Shown here piece by piece: positions 1 to 59,320 of a DNA stretch of 59,320 nucleotides. Origin of the DNA: Bacillota bacterium (GTDB taxonomy: Bacteria; Bacillota; SHA-98; UBA4971); contig DUSX01000027.1 in assembly GCA_012842395.1 (NCBI GenBank), forward strand, positions 1 through 59,320, read 5' to 3'. The position numbers and the translations under genes were made by a program. The notes beneath the pieces are model-generated. The model saw nothing but the letters and a program-made list of their open reading frames with translations. It was not told where the DNA came from and made no database searches. Numbering within the stretch: the stretch's first letter is position 1; every line of letters starts with the position of its first letter.

Positions 1-102
<102 letters not shown>

Positions 103-110
<8 letters not shown>

Positions 111-119
111 GCTTTTTTA
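103..119 (+). terminator. Probable terminator of the rRNA operon
   Basis: A short GCC-GGAA-GGC stem-loop runs straight into six T residues. The stem is only three base pairs, so it may work together with the terminal helix of the 5S RNA. Position directly after 5S supports a terminator role; the structure alone is weak. Confidence 0.4.
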
Positions 120-688
120 TGTACGCAGCGGCCGTGTGCGCGGCGGCCGAGACGGTCAGACGGTCAGGGTCAGGACCCAGCCGCGACCCAATCGCGGCCT
201 GCCTGAAACGGCTTGCGCGCGGCCGCGTCCCGTCCCGGTCGCCGTTGCGCCTTGCGTCGCACCGTGCGCACCGCACTTGTGTGCCCGAACGCCCTCCGGG
301 TGCGCTCCGGGCGCGCTTCGTTTACGAGCGCCGCGCCAGGCGGGGCGCCCCGCCTCGTGCCCACGCCAGCCTTTGCGCCTACTACAGACAGGGAAGCGAG
401 ACAACGAAGCGCCCACCTGTCGGCCTCGCCGCGTCCTTGCCTGATGCTACCTGTCTCGCCCCTTGTGGACGGTGTGGTGTGCTTGAGGCGGACCGGGCCA
501 AGACGATACCCATATCCATATCCATGTATCCCCAGGCGAGTGACATCAGTAGACAAAGACCAGCCCACACAAAAGAAAATACCCGCGCTGAAAGAAGGAA
601 TTCCGCCACATGCGTTGAATCAATGATATGACACCGATAGACACAACATCTTCTCGCCAGCCGCATTCCGGCAGTGGGAGCTCAAGAC
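120..688. other. Non-coding gap between 5S rRNA and the LacI gene
   Basis: No open frame here resembles a protein; long frames in all directions are GC-driven shadows. A short direct repeat of ATATCC units lies near 508-528. A small palindrome TTGAATCAA near 614-623 sits about 70 bases before the regulator start and could be an operator, but nothing proves this. I see no convincing promoter. Confidence 0.5.
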
Positions 689-1708
689 ATGGCAACCATA
701 TACGATGTCGCCAAGAAGGCAAACGTTTCCGTGAAGACCGTGTCGCGCGTGCTGAACAGGAGTCAGCTGGTCAGGCAAGAGACGCGCTCGCGCGTTCTAG
801 CGGCTATGGCGGATCTCGACTTCCACCCCAACTCGGCGGCCCGCAGTCTCAGGCAGAAGCGGACCGGCGCGATCGGGTTCGTGGTTCCATTCGGGTCGGA
901 TTTCGTGTTCCACGATCCCGGCATGATCGAACAGATCAAAGGGGCCCTTGATCTCCTCAACGAGCGCGGCTACGACATGGTGCTGTCAGTGCCGACGAAT
1001 CGGGACGATGCTCTTAGAGAGGTCGTTCGGCTGACGAAGCGGCGCAACGTCGACGGGGCCATATTGTACGGGATGACAGGAGCCGATAGCATAGTGAAGG
1101 AGCTTTCAGAGAAGGGGTTCCACTTCGTGTCGCTGGGCTACTGTTACCCCGAGCAAACCCACAATTTCGTGGAGATCGACGCGGTGGCCGGGGGCATCGC
1201 CGCCACCCGGTACGCGATCTCCCTCGGCCACACGCGTATCGGGCTCATCAAGGAGCCCAGCAATTTCCTATTGCCCAACAAGCGGAGCATCGCCGAAGGC
1301 TACAAGACCGCGTTGGAGCAGGCAGGTATCCCGTATGATGAGCGTCTGGTCCGGGAAGGGGACTATACGGTTAGCGGAGGGTACTGGGCCGCGCTTCGCC
1401 TCCTCGACCACGATGAGCACGCCAGGGTATCGGCCATCATCTGCAGCAGCGACCCGACCGCGCTGGGTGCCCTCCGTGCGCTCCGTGAGAGAGGCCTGGT
1501 CCCGGCGTCTGGAACACAAAACGGTTTCCTGCTCTTGGCCGGCGACTGCCTTCCCTCCACGAGATTCATCGAGCCGTCGTTGGGCGGCATACAAGCGCCC
1601 CTATACGAGCAGGGGCGCCTCGCCGCCGACATGCTTGTGTCCGTGATATCTGAGGGGCGCGATGTGCCTGGGATCGTGCTGAAGCCGACCATGCTGGTAC
1701 CCGCGTGA
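689..1708 (+). CDS. LacI-family transcriptional regulator
   Basis: The protein (339 residues) has the LacI architecture. The N-terminal helix-turn-helix begins MATIYDVAKKANVSVKTVSR and continues through the hinge region (HPNSAARSLRQKRT). A periplasmic-binding-protein-like effector domain follows to the C-terminus (GLIKEPSNFLLPNKR, then the ICSSDPTALGALRAL segment). An in-frame GTG at 674 would add five residues, but ATG 689 matches the family start and has GGGAG eight bases upstream. It lies directly before two sugar permeases, a sugar-binding protein and a cellobiose-phosphorylase-like enzyme, so it most likely controls them in response to a cello-oligosaccharide or its phosphorylated product. 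The effector is inferred. Confidence 0.93.
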   Translation: MATIYDVAKKANVSVKTVSRVLNRSQLVRQETRSRVLAAMADLDFHPNSAARSLRQKRTGAIGFVVPFGSDFVFHDPGMIEQIKGALDLLNERGYDMVLSVPTNRDDALREVVRLTKRRNVDGAILYGMTGADSIVKELSEKGFHFVSLGYCYPEQTHNFVEIDAVAGGIAATRYAISLGHTRIGLIKEPSNFLLPNKRSIAEGYKTALEQAGIPYDERLVREGDYTVSGGYWAALRLLDHDEHARVSAIICSSDPTALGALRALRERGLVPASGTQNGFLLLAGDCLPSTRFIEPSLGGIQAPLYEQGRLAADMLVSVISEGRDVPGIVLKPTMLVPA

Positions 1709-1806
1709 CGGGGTTTTTTGACCGATGGAATGACATCGATGGACAGCCACAATTCGCTTACCGAGCGGGGGTCTGTCTCCTGTGGAACAAAGGGGGGGGT
1801 GAGGAG

Positions 1807-2766
1807 TTGGAGGCGCAGGTTCGCTCGCGCGCAAGTGCCGCAGTGGGAAGGGCATCGAGGGCTCTCGCCTGGAGACGGACGCTGCCTTATCTGCTGATTG
1901 CCCCCGCTCTTCTCGGCACGATCTTCGTTCATGTGATCCCCATCGTCTGGGGCGTGTTTATTAGCTTCCGGAACCTTGACATCTACACGATCGCTAATTG
2001 GCGTGCCGCCCCCTTCGTGGGGCTTGCGAACTATCTGGAAGCCCTCGATCTCAGCGACCCGGACGGGGTCCTGTTCCTGAGGTCCGTGGCCAACGTGCTT
2101 TACTATGGCGTGGTGACCATCACCATCGGATACGTCATAGGTCTCGCCGTCGCTCTCCTTCTCAATCAGCGGTTCTATGGGAGGACCATTGTGCGAGGCC
2201 TCGTGCTCCTGCCGTACATCATGCCCGATTCCGTTGCCTACAGCGTGTGGCGGTTCATCTTCCAGGCGAGGGTAGGCATTGTGAATAGCTTCTTAATGTC
2301 CCTGGGCCTCATCAAGGAGCCCCTCGTGTGGCTCGTTGGGACGAGGACGATGTTCTCAGTGATGGTGGCGAGCATATGGAAGGGTTGGCCGTTTGCGAGC
2401 CTGCTCCTTTTGGCGGGCCTGCAATCGGTTCCCCGCGAGCTCCTGGAGTGCGCATCGATCGATGGGGCGAACTGGTGGCAGAGGTTCCGCTACGTTACCT
2501 GGCCGCACATCCTACCGGTCACAAAGACGCTGCTTCTGCTGAACATCCTCTGGAACTTCAACGCGTACAACCAGTTTAAGGTGATGCTCGGGGACGACCC
2601 CGGGATCTACGCGGAAGTGCCATCGACCTTCGTTGTCAGGCAGGCCTTCGATAACCTGAGGTACGGCATGGGTGCGGCCATGTCGGTGGTCCTGGTGCTG
2701 ATGATGACTGTGGTGGCTATCATCTATCTCCGGACTCTCAAGCCCGGCACATCGGTGGAGGACTGA
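1807..2766 (+). CDS. Carbohydrate ABC transporter permease (MalF/UgpA type)
   Basis: This is a roughly 320-residue integral membrane subunit of a CUT1 sugar importer. After a basic N-terminus it shows the first membrane segment (LPYLLIAPALLGTIF). Further on is the EAA loop (ELLECASIDGANWWQRF) that contacts the ATPase. The frame is open from a GTG at 1705 overlapping the LacI stop, but that would add 34 residues of non-membrane sequence. TTG 1807, preceded by AAGGGGGGGG at a good distance, gives a normal N-terminus; the start remains uncertain. It pairs with the next permease. No ATPase gene is nearby, so a shared MsmX-type ATPase elsewhere is expected. Confidence 0.9.
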   Translation: MEAQVRSRASAAVGRASRALAWRRTLPYLLIAPALLGTIFVHVIPIVWGVFISFRNLDIYTIANWRAAPFVGLANYLEALDLSDPDGVLFLRSVANVLYYGVVTITIGYVIGLAVALLLNQRFYGRTIVRGLVLLPYIMPDSVAYSVWRFIFQARVGIVNSFLMSLGLIKEPLVWLVGTRTMFSVMVASIWKGWPFASLLLLAGLQSVPRELLECASIDGANWWQRFRYVTWPHILPVTKTLLLLNILWNFNAYNQFKVMLGDDPGIYAEVPSTFVVRQAFDNLRYGMGAAMSVVLVLMMTVVAIIYLRTLKPGTSVED

Positions 2767-2773
2767 TACGACA

Positions 2774-3697
2774 ATGAACCCCGCGAATCCCGAGAAAAAA
2801 GCGTATCGAAGCATGAGGTCGCCCCGGGTGAAGGCGATCCGAATCGCGGAGCGGGTGGGGCTTTACGCCGCGGTGATCCTTGTGCTCGTCGTTGTGCTCA
2901 TTCCGTACCTGTGGATGGTGTCCGGCTCTTTCAAGACAAGCCTTGAGATACAGTCGGCCGACATAACCGATCCGAACCTTGCTCCAAGGTGGATCCCGCG
3001 TACGTTCACCCTGGATAATTACAGGAACGTCAACCGCACCGTGAGGATCTTGGACTATTTCAGGAACAGCATGATCATATCCGTCGGGACAATGGTGCTC
3101 TGCCTGGCCCTCAGCATTCTTGCAGGCTATGCCCTCGCCCGGTTCGAGTTCAAGGGCAAAGGACCGTACGTGCTCTCGCTCCTCGTGACCCAGATGTTTC
3201 CCGGGATACTATTCCTGATCCCGTACTTCATCCTGTTCGTCTACATCAACAAATGGACGGGGATTCAGCTCAAGAACACGTACCAAGGGCTCATAATCAC
3301 GTATTCGTCGTTTGCCCTTCCCTTCAGCATCCTCATGTTGCGCAGTTTCTTTGCCAACATACCGAGGGAGATAGACGAACAGGCTCAGATAGACGGATGC
3401 ACCCCTGTGGGTGCCCTCTTCCGGGTGATCATCCCCATTGCGCGACCCGGCATAGCGGCAGTCGGCATATACGCGTTCATCATGAGCTGGAACGAGATCC
3501 TTTTCGCCTCGCTTCTCACGGGGCGAGCGACAAAGACGGTGGCCGTCGGTATCCTCGAGTACATAACGAACCAGGAAGCCCGATGGGCAGGGATGATGGC
3601 GGCGTGCATCATTGTGACCATACCCGTCCTGGTGCTCTTCACGCTCATTCAGAGGCATATCGTGGAGGGCCTCGTGTCTGGTTCTGTCAAAGGGTGA
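2774..3697 (+). CDS. Carbohydrate ABC transporter permease (MalG/UgpE type)
   Basis: This is the second membrane subunit (307 residues) of the CUT1 importer. It has the family pattern of an N-terminal segment followed by PYLWMVSGSFK, several hydrophobic helices and the EAA loop EIDEQAQIDGCTPVGALF near residues 200-220. It starts seven bases after the first permease stops, with GGAGG upstream, so the two are probably co-translated. Together with the solute-binding protein and GH94 enzyme it forms an uptake and phosphorolysis unit for beta-glucosides, with substrate inferred from the enzyme. Confidence 0.92.
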   Translation: MNPANPEKKAYRSMRSPRVKAIRIAERVGLYAAVILVLVVVLIPYLWMVSGSFKTSLEIQSADITDPNLAPRWIPRTFTLDNYRNVNRTVRILDYFRNSMIISVGTMVLCLALSILAGYALARFEFKGKGPYVLSLLVTQMFPGILFLIPYFILFVYINKWTGIQLKNTYQGLIITYSSFALPFSILMLRSFFANIPREIDEQAQIDGCTPVGALFRVIIPIARPGIAAVGIYAFIMSWNEILFASLLTGRATKTVAVGILEYITNQEARWAGMMAACIIVTIPVLVLFTLIQRHIVEGLVSGSVKG

Positions 3698-4039
3698 CGG
3701 GCTAGGGGCAACGACCGCGCATCGACATCGCAGGGAGCAGCGCAAGAACAAACGAGGTATCATTGGCCGACGACGGAAGGGAGGTGAGGCCACGGACGGG
3801 GCGGGCCGTTATCGCGAGACCCGCGTCTGGCCCGGATGGACGGGCAAGGGCCGGCGGGCCGCCGATGGCCTGGCAGGGCGTGGAGTGTCTGGAGTTCTGG
3901 AGTTTGGGTGTGACTTGAGTGTGGTCGTGCGCGAGTCCAGGCGACTCGGAGTGAGGCCTAGTGGAGTTCAGCGACTAGAGGGTTCTCCGGGTTCCAGGGT
4001 AACCAAACACAACTCATCCTCAATGGGAGGCGAATTCAG
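3698..4039. other. Intergenic region before the solute-binding protein gene
   Basis: This 342-base gap has no credible reading frame. It holds a short imperfect direct repeat of TGGAGT(T/G)TCTGGAGTT near 3880-3910. It ends with the strong GGGAGG ribosome site of the next gene. No clear promoter, terminator or riboswitch is visible, although a separate promoter for the highly expressed binding protein would be expected here. Confidence 0.4.
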
Positions 4040-5305
4040 ATGACACTGAGAAGGTGGATTCTTGTCTGCGCCGTTCTCTTCGCATTGCTCAGCGTAGTGA
4101 CGGCGTCCGCGGCTCCCAAGGAGATAACGTTCTGGGTCATGCCCAACGCCCCCGACGAGACGCACACCGTGTGGCTGAACAAGGTGGCGCAAGAGTTCCA
4201 GGCCCAGACAGGCGTCAAGGTCAATTGGGAGATCGTAGGATGGGATACTGCCTGGTCACGCATCGCAGCTGCGATCGCCACCGGCGAGGGGGCTGACGTG
4301 TCGCAGGTGGGCACGACGTGGAACCCCCAGTTCGCAGCGACGGGCGGCCTTGAGGAGATCAACATCGCGGAGTTCGGCGGCGCCTCGGCGTTCATGAAGG
4401 CGAACCTGGACTCCACGACTTACAAGGGCCGCTACTACGGCGTGCCCTGGTTCGCCGAGACCAGGTGCCTGTTCTACAACAAGGACATGTTCGCTGCGGC
4501 GAAGGTGAACCCGCCGCAGACCTATGACGAGGTCATAACGGTCGGCAAGGCTATAACGAAGGCGCTTGGGCCTGGCAAGGCGTTCGCCATGGCTGGCACG
4601 AACGCGTGGGACCTCATCCACAACTGGGCGATCATCCTCTGGGCTAACGGTGGAGATCTCGTCGATGTCGCGGCGAAGAAGGCCATCTTCAACAGCGAGG
4701 CCGGTGTGCAGGCCATGCGGTGGTATGTGAGCCTGGTCGAGAACGGGCTTGCGGACAAGGCCTGCGCCGAGTACAACCAGCCGCAGGCTGACGCGGCCTT
4801 CATAAACGGCAACGTCGCCATGTGCTTCATGGGCCCGTGGAACATAGCCAACATCGAGCAGGAGAACCCGACCTTGAACTATGGCGTGGTGGAGCCGCCG
4901 AAGGGCTCGAAAGGCCGGGCAGCCTTCTCTGGCGGAAGCAACCTCGTGATATTCAAGGCCAGCAAGAACAAGGACGCAGCCAAGGCATGGATAAAGTTCC
5001 TGCTTGAGAAGGAGAAGATGGTGGATTACACTCAGCACCTCTCCCACATGCTCCCAGCGACCCTGGCCGCATACGATGATCCTTACTACTCAACGGGAGT
5101 CTGGAAGACGTTCAAGACCGCTCTTGGCTATGCCACGGCTTACCCGCCTTTGGCGGTCTGGGGCGACATTGAGAACGCCATCGTTTCTGAGTTCAAGAAC
5201 GTCCTAAGCGACTACATCGTCGGCAAGTACAAAGCCGATGACGTCAAGCGCTATCTAGACGCAGCTGCAAAGAAGGTTGACGAGGCACTGCAGCGCGAGA
5301 AGTAG
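4040..5305 (+). CDS. Sugar ABC transporter solute-binding protein
   Basis: This 421-residue family-1 extracellular solute-binding protein delivers sugar to the two upstream permeases. Residues 1-25 are a Sec signal peptide ending SVVTASAA before PKEITFW. There is no lipobox cysteine, so the protein should be released by signal peptidase I rather than lipid anchored, which suits a diderm periplasm. The mature part has typical family features: ITFWVMPNAPDE at the start, YGVPWFAETRCLFYNKDMF, and GNVAMCFMGPWNIANI. GGGAGG lies about ten bases before the ATG. A strong hairpin follows the stop. Confidence 0.92.
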   Translation: MTLRRWILVCAVLFALLSVVTASAAPKEITFWVMPNAPDETHTVWLNKVAQEFQAQTGVKVNWEIVGWDTAWSRIAAAIATGEGADVSQVGTTWNPQFAATGGLEEINIAEFGGASAFMKANLDSTTYKGRYYGVPWFAETRCLFYNKDMFAAAKVNPPQTYDEVITVGKAITKALGPGKAFAMAGTNAWDLIHNWAIILWANGGDLVDVAAKKAIFNSEAGVQAMRWYVSLVENGLADKACAEYNQPQADAAFINGNVAMCFMGPWNIANIEQENPTLNYGVVEPPKGSKGRAAFSGGSNLVIFKASKNKDAAKAWIKFLLEKEKMVDYTQHLSHMLPATLAAYDDPYYSTGVWKTFKTALGYATAYPPLAVWGDIENAIVSEFKNVLSDYIVGKYKADDVKRYLDAAAKKVDEALQREK

Positions 5306-5333
5306 GTCTGGACCGCCCAGGCCCGGGACAGAT

Positions 5334-5368
5334 GGTGGCGGGGATGCCTTCCTGGCGTCCCCGCCACC
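5334..5368 (+). other. Stable intercistronic hairpin
   Basis: GGTGGCGGGGATGCC pairs with GGCGTCCCCGCCACC across a five-base TTCCT loop, giving a 15-base-pair stem with one T-G wobble. There is no T tract, so it is less likely to be an intrinsic terminator than an mRNA-stabilising or partial-termination element. Such structures after a binding-protein gene often let it be expressed more than the genes downstream; that role is inferred. Confidence 0.6.
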
Positions 5369-5419
5369 GGTAAATGAAAGGCTACCCACGCCGACAAGGC
5401 CAAGGAGGGACCGTCAGGG

Positions 5420-7915
5420 ATGAGGTACGGGCACTTTGACGACGAACGGCGCGAGTATGTCATAGAACGTCCGGACACGCCGTCCCCGTGGATAAACTAC
5501 CTCGGCACGCGCGAGTACATCGCGATCGTCTCAAACACCGGTGGAGGCTATAGCTTTTACTCTGACGCGAGGCTCAGGCGCATCTTGCGTTACCGGTACA
5601 ACAATATTCCAACCGACGAAGGCGGCAGGTACCTTTTCATTCGCCACTCCGATGGGGACTTCTGGTCTCCCACGTGGCAACCTGTGCGGAAGCCCCTCGA
5701 CTTTTATGAGTGCCGCCATGGGCTCGGGTACACCTCCATCAAGTCGTCGCGCCGAGGGCTCGCCGTTGATGTGACCTACTTCGTCCCGGTTGATGAGCCT
5801 CTCGAAGTGTGGGAGGTCGTGATTGAGAACCGCAATGATCACCGTGAGGACATCACCCTCTTCTCGTTCGTGGAGTTCTGCCTATGGGACGCGCTTGATG
5901 ACCAGACGAACTTCCAGAGAAACCTGAATATCGGTGAGGTCGAGGTCGAGGACGGCGTCATATACCACACCACGGAGTACCGCGAGAGAAGGGACCACTT
6001 CGCGTTCTTCGCCACCAGCGGCGAAGTAGTAGGATTCGACACGGATCGCGAGGCCTTCCTCGGCCCGTACGGCACGCTCTCGGCGCCGCGGGCCGTGATA
6101 GAAGGGAAGGCGTCCGGTTCGTTGGCGTATGGTTGGGCGCCCATCGGGTCGCACTGCGTGCGTGTGTCTCTCGGCCCGGGCGGGCGGCAACACGTTTTGT
6201 TCGTTTTGGGGCTTGCCTGGAACAAACCAGGGGCGAAATTCACAGCGGACGGGCGAGTCAACAAGGCGGGAGCGCGTGAGGTCATATCGCGCTACCTCGA
6301 CCCGCGCACGGTCGCGGCGGCGCGGGAGGAGCTCGCGCGGCACTGGGACCTCCTCCTGGCGGGGTTCCAGGCCAAGACACCCGATTCCAACATGGCCCGG
6401 GAGATCAATGTGTGGAACCAATATCAGTGTTTGACCACGCTGAAGCTTGCGCGGTCCGCATCCTATTACGAGTCCGGCATCAGCAGGGGCATTGGGTTCC
6501 GCGACGGGAGCCAGGACATCCTTGGTGCCCTGCACCAGGTCCCATCGAGCGCGGCGACGCGCCTTCGGGAACTCGCGGCGATTCAGTTTGCCGCGGGGAA
6601 CACCTATCACCAGTATTCGCCCCTGACCAAGCAGGGTAACAACGACATCGGCAGCGGGTTCAACGATGACCCGATGTGGCTGGTCATCGCGACAGCCCAG
6701 TACCTAAAGGAGACCGGCGACCTTGGGGTCTTGTCGATGGAGGCACCGTTCGCGGACGACCCGCGTCCGGTCACCTTGGAGGAGCACCTCAGGCGGTGCA
6801 TGTCATACATCCTTGCTAACCTCGGCCCCCATGGGCTACCGCTTATAGGCGAGGCGGACTGGAACGACTGCCTGAACCTCAACTGGAGGACGCAGCACGA
6901 CGGCAGGGTGGCCGAATCCGTGCTCATCGGCGAGCTTTTCGTATGCGCGGCGTCCGAGATGGCGGCCATCGCGCGCCTCAAGGGCAACGACGAGGAGGCG
7001 GAGGCGTACTCGGCGGCAGCCCGCGACATGGTCGCGGCCATAAACGCCCACGCATGGGACGGTGAATGGTACATCAGGGCCTTCGACGACTCCGGCGCGC
7101 CCGTGGGATCCTCCCACAACGCAGAGGGACGAATCTTCCTCGAGACTCAGCCCTGGGCGGTGATGAGCGGGGTGGCGCCACGTGAGAGAGGGATCGCCGC
7201 CATGGACTCAGTGTGGGCGCACCTTGCAACGCCACACGGCATAGTCCTGCAGCAGCCGGCTTTCACCCGCTACTCCGAGGCCATCGGTGCATGTACCTGC
7301 TATCCTCCTGGAGTCAAGGAGAACGCCGGCATATTCTGTCACCCGAATACATGGGCGATAATTGCCGAGTGCGCATTGGGGAGGGGAGACAGAGCCTACT
7401 CGTACTATTCCAGGTTGCTTCCCACCGCGCGTGAGCGGATGTCGGAGATCCACAAGGCTGAGCCCTACGTGTACGCTCAGATGATAGCCGGCCCCGACTG
7501 CCCGAGGTTCGGTGAGGCCAAGAACTCCTGGCTCACGGGCACGGCGTCATGGATGTTCGTCGCGGCGTCACAGTGGATCCTCGGGGTGAGGCCTGAATAC
7601 GACGGGCTCGTCATAGACCCGTGCATCCCGCAAGAGTGGCCCGGGTTTACCGTGAGGCGCGTCTTCCGCGGCCGCACCTATGTCATCCGTGTAGAGAACC
7701 CCGACCACGTGAGCCGGGGCGTTGCCCGCATCGAGCTGGACGGCCAGGAGCTGGAGCCGGTGCCTGCTGCGCCCGGCCGCGGGACGGTCTTGCCCGAATA
7801 CCGCGCGCCGGGGGAGCTTGTGGGGTTCATCCCGGTCGGAGCGGCAAGACCCCGGGACGGCGCGAGCGCCGAGCACTCTGTGAGAGTAGTGATGGGGAGG
7901 GTTTGTGGGACCTGA
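5420..7915 (+). CDS. cepA: GH94 cellobiose phosphorylase
   Basis: The enzyme (831 residues) splits cellobiose with phosphate to glucose 1-phosphate and glucose in the cytoplasm. The N-terminal beta-sandwich begins with WINYLGTREYIAIVSNTGGG. The (alpha/alpha)6 catalytic domain contains GFRDGSQDILGALHQ, then YHQYSPLTKQGNNDIGSGFN, and ADWNDCLNLN near residue 480, whose Asp is the general acid of GH94. Length and the GNNDIGSGFNDDP motif favour cellobiose over cellodextrin phosphorylase (about 1,000 residues) or chitobiose phosphorylase. No signal peptide is present, as expected for a cytosolic enzyme fed by the ABC importer. An in vivo preference for another beta-glucoside cannot be excluded. Confidence 0.92.
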   Translation: MRYGHFDDERREYVIERPDTPSPWINYLGTREYIAIVSNTGGGYSFYSDARLRRILRYRYNNIPTDEGGRYLFIRHSDGDFWSPTWQPVRKPLDFYECRHGLGYTSIKSSRRGLAVDVTYFVPVDEPLEVWEVVIENRNDHREDITLFSFVEFCLWDALDDQTNFQRNLNIGEVEVEDGVIYHTTEYRERRDHFAFFATSGEVVGFDTDREAFLGPYGTLSAPRAVIEGKASGSLAYGWAPIGSHCVRVSLGPGGRQHVLFVLGLAWNKPGAKFTADGRVNKAGAREVISRYLDPRTVAAAREELARHWDLLLAGFQAKTPDSNMAREINVWNQYQCLTTLKLARSASYYESGISRGIGFRDGSQDILGALHQVPSSAATRLRELAAIQFAAGNTYHQYSPLTKQGNNDIGSGFNDDPMWLVIATAQYLKETGDLGVLSMEAPFADDPRPVTLEEHLRRCMSYILANLGPHGLPLIGEADWNDCLNLNWRTQHDGRVAESVLIGELFVCAASEMAAIARLKGNDEEAEAYSAAARDMVAAINAHAWDGEWYIRAFDDSGAPVGSSHNAEGRIFLETQPWAVMSGVAPRERGIAAMDSVWAHLATPHGIVLQQPAFTRYSEAIGACTCYPPGVKENAGIFCHPNTWAIIAECALGRGDRAYSYYSRLLPTARERMSEIHKAEPYVYAQMIAGPDCPRFGEAKNSWLTGTASWMFVAASQWILGVRPEYDGLVIDPCIPQEWPGFTVRRVFRGRTYVIRVENPDHVSRGVARIELDGQELEPVPAAPGRGTVLPEYRAPGELVGFIPVGAARPRDGASAEHSVRVVMGRVCGT

Positions 7916-8201
7916 TCTTGGCTCGTTTTCCACGGAGGACACGTCTCCCAAGGTAAAGGTCATTTCTCAACTCGGCCGCGTTCCTAATGCGGGAAGTGGG
8001 CTTAGTAGCGGCGTTCGATGTAGAGCATCCATGTGTAGCTTGTAGCTATGGCATCCATCCGCCGCGATACCGTGGCACCGCGGCACCCCGGATACGAGGC
8101 GTGTCGGCAGGCAGGTGCGAGGGCGCATCCAGGCATCCAGAGGGTGCGCCTTCGCGCGTACTTGCCGCGCCGATCCCGCGCACACGCAGAACCCCATTCC
8201 C

Positions 8202-8215
8202 CGAACATCAGTTGC
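8202..8215 (+). promoter_or_regulatory. Candidate LexA (SOS) box overlapping the ruvC -35
   Basis: CGAACATCAGTTGC keeps the CGAAC left half and the GTT of the Gram-positive LexA consensus CGAAC-N4-GTTCG, but the right half ends GC rather than CG. It overlaps the -35 of the ruvC promoter, where a repressor would block RNA polymerase. ruvAB belongs to the SOS regulon in B. subtilis. The match is imperfect, so this is a suggestion. Confidence 0.45.
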
Positions 8216-8241
8216 CCGCCCGCAGGCGCGGATGGTATAAT
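8212..8241 (+). promoter_or_regulatory. Sigma-A promoter of ruvCAB
   Basis: TTGCCC at 8212-8217 and a perfect TATAAT at 8236-8241 are separated by 18 bases. The predicted start near 8248 leaves a leader of about 60 bases before the ruvC ATG at 8307. Confidence 0.7.
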
Positions 8242-8306
8242 CGGGTGGACGGGAGGCGCTCAGTGTGCCACGCGATGTCGACCCTCGCAACAGGGGAGAG
8301 GCCCTG

Positions 8307-8828
8307 ATGGCCGAAGGCCAACGGATCATCGGCATCGATCCCGGCCTCGTTGATACTGGGTACGGCGTCGTCGAAGTGTCTCGCTGCTCGGTGCGCCTAG
8401 TCGAGGCGGGGCTCGTTCGCACAACCGCGTCCGCCCGCCTCGAAGTACGGCTCAAGGAGATATTCGACGGGGTGCTGTCGATCTTGTCCGAGCACCTTCC
8501 GGCCGCGGTCATAGTTGAAGACCTTTACACGAGCTACCGGCACCCCAGGACCGCCGTGCTGATGGGTCACGCCCGCGGCGTCATCCTGCTCGCCGCCGGG
8601 GCCAGAGGGATCGAAGTCGTCTCGTACCCGCCGGCGCGCGTGAAGAAGGCGCTCACGGGGCAGGGCACGGCCAGCAAGGAACAGATCCAAAGGATGATTC
8701 AGGTGCGGTTGGGCCTCGAGGAAGTCCCCGAGCCGGATCACGTGGCCGACGCGCTCGCTCTTGCGCTTTGCCATCACAACTTCCTTACACATGCCACGTA
8801 CGAGATGTCGGGGGCGCGACAGCGTTAG
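8307..8828 (+). CDS. ruvC: Holliday junction resolvase RuvC
   Basis: RuvC is the endonuclease that resolves Holliday junctions loaded by RuvAB. The 173-residue product has the RNase-H-like fold. The first catalytic Asp is in IIGIDPGLVDTGYG, the second acidic residue in VIVEDLYTS, and the C-terminal acidic pair in PDHVADALALAL. ATG 8307 is chosen over an upstream GTG at 8265 because GGGGAGAG lies at the right distance and the protein then starts at the family position. It is first in a ruvC-ruvA-ruvB operon, with ruvA 28 bases downstream. Confidence 0.95.
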   Translation: MAEGQRIIGIDPGLVDTGYGVVEVSRCSVRLVEAGLVRTTASARLEVRLKEIFDGVLSILSEHLPAAVIVEDLYTSYRHPRTAVLMGHARGVILLAAGARGIEVVSYPPARVKKALTGQGTASKEQIQRMIQVRLGLEEVPEPDHVADALALALCHHNFLTHATYEMSGARQR

Positions 8829-8856
8829 CCCGCCCTTTTGGAGGCAGTGAGCTTAC

Positions 8857-9549
8857 TTGATCTCCGCGATCACGGGCAAACTCGTCCGCATTCAAGAAGA
8901 CCGCGTCAGCATAGAGGTCGGCGGGCTCTCCTACGACGTGCTCGTATCTCCATCCACAGCCAGGGCGCTCGTGCCCCGGCGAGAGCAGGAGGTCAGGCTG
9001 GAGACCATATTCTACATCCAGGGGGTGCCAGGCGGTGTCGGCAACACCGTGCCTGTGCTCGTCGGATTCCTCAGCGAGGTCGACAAGGAGTTCTTCGAGC
9101 ATTTCATCACCGTCGGAGGCATCGGCCCGAAAGCGGCCCTGAAAGCCCTCACGGTGCCGACGCCGCGCGTTGCGCGTGCCATCGAGGACTCCGACATAGC
9201 GACCCTTAGCTCGCTCCCGGGCATCGGCAAGCAGAGGGCGGCCAGGATCGTTGCGGAGTTGAGAGGGAAGGTCGGCAGGTTTGCGCTGAGAGCAGAGGGC
9301 GAGGAGGCGGAAAGGCAGGCCGGGGGCGCTGTGGCGGGGCGGGTGGCCGCCGCGACCGCGATTCCGCCCGTGGACGAGGTGGCGGCGGAGGCCCTCGAGG
9401 TCCTCTTGCAGCTCGGTTACAAGCGGCAAGAGGCCGAGGAAATGATCCGTCAGGTGATGGCCAAGCGACCGGAGCTTCGGACCGCGGAGGCGGTCATACA
9501 AGAGATATATAGGTCCTCGGAACATGCTAGAGAGCGACGCGGCACCTGA
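8857..9549 (+). CDS. ruvA: Holliday junction branch migration protein RuvA
   Basis: RuvA binds four-way junctions as a tetramer and recruits RuvB. The 230-residue protein begins [20 protein letters not shown], the N-terminal OB-fold. Helix-hairpin-helix motifs follow ([14 protein letters not shown] and [14 protein letters not shown]). The C-terminal domain III ([19 protein letters not shown]) contacts RuvB. It starts with TTG preceded by GGAGG, and is slightly longer than usual because of an Ala/Gly-rich linker near residues 150-175. Its stop overlaps the first possible ruvB start. Confidence 0.95.
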
Positions 9550-9608
9550 TGCCGGAAGGCCATGGCTGGGCGCGAGCGCCGCTCGAGGAACTTGATGGGG
9601 GCGTGACG

Positions 9609-10634
9609 ATGGCTCGAGTGAGGCTTGTAAGTGCGGAGGAACAGACAGAAGAAGAGACCTACCAGCGCAGCCTTCGCCCATCGGTGCTTGCCGAGTTCAC
9701 CGGGCAGAAGCAGGTGGTCGCGAACCTTGCCATAGCTGTGGAGGCGGCGAGAAGGCGCAACGAGGCCCTTGACCACGTCCTTCTGTATGGCCCGCCCGGC
9801 CTCGGCAAGACTACGCTCGCGCACATAATCGCGAACGAGATGAAATCCAACATAATCTCGACGTCAGGGCCCGCCATAGAGCGGCCGGGCGACCTCATGG
9901 GCATACTCACGAACCTCGAGGACGGCGACGTGCTTTTCATCGACGAGATCCACAGGCTGCCCAAGGTGGTCGAGGAGTTCATCTACTCCGCCATGGAAGA
10001 CTTCCAGATCGACTTCGTGGTGGACAAGGGAGCCTTCGCGAAGACGATAAAGGTCCCGCTCAAGCGTTTCACGCTCGTCGGCGCTACCACGAGGGCCGGG
10101 CTCCTTTCCGCGCCGCTCCGCGAGCGGTTCGGCATCTTCCATCACCTGGACTTCTATCCGCCGGAGGAGCTAGCTGAGATCCTCGAGAGATCCGCGTCCA
10201 TACTGAAGGTCTCCGTGGAAGACGAGGCCAGGGCGGAGATCGCGCGGCGCTCGCGCGGCACGCCGAGGATCGCGAATCGGCTCCTGAAGAGAGTGCGCGA
10301 CTACGCCCAGGTCAAGGCCGAAGGGGTCATCACGAAGGACGTGGTGGCCGCGTCCCTCGCCATGGAAGGCATAGACGATGCGGGCCTCGACAATCTCGAC
10401 AGGAAGTATCTCAGGGCCATCATAGAGTTCTATGGGGGCGGCCCCGTAGGGATCGAGGCGCTCTCCGCCACGCTCAACGAGGAGCAGGACACCCTCGTCG
10501 ACATGGTGGAGCCATTTCTTCTCAAGATAGGATTCGTGGTCCGCACAGCCAGCGGCCGTCGCGCCACGGAGCACGCTTTCAGACACCTGGGCATCGCACC
10601 GAATGTGCAGAAAGGCCTCCCTGCGTTATTCTAG
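9609..10634 (+). CDS. ruvB: Holliday junction branch migration ATPase RuvB
   Basis: RuvB is the hexameric AAA+ motor that drives branch migration with RuvA. Diagnostic features are Walker A GPPGLGKT, Walker [10 protein letters not shown], sensor [19 protein letters not shown] and the C-terminal winged helix ending near TEHAFRHLG. The start at ATG 9609 gives [12 protein letters not shown], the family start, with GGGGG eight bases upstream. An in-frame ATG at 9549 overlapping the ruvA stop (TGATG) would add 20 unconserved residues and has no good ribosome site, but translational coupling from it cannot be excluded. Confidence 0.95.
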
Positions 10635-10775
10635 CTCAGTCCCACTAGCCAGGAGGCGTCCCTGAGGGTCCTTCCTGTTTCCGGAGACCTCATCTAGCCT
10701 GGCTTGTATCGACTCCATTCTCGACCTGTTCATCCGAGATCCCTCCGTGGAGTCCTTCCGTCACTCACCTGAGCT

Positions 10776-13277
10776 TTACCTTTCGGTTCTGCTTCCGTAG
10801 AGTGCCGGCAGGTACCTTTCATACAAGCGGACGTTGAAATCCAGAGGATTCTCGTCCCTGAATCGACGCAGGGCGTCGAGGTCCAGCTCGCCCACCACTA
10901 CCTCTTCCTGGTCAAACGAGGCCGCGCGCGAGAGCCAGCCGTCGCCGGACGGCGTCATCTCCAATGGTGCCAGAAGCCCACTTCGCCCCGTGAAAGGTAT
11001 TCCCAGCAGGTTGCCGACCGCGGCGGCCGATACGCCGAGCACCTGGCTTTCCTGCACCCTCGGCCAGATGCCGCGCATCGTGCGCCAGAAGAGGTACTCC
11101 TCGCTGTTGGCGGATGGGATCACCACGATGTCCGCTCCGCGCAGGCGGGCGATGCGGAAGGTCTCAAAGTAGGTCGCGTCCATGCAAATGGGAAAGGCGA
11201 TGCGCCCGAGCGGAGTGTCAACGACCTCGAGCTCTGAGCCTGGTTCGAAGCCCCACGCCGCCTCCATCGGCACCAGGTGGAGCTTGCGCTGGCGCGCGAT
11301 GAGTTCCCCGTCTGGGCCGTAGAAGTAGCCGATCACGCGCATCTTGCCGTCGTCGTCCTCGAGGAACGCGCTCCCTGTGATGATGTAGACGCGGAACGCC
11401 CGGGCGAGAGTCGAGAAGGTCGTTTCGTAGATACGCTTTACCGCAGGCGAGATGACCCGGAAGACCTCGCATACCTTGACGTCCTCCCCGGCCACGTCAG
11501 CCACTGCAGCGTCTATGCCTTTCGCGGCGAGCTTGTCTATGCCGGGGAGCAGGCCCACGAGCGGCGTGCCCGAATCCTCGGGGAACACCACGAGCTGCGC
11601 GCCTTTGTCGACCGCGTTCTTCGTGAGGCCGTAGATTCTTTCGGCGTAGCTCCTTGCATCCTTGATGATGTCCAACCGCATCTGCACAGCCGCCACGCGT
11701 ACCCTGGACGGACGACGGGACGGGCGGCTGACGTCGGCCGGCAGTTGACCCTCGTGAGCAGCGTAAGGAGAGCCTGCGACTGCGCGAGGATCATCGGCTT
11801 CGCGCGGGCCGCGGCTAGGGCCTGGGAGGAGCCCGGCGCACGCGTCACTCGGAACTATGCGTTTCCTGGCAAGGTAACCCCGGATCATCGCAGGCCTGGA
11901 CGCCCACAAGAGGAGCGCCTTGAGCGCCAGGCCGCGGAACATGCTGGCTATCCTTTGGCCGGCCGGCGGCCGCGGCGCGCTCTCGCGCGCGGCCGTTCTG
12001 TCGTCCGCGCGCGCAGGGGTGGGCGCCGTGCGGATACTCGTGGGAAGCGTTGACGCTCGGCCGGCGGCCTCCGGGTGAGCGGACGGCGGGGCCGATGCGG
12101 ATGACGCGGACGCGACCCGGGATGCAGGCGGGATGGCGGATGCGGGGGCAGCCTGCGTCCCATGCGGGGCACCGGGCGCGTTTACGCACGAGCCAGCGGC
12201 GTGCGGCATTCCGGACGCCAGCCCGGCCATGGCCGGGCCCGTAGCCGCGGCGGCAACGCCGCCCATAGTGTGTTCCCGGTACAGTTGGGGGAACCACGTG
12301 CTGTAGAGCCGTGGGTTGAGGTGCTTGAAGATGGGGAATCGCTCGATGGTCCCCCTGATGGACGGGAACGACAGGTCCGCGACGACGATCTCCTCGGCTG
12401 TGGTGCGTGCGGCCCGTGCAAGGACGCCTGTATCGCCTTCCGTCATCTCGCACGTCGCGTAGATGGTGGACCTGCCCTCGAACTCGACGCCGCCGGCCAG
12501 CCCGACGAGGCATGCCTCCACCCCGAAAACCTGGTTCTGCTGGACGTTCTGCCACATGCCCCGCACTTGGTGCCATTCGCTGTAGGGCGCCGGGACCGCC
12601 GTTGGCGCTAGCACTATCTGTGCACCCTGCAGGGCCAGGATTCGCACGACCTCTGGATACCACGCATCCTCGCAGACTGCAAATCCGACCATTCCGAGGG
12701 ACGTCTGAAACACTTCGAGCCCGTCGACACACCTCACAAAACCGCTGGCTCGCTCGTCGCGGGACAGGTGGGTCTGGGCCTGCCTTCCGATGAGGTCCCC
12801 GTCCGGGGATATCAGGTGTGCTTCGTTACGGACGCCTCCTGGGCCGGGCACCGGGATGGTCCCGGGCGCGATGTACACCCGGTGCCGTGCGGCAAGGCGG
12901 GAGAAAAGCCGCAGGAAATCGGCCTGTGCGTCGCTCGCTCGCGATGATGCGAAGACTTTCGACACGGCTGCCCCGAACCCGGGCCCAAGGAAAAGGTTCG
13001 CCCCCGGGAATGCAGCAGCGAGATAGGCAAGACCGGTGTACGCAGGAAAAACTACCATGTCTGCGCCGAGGTCCACCGCGGACCGGGCCACCACGTCGTC
13101 CACCCGTGCCACGAAGTCGTCAAGCGACTCCCTGCGTCTTGCCATGAACTGAACGCACGCCACCCTGCTCACCCTAGGTCGACCCCTCTCCCAGCCTTCC
13201 TCTGACTCCGCCCCGGCGCCTTCGCACCGGATTGGGGGAAACTTGACGGCTCCGCGTTGGATTGTCTCAATAGTCAT
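10776..13277 (-). CDS. Tandem nitrilase-superfamily protein with a degenerate first domain
   Basis: The protein (833 residues) is a fusion of two carbon-nitrogen hydrolase domains of about 300 residues, joined by an Ala/Pro/Ser/Arg-rich linker (about residues 345-530). The second domain has the Glu-Lys-Cys triad: VVFPEDSG (Glu near 567), RQRKLHL (Lys near 664) and PICMDATY (Cys near 698). In the first domain the matching Glu is Ala79 (VVFPAYTG) and the Lys is Gln168 (RQAQTHL), while Cys202 remains (FAVCEDAWY). The first domain is therefore probably inactive and may bind ligand or help oligomerise. The domains align over their whole length, indicating internal duplication. The substrate (amide, nitrile or carbamoyl compound) is unknown. 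It is divergent from tryptophanase. A repeat fragment lies just upstream of its ribosome site. Confidence 0.85.
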   Translation of the reverse strand: MTIETIQRGAVKFPPIRCEGAGAESEEGWERGRPRVSRVACVQFMARRRESLDDFVARVDDVVARSAVDLGADMVVFPAYTGLAYLAAAFPGANLFLGPGFGAAVSKVFASSRASDAQADFLRLFSRLAARHRVYIAPGTIPVPGPGGVRNEAHLISPDGDLIGRQAQTHLSRDERASGFVRCVDGLEVFQTSLGMVGFAVCEDAWYPEVVRILALQGAQIVLAPTAVPAPYSEWHQVRGMWQNVQQNQVFGVEACLVGLAGGVEFEGRSTIYATCEMTEGDTGVLARAARTTAEEIVVADLSFPSIRGTIERFPIFKHLNPRLYSTWFPQLYREHTMGGVAAAATGPAMAGLASGMPHAAGSCVNAPGAPHGTQAAPASAIPPASRVASASSASAPPSAHPEAAGRASTLPTSIRTAPTPARADDRTAARESAPRPPAGQRIASMFRGLALKALLLWASRPAMIRGYLARKRIVPSDACAGLLPGPSRGPREADDPRAVAGSPYAAHEGQLPADVSRPSRRPSRVRVAAVQMRLDIIKDARSYAERIYGLTKNAVDKGAQLVVFPEDSGTPLVGLLPGIDKLAAKGIDAAVADVAGEDVKVCEVFRVISPAVKRIYETTFSTLARAFRVYIITGSAFLEDDDGKMRVIGYFYGPDGELIARQRKLHLVPMEAAWGFEPGSELEVVDTPLGRIAFPICMDATYFETFRIARLRGADIVVIPSANSEEYLFWRTMRGIWPRVQESQVLGVSAAAVGNLLGIPFTGRSGLLAPLEMTPSGDGWLSRAASFDQEEVVVGELDLDALRRFRDENPLDFNVRLYERYLPALYGSRTER

Positions 13278-13301
13278 TATTCAAGGACGCCGTCACCTCC
13301 T

Positions 13302-13350
13302 CCAAGTACGGCGCCATAAGTTTTCGTTTCCGTTCTTGACGGCCCCAGGG
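13302..13350 (-). repeat. Truncated copy of the ~200 bp structured repeat (tail only)
   Basis: Read on the minus strand, this stretch contains GGCCGTCAAGAACGGAAACG, then AAAACTTATGGCGCCGTACTTG. It matches the conserved 3' tail of the full copies at 14911, 55405 and 55951. The stem-forming 5' part is missing or too diverged to recognise. It ends immediately before the GGAGGAGGTG of the nitrilase-like gene, so it belongs to that gene's 5' leader. Confidence 0.7.
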
Positions 13351-13516
13351 TCGTCGGCGCCCCCGGCAGGAGAGCGCTGGTCGGAGTAGAACAATTACCA
13401 TTGTCGCGCTTAGGGTGCGGGACCGTGGGTTTTGTGCAGTGTAGCAGGTTTTTGTCCGGCGAGCGCGGCGGAGGGCGATCGCGAGCCGAATAGCTCCGTG
13501 AATGGGAGGAAGGCAT

Positions 13517-14899
13517 GTGCGAAAGAGGTCCGAGTACGCCGAGCCGTACCGCATCAAGATGGTCGAGCCGATCAGGCAGACGTCGCGATCGAGGCGGGAG
13601 GAAGTGCTCCGTGAGGCTGGGTACAACGTCTTCAACATCCCTTCGCAGGAGGTGTACATAGATCTCCTTACCGACAGCGGGACCTCCGCGATGAGCGACA
13701 ACCAGTGGGCGGGGCTGATGATCGGGGACGAGGCTTACGCCGGTAGCAAGAACTTCTACCACCTCCGTGATACCGTAAGCGAATTGCTGGGCTTCAAATA
13801 CGTGCTCCCGACTCACCAGGGCAGGGGCGCTGAGAACATTCTCACGACGATGCTCGTGAAGCCCGGCGATCGGGTGCTTGGCAACATGCACTTCGATACC
13901 ACCGAGGGGCACATCCGCCTGAAGGGCGGCGAGCCGGTCAACCTGGTGATAAAGGAAGGTTACGAGACTGCAACGCGCCATCCGTTCAAGGGCAACATAG
14001 ATACCGGGCGGCTCCGGGAAGAGATACGCCGGTACGGAAGGGATCGCATATCCTTCATCAACATCACTATCACGTGCAACAGCAACGGCGGCCAACCGGT
14101 TTCCATGGCCAACATCCGCGAGGTTAGTGCAATAGCGAGGGAGCATGGGATCAAGGTCTTCTTCGACGCCGCGCGTTTTGCCGAAAACGCGTACTTCATC
14201 AAAGAGCGTGAGGAGGGCTACGCTAACAAGACCATCGCGGAGATTTCCCGGGAAATGTTCTCCTACGCGGACGGCTGCACCATGAGCACCAAGAAAGACG
14301 GCCTCGTAAACATCGGTGGCCTCTTCGCCACGAATGACGAGGCGCTCTACCGCACCGCCGGACAGTGGGGCATCGTCTACGAGGGCTTCCTCACCTACGG
14401 CGGGCTGGCAGGCCGCGACCTGGAAGCCATGGCGAGGGGTCTCCGCGAGGTAGTCGACGAGGCGTACCTTGAAGACCGCATCGGGCAGGTGGGCTACCTC
14501 GGGACCCGTCTCCTGGAGGAAGGCGTCCCCATCATCGAGCCGCCGGGCGGGCACGGGGTCTATGTGGACGCTAAGCGGCTCCTTCCGCACCTGCCGCAGA
14601 GCGCCTTCCCCGCCCAGGCCATCGTGGCCGAGCTTTACCTGGAGGCTGGCGTGCGCGCGGTGGAGCTCGGCACGGCCGCATTTGGCCGCAAAGACGAGAA
14701 AACGGGGGAGCAGGTCTTCCCCGAGCTCGAGCTCGTGCGGCTTGCGGTGCCGCGGCGGGTGTACACCGACAGGCACATGGACGTGGTGGCGCGTGCCCTA
14801 GGTGCGATCGCAGGCCGCAAAGACAAGATACGCGGCATGAAGCTGGTGTATGAGGCCCCGGTTCTGAGACACTTCACCGCGCGGTTTGAGCCTCTCTAG
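13517..14899 (+). CDS. tnaA: Tryptophanase (tryptophan indole-lyase)
   Basis: This PLP enzyme (about 460 residues) cleaves tryptophan to indole, pyruvate and ammonia. It belongs to the beta-eliminating lyase family: YIDLLTDSGTSAMSDNQWAG at the N-terminus, the PLP lysine in CTMSTKKDGLVNIGG, and LRHFTARF at the end. Two positions separate it from tyrosine phenol-lyase. It has FDTT, with the Asp of tryptophanase where tyrosine phenol-lyase has Thr. It also has His in VLRHFTA where the other enzyme has Phe. GTG 13517 follows GGGAGGAAGG closely; an ATG at 13502 lies inside that ribosome site and is less likely. No TnaC-like leader peptide was seen. Confidence 0.9.
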   Translation: MRKRSEYAEPYRIKMVEPIRQTSRSRREEVLREAGYNVFNIPSQEVYIDLLTDSGTSAMSDNQWAGLMIGDEAYAGSKNFYHLRDTVSELLGFKYVLPTHQGRGAENILTTMLVKPGDRVLGNMHFDTTEGHIRLKGGEPVNLVIKEGYETATRHPFKGNIDTGRLREEIRRYGRDRISFINITITCNSNGGQPVSMANIREVSAIAREHGIKVFFDAARFAENAYFIKEREEGYANKTIAEISREMFSYADGCTMSTKKDGLVNIGGLFATNDEALYRTAGQWGIVYEGFLTYGGLAGRDLEAMARGLREVVDEAYLEDRIGQVGYLGTRLLEEGVPIIEPPGGHGVYVDAKRLLPHLPQSAFPAQAIVAELYLEAGVRAVELGTAAFGRKDEKTGEQVFPELELVRLAVPRRVYTDRHMDVVARALGAIAGRKDKIRGMKLVYEAPVLRHFTARFEPL

Positions 14900-14910
14900 A
14901 TGTACCGCGA

Positions 14911-15110
14911 GAAGTCCGTGCTGTTTTCCGGCGCGGGGTGTCTGTGGCGCCGGGTTGCCAGCGTTGCCTTCCGCGGGGCCGGCGCTCTCCCGGCGCGCCC
15001 GCTCGAATTTGGCGCGCGAGGCAGCCAGATTCTCAGCGCTCCGTCGTGCAAGCGCTGGCAACCCTGCACCGTCAAGAAATGAGACGGAGACTCCGAGCGC
15101 CATACTTAGG
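14911..15110 (+). repeat. ~200 bp structured dispersed repeat, copy A
   Basis: This is one of three near-full-length copies in the window (others at 55405 and 55951). Outer arms GGGTTGCCAGCG (14952-14963) and CGCTGGCAACCC (15053-15064) pair perfectly. An inner hairpin pairs GAATTTGGC (15005-15013) with GCCAGATTC (15024-15032). A conserved tail follows, GTCAAGAAA then GAGAC and GCGCCATACTTAGG. Compared with copy B, two stem positions differ on both strands so that pairing is kept. It lies between tnaA and the ttcA-like gene, all on the same strand. Confidence 0.8.
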
Positions 15111-15206
15111 CTTTGCGCGGCAGGCGTTCCCGAGTCTTGCAAGGGCCGGCGTGGGCTTCAATCCAGCGAACGCAACGTGAGGCAGCTACTAGGAGGTCCC
15201 GCACAC

Positions 15207-16097
15207 GTGAAAGACGATCCGTGCGATGATGCCTTCTTGCCGGGTTTTGAGGGGCCGGAGCCCCCAACGCTCTCCCGCTCCCACGCACGTCGCGTCTGGC
15301 GGGCGATCATCGAGTTTCAAATGATATCCGAGGGCGACCGCATCCTGGTGGGCTTCTCGGGAGGCAAGGACAGCGCCTTTCTTCTCTATGCGCTGGCTGC
15401 TATCCGCGCATACTCACCCGTGGGTTTTACCGTCGCTGCGGGGCACGTTGGCATGAGCTTCGAACAGGACGCGGACGGCGATGGGCTGGACAGGCTCGTC
15501 AAATTCGCGGAACGGGTTGGCGTGCCGTTCTTCATGAAAGAGACAAACATCGCGCGGGTCGCGTTCAGCCCCGGTCGGAAGGAGAACCCGTGCGCCATAT
15601 GCTCTCACTTGCGCCGCGGCGCCCTGAACGGCTTGGCGCGCGAAAATGGCTTTAACAAGGTCGCCCTCGCGCATCACCGTGATGACGCCGTCGAGACCTT
15701 CGTGATGAGCGTGCTGTACTCCGGACAGGTCCACACGTTCCGGCCCGTCACGTTTCTGGACCGGACCGGCATAACCGTCATCCGGCCACTCGTTTATTTC
15801 AAGGAGTCGGAAGTAACGGGAGCGGTTCGACGGCTCGGTTACGAGCCGCCTCCCGACCCGTGTCCGATGCACGGAGTAAGCTACCGGGCCAAGGTGAAAG
15901 CGCTCATTCGCGCTCTCACCCGCGAAAACCCTATCGTCTATGACAACCTCTTCAAAGCGATCCATGAGGACGCCATTGGGGATCTCTGGCCTCCCGTCGC
16001 CACCGACGCACAGATGCGCGAGCGCCACAAGGCCTTCTTCGGCAAGCTCGCCCGTGGCGAGGCGGAAGAAGACTCCGAACGCCCCGCGTCGTCTTGA
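15207..16097 (+). CDS. ttcA: TtcA-family tRNA sulfurtransferase (PP-loop ATPase)
   Basis: TtcA-type enzymes adenylate cytidine 32 of tRNA and insert sulfur using an iron-sulfur cluster. The 296-residue product has the PP-loop FSGGKDSAFLLYAL near residue 50. A CxxC pair lies in NPCAICSHLRRGALN, and a further Cys in PDPCPMHG; three Cys of this kind hold the cluster in the family. HHRDDAVET is also typical of this adenylyltransferase group. The frame is open much further upstream through repeat copy A. GTG 15207 is chosen because AGGAGGT lies nine bases before it. A different thiolated base or thio-product cannot be ruled out. Confidence 0.8.
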   Translation: MKDDPCDDAFLPGFEGPEPPTLSRSHARRVWRAIIEFQMISEGDRILVGFSGGKDSAFLLYALAAIRAYSPVGFTVAAGHVGMSFEQDADGDGLDRLVKFAERVGVPFFMKETNIARVAFSPGRKENPCAICSHLRRGALNGLARENGFNKVALAHHRDDAVETFVMSVLYSGQVHTFRPVTFLDRTGITVIRPLVYFKESEVTGAVRRLGYEPPPDPCPMHGVSYRAKVKALIRALTRENPIVYDNLFKAIHEDAIGDLWPPVATDAQMRERHKAFFGKLARGEAEEDSERPASS

Positions 16098-16147
16098 CCG
16101 TTGCGGGTGGCCCTGCCCGGTCGCGCGTTCCGTTCGGGGGCCCTCGA

Positions 16148-16582
16148 TCACGTGCGGTCCTCGTGACCAACCTCTCGGGGCTGCACGTCCGATACAACGA
16201 GGAACGTGCCCTCCGCTTCCGCGGCAAGCTCCCCGGACGCGTCCCTTATCTCGGATCTGAGGACGTGCCTGGCTGAGCCGCTCTTCACCAGCTCACCCGA
16301 GACAGTTACCTTGCTCCCCACGCGAACGGGCCTCCTGAATCTCGCGGACAGCGTGACGGTGACCGCGAGCTTCCCGCGGAGGATAAGGGCCCACGCCATG
16401 GCCTCGTCCAGCAAGGCGCACACGATTCCTCCATGCACCACCCCCGCGAAGCCCTGGAACTCCTCGCCGGGCTCAAACACTGCCACGGCCCGGCCTTTGT
16501 CGTCCATGCGGAACTTCAGCTTCAGCCCGATAGGGTTCCTCGGGCCACAGGCGAAACACTTTCCGTCGTCTATGAAGTCCAT
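16148..16582 (-). CDS. PaaI-type hotdog-fold acyl-CoA thioesterase
   Basis: The 144-residue protein is a single hotdog domain. The active-site region reads GVVHGGIVCALLDEAMAWA, matching the HGG motif of PaaI/YbgC-like thioesterases. The N-terminal CFACGPRNPIGLKLKF is common in this subgroup. It likely hydrolyses a small acyl-CoA, but the substrate cannot be told. Its start overlaps the end of the RNase-H-like gene by 13 bases, so the two form one transcriptional unit that starts at the LexA-boxed promoter upstream. Confidence 0.85.
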   Translation of the reverse strand: MDFIDDGKCFACGPRNPIGLKLKFRMDDKGRAVAVFEPGEEFQGFAGVVHGGIVCALLDEAMAWALILRGKLAVTVTLSARFRRPVRVGSKVTVSGELVKSGSARHVLRSEIRDASGELAAEAEGTFLVVSDVQPREVGHEDRT

Positions 16583-17148
16583 TCCTGTGCCTCGTCCTCC
16601 ATGCTGCCCGTCCGGCTGCGGCCCTTCGCCAGATGATAATGTGACGCCGGATCGTCACCATGTCCGTCCACGCACGCTGCGTCCTCGCCCGTGCGAGACA
16701 CCGCGGGCCTGCCCACATCAAGCAGCGTGGGAGCCACCACGGACATGCCGTAGCGTACATCGAAAGCCCTATAAGTATGGGCGAGTGCCCTTATCTGAAG
16801 AGCAAGCCCGACAAACTCGCGAGGGATCTTTCCGGTGCCTGTGACGACCGAGACCGCGCGCTCGTTATCTATGTAAACTACGACACGTTCGGCCTGATAC
16901 CTCCTGGCTATCCTCAACGCCTCGAGGACGGCACGCAGCGCGGCCTCGTCTTCTGCGGCATTCTGCCACGTGTAGGCCACCTCGGCCAAGGGGGCGCCTC
17001 TCCCGCTGGTGATCACGAAGCGAGCTGTGAGAGGCAGAAGCGTGCTCCCACCCACGGACATGTTGATGAGAACCCTCACTGTATGATGGAGGAATGCGTG
17101 CTGGCATCTCCTCGGCCTCGTCAACGGGCGCGTAACAGGCACGCTCAT
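16570..17148 (-). CDS. RNase-H-like domain protein, probably SOS controlled
   Basis: The 192-residue product resembles RNase-H-fold (RVT_3-like) domains in its centre. EDEAALRAVLEALRIA carries the helix Glu, and VVVYIDNERAV the second-strand Asp. The first catalytic Asp appears to be replaced by Asn (RVLINMSVGGS), so nuclease activity is doubtful. The C-terminal 50 residues are not conserved to my eye. ATG 17148 is chosen over longer starts because GGAGGTGG lies close before it and the longer versions overlap the promoter and operator. It is co-transcribed with the thioesterase gene. Function is unknown; a nucleic-acid-binding role is possible. Confidence 0.65.
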   Translation of the reverse strand: MSVPVTRPLTRPRRCQHAFLHHTVRVLINMSVGGSTLLPLTARFVITSGRGAPLAEVAYTWQNAAEDEAALRAVLEALRIARRYQAERVVVYIDNERAVSVVTGTGKIPREFVGLALQIRALAHTYRAFDVRYGMSVVAPTLLDVGRPAVSRTGEDAACVDGHGDDPASHYHLAKGRSRTGSMEDEAQEWTS

Positions 17149-17160
17149 GAGTTCCACCTC

Positions 17161-17174
17161 CGAACACATGTTCG
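17161..17174 (-). promoter_or_regulatory. LexA/DinR SOS box
   Basis: CGAACACATGTTCG matches the Gram-positive LexA consensus CGAAC-N4-GTTCG with both five-base half-sites perfect. It lies just downstream of the predicted start site of the minus-strand promoter and upstream of the ribosome site of the RNase-H-like gene, an effective place for repression. Only LexA-binding or DNA-damage induction data could confirm it. Confidence 0.75.
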
Positions 17175-17181
17175 CACTCAC

Positions 17182-17210
17182 ATGCTATCATATCTTGTCG
17201 CGTATGTCAA
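17182..17210 (-). promoter_or_regulatory. Sigma-A promoter of the RNase-H-like/thioesterase unit
   Basis: On the minus strand a perfect TTGACA (17205-17210) and TAGCAT (17182-17187) are 17 bases apart. The predicted transcription start near 17175 abuts the LexA box, and the leader to ATG 17148 is about 28 bases. Confidence 0.7.
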
Positions 17211-17260
17211 CTCCTGGATTTCAACATCCCCACCTGCCCCGGCGCACCCGTCCCCACCGC

Positions 17261-17288
17261 ACAACGTCTGTCCTCCGAGCATAGAATG
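17261..17288 (+). promoter_or_regulatory. Candidate mother-cell (sigma-E/sigma-K) promoter of cotJABC
   Basis: CATAGAAT at 17280-17287 resembles the -10 of sigma-E and sigma-K promoters. An AC-containing stretch at 17261-17266 is at a suitable distance for a sigma-K -35. The match is partial. cotJ operons are sigma-E dependent in B. subtilis, so a mother-cell promoter is expected here. Confidence 0.3.
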
Positions 17289-17382
17289 GCACAGGAGCCA
17301 TGCTCCGGCCGGGAACGGCGGCCGGCGCGCTTGCGCGGCACAGCCCGGCGCAGGAAACGATGGACGCGGGGAGGAATGCCAG

Positions 17383-17580
17383 ATGGCGGATATCAAGGCG
17401 AGCATTCCGGGCGGCACCGGCCTCCCGGAGGGGCAAACGACAGGTTATTACGGCGAACTCGCCCGGGCTTACGTCCCGCCGCAGACGTACTCGCGTACTT
17501 GGAGCCCCGCCGAGGGCTTGATGAAAGGGACGGTCTTCCCGGAGCTGTACCGGCCGTACGAGCCGGGAATGCGGCCGTGA
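17383..17580 (+). CDS. cotJA: Spore coat associated protein CotJA
   Basis: This 65-residue protein matches CotJA, a small coat protein always found upstream of CotJB and CotJC. The core YVPPQTYSRTWSPAEGLMKG followed by TVFPELYRPYEP is typical. ATG 17383 has GGGGAGGAATG just upstream; the frame is open further upstream but without family similarity. It is the first gene of cotJABC, made in the mother cell during sporulation in related bacteria. Confidence 0.88.
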   Translation: MADIKASIPGGTGLPEGQTTGYYGELARAYVPPQTYSRTWSPAEGLMKGTVFPELYRPYEPGMRP

Positions 17581-17642
17581 CCGCGGCCGCGATGGCCCCG
17601 GCCGGGACCGTCCCCAGCAACCCAGAGACGGAGGGATAGCAC

Positions 17643-17903
17643 ATGGATCAGAGACGTCGAGAGCTCCTTCGCATCATGGAGCTGGAGTTTGCGGCCATAG
17701 ATCTCAACCTGTTTCTGGACACCCATCCGGATGACCAGCGCGCCCTAGCTGATTTCAACGCAGTGGCACAGGAACTTCAGAGGGCGAAGACGGCGTACGA
17801 GTCGCGGTACGGACCCGTTCTGAACTACGGACAGAGCACGAGCCAGGGCACGTGGCGTTGGGTGGAGGATCCGTGGCCGTGGGAGATCACCTTCAACAGG
17901 TAA
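17643..17903 (+). CDS. cotJB: Spore coat protein CotJB
   Basis: The 86-residue protein has the CotJB pattern. An N-terminal helix (RRELLRIMELEFAAIDLNLF) comes first, then LDTHPDDQRAL, and a Trp/Pro-rich end WVEDPWPWE. CotJB is needed with CotJA to place the manganese catalase CotJC in the coat. It lies 62 bases after cotJA and 19 bases before cotJC, as one operon. Confidence 0.92.
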   Translation: MDQRRRELLRIMELEFAAIDLNLFLDTHPDDQRALADFNAVAQELQRAKTAYESRYGPVLNYGQSTSQGTWRWVEDPWPWEITFNR

Positions 17904-17922
17904 CAGGAGGGAGTGGCGATCC

Positions 17923-18495
17923 ATGTGGATATATGAGAAGAAGCTCGAGTATCCAATCAGGGTATCGTACACCAACCCGAGGCTGGCCAAGGAGATCATC
18001 ACCCAATACGGGGGACCCGACGGCGAACTGGCGGCGTCTTTGCGCTATCTGACGCAGCGGTATACCATGCCGATATCCCAGGCGAAAGCGGTGCTCACCG
18101 ACATCGGCACCGAGGAACTTGCTCACATGGAGATCATCGCGTCCCTGGTCTACAACCTCATCAAAGACGCCAGCGTGCAAGAGATCAAGGCCGCGGGACT
18201 CGATGACTATTACGCCGACCACGACAAGGCCCTGTACTTCGTCAACGCCGCCGGCGCGCCGTGGGTCGCGAGCTACATTCAGTCCAAGGGGGACCCCGTC
18301 GCCGACCTGCACGAGGACATGGCCGCTGAGCAAAAGGCGAGAGCTACGTACGAGTATCTCATCCGCCTATCGGACGATCCGGATGTTACGGACGCCTTAC
18401 GATTCCTGAGGGAACGCGAGGTCGTGCACTTCCAGAGGTTCGGGGAGACGCTGAATCTCGTGCACGACTGGATGAACTCAAAGAAGATCTTCTGA
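17923..18495 (+). CDS. cotJC: Spore coat manganese catalase CotJC
   Basis: This is a 190-residue ferritin-like di-manganese catalase of the spore coat, which breaks down hydrogen peroxide. It starts MWIYEKKLEYPIRV, as the family does. Metal-binding carboxylates and His residues lie in TDIGTEELAHMEII, ADLHEDMAAEQKARATYEYL and EREVVHFQRFGETL. The length equals that of B. subtilis CotJC. GGAGGGAG precedes the ATG. It ends the cotJ operon and is followed by a strong hairpin. Confidence 0.95.
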   Translation: MWIYEKKLEYPIRVSYTNPRLAKEIITQYGGPDGELAASLRYLTQRYTMPISQAKAVLTDIGTEELAHMEIIASLVYNLIKDASVQEIKAAGLDDYYADHDKALYFVNAAGAPWVASYIQSKGDPVADLHEDMAAEQKARATYEYLIRLSDDPDVTDALRFLREREVVHFQRFGETLNLVHDWMNSKKIF

Positions 18496-18512
18496 GAGCC
18501 CGCTCGCCCGGC

Positions 18513-18568
18513 CTGCCTGTCGCTGCCGCCGTCCGCCCATCCAAGGAGGGGGCGGCAGCGACAAGGCA
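18513..18568. terminator. Bidirectional hairpin between cotJC and the MFS gene
   Basis: GTCGCTGCCGCC (18519-18530) pairs perfectly with GGCGGCAGCGAC (18551-18562), and the stem extends a few pairs further with one bulge. It sits between two convergent genes. There is no T tract on either strand, so it may end transcripts only partly or act as a 3' stabiliser. Confidence 0.6.
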
Positions 18569-18583
18569 GAGCAAGGCGCAACC

Positions 18584-19960
18584 TCACGCCGCGTTCCCTT
18601 GCCCCTCACGAGCCTCGTGTCTTGCGGCGAGCTCGCGCTTGATCCTCGCCAGGGCGTCGCCGTGGAGAGGATACATCCTCAGGACCAGGAACGCGAGGAT
18701 GAGCGCTATCACCGGCACGCCCGCCGTCAGGAAACGGACCCCCGTCTCGACAGACGCTGGCTGCGCCGCAAGGTTCGGGTCATACCCGCTGGCCTTGAGC
18801 ACCTGGCTCATCACGAGAGCCTGGGCCGAAACGCCGAGCCTGATGAAAAGGGCGTTCGCGCCGAAGTACATACCCTCGCGCCGGCGCCCCGTGAGGACCT
18901 CGTCCTCATCGATAACGTCGGCGATCAGCACGTCGAACAGAAGCATGAGGCCGGCGAGGCCGATCCCGAGGAGCGCGCCGCACACGATGCCCATCGCGAG
19001 GCCCCTAGCGAGCCCGAATGGGATGAGGGCAAGGGCGAACAATACGATGGCGCTCAACATGGCTTGTTTCGGCCCGACCTTCACCGTATACCGCATCCAT
19101 GGCGCCAACATGATGAACACCACGAGGAATACCGCACCAAGGAGCAACGACGACTGATCCTCCGCTATCTTCAGGGCGTATTTCGAGTAGAACGGCACGA
19201 TCGCCATGATGAGGACGAAGACGAACTGCACGAGCATGGACGAGACCACATAGGTCATGAACGACTTGTTTGCGATAGTGTGCTTGAGTGCAGGGAACAC
19301 GTTGAGCGGCTCCTCACCGGCACGTGCCCCTGTCTCGCGGCTCCCGAGGAGCGAGATGCCGACCGACACCCCCGTGACCACGCCATAGATGATCCCCATG
19401 GCGCCCCAGCCCAATCTCCCGTACACCACCGGCGCAAGCGCGATGCCCACGACGAGCCCGACATTTCCGAATATCTGGCGCCACATGGACACCGCAGCCC
19501 GGTCCTTGAGGCTCGGGAACATCTCCGGGAAGAGCGCCGTCCAGTTCAGGATGACCAGGGTGAAGATCCCGTCGAAGAGGAACATCATCACTGTGAAGTA
19601 AATGAAGAGCGAGAAGTGACCTGCGTTCACTACGCCTGACGGCGGGGTCCAAAGCAATATGAACGCCAGCGTGAGCGGGATGAGGCCCCCGGCGACGTAC
19701 GGGATCCTGCGTCCCCATCTCGTGCGCGTGCGGTCGGAGAAATACCCGAACAGGGGGTCGTTGATGGCGTTCCAGATCCCGTATGCCATCATGCTGTAAC
19801 CTATGAGTTCGATCGGGACTTTCAAGACATCCGCGTAGAAGAACACGATGTACGTCTGGACCGCTTGAGAGGACAAGCTCGAGCCGAGGGCACCGAAACT
19901 GTATGCCAGTTTCTCCCAAGTCTTCACATCGCGCGCATGCCCCCTCGGCCGTCCAAGCAC
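18584..19960 (-). CDS. GPH-family sugar:cation symporter (MFS)
   Basis: The product belongs to the glycoside-pentoside-hexuronide transporter group of the major facilitator superfamily. Diagnostic stretches are KLAYSFGALGSSL near the start, YGIWNAINDPLFGYFSDRTR, and RWGRRIPYV; about twelve hydrophobic segments follow. It probably takes up a glycoside or uronide with Na+ or H+; the substrate is not predictable. The frame is open to 20068. GTG 19960 has GGAAGGG at a suitable distance, while ATG 19999 and GTG 19927 are alternatives, so the start is uncertain. It is convergent with cotJC and has no obvious sugar-metabolism neighbour. Confidence 0.85.
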   Translation of the reverse strand: MLGRPRGHARDVKTWEKLAYSFGALGSSLSSQAVQTYIVFFYADVLKVPIELIGYSMMAYGIWNAINDPLFGYFSDRTRTRWGRRIPYVAGGLIPLTLAFILLWTPPSGVVNAGHFSLFIYFTVMMFLFDGIFTLVILNWTALFPEMFPSLKDRAAVSMWRQIFGNVGLVVGIALAPVVYGRLGWGAMGIIYGVVTGVSVGISLLGSRETGARAGEEPLNVFPALKHTIANKSFMTYVVSSMLVQFVFVLIMAIVPFYSKYALKIAEDQSSLLLGAVFLVVFIMLAPWMRYTVKVGPKQAMLSAIVLFALALIPFGLARGLAMGIVCGALLGIGLAGLMLLFDVLIADVIDEDEVLTGRRREGMYFGANALFIRLGVSAQALVMSQVLKASGYDPNLAAQPASVETGVRFLTAGVPVIALILAFLVLRMYPLHGDALARIKRELAARHEAREGQGNAA

Positions 19961-20343
19961 CGCGCCGCCCTTCCTTACACATCGTCGAACCTCGACCATG
20001 ACCCTCGACCATGACGGGCAGGAGCGGAGGGCTGCGGGGCGCTCGGCGGGCTCGGGGCGCATACACACCTCCTTCCCGAATGGAATCCGGGATTTCGTCC
20101 AGGTCGCCGCCTGTGCAGGCAGGGCTCGGCCGGGGCCCGGCTAGCCCCGGCGAATCCGTGCCTAACCTGAGACGTGCGCGAAATGTACTATTCGTCAGTC
20201 ATCCCGGGACTCCTTTCGTGGGTCCGACACTGCCTGGACAAGATTCCCAGCCCGCCGTCGCATGCATATTCTGAACCATGAAGCCGGACAAAAGCAGGAA
20301 CCCTGTACGGAAGTGCGAATGATCACAGGGCCAGGCCTAGGCG
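19961..20343. other. Divergent intergenic region between the MFS gene and gin
   Basis: No conserved coding frame is visible. On the minus strand a five-codon micro-frame (20188-20202) follows AAAGGAG, and a direct repeat of ATGGTCGAGG lies near 19990-20010. Neither has further support. Both flanking genes should have promoters here, but I see no clear pair of boxes. Confidence 0.35.
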
Positions 20344-20622
20344 GTGATTGGTGTGCAGTCTTCATCCCCAGTCCGGGAGAACCCGTGCTGTCGCAAAGCG
20401 GGCGATGCTCCGGCGCGTCGAGCGTGCCTCGTCTGCGGGAAGCGAGGCGTGGACGGGCCCGTCGTCCTCGGGAAAAGGCTTTGCGCCAACTGCGAGCGGG
20501 CTATCGTCAACCTTGATGCCGGCGCGCGCGACTACGATTTTTACGTCGCCAAGATCAGGCAGGCCTGGCGGTCATACCTTGAGGCGCGCCAGCGCCTCGC
20601 AAGACCGGGAGCGTGTGAGTGA
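20344..20622 (+). CDS. csfB: Gin/CsfB-type inhibitor of sigma-G
   Basis: Gin is a small zinc-binding anti-sigma factor that holds back sigma-G in B. subtilis forespores. The 92-residue product carries the signature ACLVCGKRGVDGPVVLGKRL, followed by CANCERAIVNLD; the two CxxC pairs bind zinc. The N-terminal 27 residues are not conserved, and the start (GTG 20344 or GTG 20353) lacks a clear ribosome site. Position upstream of a yaaO-like decarboxylase gene matches the csfB-yaaO order of B. subtilis, supporting the call. Confidence 0.82.
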   Translation: MIGVQSSSPVRENPCCRKAGDAPARRACLVCGKRGVDGPVVLGKRLCANCERAIVNLDAGARDYDFYVAKIRQAWRSYLEARQRLARPGACE

Positions 20623-20706
20623 GGCGCACGGCCGGGGCGCCTGGATCTCGCGCACCGGGCAAGCGCCAGGGAGGCGCAATTCGAGCTAGAAGGAGTTCGA
20701 TAGCGT

Positions 20707-22494
20707 ATGGACCATGCGGGGGCGGGGCGGCGCGGGGTTCGCCGAGACGGCGGGCATACGCCTTTTATGAGTCATACGGCCAACAATGGGGCGCGGGCCA
20801 CGGACCAGGCTGCCGCGCCCCTTGTGCAGGCGCTGATGGACTACGTCGCGCTCCACCGGGCCCGGTTTCACATGCCCGGCCACAAAGGGAAAGCCCCCGA
20901 AGCCGAGGCCGCCACATGCGGCGCCCGGTCTGACGCTCGGCCGGTGGCCGGAACAGCCGTCCGCGGCGCGGGTGCCACCGATCCCGAGCTCGCCAGCCTC
21001 TTTCTCACCGGCGCCGGACCTCTCCGTGCGGACGTGACGGAGGTCGAGGGCCTTGACGACCTGCACGCCCCTGGGGGACCGATCAACGAGGCCCAGCGCC
21101 TCGCCGCCCTCGCCTACGGCGCGGACCGGACGTTTTTCCTAGTGAATGGCTCCACCTGCGGCCTGGAGGCTGTGATAATGGCGGCGTGCGGGCCGGGTGA
21201 CGAGATCATCGTATCACGCGACACCCATATGGCTGTTGCGAGCGGCCTCGTGCTGTCCGGCGCGCGTCCCGTGTACGTCGCGCCGGAGGTGGACGAGCTG
21301 TACGGGATCCCGCTCGGCCCTTCCGCGGACCGCCTTGACGCCGCGCTCCGCCGTCATCCGCGGGCGCGCGCGGTGGTGCTCACGAACCCCAACTACTACG
21401 GGGTGGCGCCCGACGTCAAAACCCTGGTGGCCATCGCGCACGGTTATGGTAAAATAGCAGTGGTGGACGAGGCGCACGGCGCGCACCTGCCCTTTCACGA
21501 GGCCCTTCCGCCCTCGGCCCTCGCGGCCGGAGCGGACGCCGTCGTCTCGGGCGCGCACAAGTCGCTGCCGGCTATGACCCAGGCGGCGTTCCTGCACCTC
21601 AAGGGAGGCGCGCTGGATGCCGCGAAGGTTGGCCGCATGTTGCGGCTCGTCGAGACCTCGAGCCCGTCGTATGTGCTGATGGCATCGCTGGACGCCGCGA
21701 GGCGCGTGGCGGCCACGAGGGGGCGCGAGCTTCTCGACGGGGTGATACGGTGGGCGGCTGCGGCGAGGGAGCGGCTCTCCCGCCTTCCCGGCGTGATGTG
21801 CCTTGATGCGGACAGGCTTGCCGCGCGCGGTTTCGCGCACGATCCCACCAAGCTCGTGGTGTCGTTCTGGGGCTTGCGCTCTCGCGGGATAACCGGGGTC
21901 GAGATCGCGCGGCGCCTGCGGGAGCGTCATGGGGTCGAGGTGGAGCTCGCGGACGCACGGAATATTCTGGCTATACTGACGATGGCTGACTCCGAGGCTG
22001 ACGTGGAGAGGCTCGTCGTGGCTATCGAATCGGAGATAGCCGGCATCTGCAGTGACGGAGACGCCGGCGAGCGGAGGGGAGAGGTCGACCGACGTGCTCG
22101 CAGGCGCTGCCGAGCCGCCGCGGACGACGAGGCCGGCGAGGTTCGGGTCCCTGTGGCGGCCTATGGGCCCTGTCATGAGGTGAGCGCCTGCAGCCTTTTC
22201 AGCTCGACGCCGCCTCTCAGGATGACCCCCAGGGAGGCTGCGCTTTCGCCCACAGAATGGATGCCCGTCCGGGAGGCGTGTGGGCGGGTGGCGGCGGACG
22301 TGATCGTGCCTTACCCGCCGGGCCTGCCGGTGGTCTGCCCGGGCGAGGAGATCACGGAGCCGCTCGTGGAGTTCGTCCTCAACGCGCTTTCGTCGGGCAC
22401 GGCACCCCGGCTTCGGGGCGTGCGCGGCGACGGGGCAGTGCTCGTGGTGGTCGGTGCCGGGCGGGCGCGGCCAGGGCGGGGCCCCGACGCGTGA
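20707..22494 (+). CDS. Orn/Lys/Arg decarboxylase family protein (YaaO-like)
   Basis: This is a fold-type I PLP enzyme of the arginine/lysine/ornithine decarboxylase family (595 residues). RFHMPGHKGKAP is the N-terminal signature. FLVNGSTCGLEAVIMA is the cofactor phosphate region. VVDEAHGAHLPF holds the Asp, and SGAHKSLPAMTQ contains the PLP lysine. A degenerate Ala/Arg-rich segment lies near residues 455-485, before the C-terminal domain. AAGGAG precedes the ATG. It occupies the yaaO position next to gin. The amino acid used and physiological role of such YaaO proteins are not settled. Confidence 0.87.
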   Translation: MDHAGAGRRGVRRDGGHTPFMSHTANNGARATDQAAAPLVQALMDYVALHRARFHMPGHKGKAPEAEAATCGARSDARPVAGTAVRGAGATDPELASLFLTGAGPLRADVTEVEGLDDLHAPGGPINEAQRLAALAYGADRTFFLVNGSTCGLEAVIMAACGPGDEIIVSRDTHMAVASGLVLSGARPVYVAPEVDELYGIPLGPSADRLDAALRRHPRARAVVLTNPNYYGVAPDVKTLVAIAHGYGKIAVVDEAHGAHLPFHEALPPSALAAGADAVVSGAHKSLPAMTQAAFLHLKGGALDAAKVGRMLRLVETSSPSYVLMASLDAARRVAATRGRELLDGVIRWAAAARERLSRLPGVMCLDADRLAARGFAHDPTKLVVSFWGLRSRGITGVEIARRLRERHGVEVELADARNILAILTMADSEADVERLVVAIESEIAGICSDGDAGERRGEVDRRARRRCRAAADDEAGEVRVPVAAYGPCHEVSACSLFSSTPPLRMTPREAALSPTEWMPVREACGRVAADVIVPYPPGLPVVCPGEEITEPLVEFVLNALSSGTAPRLRGVRGDGAVLVVVGAGRARPGRGPDA

Positions 22495-22710
22495 TGCGCG
22501 CCAGGGCGGACCACATAACGCACGAGTGGTGACCATGTGTGACGATATGGGCAGTGACGTGATAGAGACGGGTGAAGCTATAGAGACCGGGGATAATGGA
22601 GAGGTAAGCAAAGGAAAGGAGGAGAGGCGTCGCGACGACAGGGCACGCGCAGGGAAGGGTGGCCCGCCCGGCGCGCAGCGCGCAGCCTTTGACGGCTGCA
22701 GCACGCAGCC

Positions 22711-24498
22711 TTGTCGCGCGACGATCTTGTGACAAGACGGGAGATAACTGACAACCTGGACGAGCTCCTTGAAGTATTGCCTCCGAGGATACGCGACAGG
22801 CTGGAGAGCCTGGGTGACCTCAACGACCTCCTCGAGATCGTTCTCGACCTGGGCCGCCGGCCGGAGGCGCGGTTTCCCGGCGGCAAATTCGTCTATCTCG
22901 GCGAGGAGCCCGTGAAGCGCGAGGACATCGAGTTCCTGACCAAGCGCGTCGGCGCGTTCGGCCACGACAACCGGGCCGGGATCGAGCGCACGCTCCACCG
23001 CATATCCGGCATTCGCAACCGCTACGGCGAGATCGTCGGGCTCACGTGCCGAATCGGCAGGGCGGTGTACGGCACGATTGACATCGTCCGGGATGTCGTT
23101 GAGCTTGGAAAGAGCATACTGCTGCTGGGCAGGCCCGGGGTGGGCAAGACCACCTTGCTACGCGAGGTGGCACGGGTGCTCAGCGATGAATTCAACAAGC
23201 GAGTCGTGGTGGTGGACACCTCCAACGAGATCGCGGGGGACGGCGACATCCCGCACCCGGCCATCGGGCGGGCGCGGCGGATGCAGGTCCCGGCGTCCGC
23301 GCAGCAGGCGGACGTGATGATCGAGGCTGTGGAGAACCACATGCCCGAGGTCATCGTGATAGACGAGATCGGCACGGAGGCGGAGGCTCAGGCCGCGCGG
23401 ACCATCGCCGAGCGGGGCGTGCAGCTCGTCGGAACCGCCCACGGCAACACCCTCGAGAACCTCGTCCTCAACCCGACCTTGTCGGACCTCGTGGGGGGCA
23501 TACAGGTTGTGACCTTGAGCGACGAGGAGGCGAGGAAGCGCGGCACGCAGAAGACTGTGCTGGAGCGCAAGGCTCCGCCCACATTCGATATCGTCATCGA
23601 GATCAAGGACCGGGACAGCCTCGCGATCCACCACGACGTGGCTCGCACCGTGGACCTCCTCCTGCGCGGCGTGGAGCCCAGGCCCGAGATAAGGCGTAGG
23701 TCCGGCGAGGGTGAGATAGAAGTGGTGCAGGAGAACGGCCTCGCCGAGCTCCTGGCGCGAGAGGAGGGCTTTGTGCCCCGCGACGCCTCGCAGCGCGGCG
23801 GCGGGCCGCGAGCCCTGGCAGACCTGGCGGGCATCGTTGAGGCGCCCGAGTGGGGGCACGACTCGGAACAAGCGTGGTCGAAGCGCGACGCGGGCCGTGG
23901 CAATCGTGGGCAGCGCCGAGACCTTGACTCCGGCCGCGAACGCGAGCGTGAGGCCGGCTGCGGGCTCGCGACGCCCGGGGCCGCGATGGCGGGCTCGGGA
24001 GAGCCTGCGGAAGGGCGGTCTCTCAAGGTGATGAGGCTGTATCCATATGCGGTCAGCCGGAATCGCCTCGAGCAGGCCATCCGCACGACAGGGTTGCCCG
24101 TCTTCATCTCCAAGGACCTCACACAGGCCGACGCCGTCCTGACGCTGAAGGGGCAATACCGCAAGATGCCCAAGACCCTGCGTGAGGCGGAAAGGCGCGG
24201 CCTTCCAGTGCACATAATACGGAGCAACACGATAACTCAGATATCGAACTTCCTGCGGAACGCGTTCAGCGCGGGCCGCGACGCGATCGAGGCGAGCGCG
24301 CTGAAGGAGGCCGAGGAGGCACTGGCGAAGGTCGTGTCCATGGAGTGTCCGGTCGAGCTCAACCCGCAGAACGCCTACGTGAGGATGCTCCAGCACCAGC
24401 TCGCGGAGAAGAACAAGGTGAAGTCAACGAGCATAGGAGTGGAGCCGTTCAGAAGAGTGGTCTACTATCTCGACGAGTCGCGTAAGGAGACTATGTAA
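22711..24498 (+). CDS. AAA ATPase with C-terminal R3H domain (Ycf45-like)
   Basis: The 595-residue protein has a SpoIIIAA/Ycf45-like ATPase domain. Walker A is [13 protein letters not shown] near residue 140 and Walker B is [14 protein letters not shown] low-complexity Arg/Gly/Glu-rich linker covers about residues 350-430. A conserved domain then begins [20 protein letters not shown], and the R3H single-strand nucleic-acid-binding motif ends the protein ([20 protein letters not shown]). TTG 22711 or GTG 22729 may be the start; neither has a good ribosome site. It sits where thymidylate kinase (tmk) is found in B. subtilis. Its cellular function is not known to me. Confidence 0.83.
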
Positions 24499-24572
24499 GG
24501 CCACCGACCCGGCGGGTAGCCCGGCGTCGGTGGCGTGTGCCGGGCCGCGAGGGAGGGAGGGAGGGAGACCAG

Positions 24573-24902
24573 ATGAAGCTTGTCATAGCCGTGGTTCAAG
24601 ACCAGGACGCGTCCTTGCTCATGGACACGTTGGTGGACCGGGGCTTTCGTGCAACCAAGCTGGCCACAACCGGAGGGTTCCTGAGGCAGGGGAACACGAC
24701 CCTGCTGATAGGTGTGGATAACGGGCAAGTGGACGCGGTGGTCGAGGCGGTCAGGTCCACCTGTCGCTCGCGGACCCAACTGATCCCGTCCATCCCGGAG
24801 GTCGGTCGGCCCGCGGATTCGTATGTTGGACAGCCTGTCGAAGTGCCGGTGGGCGGCGCGACAATCTTCGTCCTCAACATAGACAGGTTCGAGAAGGTGT
24901 GA
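24573..24902 (+). CDS. darA: Cyclic di-AMP receptor DarA (PII-like)
   Basis: DarA (YaaQ) is a trimeric PII-like protein that binds cyclic di-AMP. The 109-residue product is the family length and starts MKLVIAVVQDQDASLLMDTL. The ligand-binding stretch RATKLATTGGFLRQGNTTLL is almost the same as in B. subtilis, and the C-terminal PVEVPVGGATIFVLNID is also conserved. ATG 24573 follows four tandem GGGA units that form an extended ribosome site; an upstream in-frame ATG at 24537 is within non-conserved sequence. It precedes holB as in B. subtilis, though yaaR is absent here. Confidence 0.95.
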   Translation: MKLVIAVVQDQDASLLMDTLVDRGFRATKLATTGGFLRQGNTTLLIGVDNGQVDAVVEAVRSTCRSRTQLIPSIPEVGRPADSYVGQPVEVPVGGATIFVLNIDRFEKV

Positions 24903-24909
24903 GAAACCG

Positions 24910-26220
24910 GTGGCTTCAGGGAAACGGAAGCGGGCGACTACCACGGGCGGCACGTCCGCCCGAGACCTACCCGGCGGGGTGGGCGCCGGCGGCGGACAGG
25001 CACAGGCGTCGCGCGTCCAGCGACTTGTCGCGATGGCGGACCTCTCGGTCGGGCGCGTGAGCCGCGCGCTCGCGGGGGCGCTGGCGCTGGGCAGGGTGTC
25101 GCACGCTTACGTTTTCGCGGCGTTCAACCCGGCCTTCGCGGAGCCCGTGGACGGCGGCGGGGCAGGCTCTGGGGGGGACCTCGCGACCGCGGCCGCGCTC
25201 TCGTTCGCCCGCCGGCTCAATTGCGAGGCACCCTCGGGAGACAGCGCGTGCGGGAAGTGTCTCTCGTGCCGGCTGGTTGCCGATGCGAACCATCCTGACG
25301 TGAGATTGATCGCCCCCGACGGCCTGTCTGTGAAGATCGACCAGGTCCGCGACGTGAAAAGGGAGATGAGCCTGAAGCCCCGGCGCGACGGGGGCTTCCG
25401 GGTGATCATCATCGAGGGCGCGGAGAAGATGACGACGGAGGCCCAGAACAGCCTCCTCAAACTGCTTGAGGAGCCCCCTGAGCGGGCCGTGCTGATCCTG
25501 GTATGCACGAACCTCGCCGGGCTGCTCCCGACTGTGAGATCCAGGTGCCAGCTTGTCCGCGTCCGCGTGCGCGTCCCGAACGGGGGCGGAGGCGATGATG
25601 AGGGGGACATGTTTCGGGCTTTCGTGGACGCCGTCCGTCGCGCCGGCGCGATGTCCCCGCTCGAGGTGCTCGAGGCTGCCGAGGCCTTTGAGAAGCTGGC
25701 CCGGGCAGGCGGGGGAGCACGCACAGGGGCAGGGACGGGCACGAGTGCGCGTGCAAGTGCAAGTGCAAGTGCAGGTATAGGTGCAGGCGCGGGGACGCGA
25801 GCGGCAGCGGAAGTGGGAGCCGAACCGGGAGCCGAAGCGGGAGCGGAAGCGGGGTCTGGAGCAGTAGGCGAACCAGGGGAGAGCGAGCCCGGGGGCGCCG
25901 CGACCGGTCCCGACGCGAGGCTGGAGCCAAGGCAGTGGCTCGAGGCGGCTCTGGTGGAGGCGGCGGCTTGGTTCAGGGATGCGCTGGTCCTCAAGAGCAC
26001 GGGCGATGTTGGGCTCGCGGGCGGGGGGAGGGCGGCGGGCAGGCTGTCCGAGCTGGCGCGGGACGCCGCCGAGCGCAGCGTGCCCGAGCTCGTGGAGACG
26101 ATCGACGAAATAGAGGAGACGCGGCGCCGGGTCAGGAAGAACGCGAACATGCGCCTCGCCCTCGAGGCGATGTTTTTCACACTTAAGAGGCGCCGCAGGC
26201 CCCAGGGGCGTGCCATGTAG
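24910..26220 (+). CDS. holB: DNA polymerase III delta' subunit
   Basis: Delta' is the stator subunit of the clamp loader. Conserved features include GRVSHAYVFAAFN, the zinc module CGKCLSCRLVADANHPDV, and the AAA+ core (FRVIIIEGAEKMTTEAQNSL, then LKLLEEPPE). The Walker A site is not functional, as in other delta' proteins. At 436 residues it is about 100 longer than usual. The excess is an Ala/Gly/Ser/Glu-rich segment (about residues 270-345) encoded by tandem GCAAGT and GGAGCC-type hexamers. It starts with GTG seven bases after darA, so they are probably co-translated. Confidence 0.88.
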   Translation: MASGKRKRATTTGGTSARDLPGGVGAGGGQAQASRVQRLVAMADLSVGRVSRALAGALALGRVSHAYVFAAFNPAFAEPVDGGGAGSGGDLATAAALSFARRLNCEAPSGDSACGKCLSCRLVADANHPDVRLIAPDGLSVKIDQVRDVKREMSLKPRRDGGFRVIIIEGAEKMTTEAQNSLLKLLEEPPERAVLILVCTNLAGLLPTVRSRCQLVRVRVRVPNGGGGDDEGDMFRAFVDAVRRAGAMSPLEVLEAAEAFEKLARAGGGARTGAGTGTSARASASASAGIGAGAGTRAAAEVGAEPGAEAGAEAGSGAVGEPGESEPGGAATGPDARLEPRQWLEAALVEAAAWFRDALVLKSTGDVGLAGGGRAAGRLSELARDAAERSVPELVETIDEIEETRRRVRKNANMRLALEAMFFTLKRRRRPQGRAM

Positions 26221-26362
26221 CGGCGCGCAATGCGGGTGCGCGCGACGCTGCCAGTCCCGGTCGTGGGGGGCGCGCGATGCGCGAACGGAGCACCCCCGCG
26301 CACGGCAGCAGGACGGTGTGTTTTCCGTGGCACGCCGGATTTGCGGAAGGAGATTATTGCCG

Positions 26363-28414
26363 ATGATAAACGTAGTCGGCGTGAGGTTCAAGAACGCGGG
26401 GAAAGTGTACTATTTCGACCCCGGTGACATGGAGCTTTCTGACGGCGACAAAGTCATAGTGGAGACGGTCCGTGGTCTCGAGTGCGGCGAAGTGGTCGGG
26501 GAGCCCAGGCTCGTGCCGGACGAGGAGGTGGCCCAGCCGCTCAAGAAGGTGATCCGCAAGGCCACCCCTGAAGATGAGTTGGTGGTGGACGCGAACCGCG
26601 AGAAAGAGCGCAGGGCGTTCAAGATCTGCCTCGAGAAGATCGCGGCCCACGGGCTGCCGATGAAGCTCGTTGACGTGGAGTACACGTTCGACGGCAGCAA
26701 GATCATCTTCTTTTTCACGGCTGACGGGCGCGTGGATTTCCGCGAGCTCGTGAAGGACCTCGCCGGCGTATTCAGAACCCGCATTGAGCTCCGGCAGATA
26801 GGCGTGCGTGACGAGGCCAAGATGATCGGCGGCCTCGGCCCCTGCGGCCGGCCGCTCTGCTGTGCTACGTTCCTGCGGGATTTCGAGCCGGTCTCCATCC
26901 GCATGGCCAAAGACCAGAACCTTTCGCTGAATCCCACAAAGATCTCGGGCATATGCGGCCGGCTCATGTGCTGTCTCAAGTACGAGCACGAGGTCTACAA
27001 GACGTTGCGCCAGGCGCTGCCCCCTGTTGGAAGTGAGATCGACACCGAGGTGGGCAGGGGCAAGATCACGGAGCTCGACGTCCTCAAGGGAATCGCGTGC
27101 GTAAAGATGGAGGACGGCAAGATAGTGCACGTGGACGTCCGCCGACAAAACGGCGCCTCTCGCTATCCTGTCGTGACGAGCAGGTGGAGCGGGCCGTGTG
27201 CCCCGTGCGTCCCGTGCGAGGAAGCCGGGCAGCTTGAGGCGACCGAGACGGAGACCGGGACTGAGCCTAAGGCTGAGAGTGAGATTGAGGTTGAGACTGA
27301 GACGGCGGCTCAGACGGCGACCGAGACTCGGAGCGAGACATGGGCCGAGATGGAGACGGGTGCCGGGGCACGCGGCCCACAGGCAGCCGCGACAGCCGTG
27401 GGAGGCACGGCAGGCGTGGCCGGTGCGGCCGGTGCGGTCGGCGGAGAGGTTGAGGCCCAGGTCCACGAGGTCGACGCACCCGGGGTGAGGGGCGGTGCCG
27501 CAGCACCGCCCGCGGGCGGCCAGCCTGAGGCTCGTGCGCGCGGTCAAGCTCAGGCCCGCGGTGAAACCGGGGCTCAGGATCGAGCTGCCGCCGAGGCACG
27601 CGCGAACGTGCACGCTAAAGCCCAGCCCCGCGCTCGAGCCGGCGCGGCGGTTGCGCCCGGAGCGAGCGACTCCGCCGACCCGCGGAGGCGCCGTGGCGAG
27701 CGGGGCGGGCGGCGCGAAGGTAATGAGCGCCGCGAGGGCAGGGACCACCGTCGCGGCGCGGCAGCGCCCGGGTACCGGGCGGGGGACGGGCGCGAGCAGC
27801 CGGTTCCCCCCTCCGCGCACGCCGATGTCGCGGCCGCCGCGGAACGAGCCGGCACTGCGTCCGCTTCAGTAGAGGTTGGGGCGGTGAGCGCTGCGGGAAT
27901 CGCGCGTGCCACTAGCGGGCAAGCCGCGAATTTCGTGAAGCCGGTGAGTCCTAGACGTCGCGCCGCCAGGCGCCGGTGGAGGTCGGGCAGCCGGCCCGGG
28001 CAGGAAACGGGCCGACCGCGTTCGCCTGCGGCGGCGGGGCCAGACGCGGCACACCCGCACCCGGGGCCGGGCAGCGGGGGGCGGGCGGGCCGCGAAGAGG
28101 ACGGAGGCGCGGTCCAGAGCGGAGGCGAGGCCCAAAGCGGAGGGCTGGCCCGGAGCGGAAGCGCGGACGCGTCCTCTGGAGCCGGAGTGCCCGGAACACC
28201 GCACAGGCAGGATGCCGCGCCGGGAGGCGAGCAGGACCCGAGGACGGCGGCGGGCCCGAAGGCGGGGCCGGGGCGTGGTGGCTCGCGCGTGAGGCGTCGG
28301 GGTGCGAGGCGCCGTCGAAGGACGCCGACGCCGCCGCGTCAGGCGGGACAGGCGCCGGACGGCGCTCGTCACGCGTCCGGGTCCGAACAGGGTGAAGACG
28401 GCAAGGATGTGTGA
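26363..28414 (+). CDS. yaaT: PSP1-domain protein YaaT with a long disordered tail
   Basis: YaaT joins YlbF and YmcA in the Y-complex, which carries iron-sulfur clusters and affects phosphorelay and mRNA processing in B. subtilis. Residues 1-270 match YaaT: MINVVGVRFKNAGKVYYFDP, GGLGPCGRPLCCATFL and ICGRLMCCLKYEHEVY hold the conserved Cys, and the domain ends near VHVDVRRQN. The homologue is about 275 residues, but this product has 683. The additional 400 are Ala/Gly/Arg/Glu/Pro rich, with Glu-Thr repeats near 300-340, and lack any recognisable domain. ATG 26363 follows AAGGAG; a longer upstream frame is unsupported. Confidence 0.88.
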   Translation: MINVVGVRFKNAGKVYYFDPGDMELSDGDKVIVETVRGLECGEVVGEPRLVPDEEVAQPLKKVIRKATPEDELVVDANREKERRAFKICLEKIAAHGLPMKLVDVEYTFDGSKIIFFFTADGRVDFRELVKDLAGVFRTRIELRQIGVRDEAKMIGGLGPCGRPLCCATFLRDFEPVSIRMAKDQNLSLNPTKISGICGRLMCCLKYEHEVYKTLRQALPPVGSEIDTEVGRGKITELDVLKGIACVKMEDGKIVHVDVRRQNGASRYPVVTSRWSGPCAPCVPCEEAGQLEATETETGTEPKAESEIEVETETAAQTATETRSETWAEMETGAGARGPQAAATAVGGTAGVAGAAGAVGGEVEAQVHEVDAPGVRGGAAAPPAGGQPEARARGQAQARGETGAQDRAAAEARANVHAKAQPRARAGAAVAPGASDSADPRRRRGERGGRREGNERREGRDHRRGAAAPGYRAGDGREQPVPPSAHADVAAAAERAGTASASVEVGAVSAAGIARATSGQAANFVKPVSPRRRAARRRWRSGSRPGQETGRPRSPAAAGPDAAHPHPGPGSGGRAGREEDGGAVQSGGEAQSGGLARSGSADASSGAGVPGTPHRQDAAPGGEQDPRTAAGPKAGPGRGGSRVRRRGARRRRRTPTPPRQAGQAPDGARHASGSEQGEDGKDV

Positions 28415-28471
28415 GGCCAAAGGCGGGGCTAGGCCGCCGGAGGGCGTGGTTGACAGGTGAGGATCGTGGAG

Positions 28472-29347
28472 ATGACAGGGCCCGCAGGGCAGAGGCCTGA
28501 CGCGAACGCGGGATGCTCTGGAGAGACGCGCCCGCGGCGATCGGCAGCGGCGGCGACGGGCACGGGGCGGCCGGGACCGGGAACCGCGACACCGGAGGCC
28601 ACCGCGCCGGAGGGCCGGGCCACCGGCACTTTGTACGTGTGCGCGACTCCGATCGGGAACCTCGAGGACATAACGATGAGGGCGCTCAGGATCTTACGCG
28701 CGGTGGACCTGATCGCCGCCGAGGATACACGGCAGACGCGAAAGCTCCTGGCGCACTATGACATCGCAGCCAGAATGGTGAGCTGCCACGAACACAACGA
28801 GCGTGCCCAGGCGGCGCGGATCATCGAGGTCCTGTTGGGCGGGGGTGATGTCGCCCTGGTATCTGACGCAGGGACGCCCGTGGTGTCAGATCCTGGCGCT
28901 CACCTCATCAAGGAGGCGATATCCAAAGGCATCCCTGTGGTGCCTATCCCTGGGCCGTCGGCAGCGGTGGCGGCTCTCGTGGTGTCGGGGTTCTGCGCGA
29001 CGGAGTTTACATTCGTGGGGTTCCTGCCTAGGAAGGGGCGGAAACGTCGCGAGGCGCTCCAGCGGCTCGCTGGGGAGAATAGGGTGGTCGTCCTGTACGA
29101 GTCCCCGTACAGGGTCGCTGAGACTCTCTCGGACCTTGCTGAGGCTGTGGGGGGCGAGCGAAGGGTCGCGGTCGCCCGCGAACTCACGAAGGTGCACGAA
29201 GAGGTCGTCCGGGGCGCCCTGGGTGAGGTTGCCGCCCTGTTTGAAGGCGCCCGAGTAAAGGGCGAAGTAACTATAGTGCTGGACGCACCGGACGCCCCGG
29301 GACGACGTTCCGGGAACACAAAGACAGGGGGCGACGACGCGAAATAG
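28472..29347 (+). CDS. rsmI: 16S rRNA cytidine-1402 2'-O-methyltransferase RsmI
   Basis: RsmI 2'-O-methylates C1402 of 16S rRNA using S-adenosylmethionine. The conserved domain starts LYVCATPIGNLEDITMRAL and continues with AEDTRQTRKLL, LVSDAGTPVVSDPG and PIPGPSAAVAALVVSG, all diagnostic. About 50 residues of Ala/Gly/Pro/Thr-rich sequence precede it, more than the usual few. ATG 28472 has GAGG nine bases upstream; GTG 28457 is an alternative. It lies between yaaT and abrB as in B. subtilis. Confidence 0.93.
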   Translation: MTGPAGQRPDANAGCSGETRPRRSAAAATGTGRPGPGTATPEATAPEGRATGTLYVCATPIGNLEDITMRALRILRAVDLIAAEDTRQTRKLLAHYDIAARMVSCHEHNERAQAARIIEVLLGGGDVALVSDAGTPVVSDPGAHLIKEAISKGIPVVPIPGPSAAVAALVVSGFCATEFTFVGFLPRKGRKRREALQRLAGENRVVVLYESPYRVAETLSDLAEAVGGERRVAVARELTKVHEEVVRGALGEVAALFEGARVKGEVTIVLDAPDAPGRRSGNTKTGGDDAK

Positions 29348-29430
29348 ACGCCGTCCCCCCTCCTTGCCTCGCCTAAAGCTTGTCAAGCTTGCGACGCCCC
29401 GAGGACGGCGCAACGGGGAGATGGGGTCCT

Positions 29431-29452
29431 CGGGGAGAAAGGCAGGGCCTCT
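29431..29452 (-). terminator. Possible terminator hairpin downstream of abrB
   Basis: On the minus strand GAAAGAGGC and GCCTTTC form a short stem with a two-base bulge and a CCT loop. It lies just after the abrB stop and faces the end of rsmI. The T-rich tail is weak (TCTCCCC), so the call is tentative. Confidence 0.35.
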
Positions 29453-29455
29453 TTC

Positions 29456-29701
29456 CTAGATGAGGCCCTTCATTTCCTCCAGACAATCGCGGCAGATGTT
29501 CTTGTCCTTGTACACCCTAATGTTGTCGGCGTTCCCGCAGAAAATGCAGGCAGGCTCATACTTCTTCAGTATGATCTTCTCGCCGTCAACGTAGATCTCG
29601 AGGGCATCCTTCTCTGCGATTTGGAGCGTCCTGCGAAGCTCGATTGGAATTACTACGCGACCTAGCTCATCGACTTTCCGAACAATCCCCGTTGATTTCA
29701 T
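29456..29701 (-). CDS. abrB: AbrB-family transition-state regulator
   Basis: The 81-residue protein has the AbrB swapped-hairpin DNA-binding domain: MKSTGIVRKVDELGRVVIPI, then ELRRTLQIAEKDALEIYVDG. A C-terminal CxxC pair, ACIFCGNADN and ICRDCLEEM, looks zinc binding. ATG 29701 follows GAGGGAG; longer frames overlap the promoter. It is transcribed against rsmI and metG, as abrB is in B. subtilis. It is expected to control transition-state genes; targets here are unknown. Confidence 0.92.
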   Translation of the reverse strand: MKSTGIVRKVDELGRVVIPIELRRTLQIAEKDALEIYVDGEKIILKKYEPACIFCGNADNIRVYKDKNICRDCLEEMKGLI

Positions 29702-29762
29702 GTCTGTCAGCTCCCTCTTTCGTATTGAAAGCTCCCTCCAGGCTTCGACAACCTCCTTACAC

Positions 29763-29791
29763 ACTATACTTTATTTTCCAAGGCAAGTCAA
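29763..29791 (-). promoter_or_regulatory. Sigma-A promoter of abrB
   Basis: On the minus strand TTGACT (29786-29791) and TATAGT (29763-29768) are exactly 17 bases apart. An AT-rich stretch (about 29792-29845), unusual for this GC-rich window, lies upstream and could act as an UP element. The leader to the ATG is about 55 bases. Confidence 0.85.
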
Positions 29792-30044
29792 GGCTCCCTT
29801 AAGAGTTTTTACCTTATCTAGCAAAATAAGCTCTATTAGCTGCCATTTTGGCACAGTTGGCGCTACGTGAGAGCGTAACGCGCCGGCTCGGTCACTCGCC
29901 CGTTTCCCATGGTCCCCGGGGCCCGGGACGGTCGTATCACGGGGTCGAGACGTGTCGTTGACCTTGGCCAGTCCAGTGAGGAGGTTGCGATCTGTCTCGA
30001 TGCGACGCGGGGAAGCATATCACTGGGGCGGCATCGCTTTGGGC

Positions 30045-30072
30045 TTGACACGGGGTGAGGGCTCAGGATAAT
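30045..30072 (+). promoter_or_regulatory. Sigma-A promoter of metG
   Basis: A perfect TTGACA (30045-30050) and GATAAT (30067-30072) are separated by 16 bases. The predicted start near 30079 lies about 70 bases before the T-box stem I, so the whole leader is transcribed. Confidence 0.75.
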
Positions 30073-30150
30073 ATGAGACAAGACGTTTCATTCCCTTAAC
30101 CATTCGACAAAGCCGACTGCGCCGTGATGGCGTGCGAAGAAGTCAAAGGC

Positions 30151-30590
30151 GATGATGGGGACGAGTAAGCAGGCCTTCTGCCGTAGAGAGCCGGCGGTCA
30201 AGGTGAAAGCCGGCGCGTGGGGCTTGCCGAACATGGCCCCTGAGCCGCGGGACGAAAAGAGGGCAGTGACCAGCGTGGGAGGCCAGCGCAGGGCCACCGT
30301 GCGTGTTCCAGCGCGCGTCTTCGCGTGCGTCCCATCCCTCTGAGTAGTCCGATCGCCGGGCGATCAATAGGTCATCGTGCCAGACCATGGATCGTAACGG
30401 GCGCCCGTTACAGCGCCGGGGCATGCGGCTCGCCAAGACCGCGGATCTCCTTACATGGTTACCTGCTTGCCGCCGTGCCTCTTGAGGTCGGAGCCGCAAG
30501 GCCCCGGCGAAGTTGGGTGGTACCGCGAGATGATATCCTCTCGCCCCACGTGAAGGCATCCGCCTTCCGAACGGGGCGAGAGGCATTTTG
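30151..30590 (+). promoter_or_regulatory. Methionine-specific T-box leader of metG
   Basis: The leader senses uncharged tRNA-Met. Stem I starts GATGATGGGGACGAGTAAGC. Its distal part has the AG-bulge motif AGAGAGCCGGCGG followed by AAGGTGAAAGCCGGC. GGGG at 30157-30160 can pair with CCCC at 30237-30240, and AAGC with GCTT above. This leaves a specifier loop whose 3' side contains ATG (30233-30235) followed by a single G, as expected for a Met codon. The T-box antiterminator sequence GGGTGGTACCGCG lies at 30515-30527, just before the terminator. The region between stem I and the T-box is longer than average. Confidence 0.9.
30537..30590 (+). terminator. T-box intrinsic terminator
   Basis: CCTCTCGCCCC (30537-30547) pairs perfectly with GGGGCGAGAGG (30573-30583), followed by CATTTTG. 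Within the loop a smaller GGCATCCGCC hairpin forms. It competes with the antiterminator that contains the T-box sequence. Confidence 0.85.
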
Positions 30591-30604
30591 CTATAGGGGG
30601 TGTT

Positions 30605-32698
30605 GTGTTCCACGTGGAAAAGTTCTATCTTACCACAGCCATAGACTACGTAAACGGCGAGCCGCACCTCGGCCACGCGTACGAGAAGATCGCGGCCGAC
30701 GTGATATCCCGCTTCAAGAGGCTGGCCGGGTACGATACCTTCTTCCTCACCGGCACCGACGAACACAGCCTCAACGTGGCTCGGCAGGCCGAAAAGCAGG
30801 GCATGGCGCCCAAGGCGTTCTGCGACAGGATGGCCGGGCTCTTCGAAAGAGCCTGGCATAAGCTGGATATCCGCCCGGACCGCTTCATCAGAACGACCGA
30901 CGAGGACCACATCGCCACGGTCCGCGACATCGTGCGTCGGGCCAACGAGCGTGGCTACATCTACCAGGGCACTTATTCGGGCCATTACTGCGTGTCCTGC
31001 GAGAGGTTCGTGGAGGAGAAGGACCTTGTAGACGGGCGTTGTCCCCTCCATCCCAGCCGCGAGCCCGAGTGGGTTGAAGAGAAGAACTACTTCTTCGCCC
31101 TCTCGAAGTTCCAGGAGCCACTCCTGCGTCATATCGAGGAGCATCCGGAGTTCATCCTCCCGGAAACCAGGCGAAACGAGGTGGTGAACAGGATCCGCGA
31201 GGGGCTGCAGGACGTGAGCATCTCCCGCTCAACCCTGGCATGGGGGGTGCCGTTCCCTGAGGAGATCGACCCGAACCAGGTCGTCTACGTGTGGTTCGAT
31301 GCCCTCATCAACTACCTCACCGGGGCAGGGTACGTGCCCGGGACCGACCACTTCGGGAAGTGGTGGCCCGCCGACCTCCATCTCATCGGCAAGGACATCA
31401 CCTGGTTCCACTGCGTGATATGGCCTGCTACGCTCATGGCCGCGGGCATCCCGCTCCCGAAGACGGTCTTCGGCCACGGGTTTGTGACGGTCAAGGGCGC
31501 GCGGATGTCCAAGTCCGAGGGAGTCGTGGTGGACCCGGTCAGGCTCGCCGACAGCCTTGGCGCCGATGCGCTTCGCTACTACCTCATGAAGGCCGTCCCG
31601 TTCGGGCAGGATGGCGACTTCTCGTACGAAGGCCTCGCCGAGACTTACAATGCAGACCTGGCCAACGATCTCGGCAACCTGCTCAATAGAACGTGCGCCA
31701 TGGTGGAGAAGTACTTCGAGGGCCGCGTGCCGGCTCCGGGGGAATACGAGGCGCACGACAGGGAGCTGGCGGACCTGGCGACGCGCGCGGCGCAGCGCGC
31801 CTACAAGCTCATGGAGTCGCTCGATCTCACGGGCGCGCTGGGCGAGATATGGAGCCTTGTGGGCGGGGCCAACAAGTACATCGACGAGGCGGCGCCGTGG
31901 GCGCTCGCGCGGGAGGGGCGACGGGGCCGGCTCGCCACGGTCATGTTCGGGCTCGCGGACGCGCTCGCGAGAGTGGCGGTCATGGCAAGCCCGTTCATCC
32001 CGGGCGCGGCGGCGCGGATCTGGATGTCACTGGGCCTGGAGGACGCGGCGCCCCTGCACAGCGTGAGGTGGAAGACGGGCACGCTGGACGTGGCACGGTT
32101 CGTGGAGGGCGCGCGGGTGAAGCGCCTCGGGCCGCTCTTCCCAAGGCTCGACGTGGAGACCTCGGACCTGAGCCGGGGCGAGTTCCGCCTCGCGGAGCTT
32201 GCCCGGGATAAGAAAAAAGAGGGCGAGAAGGAGGTCGCGGGCATGACCGGACAAGAACAGAAAGCCGAAGGGCCTGGGACGACATCGCAGAGGGCACCAC
32301 AGCCGCAGCCACAGCAACAGCACCAAGAAACCGGGAAAGGCGCCGGAGCGCCACCTGCGGGTCCGGGCGACTTGGTGTCCATAGAGGAGTTCGCCAGGCT
32401 CGACCTGCGCGTGGCGAGAGTCCTGGCGGCGGAGAGGGTGGAGGGCGCAGACAAGCTTCTCAGGCTCGATATAGACCTTGGGGCGGAGAAGCGCCAGATC
32501 GTGGCGGGGATCGCCAAGCACTACGCTCCTGAAGAGCTCGTAGGCAAACAAATAGTCGTGGTGGCTAACCTCAAGCCCGCGAAGATCCGCGGCATAGTCT
32601 CCCAGGGCATGCTGCTCGCCGGGTCCACGCCCGACACATCGCGCCTGGCGGTGGTCACAACCGACCGGGAGTTGCCGCTAGGCTCAAAGGTGCGCTAG
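30605..32698 (+). CDS. metG: Methionyl-tRNA synthetase
   Basis: The enzyme charges tRNA-Met. At 697 residues it has the class I signatures HLGHAYEKIAADV (HIGH motif) and GARMSKSEG (KMSKS motif). A Cys/His zinc knuckle reads CVSCERFVEEKDL, then RCPLHP. The anticodon-binding helical domain follows. A Gln/Pro/Lys-rich linker (about 535-585) leads to the EMAP/Trbp111-like tRNA-binding domain (SIEEFARLDLRVARVLAAER). The start at GTG 30605 is close to a G-rich stretch; GTG 30614 is also possible. It is controlled by the Met T-box leader upstream and sits between abrB and tatD as in B. subtilis. Confidence 0.95.
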   Translation: MFHVEKFYLTTAIDYVNGEPHLGHAYEKIAADVISRFKRLAGYDTFFLTGTDEHSLNVARQAEKQGMAPKAFCDRMAGLFERAWHKLDIRPDRFIRTTDEDHIATVRDIVRRANERGYIYQGTYSGHYCVSCERFVEEKDLVDGRCPLHPSREPEWVEEKNYFFALSKFQEPLLRHIEEHPEFILPETRRNEVVNRIREGLQDVSISRSTLAWGVPFPEEIDPNQVVYVWFDALINYLTGAGYVPGTDHFGKWWPADLHLIGKDITWFHCVIWPATLMAAGIPLPKTVFGHGFVTVKGARMSKSEGVVVDPVRLADSLGADALRYYLMKAVPFGQDGDFSYEGLAETYNADLANDLGNLLNRTCAMVEKYFEGRVPAPGEYEAHDRELADLATRAAQRAYKLMESLDLTGALGEIWSLVGGANKYIDEAAPWALAREGRRGRLATVMFGLADALARVAVMASPFIPGAAARIWMSLGLEDAAPLHSVRWKTGTLDVARFVEGARVKRLGPLFPRLDVETSDLSRGEFRLAELARDKKKEGEKEVAGMTGQEQKAEGPGTTSQRAPQPQPQQQHQETGKGAGAPPAGPGDLVSIEEFARLDLRVARVLAAERVEGADKLLRLDIDLGAEKRQIVAGIAKHYAPEELVGKQIVVVANLKPAKIRGIVSQGMLLAGSTPDTSRLAVVTTDRELPLGSKVR

Positions 32699-33575
32699 GG
32701 TCGGTATGTGAGGAAGGTGCGCTGGGGCGCCATGTGAGGGTGAGTCAATCGCTGCCCTATCCCCTGGCGGGCGCAGTCGCCAAGGCGGCGACGGCCTAGA
32801 GGTTCCGAGGGCTGTCAAGCCCGCCCGTGGCCCGTGAAGGCCGCGGAGCAGCTTGAGGTCAGTGAAGGCCGTGAGAGGGCTATCAGGGGGCTATCAGGGC
32901 GGCGAGAGGGGAAGGCGCAAGAGCGGCGCGTGACGTGATGTGGAGAACAGGTGCGGCACAAAGTGTGACCTGTGGCGCACGTCATCTCGGACCGCTGATG
33001 TGTGGAAAGGATGAGGTTGGACTCGTGATGTGCGGCACGCGACGGGCCGGAAGGTTGGTATGGGACGCACTTCTGGACGGGCGCGTGATGCTCATCACCT
33101 TTTCCAGGTCGACGGGTGCTATGCGGAACACCTTGCGGGGGACGATTGCCACGGGTGGCGAGTGCGATCCGCCGGGTGACACTGGTCACGAATCGGGCGC
33201 CAGGCGTGACGCTCAGAACTCCGCGGGAGAGACTTGTGACGCTGGGAATGTGTGAAGCCAGAAGGATGTTGTCCGTCACCAATGGCTCCCTGATGCGTGA
33301 CGTCGGGAAGGGGAAGGGCTTCACAAGTGATGGACGTCACGCGCCGCATCGCGCGCGTGACGCCCGGAACGGGAGGCGCCTCACTAAATGCAGTATGCCG
33401 TGTGCCCGATGCTGGGTGCCGCGCACCCGTGCCGCATTGTCGTCCGCGGACGCCTGCTGCCGCGACCACTCCGACCACTCACACTCAATGGATGAAGGTG
33501 CTAATCGCCGCCTTTTCCCTTGTCGCCCCTTTTCGGAGCTGGCGGCCGTCCAGAACAGGCGTGGAGGTGACGTGA
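32699..33575. other. Non-coding gap between metG and tatD
   Basis: This 877-base gap is mostly occupied by the 30 bp periodic array (32935-33386). Open frames across it in several directions show a ten-residue periodicity because the DNA repeats every 30 bases; none resembles a protein. GTGAGG and GTGAAGG motifs recur less regularly from 32708 to 32880. Confidence 0.6.
32935..33386. repeat. Array of 15 degenerate 30 bp units, each with a 14 bp dyad
   Basis: Units begin at 32935, 32965, 32995, 33025, 33055, 33085, 33116, 33146, 33176, 33206, 33236, 33266, 33297, 33327 and 33357. The period is exactly 30 except for two single-base shifts. Each starts near GTGAYG-N5-GAAC or GTGA-N6-TCAC. TG at positions 2-3 occurs in all 15, and AC or a close variant at 13-14 in most. 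Units at 33085, 33176 and 33327 contain perfect GTGA-N6-TCAC dyads. The remaining 16 bases are variable. This is too degenerate for a CRISPR array. A set of protein-binding sites on one DNA face or an old minisatellite are the main options. Confidence 0.75.
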
Positions 33576-34391
33576 TTGCCTCATGAACCCGGTGTCATCC
33601 AGATGATCGATACTCACGCCCATCTCGAACACGAGCGGTTCCGCGATGACCTCGACGCTGTGATAGCGAGGTCGAAAGCCGCGGGCGTATGGCCTGTCGT
33701 GGAGGTTGGCTCCGACCTCCCCACCTCCCGGACCGCGCTGGAGCTCGTGCGGCGATACCCTGGCCTTCTCGCGGCCGTCGGCGTCCACCCCCACGAGGCT
33801 AAAGATGCCTCGGACGCGGCGCTCGACGAGCTGCGGACCTTAGCGCGCGAGCCAGGGGTGGTCGCCATCGGCGAGATCGGCCTGGACTACCACTACGACT
33901 TCTCCCCCCGCGACCAACAGCGACGGGCCTTCGCGGCCCAGATATCAATTGCCAAGGAGGTCGGCCTTCCGATCGTAGTCCACGACCGCGAGGCCCACGC
34001 GGACGCCCTTGCCATCCTCAAGTCCGAGCGAGCCGAGGAGGCTTGTGGAGTCATGCACTGCTTTTCCGGCGACTGGAAGCTGGCCCGCGCCGTCCTCGAT
34101 ATGGGCTTCTACATCTCAGTGGGCGGCACCCTCACTTTCCCCAATGCCACGGCCCTGCGCGACCTAGTCGCCCGTCTCCCTCTGGATAGGATCCTTCTTG
34201 AAACCGACTGCCCCTATCTCGCCCCCGTCCCTCACCGCGGTAAGCGAAACGAGCCTGCGTACGTTGTGCTCGTGGCCCGCGAGCTTGCCAGGCTGAAGCG
34301 CCTCGACGTCGGCGAAGTCGCCGCTGCCACCAGCCGGAACGCGGAAGCGCTCTTCGGAACCGGACGACCCCAGATGCCGCTCTCGCGGTAG
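33576..34391 (+). CDS. tatD: TatD-family metal-dependent DNase
   Basis: TatD proteins are TIM-barrel metal-dependent nucleases. Metal ligands are visible in MIDTHAHLEH (HxH), IGEIGLDYHYD (Glu), PIVVHDREAH (His), VMHCFSGDW (His) and LETDCPYLAP (Asp). TTG 33576 has GGAGGTGA five bases upstream and is preferred; ATG 33603 gives the family start MIDTHAHL but has no ribosome site. The 271-residue length is near the usual 255-260. It follows metG as yabD follows metS in B. subtilis, but the next genes of that locus (rnmV, ksgA) are absent. Confidence 0.92.
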   Translation: MPHEPGVIQMIDTHAHLEHERFRDDLDAVIARSKAAGVWPVVEVGSDLPTSRTALELVRRYPGLLAAVGVHPHEAKDASDAALDELRTLAREPGVVAIGEIGLDYHYDFSPRDQQRRAFAAQISIAKEVGLPIVVHDREAHADALAILKSERAEEACGVMHCFSGDWKLARAVLDMGFYISVGGTLTFPNATALRDLVARLPLDRILLETDCPYLAPVPHRGKRNEPAYVVLVARELARLKRLDVGEVAAATSRNAEALFGTGRPQMPLSR

Positions 34392-35368
34392 ACCGGGGCC
34401 AAGCTGCGCATTTCGGAAATTTCTGTACATTGGAAGGAAGAGAGCGGGCCGCGTCGAATAGTGGCTTTCAGACATGACAACGATTGATTCGTCGTCGTGG
34501 TGGTAAGCGTCAGCTAAAGAGGCTGTTGAACTGCTCTACATAATGTCGCTGCAGCGCGGCTGGGGTCCGCGACGCGGTCACCGACGCGGTTACCGACGCG
34601 GTTACCGACGCGGTTACCGACGCGGCCACCGGGGTCGCAAATTCTGGCGGCTGCCAGGGAAGGTCAACGGTCTCGCCTCAGACTACCAGTGGACTCTGCC
34701 TTTCTGCACCTGCTTTCGCAGGAGTTTTCCCTAACACTCCGAGTGAATCAGCTTTCAACGATCCTATGTTCCCCAAGGCGCCAGGGTTCCCCGAGGCGCA
34801 AGCGGCTTAGGTGTATCCTACGCTGTCATGCGACGTGGCGTCATGTCACGTGGCCTCTCCCCGGATCCTCAAGGGGGGAACCTGCCGCCGAGGGGAAGCC
34901 ACCTCCGGGATGACGTGCGCATGCTTCATTGAGAGGGGGTGAGGTGTGCCGCAGCGACCGAATGTTTCGGCCACTTACTGCCAGTGCGACCTACGCGTAC
35001 CGCGAGCGTCCCGCGGAGCCCCTCTCGCAGGTGTGCAGGTGTGCCGGAACGGACGGACGGCGCTCAGGCGGATGGACCACAGGCAGCTTCATCTCGTGCC
35101 TCGCGCGTGGCGCTAGCTCGCGTAGCGCTAGCTCGCTAAGCTCGTCCTCGTCCATGCTACAAGGGGCGAGTGATGCCGAGTGATGCCGAGTGATGCCTGT
35201 GCGGGGCCACCGCAACGCGACCCGATGTGCGGCGCCGGGATACTGCGGGTAAGAACTCTGAGCAAAACATGGCATGGTGCATTAGTGCCTGCGACGCGAG
35301 AGAGAACCGGGGTCTCAAGTGGGGAGCCTGGCGTCGCGCCGGTCGAATGAGCGAAAAGGGGGGGACGT
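34392..35368. other. Repeat-containing gap between tatD and the subtilase gene
   Basis: This 977-base region has no credible gene. It contains a 12 bp tandem repeat (34571-34630), a pair of GTTCCCCRAGGCGC-like direct repeats near 34768-34802, GCTAGCTCGC-type repeats near 35113-35140, and three exact GAGTGATGCC copies (35168-35197). It marks the end of the conserved yaa/yab block and the start of the envelope cluster. A promoter for the subtilase gene must lie here, but I cannot place it. Confidence 0.5.
34571..34630. repeat. 12 bp tandem repeat, five copies
   Basis: Five consecutive units of GACGCGGTTACC; the first and last have one to two changes (GGTCACC and GGCCACC). The frame across it reads Arg-Arg-Gly-(Tyr/His) repeatedly, but the surrounding sequence does not look like a gene. 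Confidence 0.9.
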
Positions 35369-38300
35369 GTGTTGAGACCGTTCGACAGATTGGCACACAT
35401 GGGTCTGGTCTGCGCTCTTGTCGTCTGCTTTGTCATGGGAGCGGGCGCCCAAGCGGCGGGGCCAGGAGACCGGCAGGGTCCCGATTTTCCTGTGGTTGAG
35501 GTGAAGCAAATCGCGCCTCAGGCTGAGTACGCCGAGGGCGAGGTGCTGGTGCGCCCGAGGATCGAGGCTTTTCCTTCGAAGATGAGGCTGGAGGCAACAT
35601 CTCGAGCCGTCGAGACACTCACGCGAGGCATCGGCGCGGTCGTGGCGGAGACGATCACTCTTCCCAACGAGGTGCCTGTGTACCGCGTCAAGCTCGACCC
35701 CTCGAAGGGAATCTCGGTTGAAGAGGCGGTTGCGTATTACGAGAAGAACCCCAGCGTCGAGTACGCGGAGCCGAACTGGAAGCGCTATGCTTATCAGGGC
35801 GACGAGCCACCAGTAAACGATGAGTACTTCGGTCGTCTCTGGGGTCTACACAACACTGGGCAGACTTTCAGAGCCGGCTATGCCGGCCGTCCCGACGCAG
35901 ATATTGACGCGCCTGAAGCGTGGGCGTCATTTGACAGCGACCAGCCAGTTGTTGTAGCCATCATTGACACAGGTGTCCAGTACTATCATCCGGACCTCGC
36001 AGAAAACATGTGGGTTAATGAGGGAGAGATTCCTAATAATGACGAGGATGACGACAATAACGGGTTTGTGGACGACATCCACGGGTGGGACTTCGTCCAT
36101 GATGACAATACCGTTTATGATGAGCTAGTTGATCCATACGGTTATCCTGCTGACATGCACGGGACCCACACTTCCGGCACCGTTGCTGCTCTAGGCAACA
36201 ACGGGGTAGGGGTAGTGGGCGTTGCATGGAAGGCTAACGTGAAAATCATGGCCCTGAAGTTTATCGGGGAGAACGGGTACGGTTACGACTCTGACGCAAT
36301 CAAAGCCTTCGATTACGCCGCCCGCATGGGAGCCAGTCTGACCAGCAACAGCTGGGGCGGTGGCGGTTACGGCAAAGCGCTCCGAGAGGCCATCGAGGCA
36401 TCAGGTATATTGGCGGTGTGTGCAGCCGGTAACTCCGCTACTGACAATGATGTGACACCGCATTACCCGTCTTCGTACGTTTCCGAGAACATAATAGCTG
36501 TGGCTGCCACTGACTGGAATGACGAGATGGCATCATTTTCCTGCTGGGGAGCCGAGTCCGTCGACATCGCGGCGCCTGGCTCGTTGATTTATTCAACCAG
36601 CCCCAGCCTTGCAGACCTCGCTAGTTCGGCGTATGTCTGGCTAAGTGGAACGTCGATGGCAACACCGCACGTCTCAGGAGTAGTTGCACTTCTTGTGGGG
36701 AAGTATCCCAACGTTCCTCAGTACAAGGGGGCGGTTGGCTGGCATGAGAGCGATATCACCATCAAGGACATGATCCTGAATTCCTCAGACGTGCGTCCCG
36801 CCTTTGTGGGCAAGGTGCTCACCGGGGGTCGGCTGAACGCCTACAACGCTTTGATGGGCATTTGGCCGCCCGCCATCCACGAGGTGCACGCGGACCGGAT
36901 GTACGGCGCTCCGGGGGCCCTTACGGTGACGTTCAGCGCCTCAGCCAGCTCCAGGCCAGGCACGCTGGACGCTGCGCCCATCGCGGACCAGTGGTGGGAC
37001 TTTGGAGACGGAAGCGCGCCGGTCCATGCGGCGACCGCGACGCACACGTACACTGAGGAAGGCTCGTACACTGCGACCTTCCACGTGGTGGATAGCCGCG
37101 GCAACGAGTCCACGGCTACCATCGGTGTCGTTGCCGCGAACCCTGACACCGTCCTCTTCGTGGACGATGACGAGGGCATGGACTACGACGAGTTCTTCAC
37201 GCAGGCATTGGCGGGTCTGGAAAGGCCGTTTCTGCGGGCGACCGCGTCCACTGTGGCGAGCTTTCCAACTGACATTCCGAACCCCATCATCTGGAACTGC
37301 GGAGAGGCGTACAGTGGAACCCTGCTCGCAGCCGACCAGGCGTTCCTCTCGCAGTACCTTGATAACGGCGGCCGGCTGTTCCTTTCCGGATACGACATAC
37401 TCTACGACCTCATCTCCGGAGACAAGGGCCCCGACTTCGTGGCCCAATACCTCCACGTCGAGCCCTCGGAGGACTTGCTAGATTACTGGTACTACGCGGG
37501 CGGAGTGAATGAGGTCCTGGGCAAGGCGGCTGACCCGGTGTCCGATGGAATGGATATCACCCTCGAGTATCCAGGCTCCTACGATAGAAGATTCGTCGAT
37601 GGAGTGATACCCCGCAACGGTGCGGTCAGCATTTTCGAGGTTCCTCCTGCTGCGGAGGGGGATCCCGCAATCCCCGTAGCCGTGAGATACGCGGACAGCG
37701 TGTACCGCGTGGTGTTCCTGGGATTCCCGTTTGAGGCGGTGCCTTCGGACGCGCCGGAGCCCAACAACTCCACCGTTCTGATGGACAGGATCCTTCGCTT
37801 CCTCACCGCCGAGGATACCGGCGAGGACCTCCCGCCGGCCGTGACGAGCGTCTCCGCCAACGTCCAGGTCGGTGTGGCGCCTCTCGAGGTGACCTTCACC
37901 GCCGCTGCGCACGATGCTGAGGGCGATATCGCCGGCGAGTGGGACTTCGGCGACGGCACGCCGCCTGCTGCAGGCATGTCCGCCACTCACGTGTACGCCG
38001 AGCCGGGAGTGTACACCGTTACCTTCACGGCAACCGACAGCGCCAGCCAGTCGGCGTCGCGTTCGCTCACCGTCGTGGCGGTTGAGTCACGCGAGACCGT
38101 CCTCCTTGTGGACGGCGATGGCAATGCCTTTGACTTGGACACGACCCGGGACTATATCGAACCGGTCATGCAGGAGGCGGGGGTGCCGTACCGTTACGTC
38201 CTGCCCGATGACGTCATCAGCGGCGGCTTGCTTGCTCCCGGAGCTGAGCAGTTCATGATCGTCTGGAACTGCGGCTTAGTCGACTACCCGTCGCCCGGTC

Positions 38301-39364
38301 AGGTTGCGGCCCTCAAGCAGTACCTGAAGAAGGGCGGAAGGCTCTTCATCGCGGGCCAGGAGCTCATCTACGGAGTGGGGATGAACTTCACCAATCCGGA
38401 CGACTTCGTCATCAAGTACCTCCACGTCGCCGACGCGAACTCCGACGTCCAGAGCGAGCCTGAGGACGTGTTCACCGGAGTCGAGGGAGACCCCATCACC
38501 GACGGCCTGTCGTTCGAGGTGAACTTCGAAGCTGCTGATATCCCGTCCGACTACAATTGGATCGACGAGATATACCCTGACGCCGACGCCGTCGGCATAT
38601 TCACCGCGCCAGACGGCACCTACAGGGCGCTGCGCCAGACGGGCGATGGGTACAAGGTGGTCTTCCTCGCGTTCCCGCTGGAGGTGGTCCCCGGCAGCGC
38701 GCTGATACCCGTCGATGCTTCTAGGCAGGATGCCGGTGAGCAGAGCGTGGCAGCTACGCTCCTTTCGAGGGCGTACAACTGGCTCCTCCTGAACGAGGTC
38801 CCGGTCGTCACGGTGAGCGTCCCGGAGAGCGCGGTATGCGCTGATGGCAGAGGCGTCGACATCGGATGGACCGCTCATGATCCCGACGGTCCCGACGATG
38901 GGCTCACGATCCGCATTGAGTACTCGATGGATGAAGGGGCCACCTGGACGCTCATAGCCGATGGCGAGGCGAACGACGGCTTGTACGCTTGGGATGGCGC
39001 CGGGGTCAAGAAGGGCGGCAAGGCACTCATCAGGGTGAGCGCGACCGACCCGCAGGGGGCCACAGGCGTAGCCGCCGAAGAGACCACCCTTGTGGTAGGA
39101 ACAAACATGCTCCTGGCGGGCCCGAACCCTGCGTCGAGCAAAGTGACGTTCTACTACAATATCCCGGATGACGGAACGCTCTTCATATACGACATCGCCG
39201 GGAGACTGGTGTACAGTGCAGACCTTGCTGCCGGGTCCGGCGCTGCCGAATGGTCGCTTGTGGACGATGCAGGGAGGGATCTGGCGAACGGCCTGTACGT
39301 CGCGATCCTGGTCACGGAGCGCGGGCTCAAGTCAGACCCCATACGTCTCATCATAAGGCGGTAG
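35369..39364 (+). CDS. Secreted subtilase with PKD, amidotransferase-like and sorting-like domains
   Basis: The product (1,331 residues) starts with a signal peptide (ending near GAGAQAAG) and a propeptide-like region (about 35-135). The S8 protease domain has the triad Asp in AIIDTGV (near 198), His in DMHGTHTSG (near 263) and Ser in SGTSMATPHVSG (near 428). Next come two copies of a module: a PKD domain (WDFGDG at about 545 and 855) followed by a ThuA/class-I-amidotransferase-like domain (WNCGEAYSG and WNCGLVDYPS regions). An Ig-like domain follows. The last 80 residues (LLAGPNPASSKVTFYYNIPD to ANGLYVAIL) resemble the FlgD/type-9-secretion C-terminal domain. TTG 35369 is preceded by a G-rich stretch. 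It is followed by a PorV-like gene, suggesting surface export. Confidence 0.88.
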   Translation: MLRPFDRLAHMGLVCALVVCFVMGAGAQAAGPGDRQGPDFPVVEVKQIAPQAEYAEGEVLVRPRIEAFPSKMRLEATSRAVETLTRGIGAVVAETITLPNEVPVYRVKLDPSKGISVEEAVAYYEKNPSVEYAEPNWKRYAYQGDEPPVNDEYFGRLWGLHNTGQTFRAGYAGRPDADIDAPEAWASFDSDQPVVVAIIDTGVQYYHPDLAENMWVNEGEIPNNDEDDDNNGFVDDIHGWDFVHDDNTVYDELVDPYGYPADMHGTHTSGTVAALGNNGVGVVGVAWKANVKIMALKFIGENGYGYDSDAIKAFDYAARMGASLTSNSWGGGGYGKALREAIEASGILAVCAAGNSATDNDVTPHYPSSYVSENIIAVAATDWNDEMASFSCWGAESVDIAAPGSLIYSTSPSLADLASSAYVWLSGTSMATPHVSGVVALLVGKYPNVPQYKGAVGWHESDITIKDMILNSSDVRPAFVGKVLTGGRLNAYNALMGIWPPAIHEVHADRMYGAPGALTVTFSASASSRPGTLDAAPIADQWWDFGDGSAPVHAATATHTYTEEGSYTATFHVVDSRGNESTATIGVVAANPDTVLFVDDDEGMDYDEFFTQALAGLERPFLRATASTVASFPTDIPNPIIWNCGEAYSGTLLAADQAFLSQYLDNGGRLFLSGYDILYDLISGDKGPDFVAQYLHVEPSEDLLDYWYYAGGVNEVLGKAADPVSDGMDITLEYPGSYDRRFVDGVIPRNGAVSIFEVPPAAEGDPAIPVAVRYADSVYRVVFLGFPFEAVPSDAPEPNNSTVLMDRILRFLTAEDTGEDLPPAVTSVSANVQVGVAPLEVTFTAAAHDAEGDIAGEWDFGDGTPPAAGMSATHVYAEPGVYTVTFTATDSASQSASRSLTVVAVESRETVLLVDGDGNAFDLDTTRDYIEPVMQEAGVPYRYVLPDDVISGGLLAPGAEQFMIVWNCGLVDYPSPGQVAALKQYLKKGGRLFIAGQELIYGVGMNFTNPDDFVIKYLHVADANSDVQSEPEDVFTGVEGDPITDGLSFEVNFEAADIPSDYNWIDEIYPDADAVGIFTAPDGTYRALRQTGDGYKVVFLAFPLEVVPGSALIPVDASRQDAGEQSVAATLLSRAYNWLLLNEVPVVTVSVPESAVCADGRGVDIGWTAHDPDGPDDGLTIRIEYSMDEGATWTLIADGEANDGLYAWDGAGVKKGGKALIRVSATDPQGATGVAAEETTLVVGTNMLLAGPNPASSKVTFYYNIPDDGTLFIYDIAGRLVYSADLAAGSGAAEWSLVDDAGRDLANGLYVAILVTERGLKSDPIRLIIRR

Positions 39365-39412
39365 GTCACAGTCACATCACGTAAAGAAGTTCAGCCGAAT
39401 GGGGGCGAGGAA

Positions 39413-40276
39413 ATGCGAAGATCGCGACTAGCAACGGTTATCCTCGCTTGCCTCTTGGCCGTGGTCCCCGCTTCGGGGGCCATGGCCCAGGGCGAGCCTG
39501 TGGGCACAGCAGCGTTCATGGATATCGGCTTGGGCGCGCGCGCCATGGGCATGGGCGGCGCGTTCGTCGGAGTTGCGGACGACGCCACGTGCGTCTACTA
39601 CAACCCCGCAGGCCTTGCCGCTTTGGACGGCAAGAACGTGACCTCCTTCTATACAAACCAGCTCGGGGTCGCAGGCTACCTGGGGTTGGCGTACGCGCAG
39701 CCTAAGTTCGGCGCCGCCTTACTCAGCTTGAGGGCGAGCGTTCAGGGGACCGACGAGTATGCAAACCCCACCGAGGTGTACACCGTGGGCGAGACCGCGC
39801 TCATGGCCTCTGCCGCGACCACATATCGCGGCCTTCACCTGGGTGGGACCGTCAAGTACTACAGTCAGTCCCTGCCGGACCTCACGGGGTCGGGGCTGAC
39901 GTGCGACGTGGGAGTTCTCTACCAGGCGGACGGCTTCAGCGTCGGTGCCGTCGGCCGCAATCTCCTTGGATCGGTCAGGTACTCCAACAGCACGAGCGAC
40001 GCCTTTGAGAGGACGTTCGCCGTCGGGGCGGCTGCCACGCTCCAAGAAAACGTGACTGTCGCCGCGGACTACGACACTAGCGGCGCGTTCCACCTGGGAG
40101 GAGAATACCTCCTGTCGCCGTTCGCGCTGAGGGCCGGGGCGGTGTTCCAGGAAGGACACATGTCGTTCACCGCGGGGCTCGGGTTCAAGTACCAGATGTT
40201 CCAGTTTGACTACGCGTACCAGACTCACGAGACGCTCCAGGACATGCACAGGCTGTCCATAGGCATCAAGTTCTGA
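39413..40276 (+). CDS. PorV/PorQ-family outer-membrane beta-barrel protein
   Basis: The 287-residue protein has a signal peptide (cleaved near SGAMAQG). The family signature GARAMGMGGAFVGVADDATC is followed by VYYNPAGLAAL. The rest alternates short hydrophobic and polar residues, as beta-strands do, and ends SIGIKF, whose terminal Phe is typical of substrates of the BAM machinery. In Bacteroidetes PorV belongs to the type 9 secretion system as a shuttle for CTD-bearing proteins, but the wider PorV/PorQ family has other members. Position 48 bases after a CTD-bearing subtilase suggests a linked role. Its presence in a Firmicute points to an outer membrane. Confidence 0.85.
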   Translation: MRRSRLATVILACLLAVVPASGAMAQGEPVGTAAFMDIGLGARAMGMGGAFVGVADDATCVYYNPAGLAALDGKNVTSFYTNQLGVAGYLGLAYAQPKFGAALLSLRASVQGTDEYANPTEVYTVGETALMASAATTYRGLHLGGTVKYYSQSLPDLTGSGLTCDVGVLYQADGFSVGAVGRNLLGSVRYSNSTSDAFERTFAVGAAATLQENVTVAADYDTSGAFHLGGEYLLSPFALRAGAVFQEGHMSFTAGLGFKYQMFQFDYAYQTHETLQDMHRLSIGIKF

Positions 40277-40310
40277 CGCGCGGCGGCATTGAGTCTCCGC
40301 TGCCGCAGCG

Positions 40311-40345
40311 GGCGGGGGCGCTCACACAAGACGCCCCCGCCTTCC
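40311..40345 (+). terminator. Terminator after the PorV-like gene
   Basis: GGCGGGGGCG (40311-40320) pairs perfectly with CGCCCCCGCC (40332-40341) around an 11-base loop, followed by TTCC. The stem is very stable; the short T-rich tail suggests partial or full termination. Confidence 0.6.
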
Positions 40346-40525
40346 CTAGGTAGAGCGTGCCGGTGTGTCCTCCTGCGCGACCGAAGACGCGCTGCGATTT
40401 GGCTCGGCGATCTCTCAACCGAGCGGGGGCCGTAAACGGGGCTTGCGCCCAGTGAAGCCCAGGGACGCAGGGATGACCGGGCGACCGCAGATCCGGACCG
40501 AGGGCGCCGCGGAGACCGCGGCCTC

Positions 40526-43500
40526 ATGTGGGGGTGGGGCTGGATGAGGTGGATCGAGCGCGCCGCGATGAAGGAGTCAGGGGCGACAAAGGGGTTAAGC
40601 ACGTTGGCGTGCCGCGCCGTGTTGGTGACGCTGATGACGGCGGCCGCCTGGGCCTGGACGTGCGCGTGGGCCTGGGGAGGGTGCGGTGCGGCGGCGGCCG
40701 AGGTCGGCGCGGGCCTCGACGTGTCCGGCGAAGCCGTTTGGTCCGCGACTTACGCCGCGGGCGATCCGGAGGGCCTCAAGGGCCTGCAGGGATACGCCAT
40801 CAACACGCTGATCGCGTCCCAGACCCTGCGGCTCTCGATATCAGGCCAGCTTCCTGGCGGTTTCAGCGTGACCGCATCCCTCGACAACTATAGTTCAAGC
40901 AACCTCCAGCTCGTGCGCATAGATTTCTCGAACGAGACCATCTCCGGGCGATTCGGCGACTTCGCCTACGCGACCGCGAACCCTTACGTCGCGCGCCGCC
41001 TCACGCTGCGTGGCGTGCAGGTCTCCGCGAAGCTCGACGACTTCACCCTCGGGGCCATCGTCGGGCAGGTCAAGGGCATCCCGGCCTCGAAGACGTTCAA
41101 GGGCGCGTCCAGCAGCGACACCACCGTCTTCAGGCACGACGGTCCCTACGCTCCTACTCGCGAGGGCGCCGTGCTCGTGGCCTCCATGGGCGGCGCGGAA
41201 TCGTACCGCCTGTCCGGCTCGTTCGATCCCGATTTCATGGAGGTCGAGCTGCGCTTGGACGACGCGGTTCCCGGCGCGCGGCGCACCCTCCTCGATCTCC
41301 TTACGAACTATGACATGGCCTACCTTTACCGCGAGTCCGATGACGACGACGGCGTCGTAGCCTCGGGCGATCTGAGGGAGCTCGACCGAGGCAAGTACAC
41401 CGTCGTGACCGCCGCTGACGGCGACCACCTGGTCCTGAGGCGCGAGGCTCTTGATGTGCTTCGCGACGAGGTCCGCGACCTCATCGGGGAGTACAACACG
41501 AAGAACCGCCTCACCGGGGTGGACCAGAAGGTGTATCCTTTCGTGGTGGGCAGCGACTCCGAGGAAGCCTTCCTCGAAGAGCTTTGCCGCGACCATTCGT
41601 GGCTCGTCGCGGGGCTCCCCGAGTCCGCCACGAAGGTGCTCGATAATGCGCTTGCGGGCTACTCGACCGGCAGGTTCTACCTCCTTGGCCACGAGCGGAT
41701 AGATATCGAGTCCGTCCGGGTCGACGTCCTCGCCTCTGGGACGTACACCGACGCCGACGCCGTGCCGGGGCTCTCCTACACGGTCTACTACGATCAGGGC
41801 GTAGTGGAGTTCTCCTTCCCCGCGGGCGCGCCCGAGGCTTATGATGAGATCCGTGTTGGATACTCCTACTCTGTCACTGGCAACGTCTACACCCTCGGTA
41901 TTTCCGTAGCCCAGGGCAGCGAGCGGGTCTACCTCAACGGCGAGCTTCTCACGAGGGACGTGGACTACACCATCGACTACGAGGCCGGGGTCTTGTTCAT
42001 GCTCCGCGAGGTGGGTCCCCAGGACGTCGTGAAGGTCGACTATGAGTACTTCGTGGGCGGGCTCGGGGTGCCCGTGGAATACAAGCGCATCTTCTACGGC
42101 GGGTCCGTTGCCTGGCAGCCTTCGCCCGGCCTCAAGCTCGCGGCGGACGTCATACGGGCGCAGGACCTTGCGACGCCTCTCGTCGGGTCGGACCGGGCGC
42201 GCACCATGCCCGGGACGCACACCGTGGCGGGGGTGTCCGCCGACTTAAAAGCCGGGCGGCTGAGCGTCGACGCGGACCTCGCGTACAGCCACGAGGTCTT
42301 TCCATACGACGACAACAGCCGCAGGAACACGTCCAACCGCATAAACGACGCGCTTTTCGCCACTGATGACGCCGGCGGCGAATACGTGCTCTTCGCGCAT
42401 CAGAACGGTTTTACTTCGTACAGCCTCGCGGACGGCAAGTGGCGGCAGTACTCGCCCGCGTCGGGCCTTGCGGGCTGGACCGTCTTCGACATGGCCGCAT
42501 CCGAATCGTCCGGGCTATGGTTCTTCGCAACGGAGTCGGGGCTGACGACGCTCGACGCCAGGGTCGGGCCGGGGCACGAGGCGCCCTTCGACCGCGTAGA
42601 GAACTGGCGCCGCTACTACGAGAGCGATGGCCTGCCCAGCTCGAACACGCTATCGGTCGCGGTGGACGATGACGCGGCTCGTGGCCGGGTGTGGGTGGGC
42701 ACCGACGCCGGGCTCGCGATGGCGAGCGCCGCGACAGGGACCATCGAGAGCTGGGAGGTATTCGACCAGGGGTCGAACCCCGAGATGATAAGCGAGGTCA
42801 TCACGGACCTTGCGGTCTCCGAGGTTACAGGCGATCTCTACGTGGGCACCCCTGAAGGCCTCATGTCATTCGATGTGACGACCGGGAGGTTTGTAAGGGA
42901 GTTTGAGGGTGCGGCCGTCATGGAGATCGCGACGCTGGCCTCCCCCGTAGGGGACGGGGACGTGTACGTCGCGACGGACTCCGGGGTCCGCTTCAGACGC
43001 GAGCCCGACGGCGAGTGGCGGGTGCTTGCGGGCACCGAGGGCATGGAGTGGAATGCGGTCCGCGCCGCCGGCGGTGCGCTGTGGCTGGGCGGGGCGGACG
43101 GGCTCTACCGGTACGATGGCAACGGCGGCAATGGCGGCAACGGTGACGACGGCGGCTCTGTGCCGGAGCGCGTGGCTGCGACAGCCGGCCGCGTCATCAC
43201 GGCCGTGACGGGCGCGGGTGGGGTGCCCGCCGTGGAAGACGCGGTCTGGGCGGGGGAGGAGGCCGACGAATTCTATCGCCTCTCCATCTGGAGAGCCGCG
43301 CGGCCGTACGAGAGTTTTGCCGAGTATCCCCAAAGCACTACGGGCATCTCCGGCGAGGACCAACACAGGTACGCGGACGTCCCTGCGGGCGAGCATACCT
43401 ACACGGGTTTCGCAGGCGCCTTCGGGGCGACATTCGACGTCGGCGTGGGGCAGGCTTACGCGAGCTACGAGCGGGTGGAGCCCACGTTCCTCCCGGTGGG

Positions 43501-44872
43501 GGGACGGGGGCGCCAGGACCTCACCCAGTTCAAGGTGGGTGGCTCGTACCCGGTGTGGCCGAATCTCACCGCACGCGTGGAGCACGCCAGCCGGGCCACG
43601 CGCCCTGCGGACATCACCCCCGGCGACGATGACGATGGCGATGCCGGGTCCGCATCCGGGGCAGGTTCGGGGTCCGTGGCCGGGGACGACGGTCTTCTCA
43701 CGGTAACGACGGACTCGGCGGGCATCTCTTGGGACTTCGGTCCCGAGGTGGACCTGGCTTACACCCTTGAGCGGATGGATCGGGCCGTCCGGGAGGGGCT
43801 GGAGGCCCAGCGGACGACCTACTCCGTCACGGTACGTGAGAGCCTCGCCGCGACGCGGCTCACCCTCGGCGCCGGGTACGAAAAGACCATCTACGACGAT
43901 TACGAGAAGCCCGCGAGCTCGTACGTCGCCCACAGCGTCAGAGGCGACGTCACCTATACGCCCATTGAGACGGTCACGCTGAGGCTGTACTATCGGTTTC
44001 CCGTGCGTGTGGTCGCTTCGGACGGGCGCGAGAAGGGGAGTCGCGACGTCGGCGGCACGCTGTCATGGGCCGACAAGCTGGGGCCCGCACGGCTGAACGT
44101 GCAGCTGTCCCAGTACTCGCGCACCGACGTCCCGCAGGATGAGACCCGGGTTCAGAGGCGCGCCGTGGCACGGGCGACCTTCGATACATTCCAGGTCCGT
44201 GCGCTGAAGCTCACACCGTCTGGGGGCGTGAGCTGGGACTACCTCGAGCCCATCCGCGGGGAAGCGCGCACGGTGCTCGCGGGCGACGCAAGATTGCGCG
44301 GGGAGCTAGCCGCTTGGCGCACGGACTTGAGGCTCAGGCGGACTGAGACCGCCTATCGCGAGTCAGAGAAGGTCAGCACTGCAAGCGAGGTGTCGGCGAC
44401 CGCGACGTACACTGGCCTCCCAAGGCTTACGCCGAGCGCGGAGACCACGTGGCGCGACTCCTCCCACACCAGCCCGACCCTGGGCGAGAGGAGGTCGACG
44501 TCCCTGGCGTCCGCGATGCGGCTGAGCTGGTCGGTCAGCGAGGCCTCGACCGACGTGTTGAGCGGCTGGCGCAACGCGACGCGTGACGCCGGGTCGGACC
44601 TCGTGACGTACGGCGTGGGCAACGACTTCACATACTCGCCGGGGAAAAAGCTCTCCACCACGCTCACTTCGTCACTGGAGCGCACGTCCGGCACGAAAAA
44701 CGACGCGGACTTCTACGAGACGAAGGCCAGAGCCGACGTGAGGGTTGACTGGCGGTTCAGCGACACGTGGCGGGCCTCGCTCAGCCTGGGGTACATCCGC
44801 GGTGTGAGCAGCGATATGAGCGAGGGGTTCAATACCTACACCGGCACGCTGAAGGTCATCGCCACCTTCTGA
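40526..44872 (+). CDS. Giant outer-membrane-like protein with an internal beta-propeller
   Basis: The protein (1,448 residues) has a Trp/Ala-rich signal segment ending near GCGAAAAEV. Residues 50-560 are rich in beta-strand patterns and include RVYLNGELLTRDVDYTIDYE, as in large Bacteroidetes and Deinococcus surface proteins. Residues about 600-900 look like two-component-regulator propeller blades (WRQYSPASGLAG, RVWVGTDAGLAM, DLYVGTPEGLMS, ALWLGGADGLYR). The C-terminal 550 residues alternate polar and hydrophobic residues like a large barrel and end TLKVIATF, a BAM-type terminal Phe. Gly/Asp-rich linkers lie near 870 and 1045. ATGs at 40544 and 40568 are alternative starts. The function is unknown; an adhesin, substrate-binding or secretion partner is possible. 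Confidence 0.72.
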   Translation: MWGWGWMRWIERAAMKESGATKGLSTLACRAVLVTLMTAAAWAWTCAWAWGGCGAAAAEVGAGLDVSGEAVWSATYAAGDPEGLKGLQGYAINTLIASQTLRLSISGQLPGGFSVTASLDNYSSSNLQLVRIDFSNETISGRFGDFAYATANPYVARRLTLRGVQVSAKLDDFTLGAIVGQVKGIPASKTFKGASSSDTTVFRHDGPYAPTREGAVLVASMGGAESYRLSGSFDPDFMEVELRLDDAVPGARRTLLDLLTNYDMAYLYRESDDDDGVVASGDLRELDRGKYTVVTAADGDHLVLRREALDVLRDEVRDLIGEYNTKNRLTGVDQKVYPFVVGSDSEEAFLEELCRDHSWLVAGLPESATKVLDNALAGYSTGRFYLLGHERIDIESVRVDVLASGTYTDADAVPGLSYTVYYDQGVVEFSFPAGAPEAYDEIRVGYSYSVTGNVYTLGISVAQGSERVYLNGELLTRDVDYTIDYEAGVLFMLREVGPQDVVKVDYEYFVGGLGVPVEYKRIFYGGSVAWQPSPGLKLAADVIRAQDLATPLVGSDRARTMPGTHTVAGVSADLKAGRLSVDADLAYSHEVFPYDDNSRRNTSNRINDALFATDDAGGEYVLFAHQNGFTSYSLADGKWRQYSPASGLAGWTVFDMAASESSGLWFFATESGLTTLDARVGPGHEAPFDRVENWRRYYESDGLPSSNTLSVAVDDDAARGRVWVGTDAGLAMASAATGTIESWEVFDQGSNPEMISEVITDLAVSEVTGDLYVGTPEGLMSFDVTTGRFVREFEGAAVMEIATLASPVGDGDVYVATDSGVRFRREPDGEWRVLAGTEGMEWNAVRAAGGALWLGGADGLYRYDGNGGNGGNGDDGGSVPERVAATAGRVITAVTGAGGVPAVEDAVWAGEEADEFYRLSIWRAARPYESFAEYPQSTTGISGEDQHRYADVPAGEHTYTGFAGAFGATFDVGVGQAYASYERVEPTFLPVGGRGRQDLTQFKVGGSYPVWPNLTARVEHASRATRPADITPGDDDDGDAGSASGAGSGSVAGDDGLLTVTTDSAGISWDFGPEVDLAYTLERMDRAVREGLEAQRTTYSVTVRESLAATRLTLGAGYEKTIYDDYEKPASSYVAHSVRGDVTYTPIETVTLRLYYRFPVRVVASDGREKGSRDVGGTLSWADKLGPARLNVQLSQYSRTDVPQDETRVQRRAVARATFDTFQVRALKLTPSGGVSWDYLEPIRGEARTVLAGDARLRGELAAWRTDLRLRRTETAYRESEKVSTASEVSATATYTGLPRLTPSAETTWRDSSHTSPTLGERRSTSLASAMRLSWSVSEASTDVLSGWRNATRDAGSDLVTYGVGNDFTYSPGKKLSTTLTSSLERTSGTKNDADFYETKARADVRVDWRFSDTWRASLSLGYIRGVSSDMSEGFNTYTGTLKVIATF

Positions 44873-45049
44873 CCGCAACCTTGCGGCCGCAAGCTGTCTC
44901 GGCCCTGTCGACGCTCGCAAAGAGTCGCTGGGGTCGCGCAAAGTGGCAACCCCGGGCTCTCGAAGTCTAGGCGGAATATCCCGTCGAGGCGGCTCATATG
45001 TAGTAGCGGACTAGTCCCGCGAGAACGAGCCGACCGGAGGCGGGCGCTT

Positions 45050-45757
45050 ATGGACGATGCCGCTGACATCCGCGTGGTGGCGGAGGAGTTCATCGAGGTC
45101 AACGAGCGCAGGAAAGAATTGGAGAAGAGGGAGGACAGCCTCAAGGAGGTCCTCGTCCGGTACTTCGAGGAGACAGGCGAGAGGCAGCTCGATACGGACC
45201 GCGGCACGGTCAGTTACCTCGAGTCCAAGAGAGTTGAGTACGACATACCGTCGCTGCGACGGGTGCTGCCTCCGCACCTCTTCGAGCTAGTAACGAAGGT
45301 CTCGGTGAACGACTCCATCCTGTCCCAGCTCGCCGGCGAGGGCAAGGTGGACGCCGCAGCCGTGGAGCAGGCAAGGAAAGTGACGATCGTCCACCGGGTC
45401 GTGGCGCAGGCGCGGCCCGTGTCGGCGGCGCCCGCGGCGCCGGCTGACCGAACGCGTGCGGTAGCGATGACGGCTTCGCCCGCGCCATCGCCCTCGCCCG
45501 CGTCCAAGCCCTCCGGGCCGGCGAAGCCCGCGAAGGCCTCAGGATCGGCGTCTGCAAAGCCTTCAAGGCCAGCGAAGTCCTCCAAGCCGACTGGACCGGC
45601 AAAACCCGCCCACCCTGCTCACCCTGCTCAACCAGCCCGACCGCCCCAACCGGCGCAACCGGCGCAGCCCGCCGAGCCCGCTCAGCCGGCCAAGCCTGCT
45701 CGGCCTCCCCGTCCAGCTCGGTCCGCTCCCGCGCGCCGCCCCGCCTCTACACGTTAG
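45050..45757 (+). CDS. Hypothetical protein, helical N-terminus and Pro/Ala/Lys-rich tail
   Basis: I do not recognise this 235-residue protein with certainty. Residues 1-45 form a charged helix (FIEVNERRKELEKREDSLKE), then a small beta-rich part (GTVSYLESKRVEYDIPSLRR) and another helical stretch to about residue 120. The arrangement resembles Gp157-like and related small phage-type proteins only in outline. The last 115 residues are Ala-Pro-Lys-Arg repeats (PAQPAQPAEPAQPAKPARPP) that should be extended or disordered. There is no signal peptide or membrane segment. It lies 177 bases after the giant barrel gene, same strand. An initiator ATG at 45050 is likely, though the ribosome site is modest. 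Confidence 0.65.
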   Translation: MDDAADIRVVAEEFIEVNERRKELEKREDSLKEVLVRYFEETGERQLDTDRGTVSYLESKRVEYDIPSLRRVLPPHLFELVTKVSVNDSILSQLAGEGKVDAAAVEQARKVTIVHRVVAQARPVSAAPAAPADRTRAVAMTASPAPSPSPASKPSGPAKPAKASGSASAKPSRPAKSSKPTGPAKPAHPAHPAQPARPPQPAQPAQPAEPAQPAKPARPPRPARSAPARRPASTR

Positions 45758-46333
45758 CCTGCGCCGCACGTTAGCCTCCCCAGAATACGGGCCGCCTCCG
45801 CGGTCGGCGCATGGTCGGCCGACAACGCGCCCGCCCGTTCGCGCCGCGTCGTCTCGTCAACATGCCCTTGACCCACGTTCAGCCAGCCCGGACCCCCGGC
45901 CTGCGTCATCTGTCCGCACTTACCGAACGCTCTCTTGGTCGAGTCTCTTGCAGCGGCCGCCGTCGGTATTAATTCCCTGCTCCGAGAATGGGAGTGGGGT
46001 GCTGTTTTCGTCCCCTCGATGGCGGCGGCAGCTGGCCGCCACGGATGACTGCCTTGAGAATAGTTGGTGGTTGCCGTTTTCATCCTCTCCATTCGATGTG
46101 GTCGGATGAGGCCGCCCGCGGGCCGGCATGGAGAACTACTTTGAAAACAGCAGTCCGTTGCCATTGTCGTCCTCTCGATGGCGCCGAGCGCAAGCCGGCA
46201 CAGACGACTTGTATGGGAACATATGGCTGCGCAGGAACTAAAATTCAAAGAGGATTTTCCCGAAACACGTAGAAGCAAAGCATTGTCACGGCATGAGAGC
46301 AGCTTTCACAGCGTGAAAGCAGAGGTGAATGCG
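45758..46333. other. Non-coding gap before the IclR gene, with degenerate tandem units
   Basis: The first part carries a direct repeat of ACGTTAGCCT (near 45750-45776). From 45981 to 46209 it contains three degenerate tandem units. From about 46210 to 46320 it is more AT-rich and probably holds the IclR promoter, which I cannot define. The frame of the next gene is open back to 46178 but shows no family similarity there. Confidence 0.45.
45981..46209. repeat. Three degenerate tandem units of 70, 87 and 72 bp
   Basis: Unit boundaries are about 45981-46050, 46051-46137 and 46138-46209. Each has a GAGAATAG/GAAAACAG-like start, then GTTGCCGTTTTCRTCCTCTC, then CGATGGCG (CGATGTGG in unit 2), a variable GC-rich part, and an end resembling GCCGGCACAGACGACT. 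The middle unit has a four-base insertion in the core plus extra sequence after it. They resemble repeated regulatory sites or a decayed repeat array upstream of the regulator gene. Confidence 0.6.
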
Positions 46334-47242
46334 ATGGACGCTCACGCGAACCGCCAGGCTGAAGCGGAGCGTGCTGGTGCTTCGAGCGGAGCGGCCCGCG
46401 AACCCGGCGATGCCGGCACGGGCGGCACGGTCGCCAGGGGCGACGCCAGCAAGGGCGACAGGGACGACAGCGTGAAGACGGTGCGTGCGGTTGAACGCGC
46501 TCTCGACATTTTGGAGTGCTTCAACTTTGACCGGCGCGAGCTCACGCTCACTGAAATCGCCCAAAGCACCCACCTGCCCTTGGCTACCGCGTACAGGCTG
46601 GTGAAGATACTGGAACGGCGCAGGTGGGTGAGAAGCATTGGAACGGGCAACCGCTATCAACCGGGGCTCAAGCTCCTTGAGGGTGGCGCGGTTGCTCTAT
46701 CCGGATTCACGCTTAGGGAAAAGGCCCAGCCCGTCCTTGACGCTCTGGCCTCCGAAACGTCTGGCACGGTGCTGATGGGTGCCGTGTATGAAGACCGGCT
46801 CGTGTACATAGACCGTCGCGACAGCAGGGCTGAGCTAAGGGTTGTATCGGCTATCGGTCAGGTGAGGCCTGTTACTTACGGCATACTTGGGAAGCTGCTC
46901 CTCGCGTACATGCCCGAGGAATACGTCAGGGGAGTGCTTGCAAAGACCCCCCTCGAAAAGCGGGGCAGCCGGAGCATTGTTTCCGAGGAGGAGTTTCTGG
47001 ATGAGCTCGCGCGCATCCGACGCAACGGGTACGCCACGGCGATAGATGAGACCATGGACGGGGTATCGGGAGCAGCGGCGCCCGTCTTTGGAATGGAGGG
47101 AAGGGTCATAGCCGGGCTCGCGGTGCTGGTCCCCACGGTGATGTGGACCGGCGAAGCGCCCGAGCGGGACCTCGAGGCGGTCCGCCGGGCTGCTGCGAGG
47201 ATATCCGAATCCATGGGATATCACGGTCAGCCGGCGCGGTGA
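46334..47242 (+). CDS. IclR-family transcriptional regulator
   Basis: The 302-residue regulator has an N-terminal Ala/Gly/Asp-rich extension of about 50 residues. The IclR winged helix-turn-helix follows (VKTVRAVERALDILECFNFD, then LTEIAQSTHLPLATAYRLVK), and then the GAF-like effector domain (GTVLMGAVYEDRLVYIDRRD, and KLLLAYMPEEYVRGVL). ATG 46334 has AGAGGTGA five bases before it. It stands directly upstream of an EPSP-synthase-like gene and a Liv-type transporter on the same strand, so it probably senses the imported compound or a product. Confidence 0.9.
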   Translation: MDAHANRQAEAERAGASSGAAREPGDAGTGGTVARGDASKGDRDDSVKTVRAVERALDILECFNFDRRELTLTEIAQSTHLPLATAYRLVKILERRRWVRSIGTGNRYQPGLKLLEGGAVALSGFTLREKAQPVLDALASETSGTVLMGAVYEDRLVYIDRRDSRAELRVVSAIGQVRPVTYGILGKLLLAYMPEEYVRGVLAKTPLEKRGSRSIVSEEEFLDELARIRRNGYATAIDETMDGVSGAAAPVFGMEGRVIAGLAVLVPTVMWTGEAPERDLEAVRRAAARISESMGYHGQPAR

Positions 47243-47367
47243 GGGCGCCTGTCTGCGTCCCAATCACTCCGTGCACCCCGCGCACGCCGCGCTCGAACCG
47301 CGCTACATTCACACACATGGACGGCCCAGAGATTGTTGAAAGAGTCGCAGGTAGGAAGGGATGTACG

Positions 47368-48654
47368 ATGAAGCTTCGGGTCACTCCAGGAAATCTTAAA
47401 GGCACTGCAAGAATCCCAGGATCAAAGTCCAACACCACCCGTGCCGTAGCCATCGCCACAATGGCCGAGGGAACCTCGGTCATCGAGAACCCGGTGCCAA
47501 GCCGGGACTGCCTATCGACATGTGAGGTCTGCCGCGGGTTTGGAGCCCAGATCGAGAACCTCCCCGATCGCTGGATCGTTACTGGCGTAGGAACCCCGCG
47601 CCTTCCCTCCAATGTGCTGGATGTCGGCAACTCAGGCACCACCCTGTACATCGTGACGGCCATGGCCGCCTTGATCCCAGACGGGTACACGGTGATCACC
47701 GGCGACTACCAGATCCGTTATCGCCCCGCCGGCCCGCTCCTTGGCAGCCTGGTCACCCTCGGCGCGACGGCGTTCTCAACCCGCGGCAACGGGAGCGCTC
47801 CGTTGGTGGTAAGGGGCAGGATAAAGGGGGGTAGCACCACGCTTCCCGGGATCAACTCGCAGTGGCTCACGCCACTCCTTCTCGCGGGGCCACTGGCCGA
47901 CGGCGCGACGGAGGTGATAGTGGAGAACTTGCAAGAGCGGCCATACATCGCGATGACCCTCGGGTGGCTCGAACGGCAGGGCATCCGGTTTGAAATGGAT
48001 GGCATGCGCTGGTTCAAGGTGTACGGCGGACAGCGGTACCGCCCCTTCCACGAGACAATCCCCGCGGACTGGGAATCGGCTTGCTTCCCGTTGGTCGCGG
48101 CGGCCATAACCGACTCGGACGTTACGATCCTCGGCATGGACACCCGTGATTATCAAGGTGACAAGGTGATCATCGACATTCTCCAAGAGATGGGCGCGGA
48201 GGTTGAGGTGCGCAACTACGGCCTCGACGGGATCCGTGTCAAGGGCGGCCGCGAGCTCCACGGGGTTGAGATCGACTGCCGCGACATCCCGGACGCGCCG
48301 CCAATCCTTGCCGTCCTTGGCACCCAAGCCAGCGGACGGACCGTCCTTCGGAACCTTGGCGCTTCGCGCCTGAAAGAGACAGACCGTAGCCGTGTCATCG
48401 CAAGAGAGCTCCGAAAGATGGGGGCGCGCATCACGGAAGAGGCGGACGCCATCATCATCGAGCGGTCTGAGCTGCACGGCGCGGAGATATTCGGCAACCA
48501 CGACCATCGTATCATCATGGCGACGGCCGTCGCCGGCCTCGTCGCCAAGGGCGAGACGGTGATCGATACAGCGGAGTATTACGCCATATCGTTCCCGACG
48601 TTCTACGAGGTCATGACCGGGCTCGGACATCCTCTGGAGAAGATCGAAGACTGA
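47368..48654 (+). CDS. aroA: EPSP synthase family protein (AroA-like)
   Basis: The 428-residue protein belongs to the enolpyruvyl transferase family that joins shikimate 3-phosphate and phosphoenolpyruvate. Conserved elements are ARIPGSKSNTTRAVAIA (Lys, Ser, Arg), VGNSGTTLY, IRYRPAGPLLGSL, IDCRDIPDAPPILAVLG with the catalytic Asp, SRLKETDRSR and NHDHRIIMATAV. Differences from E. coli are Tyr at the Arg100 position (GTTLY) and NSQ instead of SSQ. It lies between an IclR regulator and a Liv transporter rather than with other shikimate genes, so a specialised paralogue is possible. ATG 47368 has AGGAAGGG upstream; the frame is open to 47143 without similarity. Confidence 0.8.
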   Translation: MKLRVTPGNLKGTARIPGSKSNTTRAVAIATMAEGTSVIENPVPSRDCLSTCEVCRGFGAQIENLPDRWIVTGVGTPRLPSNVLDVGNSGTTLYIVTAMAALIPDGYTVITGDYQIRYRPAGPLLGSLVTLGATAFSTRGNGSAPLVVRGRIKGGSTTLPGINSQWLTPLLLAGPLADGATEVIVENLQERPYIAMTLGWLERQGIRFEMDGMRWFKVYGGQRYRPFHETIPADWESACFPLVAAAITDSDVTILGMDTRDYQGDKVIIDILQEMGAEVEVRNYGLDGIRVKGGRELHGVEIDCRDIPDAPPILAVLGTQASGRTVLRNLGASRLKETDRSRVIARELRKMGARITEEADAIIIERSELHGAEIFGNHDHRIIMATAVAGLVAKGETVIDTAEYYAISFPTFYEVMTGLGHPLEKIED

Positions 48655-48720
48655 AGCCGAACATGCCAAGTCATCGAGCAAGAGCCGCAGGCTCGAATCA
48701 AAGCAGGAGGTGTGCAGGAG

Positions 48721-49860
48721 ATGTCGAGAGTGCTGAAGAAGACGTTGCTTCCCTTGTTCCTGGTGATGCTCCTTTCGCTGTCGCTTTCTATGGGCAGCGG
48801 CGCATGGGCCGCGGGGACGATCAAGATCGGCGTGATCACACCCCTTACCGGTAACCTGGCTTCCATAGGTAACGCGGTGGCCGAAGGCATCAAGCTCGCA
48901 GTCAAGGTCGCGAACGATTCCGGAGGCGTCAAAGGCAACAAGCTCGAGCTCGTGGTGTACGACGACCGAAACGTGCCCGAAGAGGCCGTCTCTGCGGCCA
49001 AGAGGTTGATCTCGGGCGACAAGGTCCCGGTGATCATCGGTGCCGTCGGGTCCTCTCCAACGGCGGCCGTTCAGCAAATCACAATGCGGGAGCACGTGCC
49101 CCTTATAACGCCAGTCTCCATGACCCCGAAGCTCACGGAGATCGGCGATAAGTACATGTTCCGCGCGACCGCAACCGCGGCCATGAGAGAGACCGTGTTT
49201 GCCGAGTTCGTGGCCCGCAAGCTCAACGCCAAGACGGTGGCTTTCATAGCAAGCAACGAAGACCTTGGGCGTTCCACGGTCGAGGCGGCGCAGCAGGAAT
49301 ACGCGAAGTACGGAAACCCGAAGACCGTGTACACCGCGTTCTTTGAGCCCACGGCCACCGATTTCTCTGCGGAGCTCGTGAAGATCAAGGCTCTCAAGCC
49401 CGACGTTGTGTACATCGTGGCCGACTCGGTGCGGGCGTCGATCATAGTTAAGCAGCTCCGGGCGCTCAACCTCACAGGTAATATAGTAGCGTCCGCTGAG
49501 GCCGCCACCGATGAGTTCCTGCGGCTGGCAGGCCCAGCGGCCGAGGGAATATACTTCCCGCTGGACTGGTCCGTGGACTTCGACGATGCGAAGTCGGTGG
49601 AGTTCCTGAAGCTGTACAAAGCCGAATACAAGAAACTGCCCGAGACCAAGTTCGCGGTCCAGGGCTGGGAGGCGGCATGGCTCGTCATCGAGGCGCTCAA
49701 GGGCGCGAAGGACTACACGCCGGCGAGCGTGCGTGACGCCCTGAGCAAGGCCACCTTCGATGGGCCGCGCGGTCATCTCTGGTTCGACGAGAAGGGTCAG
49801 GTCCAGATCGACAGCCGGATCGCCGTGGTGAAGAACGGTAAGTTCGTCATCTCCAAGTGA
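48721..49860 (+). CDS. livJ: Liv-type ABC transporter substrate-binding protein
   Basis: This 379-residue type I periplasmic binding protein feeds the LivHMGF complex downstream. The signal peptide ends SMGSGAWAA before GTIKIGVITPLTGNLA and lacks a lipobox, so the mature protein is likely soluble. Core motifs include NDSGGVKGNKLELVVYDD and VPLITPVSMTPKLTE. The ligand may be a branched-chain amino acid, another amide or an aromatic acid; the AroA-like gene upstream hints at the last. ATG 48721 follows AGGAGGTG eight bases upstream; an in-frame GTG at 48712 lies within that site. Confidence 0.88.
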   Translation: MSRVLKKTLLPLFLVMLLSLSLSMGSGAWAAGTIKIGVITPLTGNLASIGNAVAEGIKLAVKVANDSGGVKGNKLELVVYDDRNVPEEAVSAAKRLISGDKVPVIIGAVGSSPTAAVQQITMREHVPLITPVSMTPKLTEIGDKYMFRATATAAMRETVFAEFVARKLNAKTVAFIASNEDLGRSTVEAAQQEYAKYGNPKTVYTAFFEPTATDFSAELVKIKALKPDVVYIVADSVRASIIVKQLRALNLTGNIVASAEAATDEFLRLAGPAAEGIYFPLDWSVDFDDAKSVEFLKLYKAEYKKLPETKFAVQGWEAAWLVIEALKGAKDYTPASVRDALSKATFDGPRGHLWFDEKGQVQIDSRIAVVKNGKFVISK

Positions 49861-50159
49861 ACACGGTGAAGGCGATCTCAGGGAAGGGGAAGGCCTGGAG
49901 GCGACCTCACCGAATCTAAGGGACCGCATTGTTGTTGCCGGGCGGGGGGCAGGGGATGAAGCAGCGGGGGGCCGCATCCGCGTGGCGGGCCGCGTGGCGG
50001 GTGCGGCGGGCGGGTGCGGCGCCCCCTGCTGCCCGGCGCTGCTGTCCTCGTCCGTATCGTGGTCCGTATCGTGTCCCGGCCGGCGCTCTTTCCGGGCTGC
50101 CTCCGTGCCAACAGTGCAGCGGCGCGGACCATGCGAAAGTGTGAAAGAAGGGATCCTTT
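49861..50159 (+). other. Gap between livJ and livH with a long hairpin
   Basis: This 299-base, very GC-rich gap separates the binding protein from its permease. GCAGCGGGGGGC (49961-49972) can pair with GCGCCCCCTGCTGC (50019-50032) with one mismatch, enclosing GTGGCGGGCCGC-type repeats. Like the hairpin after the sugar-binding gene, it could let livJ be expressed more than livHMGF. No promoter is evident. Confidence 0.45.
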
Positions 50160-51035
50160 GTGTTTTGGCTCCTGGCGCAACAGACACTGAACGGCCTGGT
50201 CATGGGGCTCGTATATGCGCTCCTAGCGCTGGGGCTCACCATCAGCTTCGGCATTGGGCGCGTCATCAACTTCGCCCATGGGGAGCTGTACATGCTCGGT
50301 GCGTTCTTCACATATCTCGCAGCTGAACGGGTCGGCTATCTCGGCGGGATAGCGGTTGCTCTCGTGGCGATGGCCATAGCCGGAGTGATGACAGACCGCT
50401 TGGTCCTGCGGCCACTAAGGAACCGCCGTGCATCCATCTGGGCCCCGTTCCTCGCCACCCTGGCCGTCTCACTCGTCGTCCAGAACGGCGCGCTTGCGGT
50501 GTTCGGTCCGGACCCGTACCTCCTCAGCTCCCCTTACGCTTACGAGCCTATCGTCCTGGCGGGGCTCGTGATTACAAAGCAGGATATCCTCATCGCAGTC
50601 GTGGCCGGCCTTGCAACCTTGCTGCTTACCGTGTTCATCAAGCGCGGGAAATACGGGCTCGCCATGCGGGCCGTGGCGCGAGACCGGCAGACCGCTGCCT
50701 TGATGGGCATCGATATAGATCGCGTTTACATTCTGACGTTCGGCCTCTCCGCTGCGCTCGCGGGGCTCGCCGGGGCGCTCGTGGCACCGAAGGCCACGGT
50801 CGACCCGTTCATGGGGCGCATGGCTCTCCTTAAGGGGCTATCCGTGGTGATCCTGGGCGGGCTCGGGAACATCCCCGGTGCGATCCTCGGCGGCCTGGTG
50901 CTGGGCGTGGCCGAGGCGCTGGGCGCGGGGTTCATCTCCGCAGCCTACAAGGACGCCATCGGCTACGCGCTCATGGTGTTGGTGCTTCTCTTCCGGCCCG
51001 AGGGCCTGTTGGGCCGCAGGATGAGGCGCGCGTAG
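50160..51035 (+). CDS. livH: Liv-type ABC transporter permease LivH
   Basis: The 291-residue membrane subunit begins FWLLAQQTLNGLVMGLVYAL and contains the family motif GIGRVINFAHGELYMLGAFF. The cytoplasmic loop GLAMRAVARDRQTAALMGID is conserved, as is GGLGNIPGAILGGLVLGVAE near the end. It starts with GTG after AGAAGGG. It forms the translocation pore together with LivM. Confidence 0.93.
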   Translation: MFWLLAQQTLNGLVMGLVYALLALGLTISFGIGRVINFAHGELYMLGAFFTYLAAERVGYLGGIAVALVAMAIAGVMTDRLVLRPLRNRRASIWAPFLATLAVSLVVQNGALAVFGPDPYLLSSPYAYEPIVLAGLVITKQDILIAVVAGLATLLLTVFIKRGKYGLAMRAVARDRQTAALMGIDIDRVYILTFGLSAALAGLAGALVAPKATVDPFMGRMALLKGLSVVILGGLGNIPGAILGGLVLGVAEALGAGFISAAYKDAIGYALMVLVLLFRPEGLLGRRMRRA

Positions 51036-51141
51036 CCAAGGCCGAGGAGACGAGGGGAGGGCGTTGCGCCCGGACCCTGACGCGGACCGGGGTTCAGGAA
51101 TGAACTCGAGGCAGTTGAGGCAGAAACGAGGGTGAAACGTC

Positions 51142-52092
51142 ATGAAGCTTTCCCACATCGTCGCTATCCTGGCGATCGCAGTCGTCGCCGTGGCGTTGCC
51201 GCTAGGTGTTGCTAACCCGTATTACCTACACACCGGCATCGCCATGATGATCAACGCTGTCCTGGCGCTTTCTCTTAACTTCATCCTCGGCTACGTGGGG
51301 GAGAAATCGTTGGGGCACGCGGCGTTCTTCGGGATCGGCGGTTACACGGCCGCCCTTCTCTCGTTGAACCTGGGATTTCCGTCGTGGGCCACCCTCCTGG
51401 GCGGGGGGATCGTCGCGGGCATCTTCGGGGTGGCCGTTGGCTTTCCGACCCTGCGCCTTCGCGGCCCGTATTTCGCCATAGCCACCCTCGGCTTGGGTGC
51501 CATCCTGCAACTGGTCGCGACTAACTGGACGTCTCTCACCAAAGGGCCCATGGGCATACCCGGCGTTCCGCCTCTGGCCTTCGCCGGTTTTGTTTTCCGC
51601 GACGAGCGGCCGTACTATTACGTGGCCCTCGCGCTGCTGGCCCTCACGATGTATCTTACCTGGCGCTTGGCGAGCTCCCGGATAGGGAGGGCGTTCGTGG
51701 CCATGCGCCAGAACTTCGACCTGGCCGAAGCCGTAGGTATCGACACTTTCCGTTTCAAGCTCCTCGCCTTTGTTTTGGGGACAGTCCTCGCGGGTGTCGC
51801 CGGCGCCTTCAACGCTCACTACACCAATTTCATCAGCCCGAAGGCGCTAGAGTCCTATATCACCCTAAACGTCGTAACGATGGTGATCATTGGCGGGGAA
51901 GGGACGCTCATCGGGCCCATCCTCGGGGCCGTGCTCGTAACTCTCCTCCCCGAGGTCCTGCGAGTGGCCGACAACTTCCGCCTCGTGATATTCGGGCTCA
52001 TACTCCTGCTGACCATCATTTACGCGCCGTCGGGAGTGGTGGGTCTGGCCCGCGCCGCGCTCCGCAAACGAGGGGGCGAGCAACTTGCCTAG
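51142..52092 (+). CDS. livM: Liv-type ABC transporter permease LivM
   Basis: The 316-residue permease has the expected hydrophobic segments and motifs: LSLNFILGYVGEKSLGHAAF, VGFPTLRLRGPYFAIATLGL, and the loop GRAFVAMRQNFDLAEAVGID. GGEGTLIGPILGAVLVTLLP is the conserved C-terminal stretch. Its end overlaps the start of livG by eight bases, so they are translationally coupled. Confidence 0.93.
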   Translation: MKLSHIVAILAIAVVAVALPLGVANPYYLHTGIAMMINAVLALSLNFILGYVGEKSLGHAAFFGIGGYTAALLSLNLGFPSWATLLGGGIVAGIFGVAVGFPTLRLRGPYFAIATLGLGAILQLVATNWTSLTKGPMGIPGVPPLAFAGFVFRDERPYYYVALALLALTMYLTWRLASSRIGRAFVAMRQNFDLAEAVGIDTFRFKLLAFVLGTVLAGVAGAFNAHYTNFISPKALESYITLNVVTMVIIGGEGTLIGPILGAVLVTLLPEVLRVADNFRLVIFGLILLLTIIYAPSGVVGLARAALRKRGGEQLA

Positions 52093-52852
52093 CCAGCTTC
52101 TCCAGGTAACCGGCTTGACAGTCAGGTTCGGAGGCCTAGTCGCAGTCGACGACGTCAGCTTCTCCGTTCCGGAGGGAAGCGTCACCGGGTTGATAGGTCC
52201 CAACGGAGCGGGGAAGACGACCATATTTAACGCGCTCACCGGTTTCCTTGTGCCGAGCGGCGGGCGCGTGGTCTTCGCAGGACAGGACGTCACGCGGCGC
52301 AAACCACACCAGCTCGCTGCGCTGGGCATGGTTCGAACCTTTCAGCATACGAGCCTCTTTCCGGACCTCACCGTTCGCGAGAATATATGGACAGCCATGC
52401 ACCTAAGGCTGCCCGACACTCTATGGAAAGTGCTCGCGAGCCTGCCCCGGCGCTCTGTATCCATCGAGAGGCAGGTCGACGAGATCCTTGATCTCCTTGA
52501 GCTTCGGGACCGCGCGGAACAGACCGCGGCCAGCCTGCCGTACGGGGAACAGCGGAAGCTCGAGATCGCCCTGGCGCTGGCGGTGAAGCCGCGGCTGCTG
52601 CTCCTCGACGAGCCCGCGGCAGGCATGAATCCCGAGGAGGCCCAGCGGCTCACCGAAACCATCGAGCGGCTGCGAGGTCTGGGCGTGACCGTGCTTCTCG
52701 TGGAGCATAACATGCGCCTCGTGATGGGTGTGTGCGACTTCCTGCACGTCATCGAGCACGGGCGCAAGATAGCCGAGGGCCCACCGGCACAGGTAGCTCG
52801 AGATCCGCGCGTGATCGAGGTGTATCTTGGGAGGAGAGGCGCCAATGCTTGA
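52085..52852 (+). CDS. livG: Liv-type ABC transporter ATPase LivG
   Basis: The 255-residue ATPase has Walker A GLIGPNGAGKTTIFNALTG, the extended Q-loop region typical of LivG (GMVRTFQHTSLFPDLTVREN), a signature motif present as SLPYGEQRKLEIALAL, Walker B LLLLDEPAAGMNPEE, and the switch His in LLVEHNM. It starts with TTG inside the livM gene and its end overlaps livF. The signature begins LPYGEQ, as in many LivG proteins, rather than LSGGQ. Confidence 0.95.
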   Translation: MPSQLLQVTGLTVRFGGLVAVDDVSFSVPEGSVTGLIGPNGAGKTTIFNALTGFLVPSGGRVVFAGQDVTRRKPHQLAALGMVRTFQHTSLFPDLTVRENIWTAMHLRLPDTLWKVLASLPRRSVSIERQVDEILDLLELRDRAEQTAASLPYGEQRKLEIALALAVKPRLLLLDEPAAGMNPEEAQRLTETIERLRGLGVTVLLVEHNMRLVMGVCDFLHVIEHGRKIAEGPPAQVARDPRVIEVYLGRRGANA

Positions 52853-53558
52853 GATTCGCGATCTCACTGTGAATTACGGACGCGTGCGGGCCCTAGACAG
52901 GTTGAGCCTGACGGTGCGGGAAGGGGAGATCGTAGCCCTTGTGGGCGCGAACGGCGCCGGGAAGAGCACCCTTCTGAAGGCCATCTCCGGCTTGGTGAGG
53001 CCTGCGGGCGGCGGCATCGTCTTCCTGGGCCGAAAAATCGACGGGCTTTCGGCCCACGAGATAGTCAAAGCCGGGATCGCTCACGTGCCAGAGGGACGCC
53101 GCGTTTTCCCCGATCTCACCGTCAGAGAAAACCTCATCCTAGGGGCTTTCACCCGAAATGACCGGGAGGTCGAAGCGGATATAGAGCGGATCTATGGGTA
53201 CTTCCCGGTCCTGGGGGAGCGCCGATCGCAGCTCGCGGGCACGCTGTCAGGCGGAGAGCAACAGATGCTCGCCATAGGCCGGGGCCTCATGAGCCGCCCC
53301 AAACTGATGATGCTGGACGAGCCCATGCTCGGTCTCGCGCCCGTGATGGTGGACCGGGTGGCGGACATCGTGCGGCAGCTCCACGAACTCGGCATCGCCG
53401 TGCTCCTGGCGGAGCAAAACACCAATGTTGCCCTGAGCGTGGCACACCGGGGCTATGTCGTGGAGACCGGGCGCGTTACGGCGGAGGGCGATGCGGCGGA
53501 TCTCGCCAACGATCCAGCGGTGCGCGAGGCTTACCTCGGAGTCTCCGCCTCCCAATAG
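52845..53558 (+). CDS. livF: Liv-type ABC transporter ATPase LivF
   Basis: The 237-residue second ATPase shows Walker A ALVGANGAGKSTLLKAISG, signature LAGTLSGGEQQMLAIGRGL, Walker B LMMLDEPMLGLAPVMVD and LLAEQNTNVALSVAHRGYV. ATG 52845 is preceded by GGGAGGAG, and the gene overlaps livG by eight bases. It ends the IclR-AroA-Liv cluster. The next gene is convergent. Confidence 0.95.
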   Translation: MLEIRDLTVNYGRVRALDRLSLTVREGEIVALVGANGAGKSTLLKAISGLVRPAGGGIVFLGRKIDGLSAHEIVKAGIAHVPEGRRVFPDLTVRENLILGAFTRNDREVEADIERIYGYFPVLGERRSQLAGTLSGGEQQMLAIGRGLMSRPKLMMLDEPMLGLAPVMVDRVADIVRQLHELGIAVLLAEQNTNVALSVAHRGYVVETGRVTAEGDAADLANDPAVREAYLGVSASQ

Positions 53559-53804
53559 CAACGCCGAGCGCACGGACAGGGATGCAGGCCACGCCGCGCC
53601 GGCCGAGTCAGTCGCAGTGCTTGGGAGGTCCAGACCGGGCGGTAGCAGCCCGCTGGCCGGCTGGACGATTCCCCTCCAGTTGTTAGGACATCCCGTCACA
53701 TCCTGGCGCCCCCGCCGATCGCGCGGGCGTTTGGCTTGCTGCCGAGCATCACAATAGCGCGCAAGCGGAGCCAAAGCTCGCAGCGGTACGGAGGTACACG
53801 GAGA

Positions 53805-54599
53805 CTAGAGCGCCGGTATGAGCGCCTTCGTAACAATGCCTACAGCGAGGGCGATGCACGCGCTCGTGAGCGTGCCCACGAGGTAGTACTCCGCGAACCT
53901 CATGTCGTTGAGCTCCTGGAAGCGCGCGAGCGACTTCGCCGTGAGCACGAACGCTATCGACGGGAGGGCGTCCACGAGCACGAGCGTGAGCATGAGAGCC
54001 CTCTCCACCATGCCGATGTAGCGGCCGGCGCTCGTGGCGAGGCGTGGCTCCACGCCGATGGAGAACGCGTCGAGCACGCGCCGCACGAAGACCGCCCCCG
54101 CCAACACGGCGACGACGTACGCGATCGCCACGATCAGCACGCGGTCAAGCGATATGGCGACGGCTTGCCCTGCGGCGCCGAGGGCCGCCACTGTCTTGGG
54201 GAGGAGCAGGCCCTTATAGAACCACACTACCTTTTCGGAAGGGCGCATCATGCGCGCAGGCGTGAGCTCCAGCACGGCAAGCAGCACGGCCACGTGCGCG
54301 CACTGGTCGGCCACAAAGAGGCCTAACGCGCGTCCTGGGGAGGCGCCGCGGTCAGCAGCGTTCTTGCACCAATCTATGATGGTGTGAGCGGCGGCTACCG
54401 CCGCGGCCAGAAAGACCGCCGTGGCCAAGCCGTACGGGTGGAAGGCGACGGCCGCACACGCAAGCACGACCATGCCGTGGCGCAGGTATCCGCTGATCCT
54501 GCGCCTTTCCTTTCGCTCAACCATGTCGCTCGGCTGAAGCATGAAGTCGGCGATCACATGGGCGAGGAGGCCCAGGAGCAGGAACGTCACGCACATCAA
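53805..54599 (-). CDS. DUF3307 membrane protein
   Basis: The 264-residue integral membrane protein fits the DUF3307 family. The N-terminal LLGLLAHVIADFMLQPSDMV and the following AAAHTIIDWCKN carry the conserved His, Asp and Gln residues of that family, and about six hydrophobic segments follow. Its biochemical role is unknown. It lies downstream of a SatD-like gene on the same strand, a pairing common in Firmicutes, so the two may act together. Confidence 0.8.
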   Translation of the reverse strand: MMCVTFLLLGLLAHVIADFMLQPSDMVERKERRRISGYLRHGMVVLACAAVAFHPYGLATAVFLAAAVAAAHTIIDWCKNAADRGASPGRALGLFVADQCAHVAVLLAVLELTPARMMRPSEKVVWFYKGLLLPKTVAALGAAGQAVAISLDRVLIVAIAYVVAVLAGAVFVRRVLDAFSIGVEPRLATSAGRYIGMVERALMLTLVLVDALPSIAFVLTAKSLARFQELNDMRFAEYYLVGTLTSACIALAVGIVTKALIPAL

Positions 54600-54662
54600 C
54601 CCCTTTAACCCGCTTAACCCCGCCCGGGATGAAACGCGCCGGTTCGCCCTCGCGCAGGTGAA

Positions 54663-55325
54663 CTATTGCTTGGCATACGCCACTTGACCGAGTCGCCGGA
54701 GCGCCTCCTCGCCCTGTCTCACGGCAGGCCAGCTCGCGGCCTTGCACCGCTTCTGGACGTTCTGCAGGGCGATCCCGAGCGCCCTGCCTGCGGCCTCGTA
54801 CGTGCCGAGCCGCTCGTAGCGGTCAATGGCCTCCCACTGCGCGCGGGTCCACCGTCGCTGAATAGCGTCGCTGAGAGCCCAGATAGCGTTGGCCGCCTCA
54901 TCGAGCAGCGGGTCGCCGCAGCGCGCCGCGGTGCGTGGCACGGTGCCCTTGCCGAGGGACTCCAGCGCCTCGCGGGCCCGCGTGAACGCGGAGCCATTCA
55001 TGTCCCACGAGGTGATGGAGCCGTCACGCGCGCCCGCCACGCCGGGCATGCCGGGCTCGCTGCTTTCAATCTCGCCGACCCCGACCCCTATCCGGAGCCG
55101 CAGCGGCAGGCATGCGAACCTGAGCTGCCGCACCAGCTCGGGTGCTTGAAGCGGCCCGCGGCAGACTGCTTGAATCTCATCGCCGCGAGACAGCGAGAAC
55201 GTTGTCATCAGGAGGGGATGGGTGATCGCTGCGACCTTGCTCGGCAGGGCAGCGAGGAGATCGCCGGCCCCCCTGGACCGGATTATGTCGGCCGTGATGA
55301 CGGTTACCAGCTCCAGCTCTTTCAC
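54663..55325 (-). CDS. satD: SatD-family protein
   Basis: The 220-residue protein matches SatD, named from the acid-tolerance (sat) locus of Streptococcus mutans. ELVTVITADIIRSRGAGDLL at the start, then FSLSRGDEIQAVC and RLRIGVGVGEIE are typical. The C-terminal part, AIDRYERLGTYEAAGRALGI followed by ALQNVQKRCKA, looks like a helix-turn-helix. A DNA-binding or regulatory role is suggested but unproven. It is the first gene of a two-gene unit with DUF3307, 63 bases apart. Confidence 0.8.
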   Translation of the reverse strand: MKELELVTVITADIIRSRGAGDLLAALPSKVAAITHPLLMTTFSLSRGDEIQAVCRGPLQAPELVRQLRFACLPLRLRIGVGVGEIESSEPGMPGVAGARDGSITSWDMNGSAFTRAREALESLGKGTVPRTAARCGDPLLDEAANAIWALSDAIQRRWTRAQWEAIDRYERLGTYEAAGRALGIALQNVQKRCKAASWPAVRQGEEALRRLGQVAYAKQ

Positions 55326-56144
55326 CCCCAGCGACGCGACCGACCTGCTTTCACCTTGGCACCGGTGAGGCTTCCCGGGGCGCGAGCCCTACCTAAGTGT
55401 GTCGCCAAAAGTTCGCGCTACATTTCGGCGGGGCGGTCCTGCCCAGGGTTGCCGGTGTTGCCCTCCGGGGACGGCGCGCTTGCGGCGCGCCTCGTTCGAA
55501 TTCGGCGCTTAAGACAGCCGAATTCTCCACGCCCCGTCGTGCAAGCACCGGCAACCCTAACGCCGTCAAGAAAGGAGACGAAAACTTATGGCGCCATACT
55601 TAGGGCCGGCGGCGCGCCGGCCGCGCACTAGCTACGAGCCTCCTGGGATAGGGTTCCTGCGCCATTCCCCGCCCCGCGGACTCCCGGGCCTCCGAATGCC
55701 CGGGGGTCGCAAGCGGGCAGAAGTTCCGCGCCGTTCGTAAGCCGGATGTTCGACCCCTAACTTAAATCTTCGACGTTCTGTGGCGAGCCTCCTCCTCCCC
55801 CGACCTCCTTCCATCCTTCCTCTGCCTTCCCCGCATTTCGCTGGATGCTCGACTTGTCCACATGCCATCCCGGCCCCGCTGAAGCCCGCGAAACACCGTT
55901 GCTGGGGTTGCGCGGATCGGCAGTTACTGGGGAAATCCAACAGGCTCCGCCAGGAGTCCGCGCTACTTGTGGGCGCGGGGGGCCATGGCCAAGGTTGCCG
56001 GCGTTGCCCTCCGGGGACGGGGCGCTTGCGGCGCGCCTCGCTCGGATTTGGCGCGCGGGGGAGCCCGATCCTGCACGCCTCGTCGTGCAAGCACCGGCAA
56101 CCGTGGCGCCGTCAAGAAAGGAGACGAAAACCACAGCACCATAC
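55326..56144. other. Non-coding gap carrying repeat copies B and C
   Basis: This 819-base gap upstream of satD contains two full copies of the ~200 bp structured element in plus orientation, separated by about 350 bases. Between them is a perfect GGCCGGCG/CGCCGGCC hairpin near 55603-55621 and a pyrimidine-rich stretch (55775-55840). Open frames through the region exist because the element is GC-rich; none resembles a known protein. Confidence 0.6.
55405..55604 (+). repeat. ~200 bp structured dispersed repeat, copy B
   Basis: The outer stem pairs GGGTTGCCGGTG (55446-55457) with CACCGGCAACCC (55546-55557) perfectly. A GGCGCGC/GCGCGCC hairpin lies between (about 55473-55491), and GAATTCGGC (55498-55506) pairs with GCCGAATTC (55517-55525). 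The conserved tail contains GCCGTCAAGAAAGGAGACG, then AAAAC and ATGGCGCCATACTTAG. Base changes relative to copy A preserve pairing at two outer-stem positions. Confidence 0.82.
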
Positions 56145-56149
56145 TTAGT
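55951..56149 (+). repeat. ~200 bp structured dispersed repeat, copy C
   Basis: The outer stem pairs GGTTGCCGGCG (55993-56003) with CACCGGCAACC (56092-56102) with one mismatch. The inner stem pairs GGATTTGGC (56044-56052) with GCCCGATCC (56063-56071), where the GGAT/ATCC base covaries with the GAAT/ATTC of copies A and B. The tail GCCGTCAAGAAAGGAGACG and CCATACTTAG are kept. It ends over the stop codon of the minus-strand ABC permease gene. Confidence 0.8.
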
Positions 56150-57035
56150 CCGTGCCGAGCTCCTGTCGGCTGAAGATCCGGAACGAGCACAAGACGAACA
56201 CGGCGAGCCACACGCCGAGCACCACGAACGCGCCTGCGACCCCTGCGGCCGACGCCGCGGACGTCACGGCCGCCTGTCCTTGCGCCTGGGTAGCCTCTGC
56301 TGCTTGGGAAAAGCCTCCGCGCTCGATCACTGCCGCGAGCCTGTTCACGTTGTACCCAATGGTGTAAGGTGCTATCTTTGCTACGGCGGCGAACCGAGTG
56401 GCGAGCGAGCCCACCAGGCTGCCTTCGAGCAGGAAGACCAGGATGCAGATGGCGGTCGCGGTGGCAGACGATCGCGCTGCCCCGGCCACGCACACGGTGA
56501 GCGCGGAGTACAGCACGAGAACGAACCAAGCGATGCCGGCCCCTTGGGCCACCTGCGCGAGGAAACTCAACGTGAGCGCGTCGAGGTCAGCCGCGCGCCC
56601 GAGGGCTGCGGTGACTATCAGCGATACCACGGCTCCGCCGAGGAGCCCGCCCGCTAGGAGGAACAGGCATCCTGCCGTCGCGCCCGCGAGCTTTGACGCG
56701 ACGTAAGCCTGCCTGCCCATGCCCATGGACACGAGCTGCTTTGCGGTTCCCCAAGCATACTCGTCACCTGCCAGCCGCGCGGCGAGGATGATGGCGAACA
56801 GCGGCCCGAGCGAGGCGATGAAGCTGAGCGTGGACGGGATAGACCCTGGGAACGACGTGGCCGCGACGGCCTGCTCCCGTTCCTCGGCCGCGATCTTGCG
56901 CGCGTCCGGCGAGGTTTCTACCCAGTAGGCCATTGCTGCGATCATGAGGGCTTCGAAAGCCACCATGATCAGCAGGAGCACCCAGGTGACGCGCATCCGC
57001 CTCAGCTTGAAAACCTCAACGGCAAGCCACCTCAC
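56145..57035 (-). CDS. ABC-2 type transporter permease
   Basis: The 296-residue membrane protein has six hydrophobic segments: a first near VTWVLLLIMVAFEALMIAAM, then IASLGPLFAIILAARLAGDE with the family's ag(D/E)EY(A/R)wGT pattern (AGDEYAWGTAKQLVSMGMGR), and a last near residue 275. It starts with GTG overlapping the stop of the upstream ATPase gene (GTGA), so the two are translationally coupled subunits of an export or resistance-type transporter. The substrate is unknown. Confidence 0.85.
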   Translation of the reverse strand: MRWLAVEVFKLRRMRVTWVLLLIMVAFEALMIAAMAYWVETSPDARKIAAEEREQAVAATSFPGSIPSTLSFIASLGPLFAIILAARLAGDEYAWGTAKQLVSMGMGRQAYVASKLAGATAGCLFLLAGGLLGGAVVSLIVTAALGRAADLDALTLSFLAQVAQGAGIAWFVLVLYSALTVCVAGAARSSATATAICILVFLLEGSLVGSLATRFAAVAKIAPYTIGYNVNRLAAVIERGGFSQAAEATQAQGQAAVTSAASAAGVAGAFVVLGVWLAVFVLCSFRIFSRQELGTD

Positions 57036-58435
57036 AGCCGTTCACCTCGTTTCATGTCGTTCCGTGCCGTCGCGCAGCGCGTCCGCCCGGCAGCACGCTC
57101 CCCTTCGCTGACGGTGCCGCCGCGGCCACTGCTGCCATGAGCCCCGGCCTCGTCATCTACTGCCCGTGCGCTGTCGTTCTCCCCCTCGTGGCCCTCTGCT
57201 AGCACGTCGAAGAACACATCCTCCAGGACCGCGCGGCGTGGCCTGATCTCGTAAGCAAACAGGTTATGCGCGGCGAGCTTGGCATTGAGATGGCTCGCCA
57301 CGGCCCGGTACGCGAAAAGGCCCTCGGGATCGCCCCTCCCGCCGCTGCGGCCCGCTTGCCCATGCAGGCCGACGGACGGGGCTGCCGCTCCGCCCAGGGA
57401 CGGCCCGGGGCGGTTGCATGGCTCATATTCAACTATGATCCGCTCTCCCTCGCGTCGGACGCTGCGCACGCGCGGCGTCGGCCGTTCGCCGCTGGTCTCG
57501 CCGACACACTCAGCACCCCTCGCACTCGTCCCATCGACCCCGGCACCCAAGCGGCTCTCGCCAAGGCCGCTGCTGCTCTTGCCGCTCTCACCGCTTCTAG
57601 TCGCCGCGTCGCTGGCGGCGGTGCCTGCCTGGACACCGACCTCCAGCAGCAAGATCCGCTCTGCCTCATCGGGGCGGTCCACGGCGATTTCCAGGGCAGG
57701 GGCCGCGCAGAGAAGCTCGTCGACTCGTCCCTGGGCAAGCACGACCCCACGCCGCAGGATCGCGACCTTGTCGCATATCAGCTCAACCTCATGGAGCAGG
57801 TGGCTTGAGAGGAACACCGCCTTGCCCTGCGCCGCGAGGGCCTTCATGAGGTCGCGCATCTCCTTGATCCCGGCCGGGTCGAGTCCGTTCGCGGGCTCGT
57901 CGAGGACCAGTACCACCGGGTCGCGTAGCAACGCGAGCGCGAGCCCGAGGCGCCGGAGCATCCCGTGGGAATAGCCCCGCACCCTGTCAGTCGCACGTGC
58001 CGCAAGCCCCACGAGCTCGAGGACCTCATCGATCCTGCGCGGCGCGACGCTGCCCAGGGCTGCCGCGAAAAGGCGCAGGTTGTCGCGGCCGGAGAGATAC
58101 GGATAGAACCGCATACCGTCGAGGAGCGAGCCTACGTGACGCCGCAGCGCGGGACACGCCCACTCAGCCTTCTGCCCCAGGATCTCGACGCGGCCGGCCG
58201 TCGGGCGGATGAGGCCGAGGATCATATTGATCGTCGTGGTCTTGCCCGCTCCGTTCGGACCGAGGAAGCCGAACACCTCGCCCGTCTTGATTTCGAGGTT
58301 AACCGAGTCCACGGCCTTGTGACGCCCGAAGACCCGGGTTAGGCCTACCGTGCGTATTGCGACCGCGCCGGCCGCCCGTCCCCTTCCCCTGGGACGACCC
58401 GGGACGTTACCGAGCTGCTGAAGGCCCAACTCCAT
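57032..58435 (-). CDS. ABC transporter ATPase with a low-complexity insert
   Basis: This is the ATPase of the ABC-2 exporter. Walker A is FLGPNGAGKTTTINMILGL, the signature is RGYSHGMLRRLGLALAL, Walker B is VLVLDEPANGLDPAG, and the switch is FLSSHLLHEVE. The nucleotide-binding domain ends near residue 240. A long Ser/Gly/Ala/Arg-rich stretch (about 270-380 from this start) interrupts the accessory domain, which resumes at FAYEIRPRRAVLEDVFFDVL. The frame is open to 58510. GGAGGG lies one base before ATG 58435 and seven before an in-frame TTG at 58429, so the latter may be the true start. Confidence 0.87.
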   Translation of the reverse strand: MELGLQQLGNVPGRPRGRGRAAGAVAIRTVGLTRVFGRHKAVDSVNLEIKTGEVFGFLGPNGAGKTTTINMILGLIRPTAGRVEILGQKAEWACPALRRHVGSLLDGMRFYPYLSGRDNLRLFAAALGSVAPRRIDEVLELVGLAARATDRVRGYSHGMLRRLGLALALLRDPVVLVLDEPANGLDPAGIKEMRDLMKALAAQGKAVFLSSHLLHEVELICDKVAILRRGVVLAQGRVDELLCAAPALEIAVDRPDEAERILLLEVGVQAGTAASDAATRSGESGKSSSGLGESRLGAGVDGTSARGAECVGETSGERPTPRVRSVRREGERIIVEYEPCNRPGPSLGGAAAPSVGLHGQAGRSGGRGDPEGLFAYRAVASHLNAKLAAHNLFAYEIRPRRAVLEDVFFDVLAEGHEGENDSARAVDDEAGAHGSSGRGGTVSEGERAAGRTRCATARNDMKRGERL

Positions 58436-58781
58436 TCCCTCCTTATCTGCACGGGTCATCCGTGCCGGGCGCCCCGTTGTTGTGCTGCGCCGCACGGTTC
58501 CGCGCCGCATTGTGCCGTGCGCCGCTGCGCCACTCCTCGGGACGGTGCAGAATCGCGCTGCCGTCGCTGTGCTGCCCCGCTCCCAGTCGCGCCGTCCTGC
58601 GATCAGGGCTCCACCCGACCGCCAGCGCGCCGTCCCGGCACCGCTGTCCCCGTCTATCCCCAGATGTTGCCATCCAATCAGATTAGACGACCCCGGCCGT
58701 GAGATATTCGGGCCTCACTTACGTGGCAACGCCTCTGCTACATTCCTGCTCGCACGGAGCTGCTCCCTTGCTCCCGCACCG
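58436..58781. other. Non-coding gap between the methyltransferase and ABC ATPase genes
   Basis: This 346-base gap is full of short GCCGTGC/GTGCTGC/GCCGCAC words without a regular period. No credible gene was seen. The minus-strand promoter for the ABC exporter should lie here, but I cannot identify it. Confidence 0.35.
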
Positions 58782-59320
58782 TTATCGTTCGTCTTTCTGC
58801 CCCGGAAGCGCGCGCACTTTCAGGGCGTATACTTCCATGGCCCCCAGGCGGCAGTCGCCCGGACCATACGACGTAAGGTTCACCACGTAGAAGCCCGTTT
58901 CTGCGAGAAGGCGCGAGATGGTCGCCGGGCTGAAGTAGTGAATGTGTTCCGGGGGCTTGGCCTGCCAGAAGGCGGCCTTTGCCGGGTCGCAGGTTTCGGG
59001 AGACGGGCACGGGCAGTCCGCGTCCGGGGTGGCGAGCGCGAGGACTCCGCCGGGCTTGAGGACGCGATTCGCCTCCACGCACTCCTGCCTTGGGGAAGGG
59101 ACATGCTCGAGGAGGTCCCACATGGTGAGCGCGTCCACGCTTTCGGACGGTATAGCGGCTTCGCGGAGCGTGCCCTTGACGACGTTGAGCCCATAGTGCT
59201 CCCTCGCGAAGTTGACCGCGAACTCCGACACGTCTATGCCCAGGCAGTCCCAACCCCGGTCGCGTGCGGCGCGCAGGGCAAAGCCGGTCGCGCAGCCGAC
59301 GTCCACGAGGACCCCGGGCG
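58782..59320 (-). CDS. Class I SAM-dependent methyltransferase (N-terminus outside window)
   Basis: About 179 residues of the C-terminal part are present. The frame runs to the window edge, so the start is missing. Motif I VDVGCATGFALRAA binds S-adenosylmethionine, followed by IDVSEFAVNFAREHYG and a motif around DALTMWDLLEHVPSP. LKPGGVLALATPD and HYFSPATISRLLAETGF are common in the methyltransferase 11/23 group. The acceptor is unknown; such enzymes often act on glycan or small-molecule substrates. Confidence 0.85.
   Translation of the reverse strand, partial: PGVLVDVGCATGFALRAARDRGWDCLGIDVSEFAVNFAREHYGLNVVKGTLREAAIPSESVDALTMWDLLEHVPSPRQECVEANRVLKPGGVLALATPDADCPCPSPETCDPAKAAFWQAKPPEHIHYFSPATISRLLAETGFYVVNLTSYGPGDCRLGAMEVYALKVRALPGQKDER

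Follow-up and report, generated by a model that had tools for sequence, protein, structure and literature searches.

A high-copy repeat of an uncultured Bacillota genome as a probable IS630-type MITE with an exchangeable core

The window analysed here, a stretch of 59,320 nt from a Bacillota MAG (contig DUSX01000027.1), contains three copies (A, B and C) of a repeat of ca. 200 bp and raises the question of what kind of element this is. A first-pass annotation, made without any tools, had left the choice between a structured RNA, a protein-binding repeat and a miniature mobile element, and had matched the repeat to no known class. A class can be named: the repeat is very probably a high-copy, non-autonomous MITE of the IS630/Tc1-mariner type with an exchangeable core of 112 bp. 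The mobile element was the right option, as indicated by the terminal inverted repeats (TIRs), the TA duplication in CTAG and the empty orthologous sites, and further by a high, lineage-variable copy number and a match of the TIRs to an IS630.

Extent, copy number and distribution

All three copies are real and align over their full length, the right half of the core occurring 3 times when 0.01 occurrences are expected by chance. In the first-pass annotation their starts lay too far in, so that the left end was cut off. With the boundaries given in Table 1, every copy begins with a CTAAGT-like sequence and ends with ACTTAG. The tail that had been described as conserved is present and corresponds to the right TIR, although in copy A it reads GTCAAGAAATGAGACG and not ...AGGAGACG.

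Table 1. Location of the repeat copies and of associated features in the window
Feature	Position	Strand	Remarks
5S rRNA	1-109		truncated by the window edge
Weak match to the right end of the element	13304..13360	-	57 bp, 84%, to positions 153-209 of copy B; without core, a possible relic of the element judging from this similarity
Copy A, including flanking TA/CTAG bases	14896..15109	+	left end decayed (CTAGATGTACCGCGA), right end CGCCATACTTAG
Copy A, insertion point	14897-14899		TAG stop codon of the upstream tryptophanase-like gene
Copy A, structured core	14951..15066	+	95.3 bits
Copy B	55393..55603	+	both ends intact: CTAAGTGTGTCGCCA ... TGGCGCCATACTTAG
Copy B, left arm (type I left TIR region)	55393..55445	+	
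Copy B, structured core	55445..55559	+	139.5 bits; three-way junction with an outer stem of 16 bp, a short inner stem CGGGG/CCCCG and hairpins GGCGCGC-loop-GCGCGCC and GAATTCGGC-loop-GCCGAATTC
Copy B, right arm (type I right TIR)	55560..55603	+	the tail of the first-pass annotation
Copy C	55939..56148	+	start approximate; left end decayed (CAACAGGCTCCGCCA), right end ACCATACTTAG
Copy C, structured core	55991..56105	+	104.3 bits
Copy C, TTA	56145-56147		TAA stop codon of ORF 56145-57035, which lies on the minus strand

An intact copy is ca. 211 bp long and consists of a left arm of ca. 53 bp, a core of ca. 112 bp and a right arm of ca. 43 bp, with ends reading CTAAGTATG.CGCCA and TGGCGCCATACTTAG and no transposase gene inside. 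With a GC content of 62% in a 64% GC window, copy B does not display the AT-rich interior that is typical of MITEs without defining them. The search for further copies that had been proposed was fruitful: the genome from which the window is taken (G000; 3.14 Mb, 61 contigs) yielded at least 40 copies when these were scored at once, and a covariance model raised the count to at least 141 cores, which is a lower bound (150 candidates scored). A pattern search tolerating up to 2 mismatches detected 138 termini and its reversed version 7; since end boundaries were defined with a CTAAGT-like pattern, these bases look more conserved than they are. At ca. 211 bp per copy, these at least 141 copies represent ca. 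1% of the genome.

Cores are present in 14 of the 17 genomes of the class and absent from all of the ca. 145 genomes sampled in the rest of the phylum. The named relatives are uncultured Bacillota MAGs, and the genomes compared are drafts with incomplete assemblies. The core alone (query positions 54-165) reaches other genera and another family of the class; the arms do not. Within the genus, copy number is uneven, with at least 130 copies in four species, 36 in one and 4 in G005, and the difference between the 4 cores of G005 and the 36 to at least 150 of G000-G004 reflects either a burst after divergence or a loss. Many contigs of the G013 MAG (DUMQ, e.g. L122, L138, L139 and L163) end at a MITE core, assembly gaps being expected at a high-copy palindrome.

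Insertion into CTAG and the link to IS630

Flanking sequences are random as far as the C with which C-T-A begins. Of 151 elements, 102 have the TA dinucleotide just inside both ends and equally deep on each side, and most elements read C-TA-[AGT...ACT]-TA-G, which is, judging from the end sequences, the pattern of IS630/Tc1-mariner insertion into CTAG. A check for target-site duplications had been proposed: none of 3-12 bp occurs beside the full CTAAG..CTTAG ends, but a TA duplication is found inside them. Because TA is self-complementary and could belong to the inverted repeat itself, unoccupied sites were sought.

The most informative site is that of copy A, downstream of a gene whose C-terminal sequence is tryptophanase/tyrosine phenol-lyase-like and which has orthologues in all five congeners. 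In G001 this site is empty and reads GAGCCGCTC-TAG-TGA (CTC-TAG-TGA). At that CTAG, G000 carries copy A, an element with type I arms, and G003 has a type II-like element, with the other core sub-type, inserted at precisely this point. The orthologues of G002 and G005 have a TGA stop and no element there, and in G004 another copy is found ca. 30 bp downstream of the copy A site. Further comparisons come from a nested case in L191 (JASEJE010000026.1), where one MITE interrupts the core of a second member of its family (AAAT-CTAAG..CTTAG-AGC versus AAAT-CGAG-AGC when unoccupied), and from a repeat family of G013 (L140, L156 and L203 versus L224) with the empty site ggacgcgg-CCAG-. In these two cases and in L173 versus L135, the flank gap is ca. 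4 bp and not zero; that of L135 is CCGA, which is not CTAG-like. The case for TA duplication rests on these empty-site comparisons, of which G001 alone provides an exact CTAG.

Other repeats were also seen. Many copies of G013 (L091-L098, L140, L156, L203 and L224) share one point of a larger palindromic repeat, GCATCTCTCCGCCCGGCGGACGCGG...GCAGGCCGCTCCGTAATCTCCGGCC; this is another dispersed family, and it occurs with and without the MITE. In L135, L172 and L173 (G001) and in L039 (G000, after position 1600), short units bearing GTGATGTNCATCAC-like palindromes form clusters, which suggests one more family of short palindromic repeats.

The position of copy A in a stop codon is not isolated. 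At 139 element ends, frames with a length of 150 codons or more stop at the TAA of the element in 27 cases, compared to 13 and 5 for the other two frames. Such a long open frame adjoins 38 ends, and in 26 of these the longest frame is the TAA frame (binomial p = 1e-5). Copy C has the same placement on the minus strand. CTAG often holds a TAG stop and the element starts with A, so that insertion at C-TA-G of such a stop yields C-TAA-G and leaves the gene with its stop, which favours tolerated insertions at gene ends.

The search for a partner transposase points to the IS630 family, which prefers CTAG targets (Tenzen and Ohtsubo 1991, cited by PMC2170065). G015, of the same class, has an IS630 of 1143 bp (NF033545, 254 bits) with one in-frame TGA, bounded by CTAAGTTAGTGTCC... 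(left bound also given as CTAAGTTA...) and ...CATTAACTTAG. Its IRL aligned to type II arms with a score of 19, the maximum of 2000 shuffles being 12. In G005, an IS630 remnant of 514 bp starts with CTAAGTCGAGCGCCATAAGT, and this end is similar to the right arm of type I elements (score 16, compared to 11.5 at the 99% level of shuffles and to a shuffle maximum of 17). The similarity to IS630 TIRs, as far as sequence comparison goes, is therefore strong for type II arms and suggestive for type I arms, the kind found in the window.

G000 and most high-copy relatives, whose assemblies are incomplete, yielded no intact IS630 transposase, so that the family looks orphaned. G000 has only broken IS630 remnants, with a fragment on contig 51, and its partner transposase may be lost or unassembled. 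A search for an autonomous copy in G000 via isolated ends (L032, L035, L039, L044 and L060) detected no transposase between paired ends, L032 containing only a divergent core, and the terminal sequence had no match in viral contigs. IS4-like DDE_Tnp_1 elements of G000, G001, G003 and G013 were rejected as parents, having no paired TIRs and only isolated weak or single-end matches. The AGT...ACT ends would be the TIRs cut by an IS630-family transposase supplied in trans, which would insert the element at the TA within a CTAG target and thereby duplicate this TA. Inside the TIRs, the 112-bp palindromic core, a predicted three-way junction, is conserved as one unit.

Pairing, inversion and exchange of the core

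The proposal of a selected structure originated in paired differences between copies. The outer-stem change between A (GTTGCCAGCG/CGCTGGCAAC) and B (GTTGCCGGTG/CACCGGCAAC) is exactly as had been described; the covariation claimed for the inner stem of copy C is partial, one pair being broken and one being a wobble. Compared to shuffled sequences, B folds 5 s.d. better and A 2.3 s.d. better while C folds no better (z -0.25), for which reason the folding of three copies alone is insufficient as proof of structure. With more copies aligned, the covariation held. An alignment of 58 cores displays four helices in a three-way junction, with 37 pairs and 92.2% of cells paired. Two-sided change occurs in 19 of the 37 pairs (shuffled mean 9.2; 0 of 500 shuffles as high) and in 76 cells (20.2 in shuffles), and the covariation score is 0.153 versus 0.086, slid controls being far lower; relatedness of the 58 sequences inflates shuffle-type controls of this sort. 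On an earlier alignment of 83 sequences, RNAalifold recovered the second hairpin only, owing to alignment gaps. Matched changes at inverted repeats can also arise by template switching. Core pairing is maintained across species, and to this extent the suggested selection on structure stands; that the structure is an RNA does not follow.

A second core sub-type (L110-L112, L117, L137, L160, L191 and L233), with GCCCC-AAG-CGGGGC as hairpin 1 and CCGG in hairpin 2, was found with both arm types.

The core is not tied to one orientation nor to one set of ends. In type I elements it lies 81 times one way and 4 times the other, and in type IIa/IIb elements 15 versus 8 times. Between arm types, mean left-arm identity is ca. 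0.39-0.41 and that of the core ca. 0.75, the core being better conserved than the TIRs and arms, which transposase recognition does not account for. In G001, the cores of L146 (type I arms) and L211 (type II arms) are 97% identical, while their arms have 35% and 47% identity; the second core sub-type is likewise common to both arm types, with 92% identity. Recombination, conversion or template switching inside the outer stem, the halves of which are inverted repeats, would explain this most simply: the core would flip by recombination or template switching between these halves, and the same route would exchange it between elements with unrelated TIRs.

Breakpoints of flips and exchanges near the outer stem, together with a core better conserved than the arms, might also indicate that the core is itself the invertible or mobile unit, subject to site-specific recombination at the outer stem and using the TIR elements as vehicles. 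This is unlikely, since only 4 of the 85 type I elements have a flipped core, a low number of the kind that sporadic recombination of short inverted repeats would produce, and no convincing young core without arms was seen. Slightly less likely again is a role as RNA, in which a structured sRNA, attenuator or riboswitch-like module would be spread by MITEs, with the transcript under selection. It would fit the strong compensatory change, the conserved unpaired bases (e.g. AC after GGGG) and the transcription and strong folding of related repeats in pneumococcus (PMC3049150). Selection on one RNA strand should, however, favour G-U, and stem mismatches comprise 59 G-U versus 72 A-C, roughly equal numbers, so that no strand prefers wobble. 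In addition, the core occurs in both orientations relative to the arms, copies have no tie to any particular gene set, and Rfam 15 contained no matching family, permissive E-values giving chance matches only. An RNA role for the core is not supported.

IS870 targets CTAG and creates stop codons, which would be compatible with a MITE of another DDE family using CTAG/TA targets (IS5 family, IS427/IS870 group), but matching ends are borne by the IS630 of G015 and this origin is quite improbable. An element derived from HEARO or from IscB or TnpB omega-RNA (IS605/IS607 type) would likewise be ca. 200 nt, folded, dispersed and often devoid of an ORF; we give it almost no credence, matched TIRs with TA at both ends being unlike IS200/IS605 ends. 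The HEARO model (RF02033) had 0 matches at E<=10 genome-wide and none in the window. Given the TIR/TA anatomy, a RAYT-mobilised REP/BIME/REPIN identity is unlikely. For the preferred reading, an IS630-type MITE mobilised in trans, the core would be kept through a role of its hairpins at the DNA level rather than as RNA. Only tentatively, and as something well short of probable, can the core be proposed as a selected module. It would be a three-way junction of DNA or ssDNA to which a protein binds or which efficient mobilisation requires; two or more lineages of IS630-type MITEs would have exchanged it, and compensatory change would have preserved it for as long as the class has existed, while TIRs turned over.

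Comparison with known elements and significance

The closest parallel is RUP, associated with IS630-Spn1, a short non-coding repeat of ca. 100 copies with IS630-like TIRs and insertion at TA (PMC2229807, PMC3049150). The present element shares with it a short size, a high copy number, IS630-type TIRs, insertion at TA and the lack of coding capacity. It differs by its length (ca. 211 bp versus 107 for RUP), by being GC-rich, by having no intact partner IS found here and by a core that is conserved above the TIRs, flips and is common to different TIR types. ERIC and Correia (NEMIS) are also small, folded intergenic repeats with TIRs and TA at their termini (PMC2229807), features found here as well; their host group is unrelated, the likeness noted is one of anatomy, and an exchangeable core is undescribed for them in the literature examined. 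BOX of pneumococcus is modular, strongly folded and a possible MITE (PMC3049150), but it varies in the number of boxB units, whereas here one fixed core occurs with different arms and in either orientation. With IS630 and ISY100 the element has in common the TA target duplication and the CTAG preference (PMC2170065 and its citation of Tenzen and Ohtsubo 1991), as well as TIRs resembling the IS630 of a relative; unlike them, it has no internal transposase gene and is only ca. 211 bp in size.

The class of element is therefore known (RUP, ERIC, Correia), and core exchange together with flipping makes this a new variant. A limited search of the bacterial MITE literature found no description of core inversion or of a core shared between end types. 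The change from TAG to TAA offers a simple route for a transposon into stop codons without damage to the gene. In ordinary MITEs the transposase needs the ends, so that conservation would be expected of the ends and drift of the middle. Here the middle is conserved, covaries, flips and is common to different ends, which makes the family a natural test of whether hairpins in MITE DNA matter for spread.
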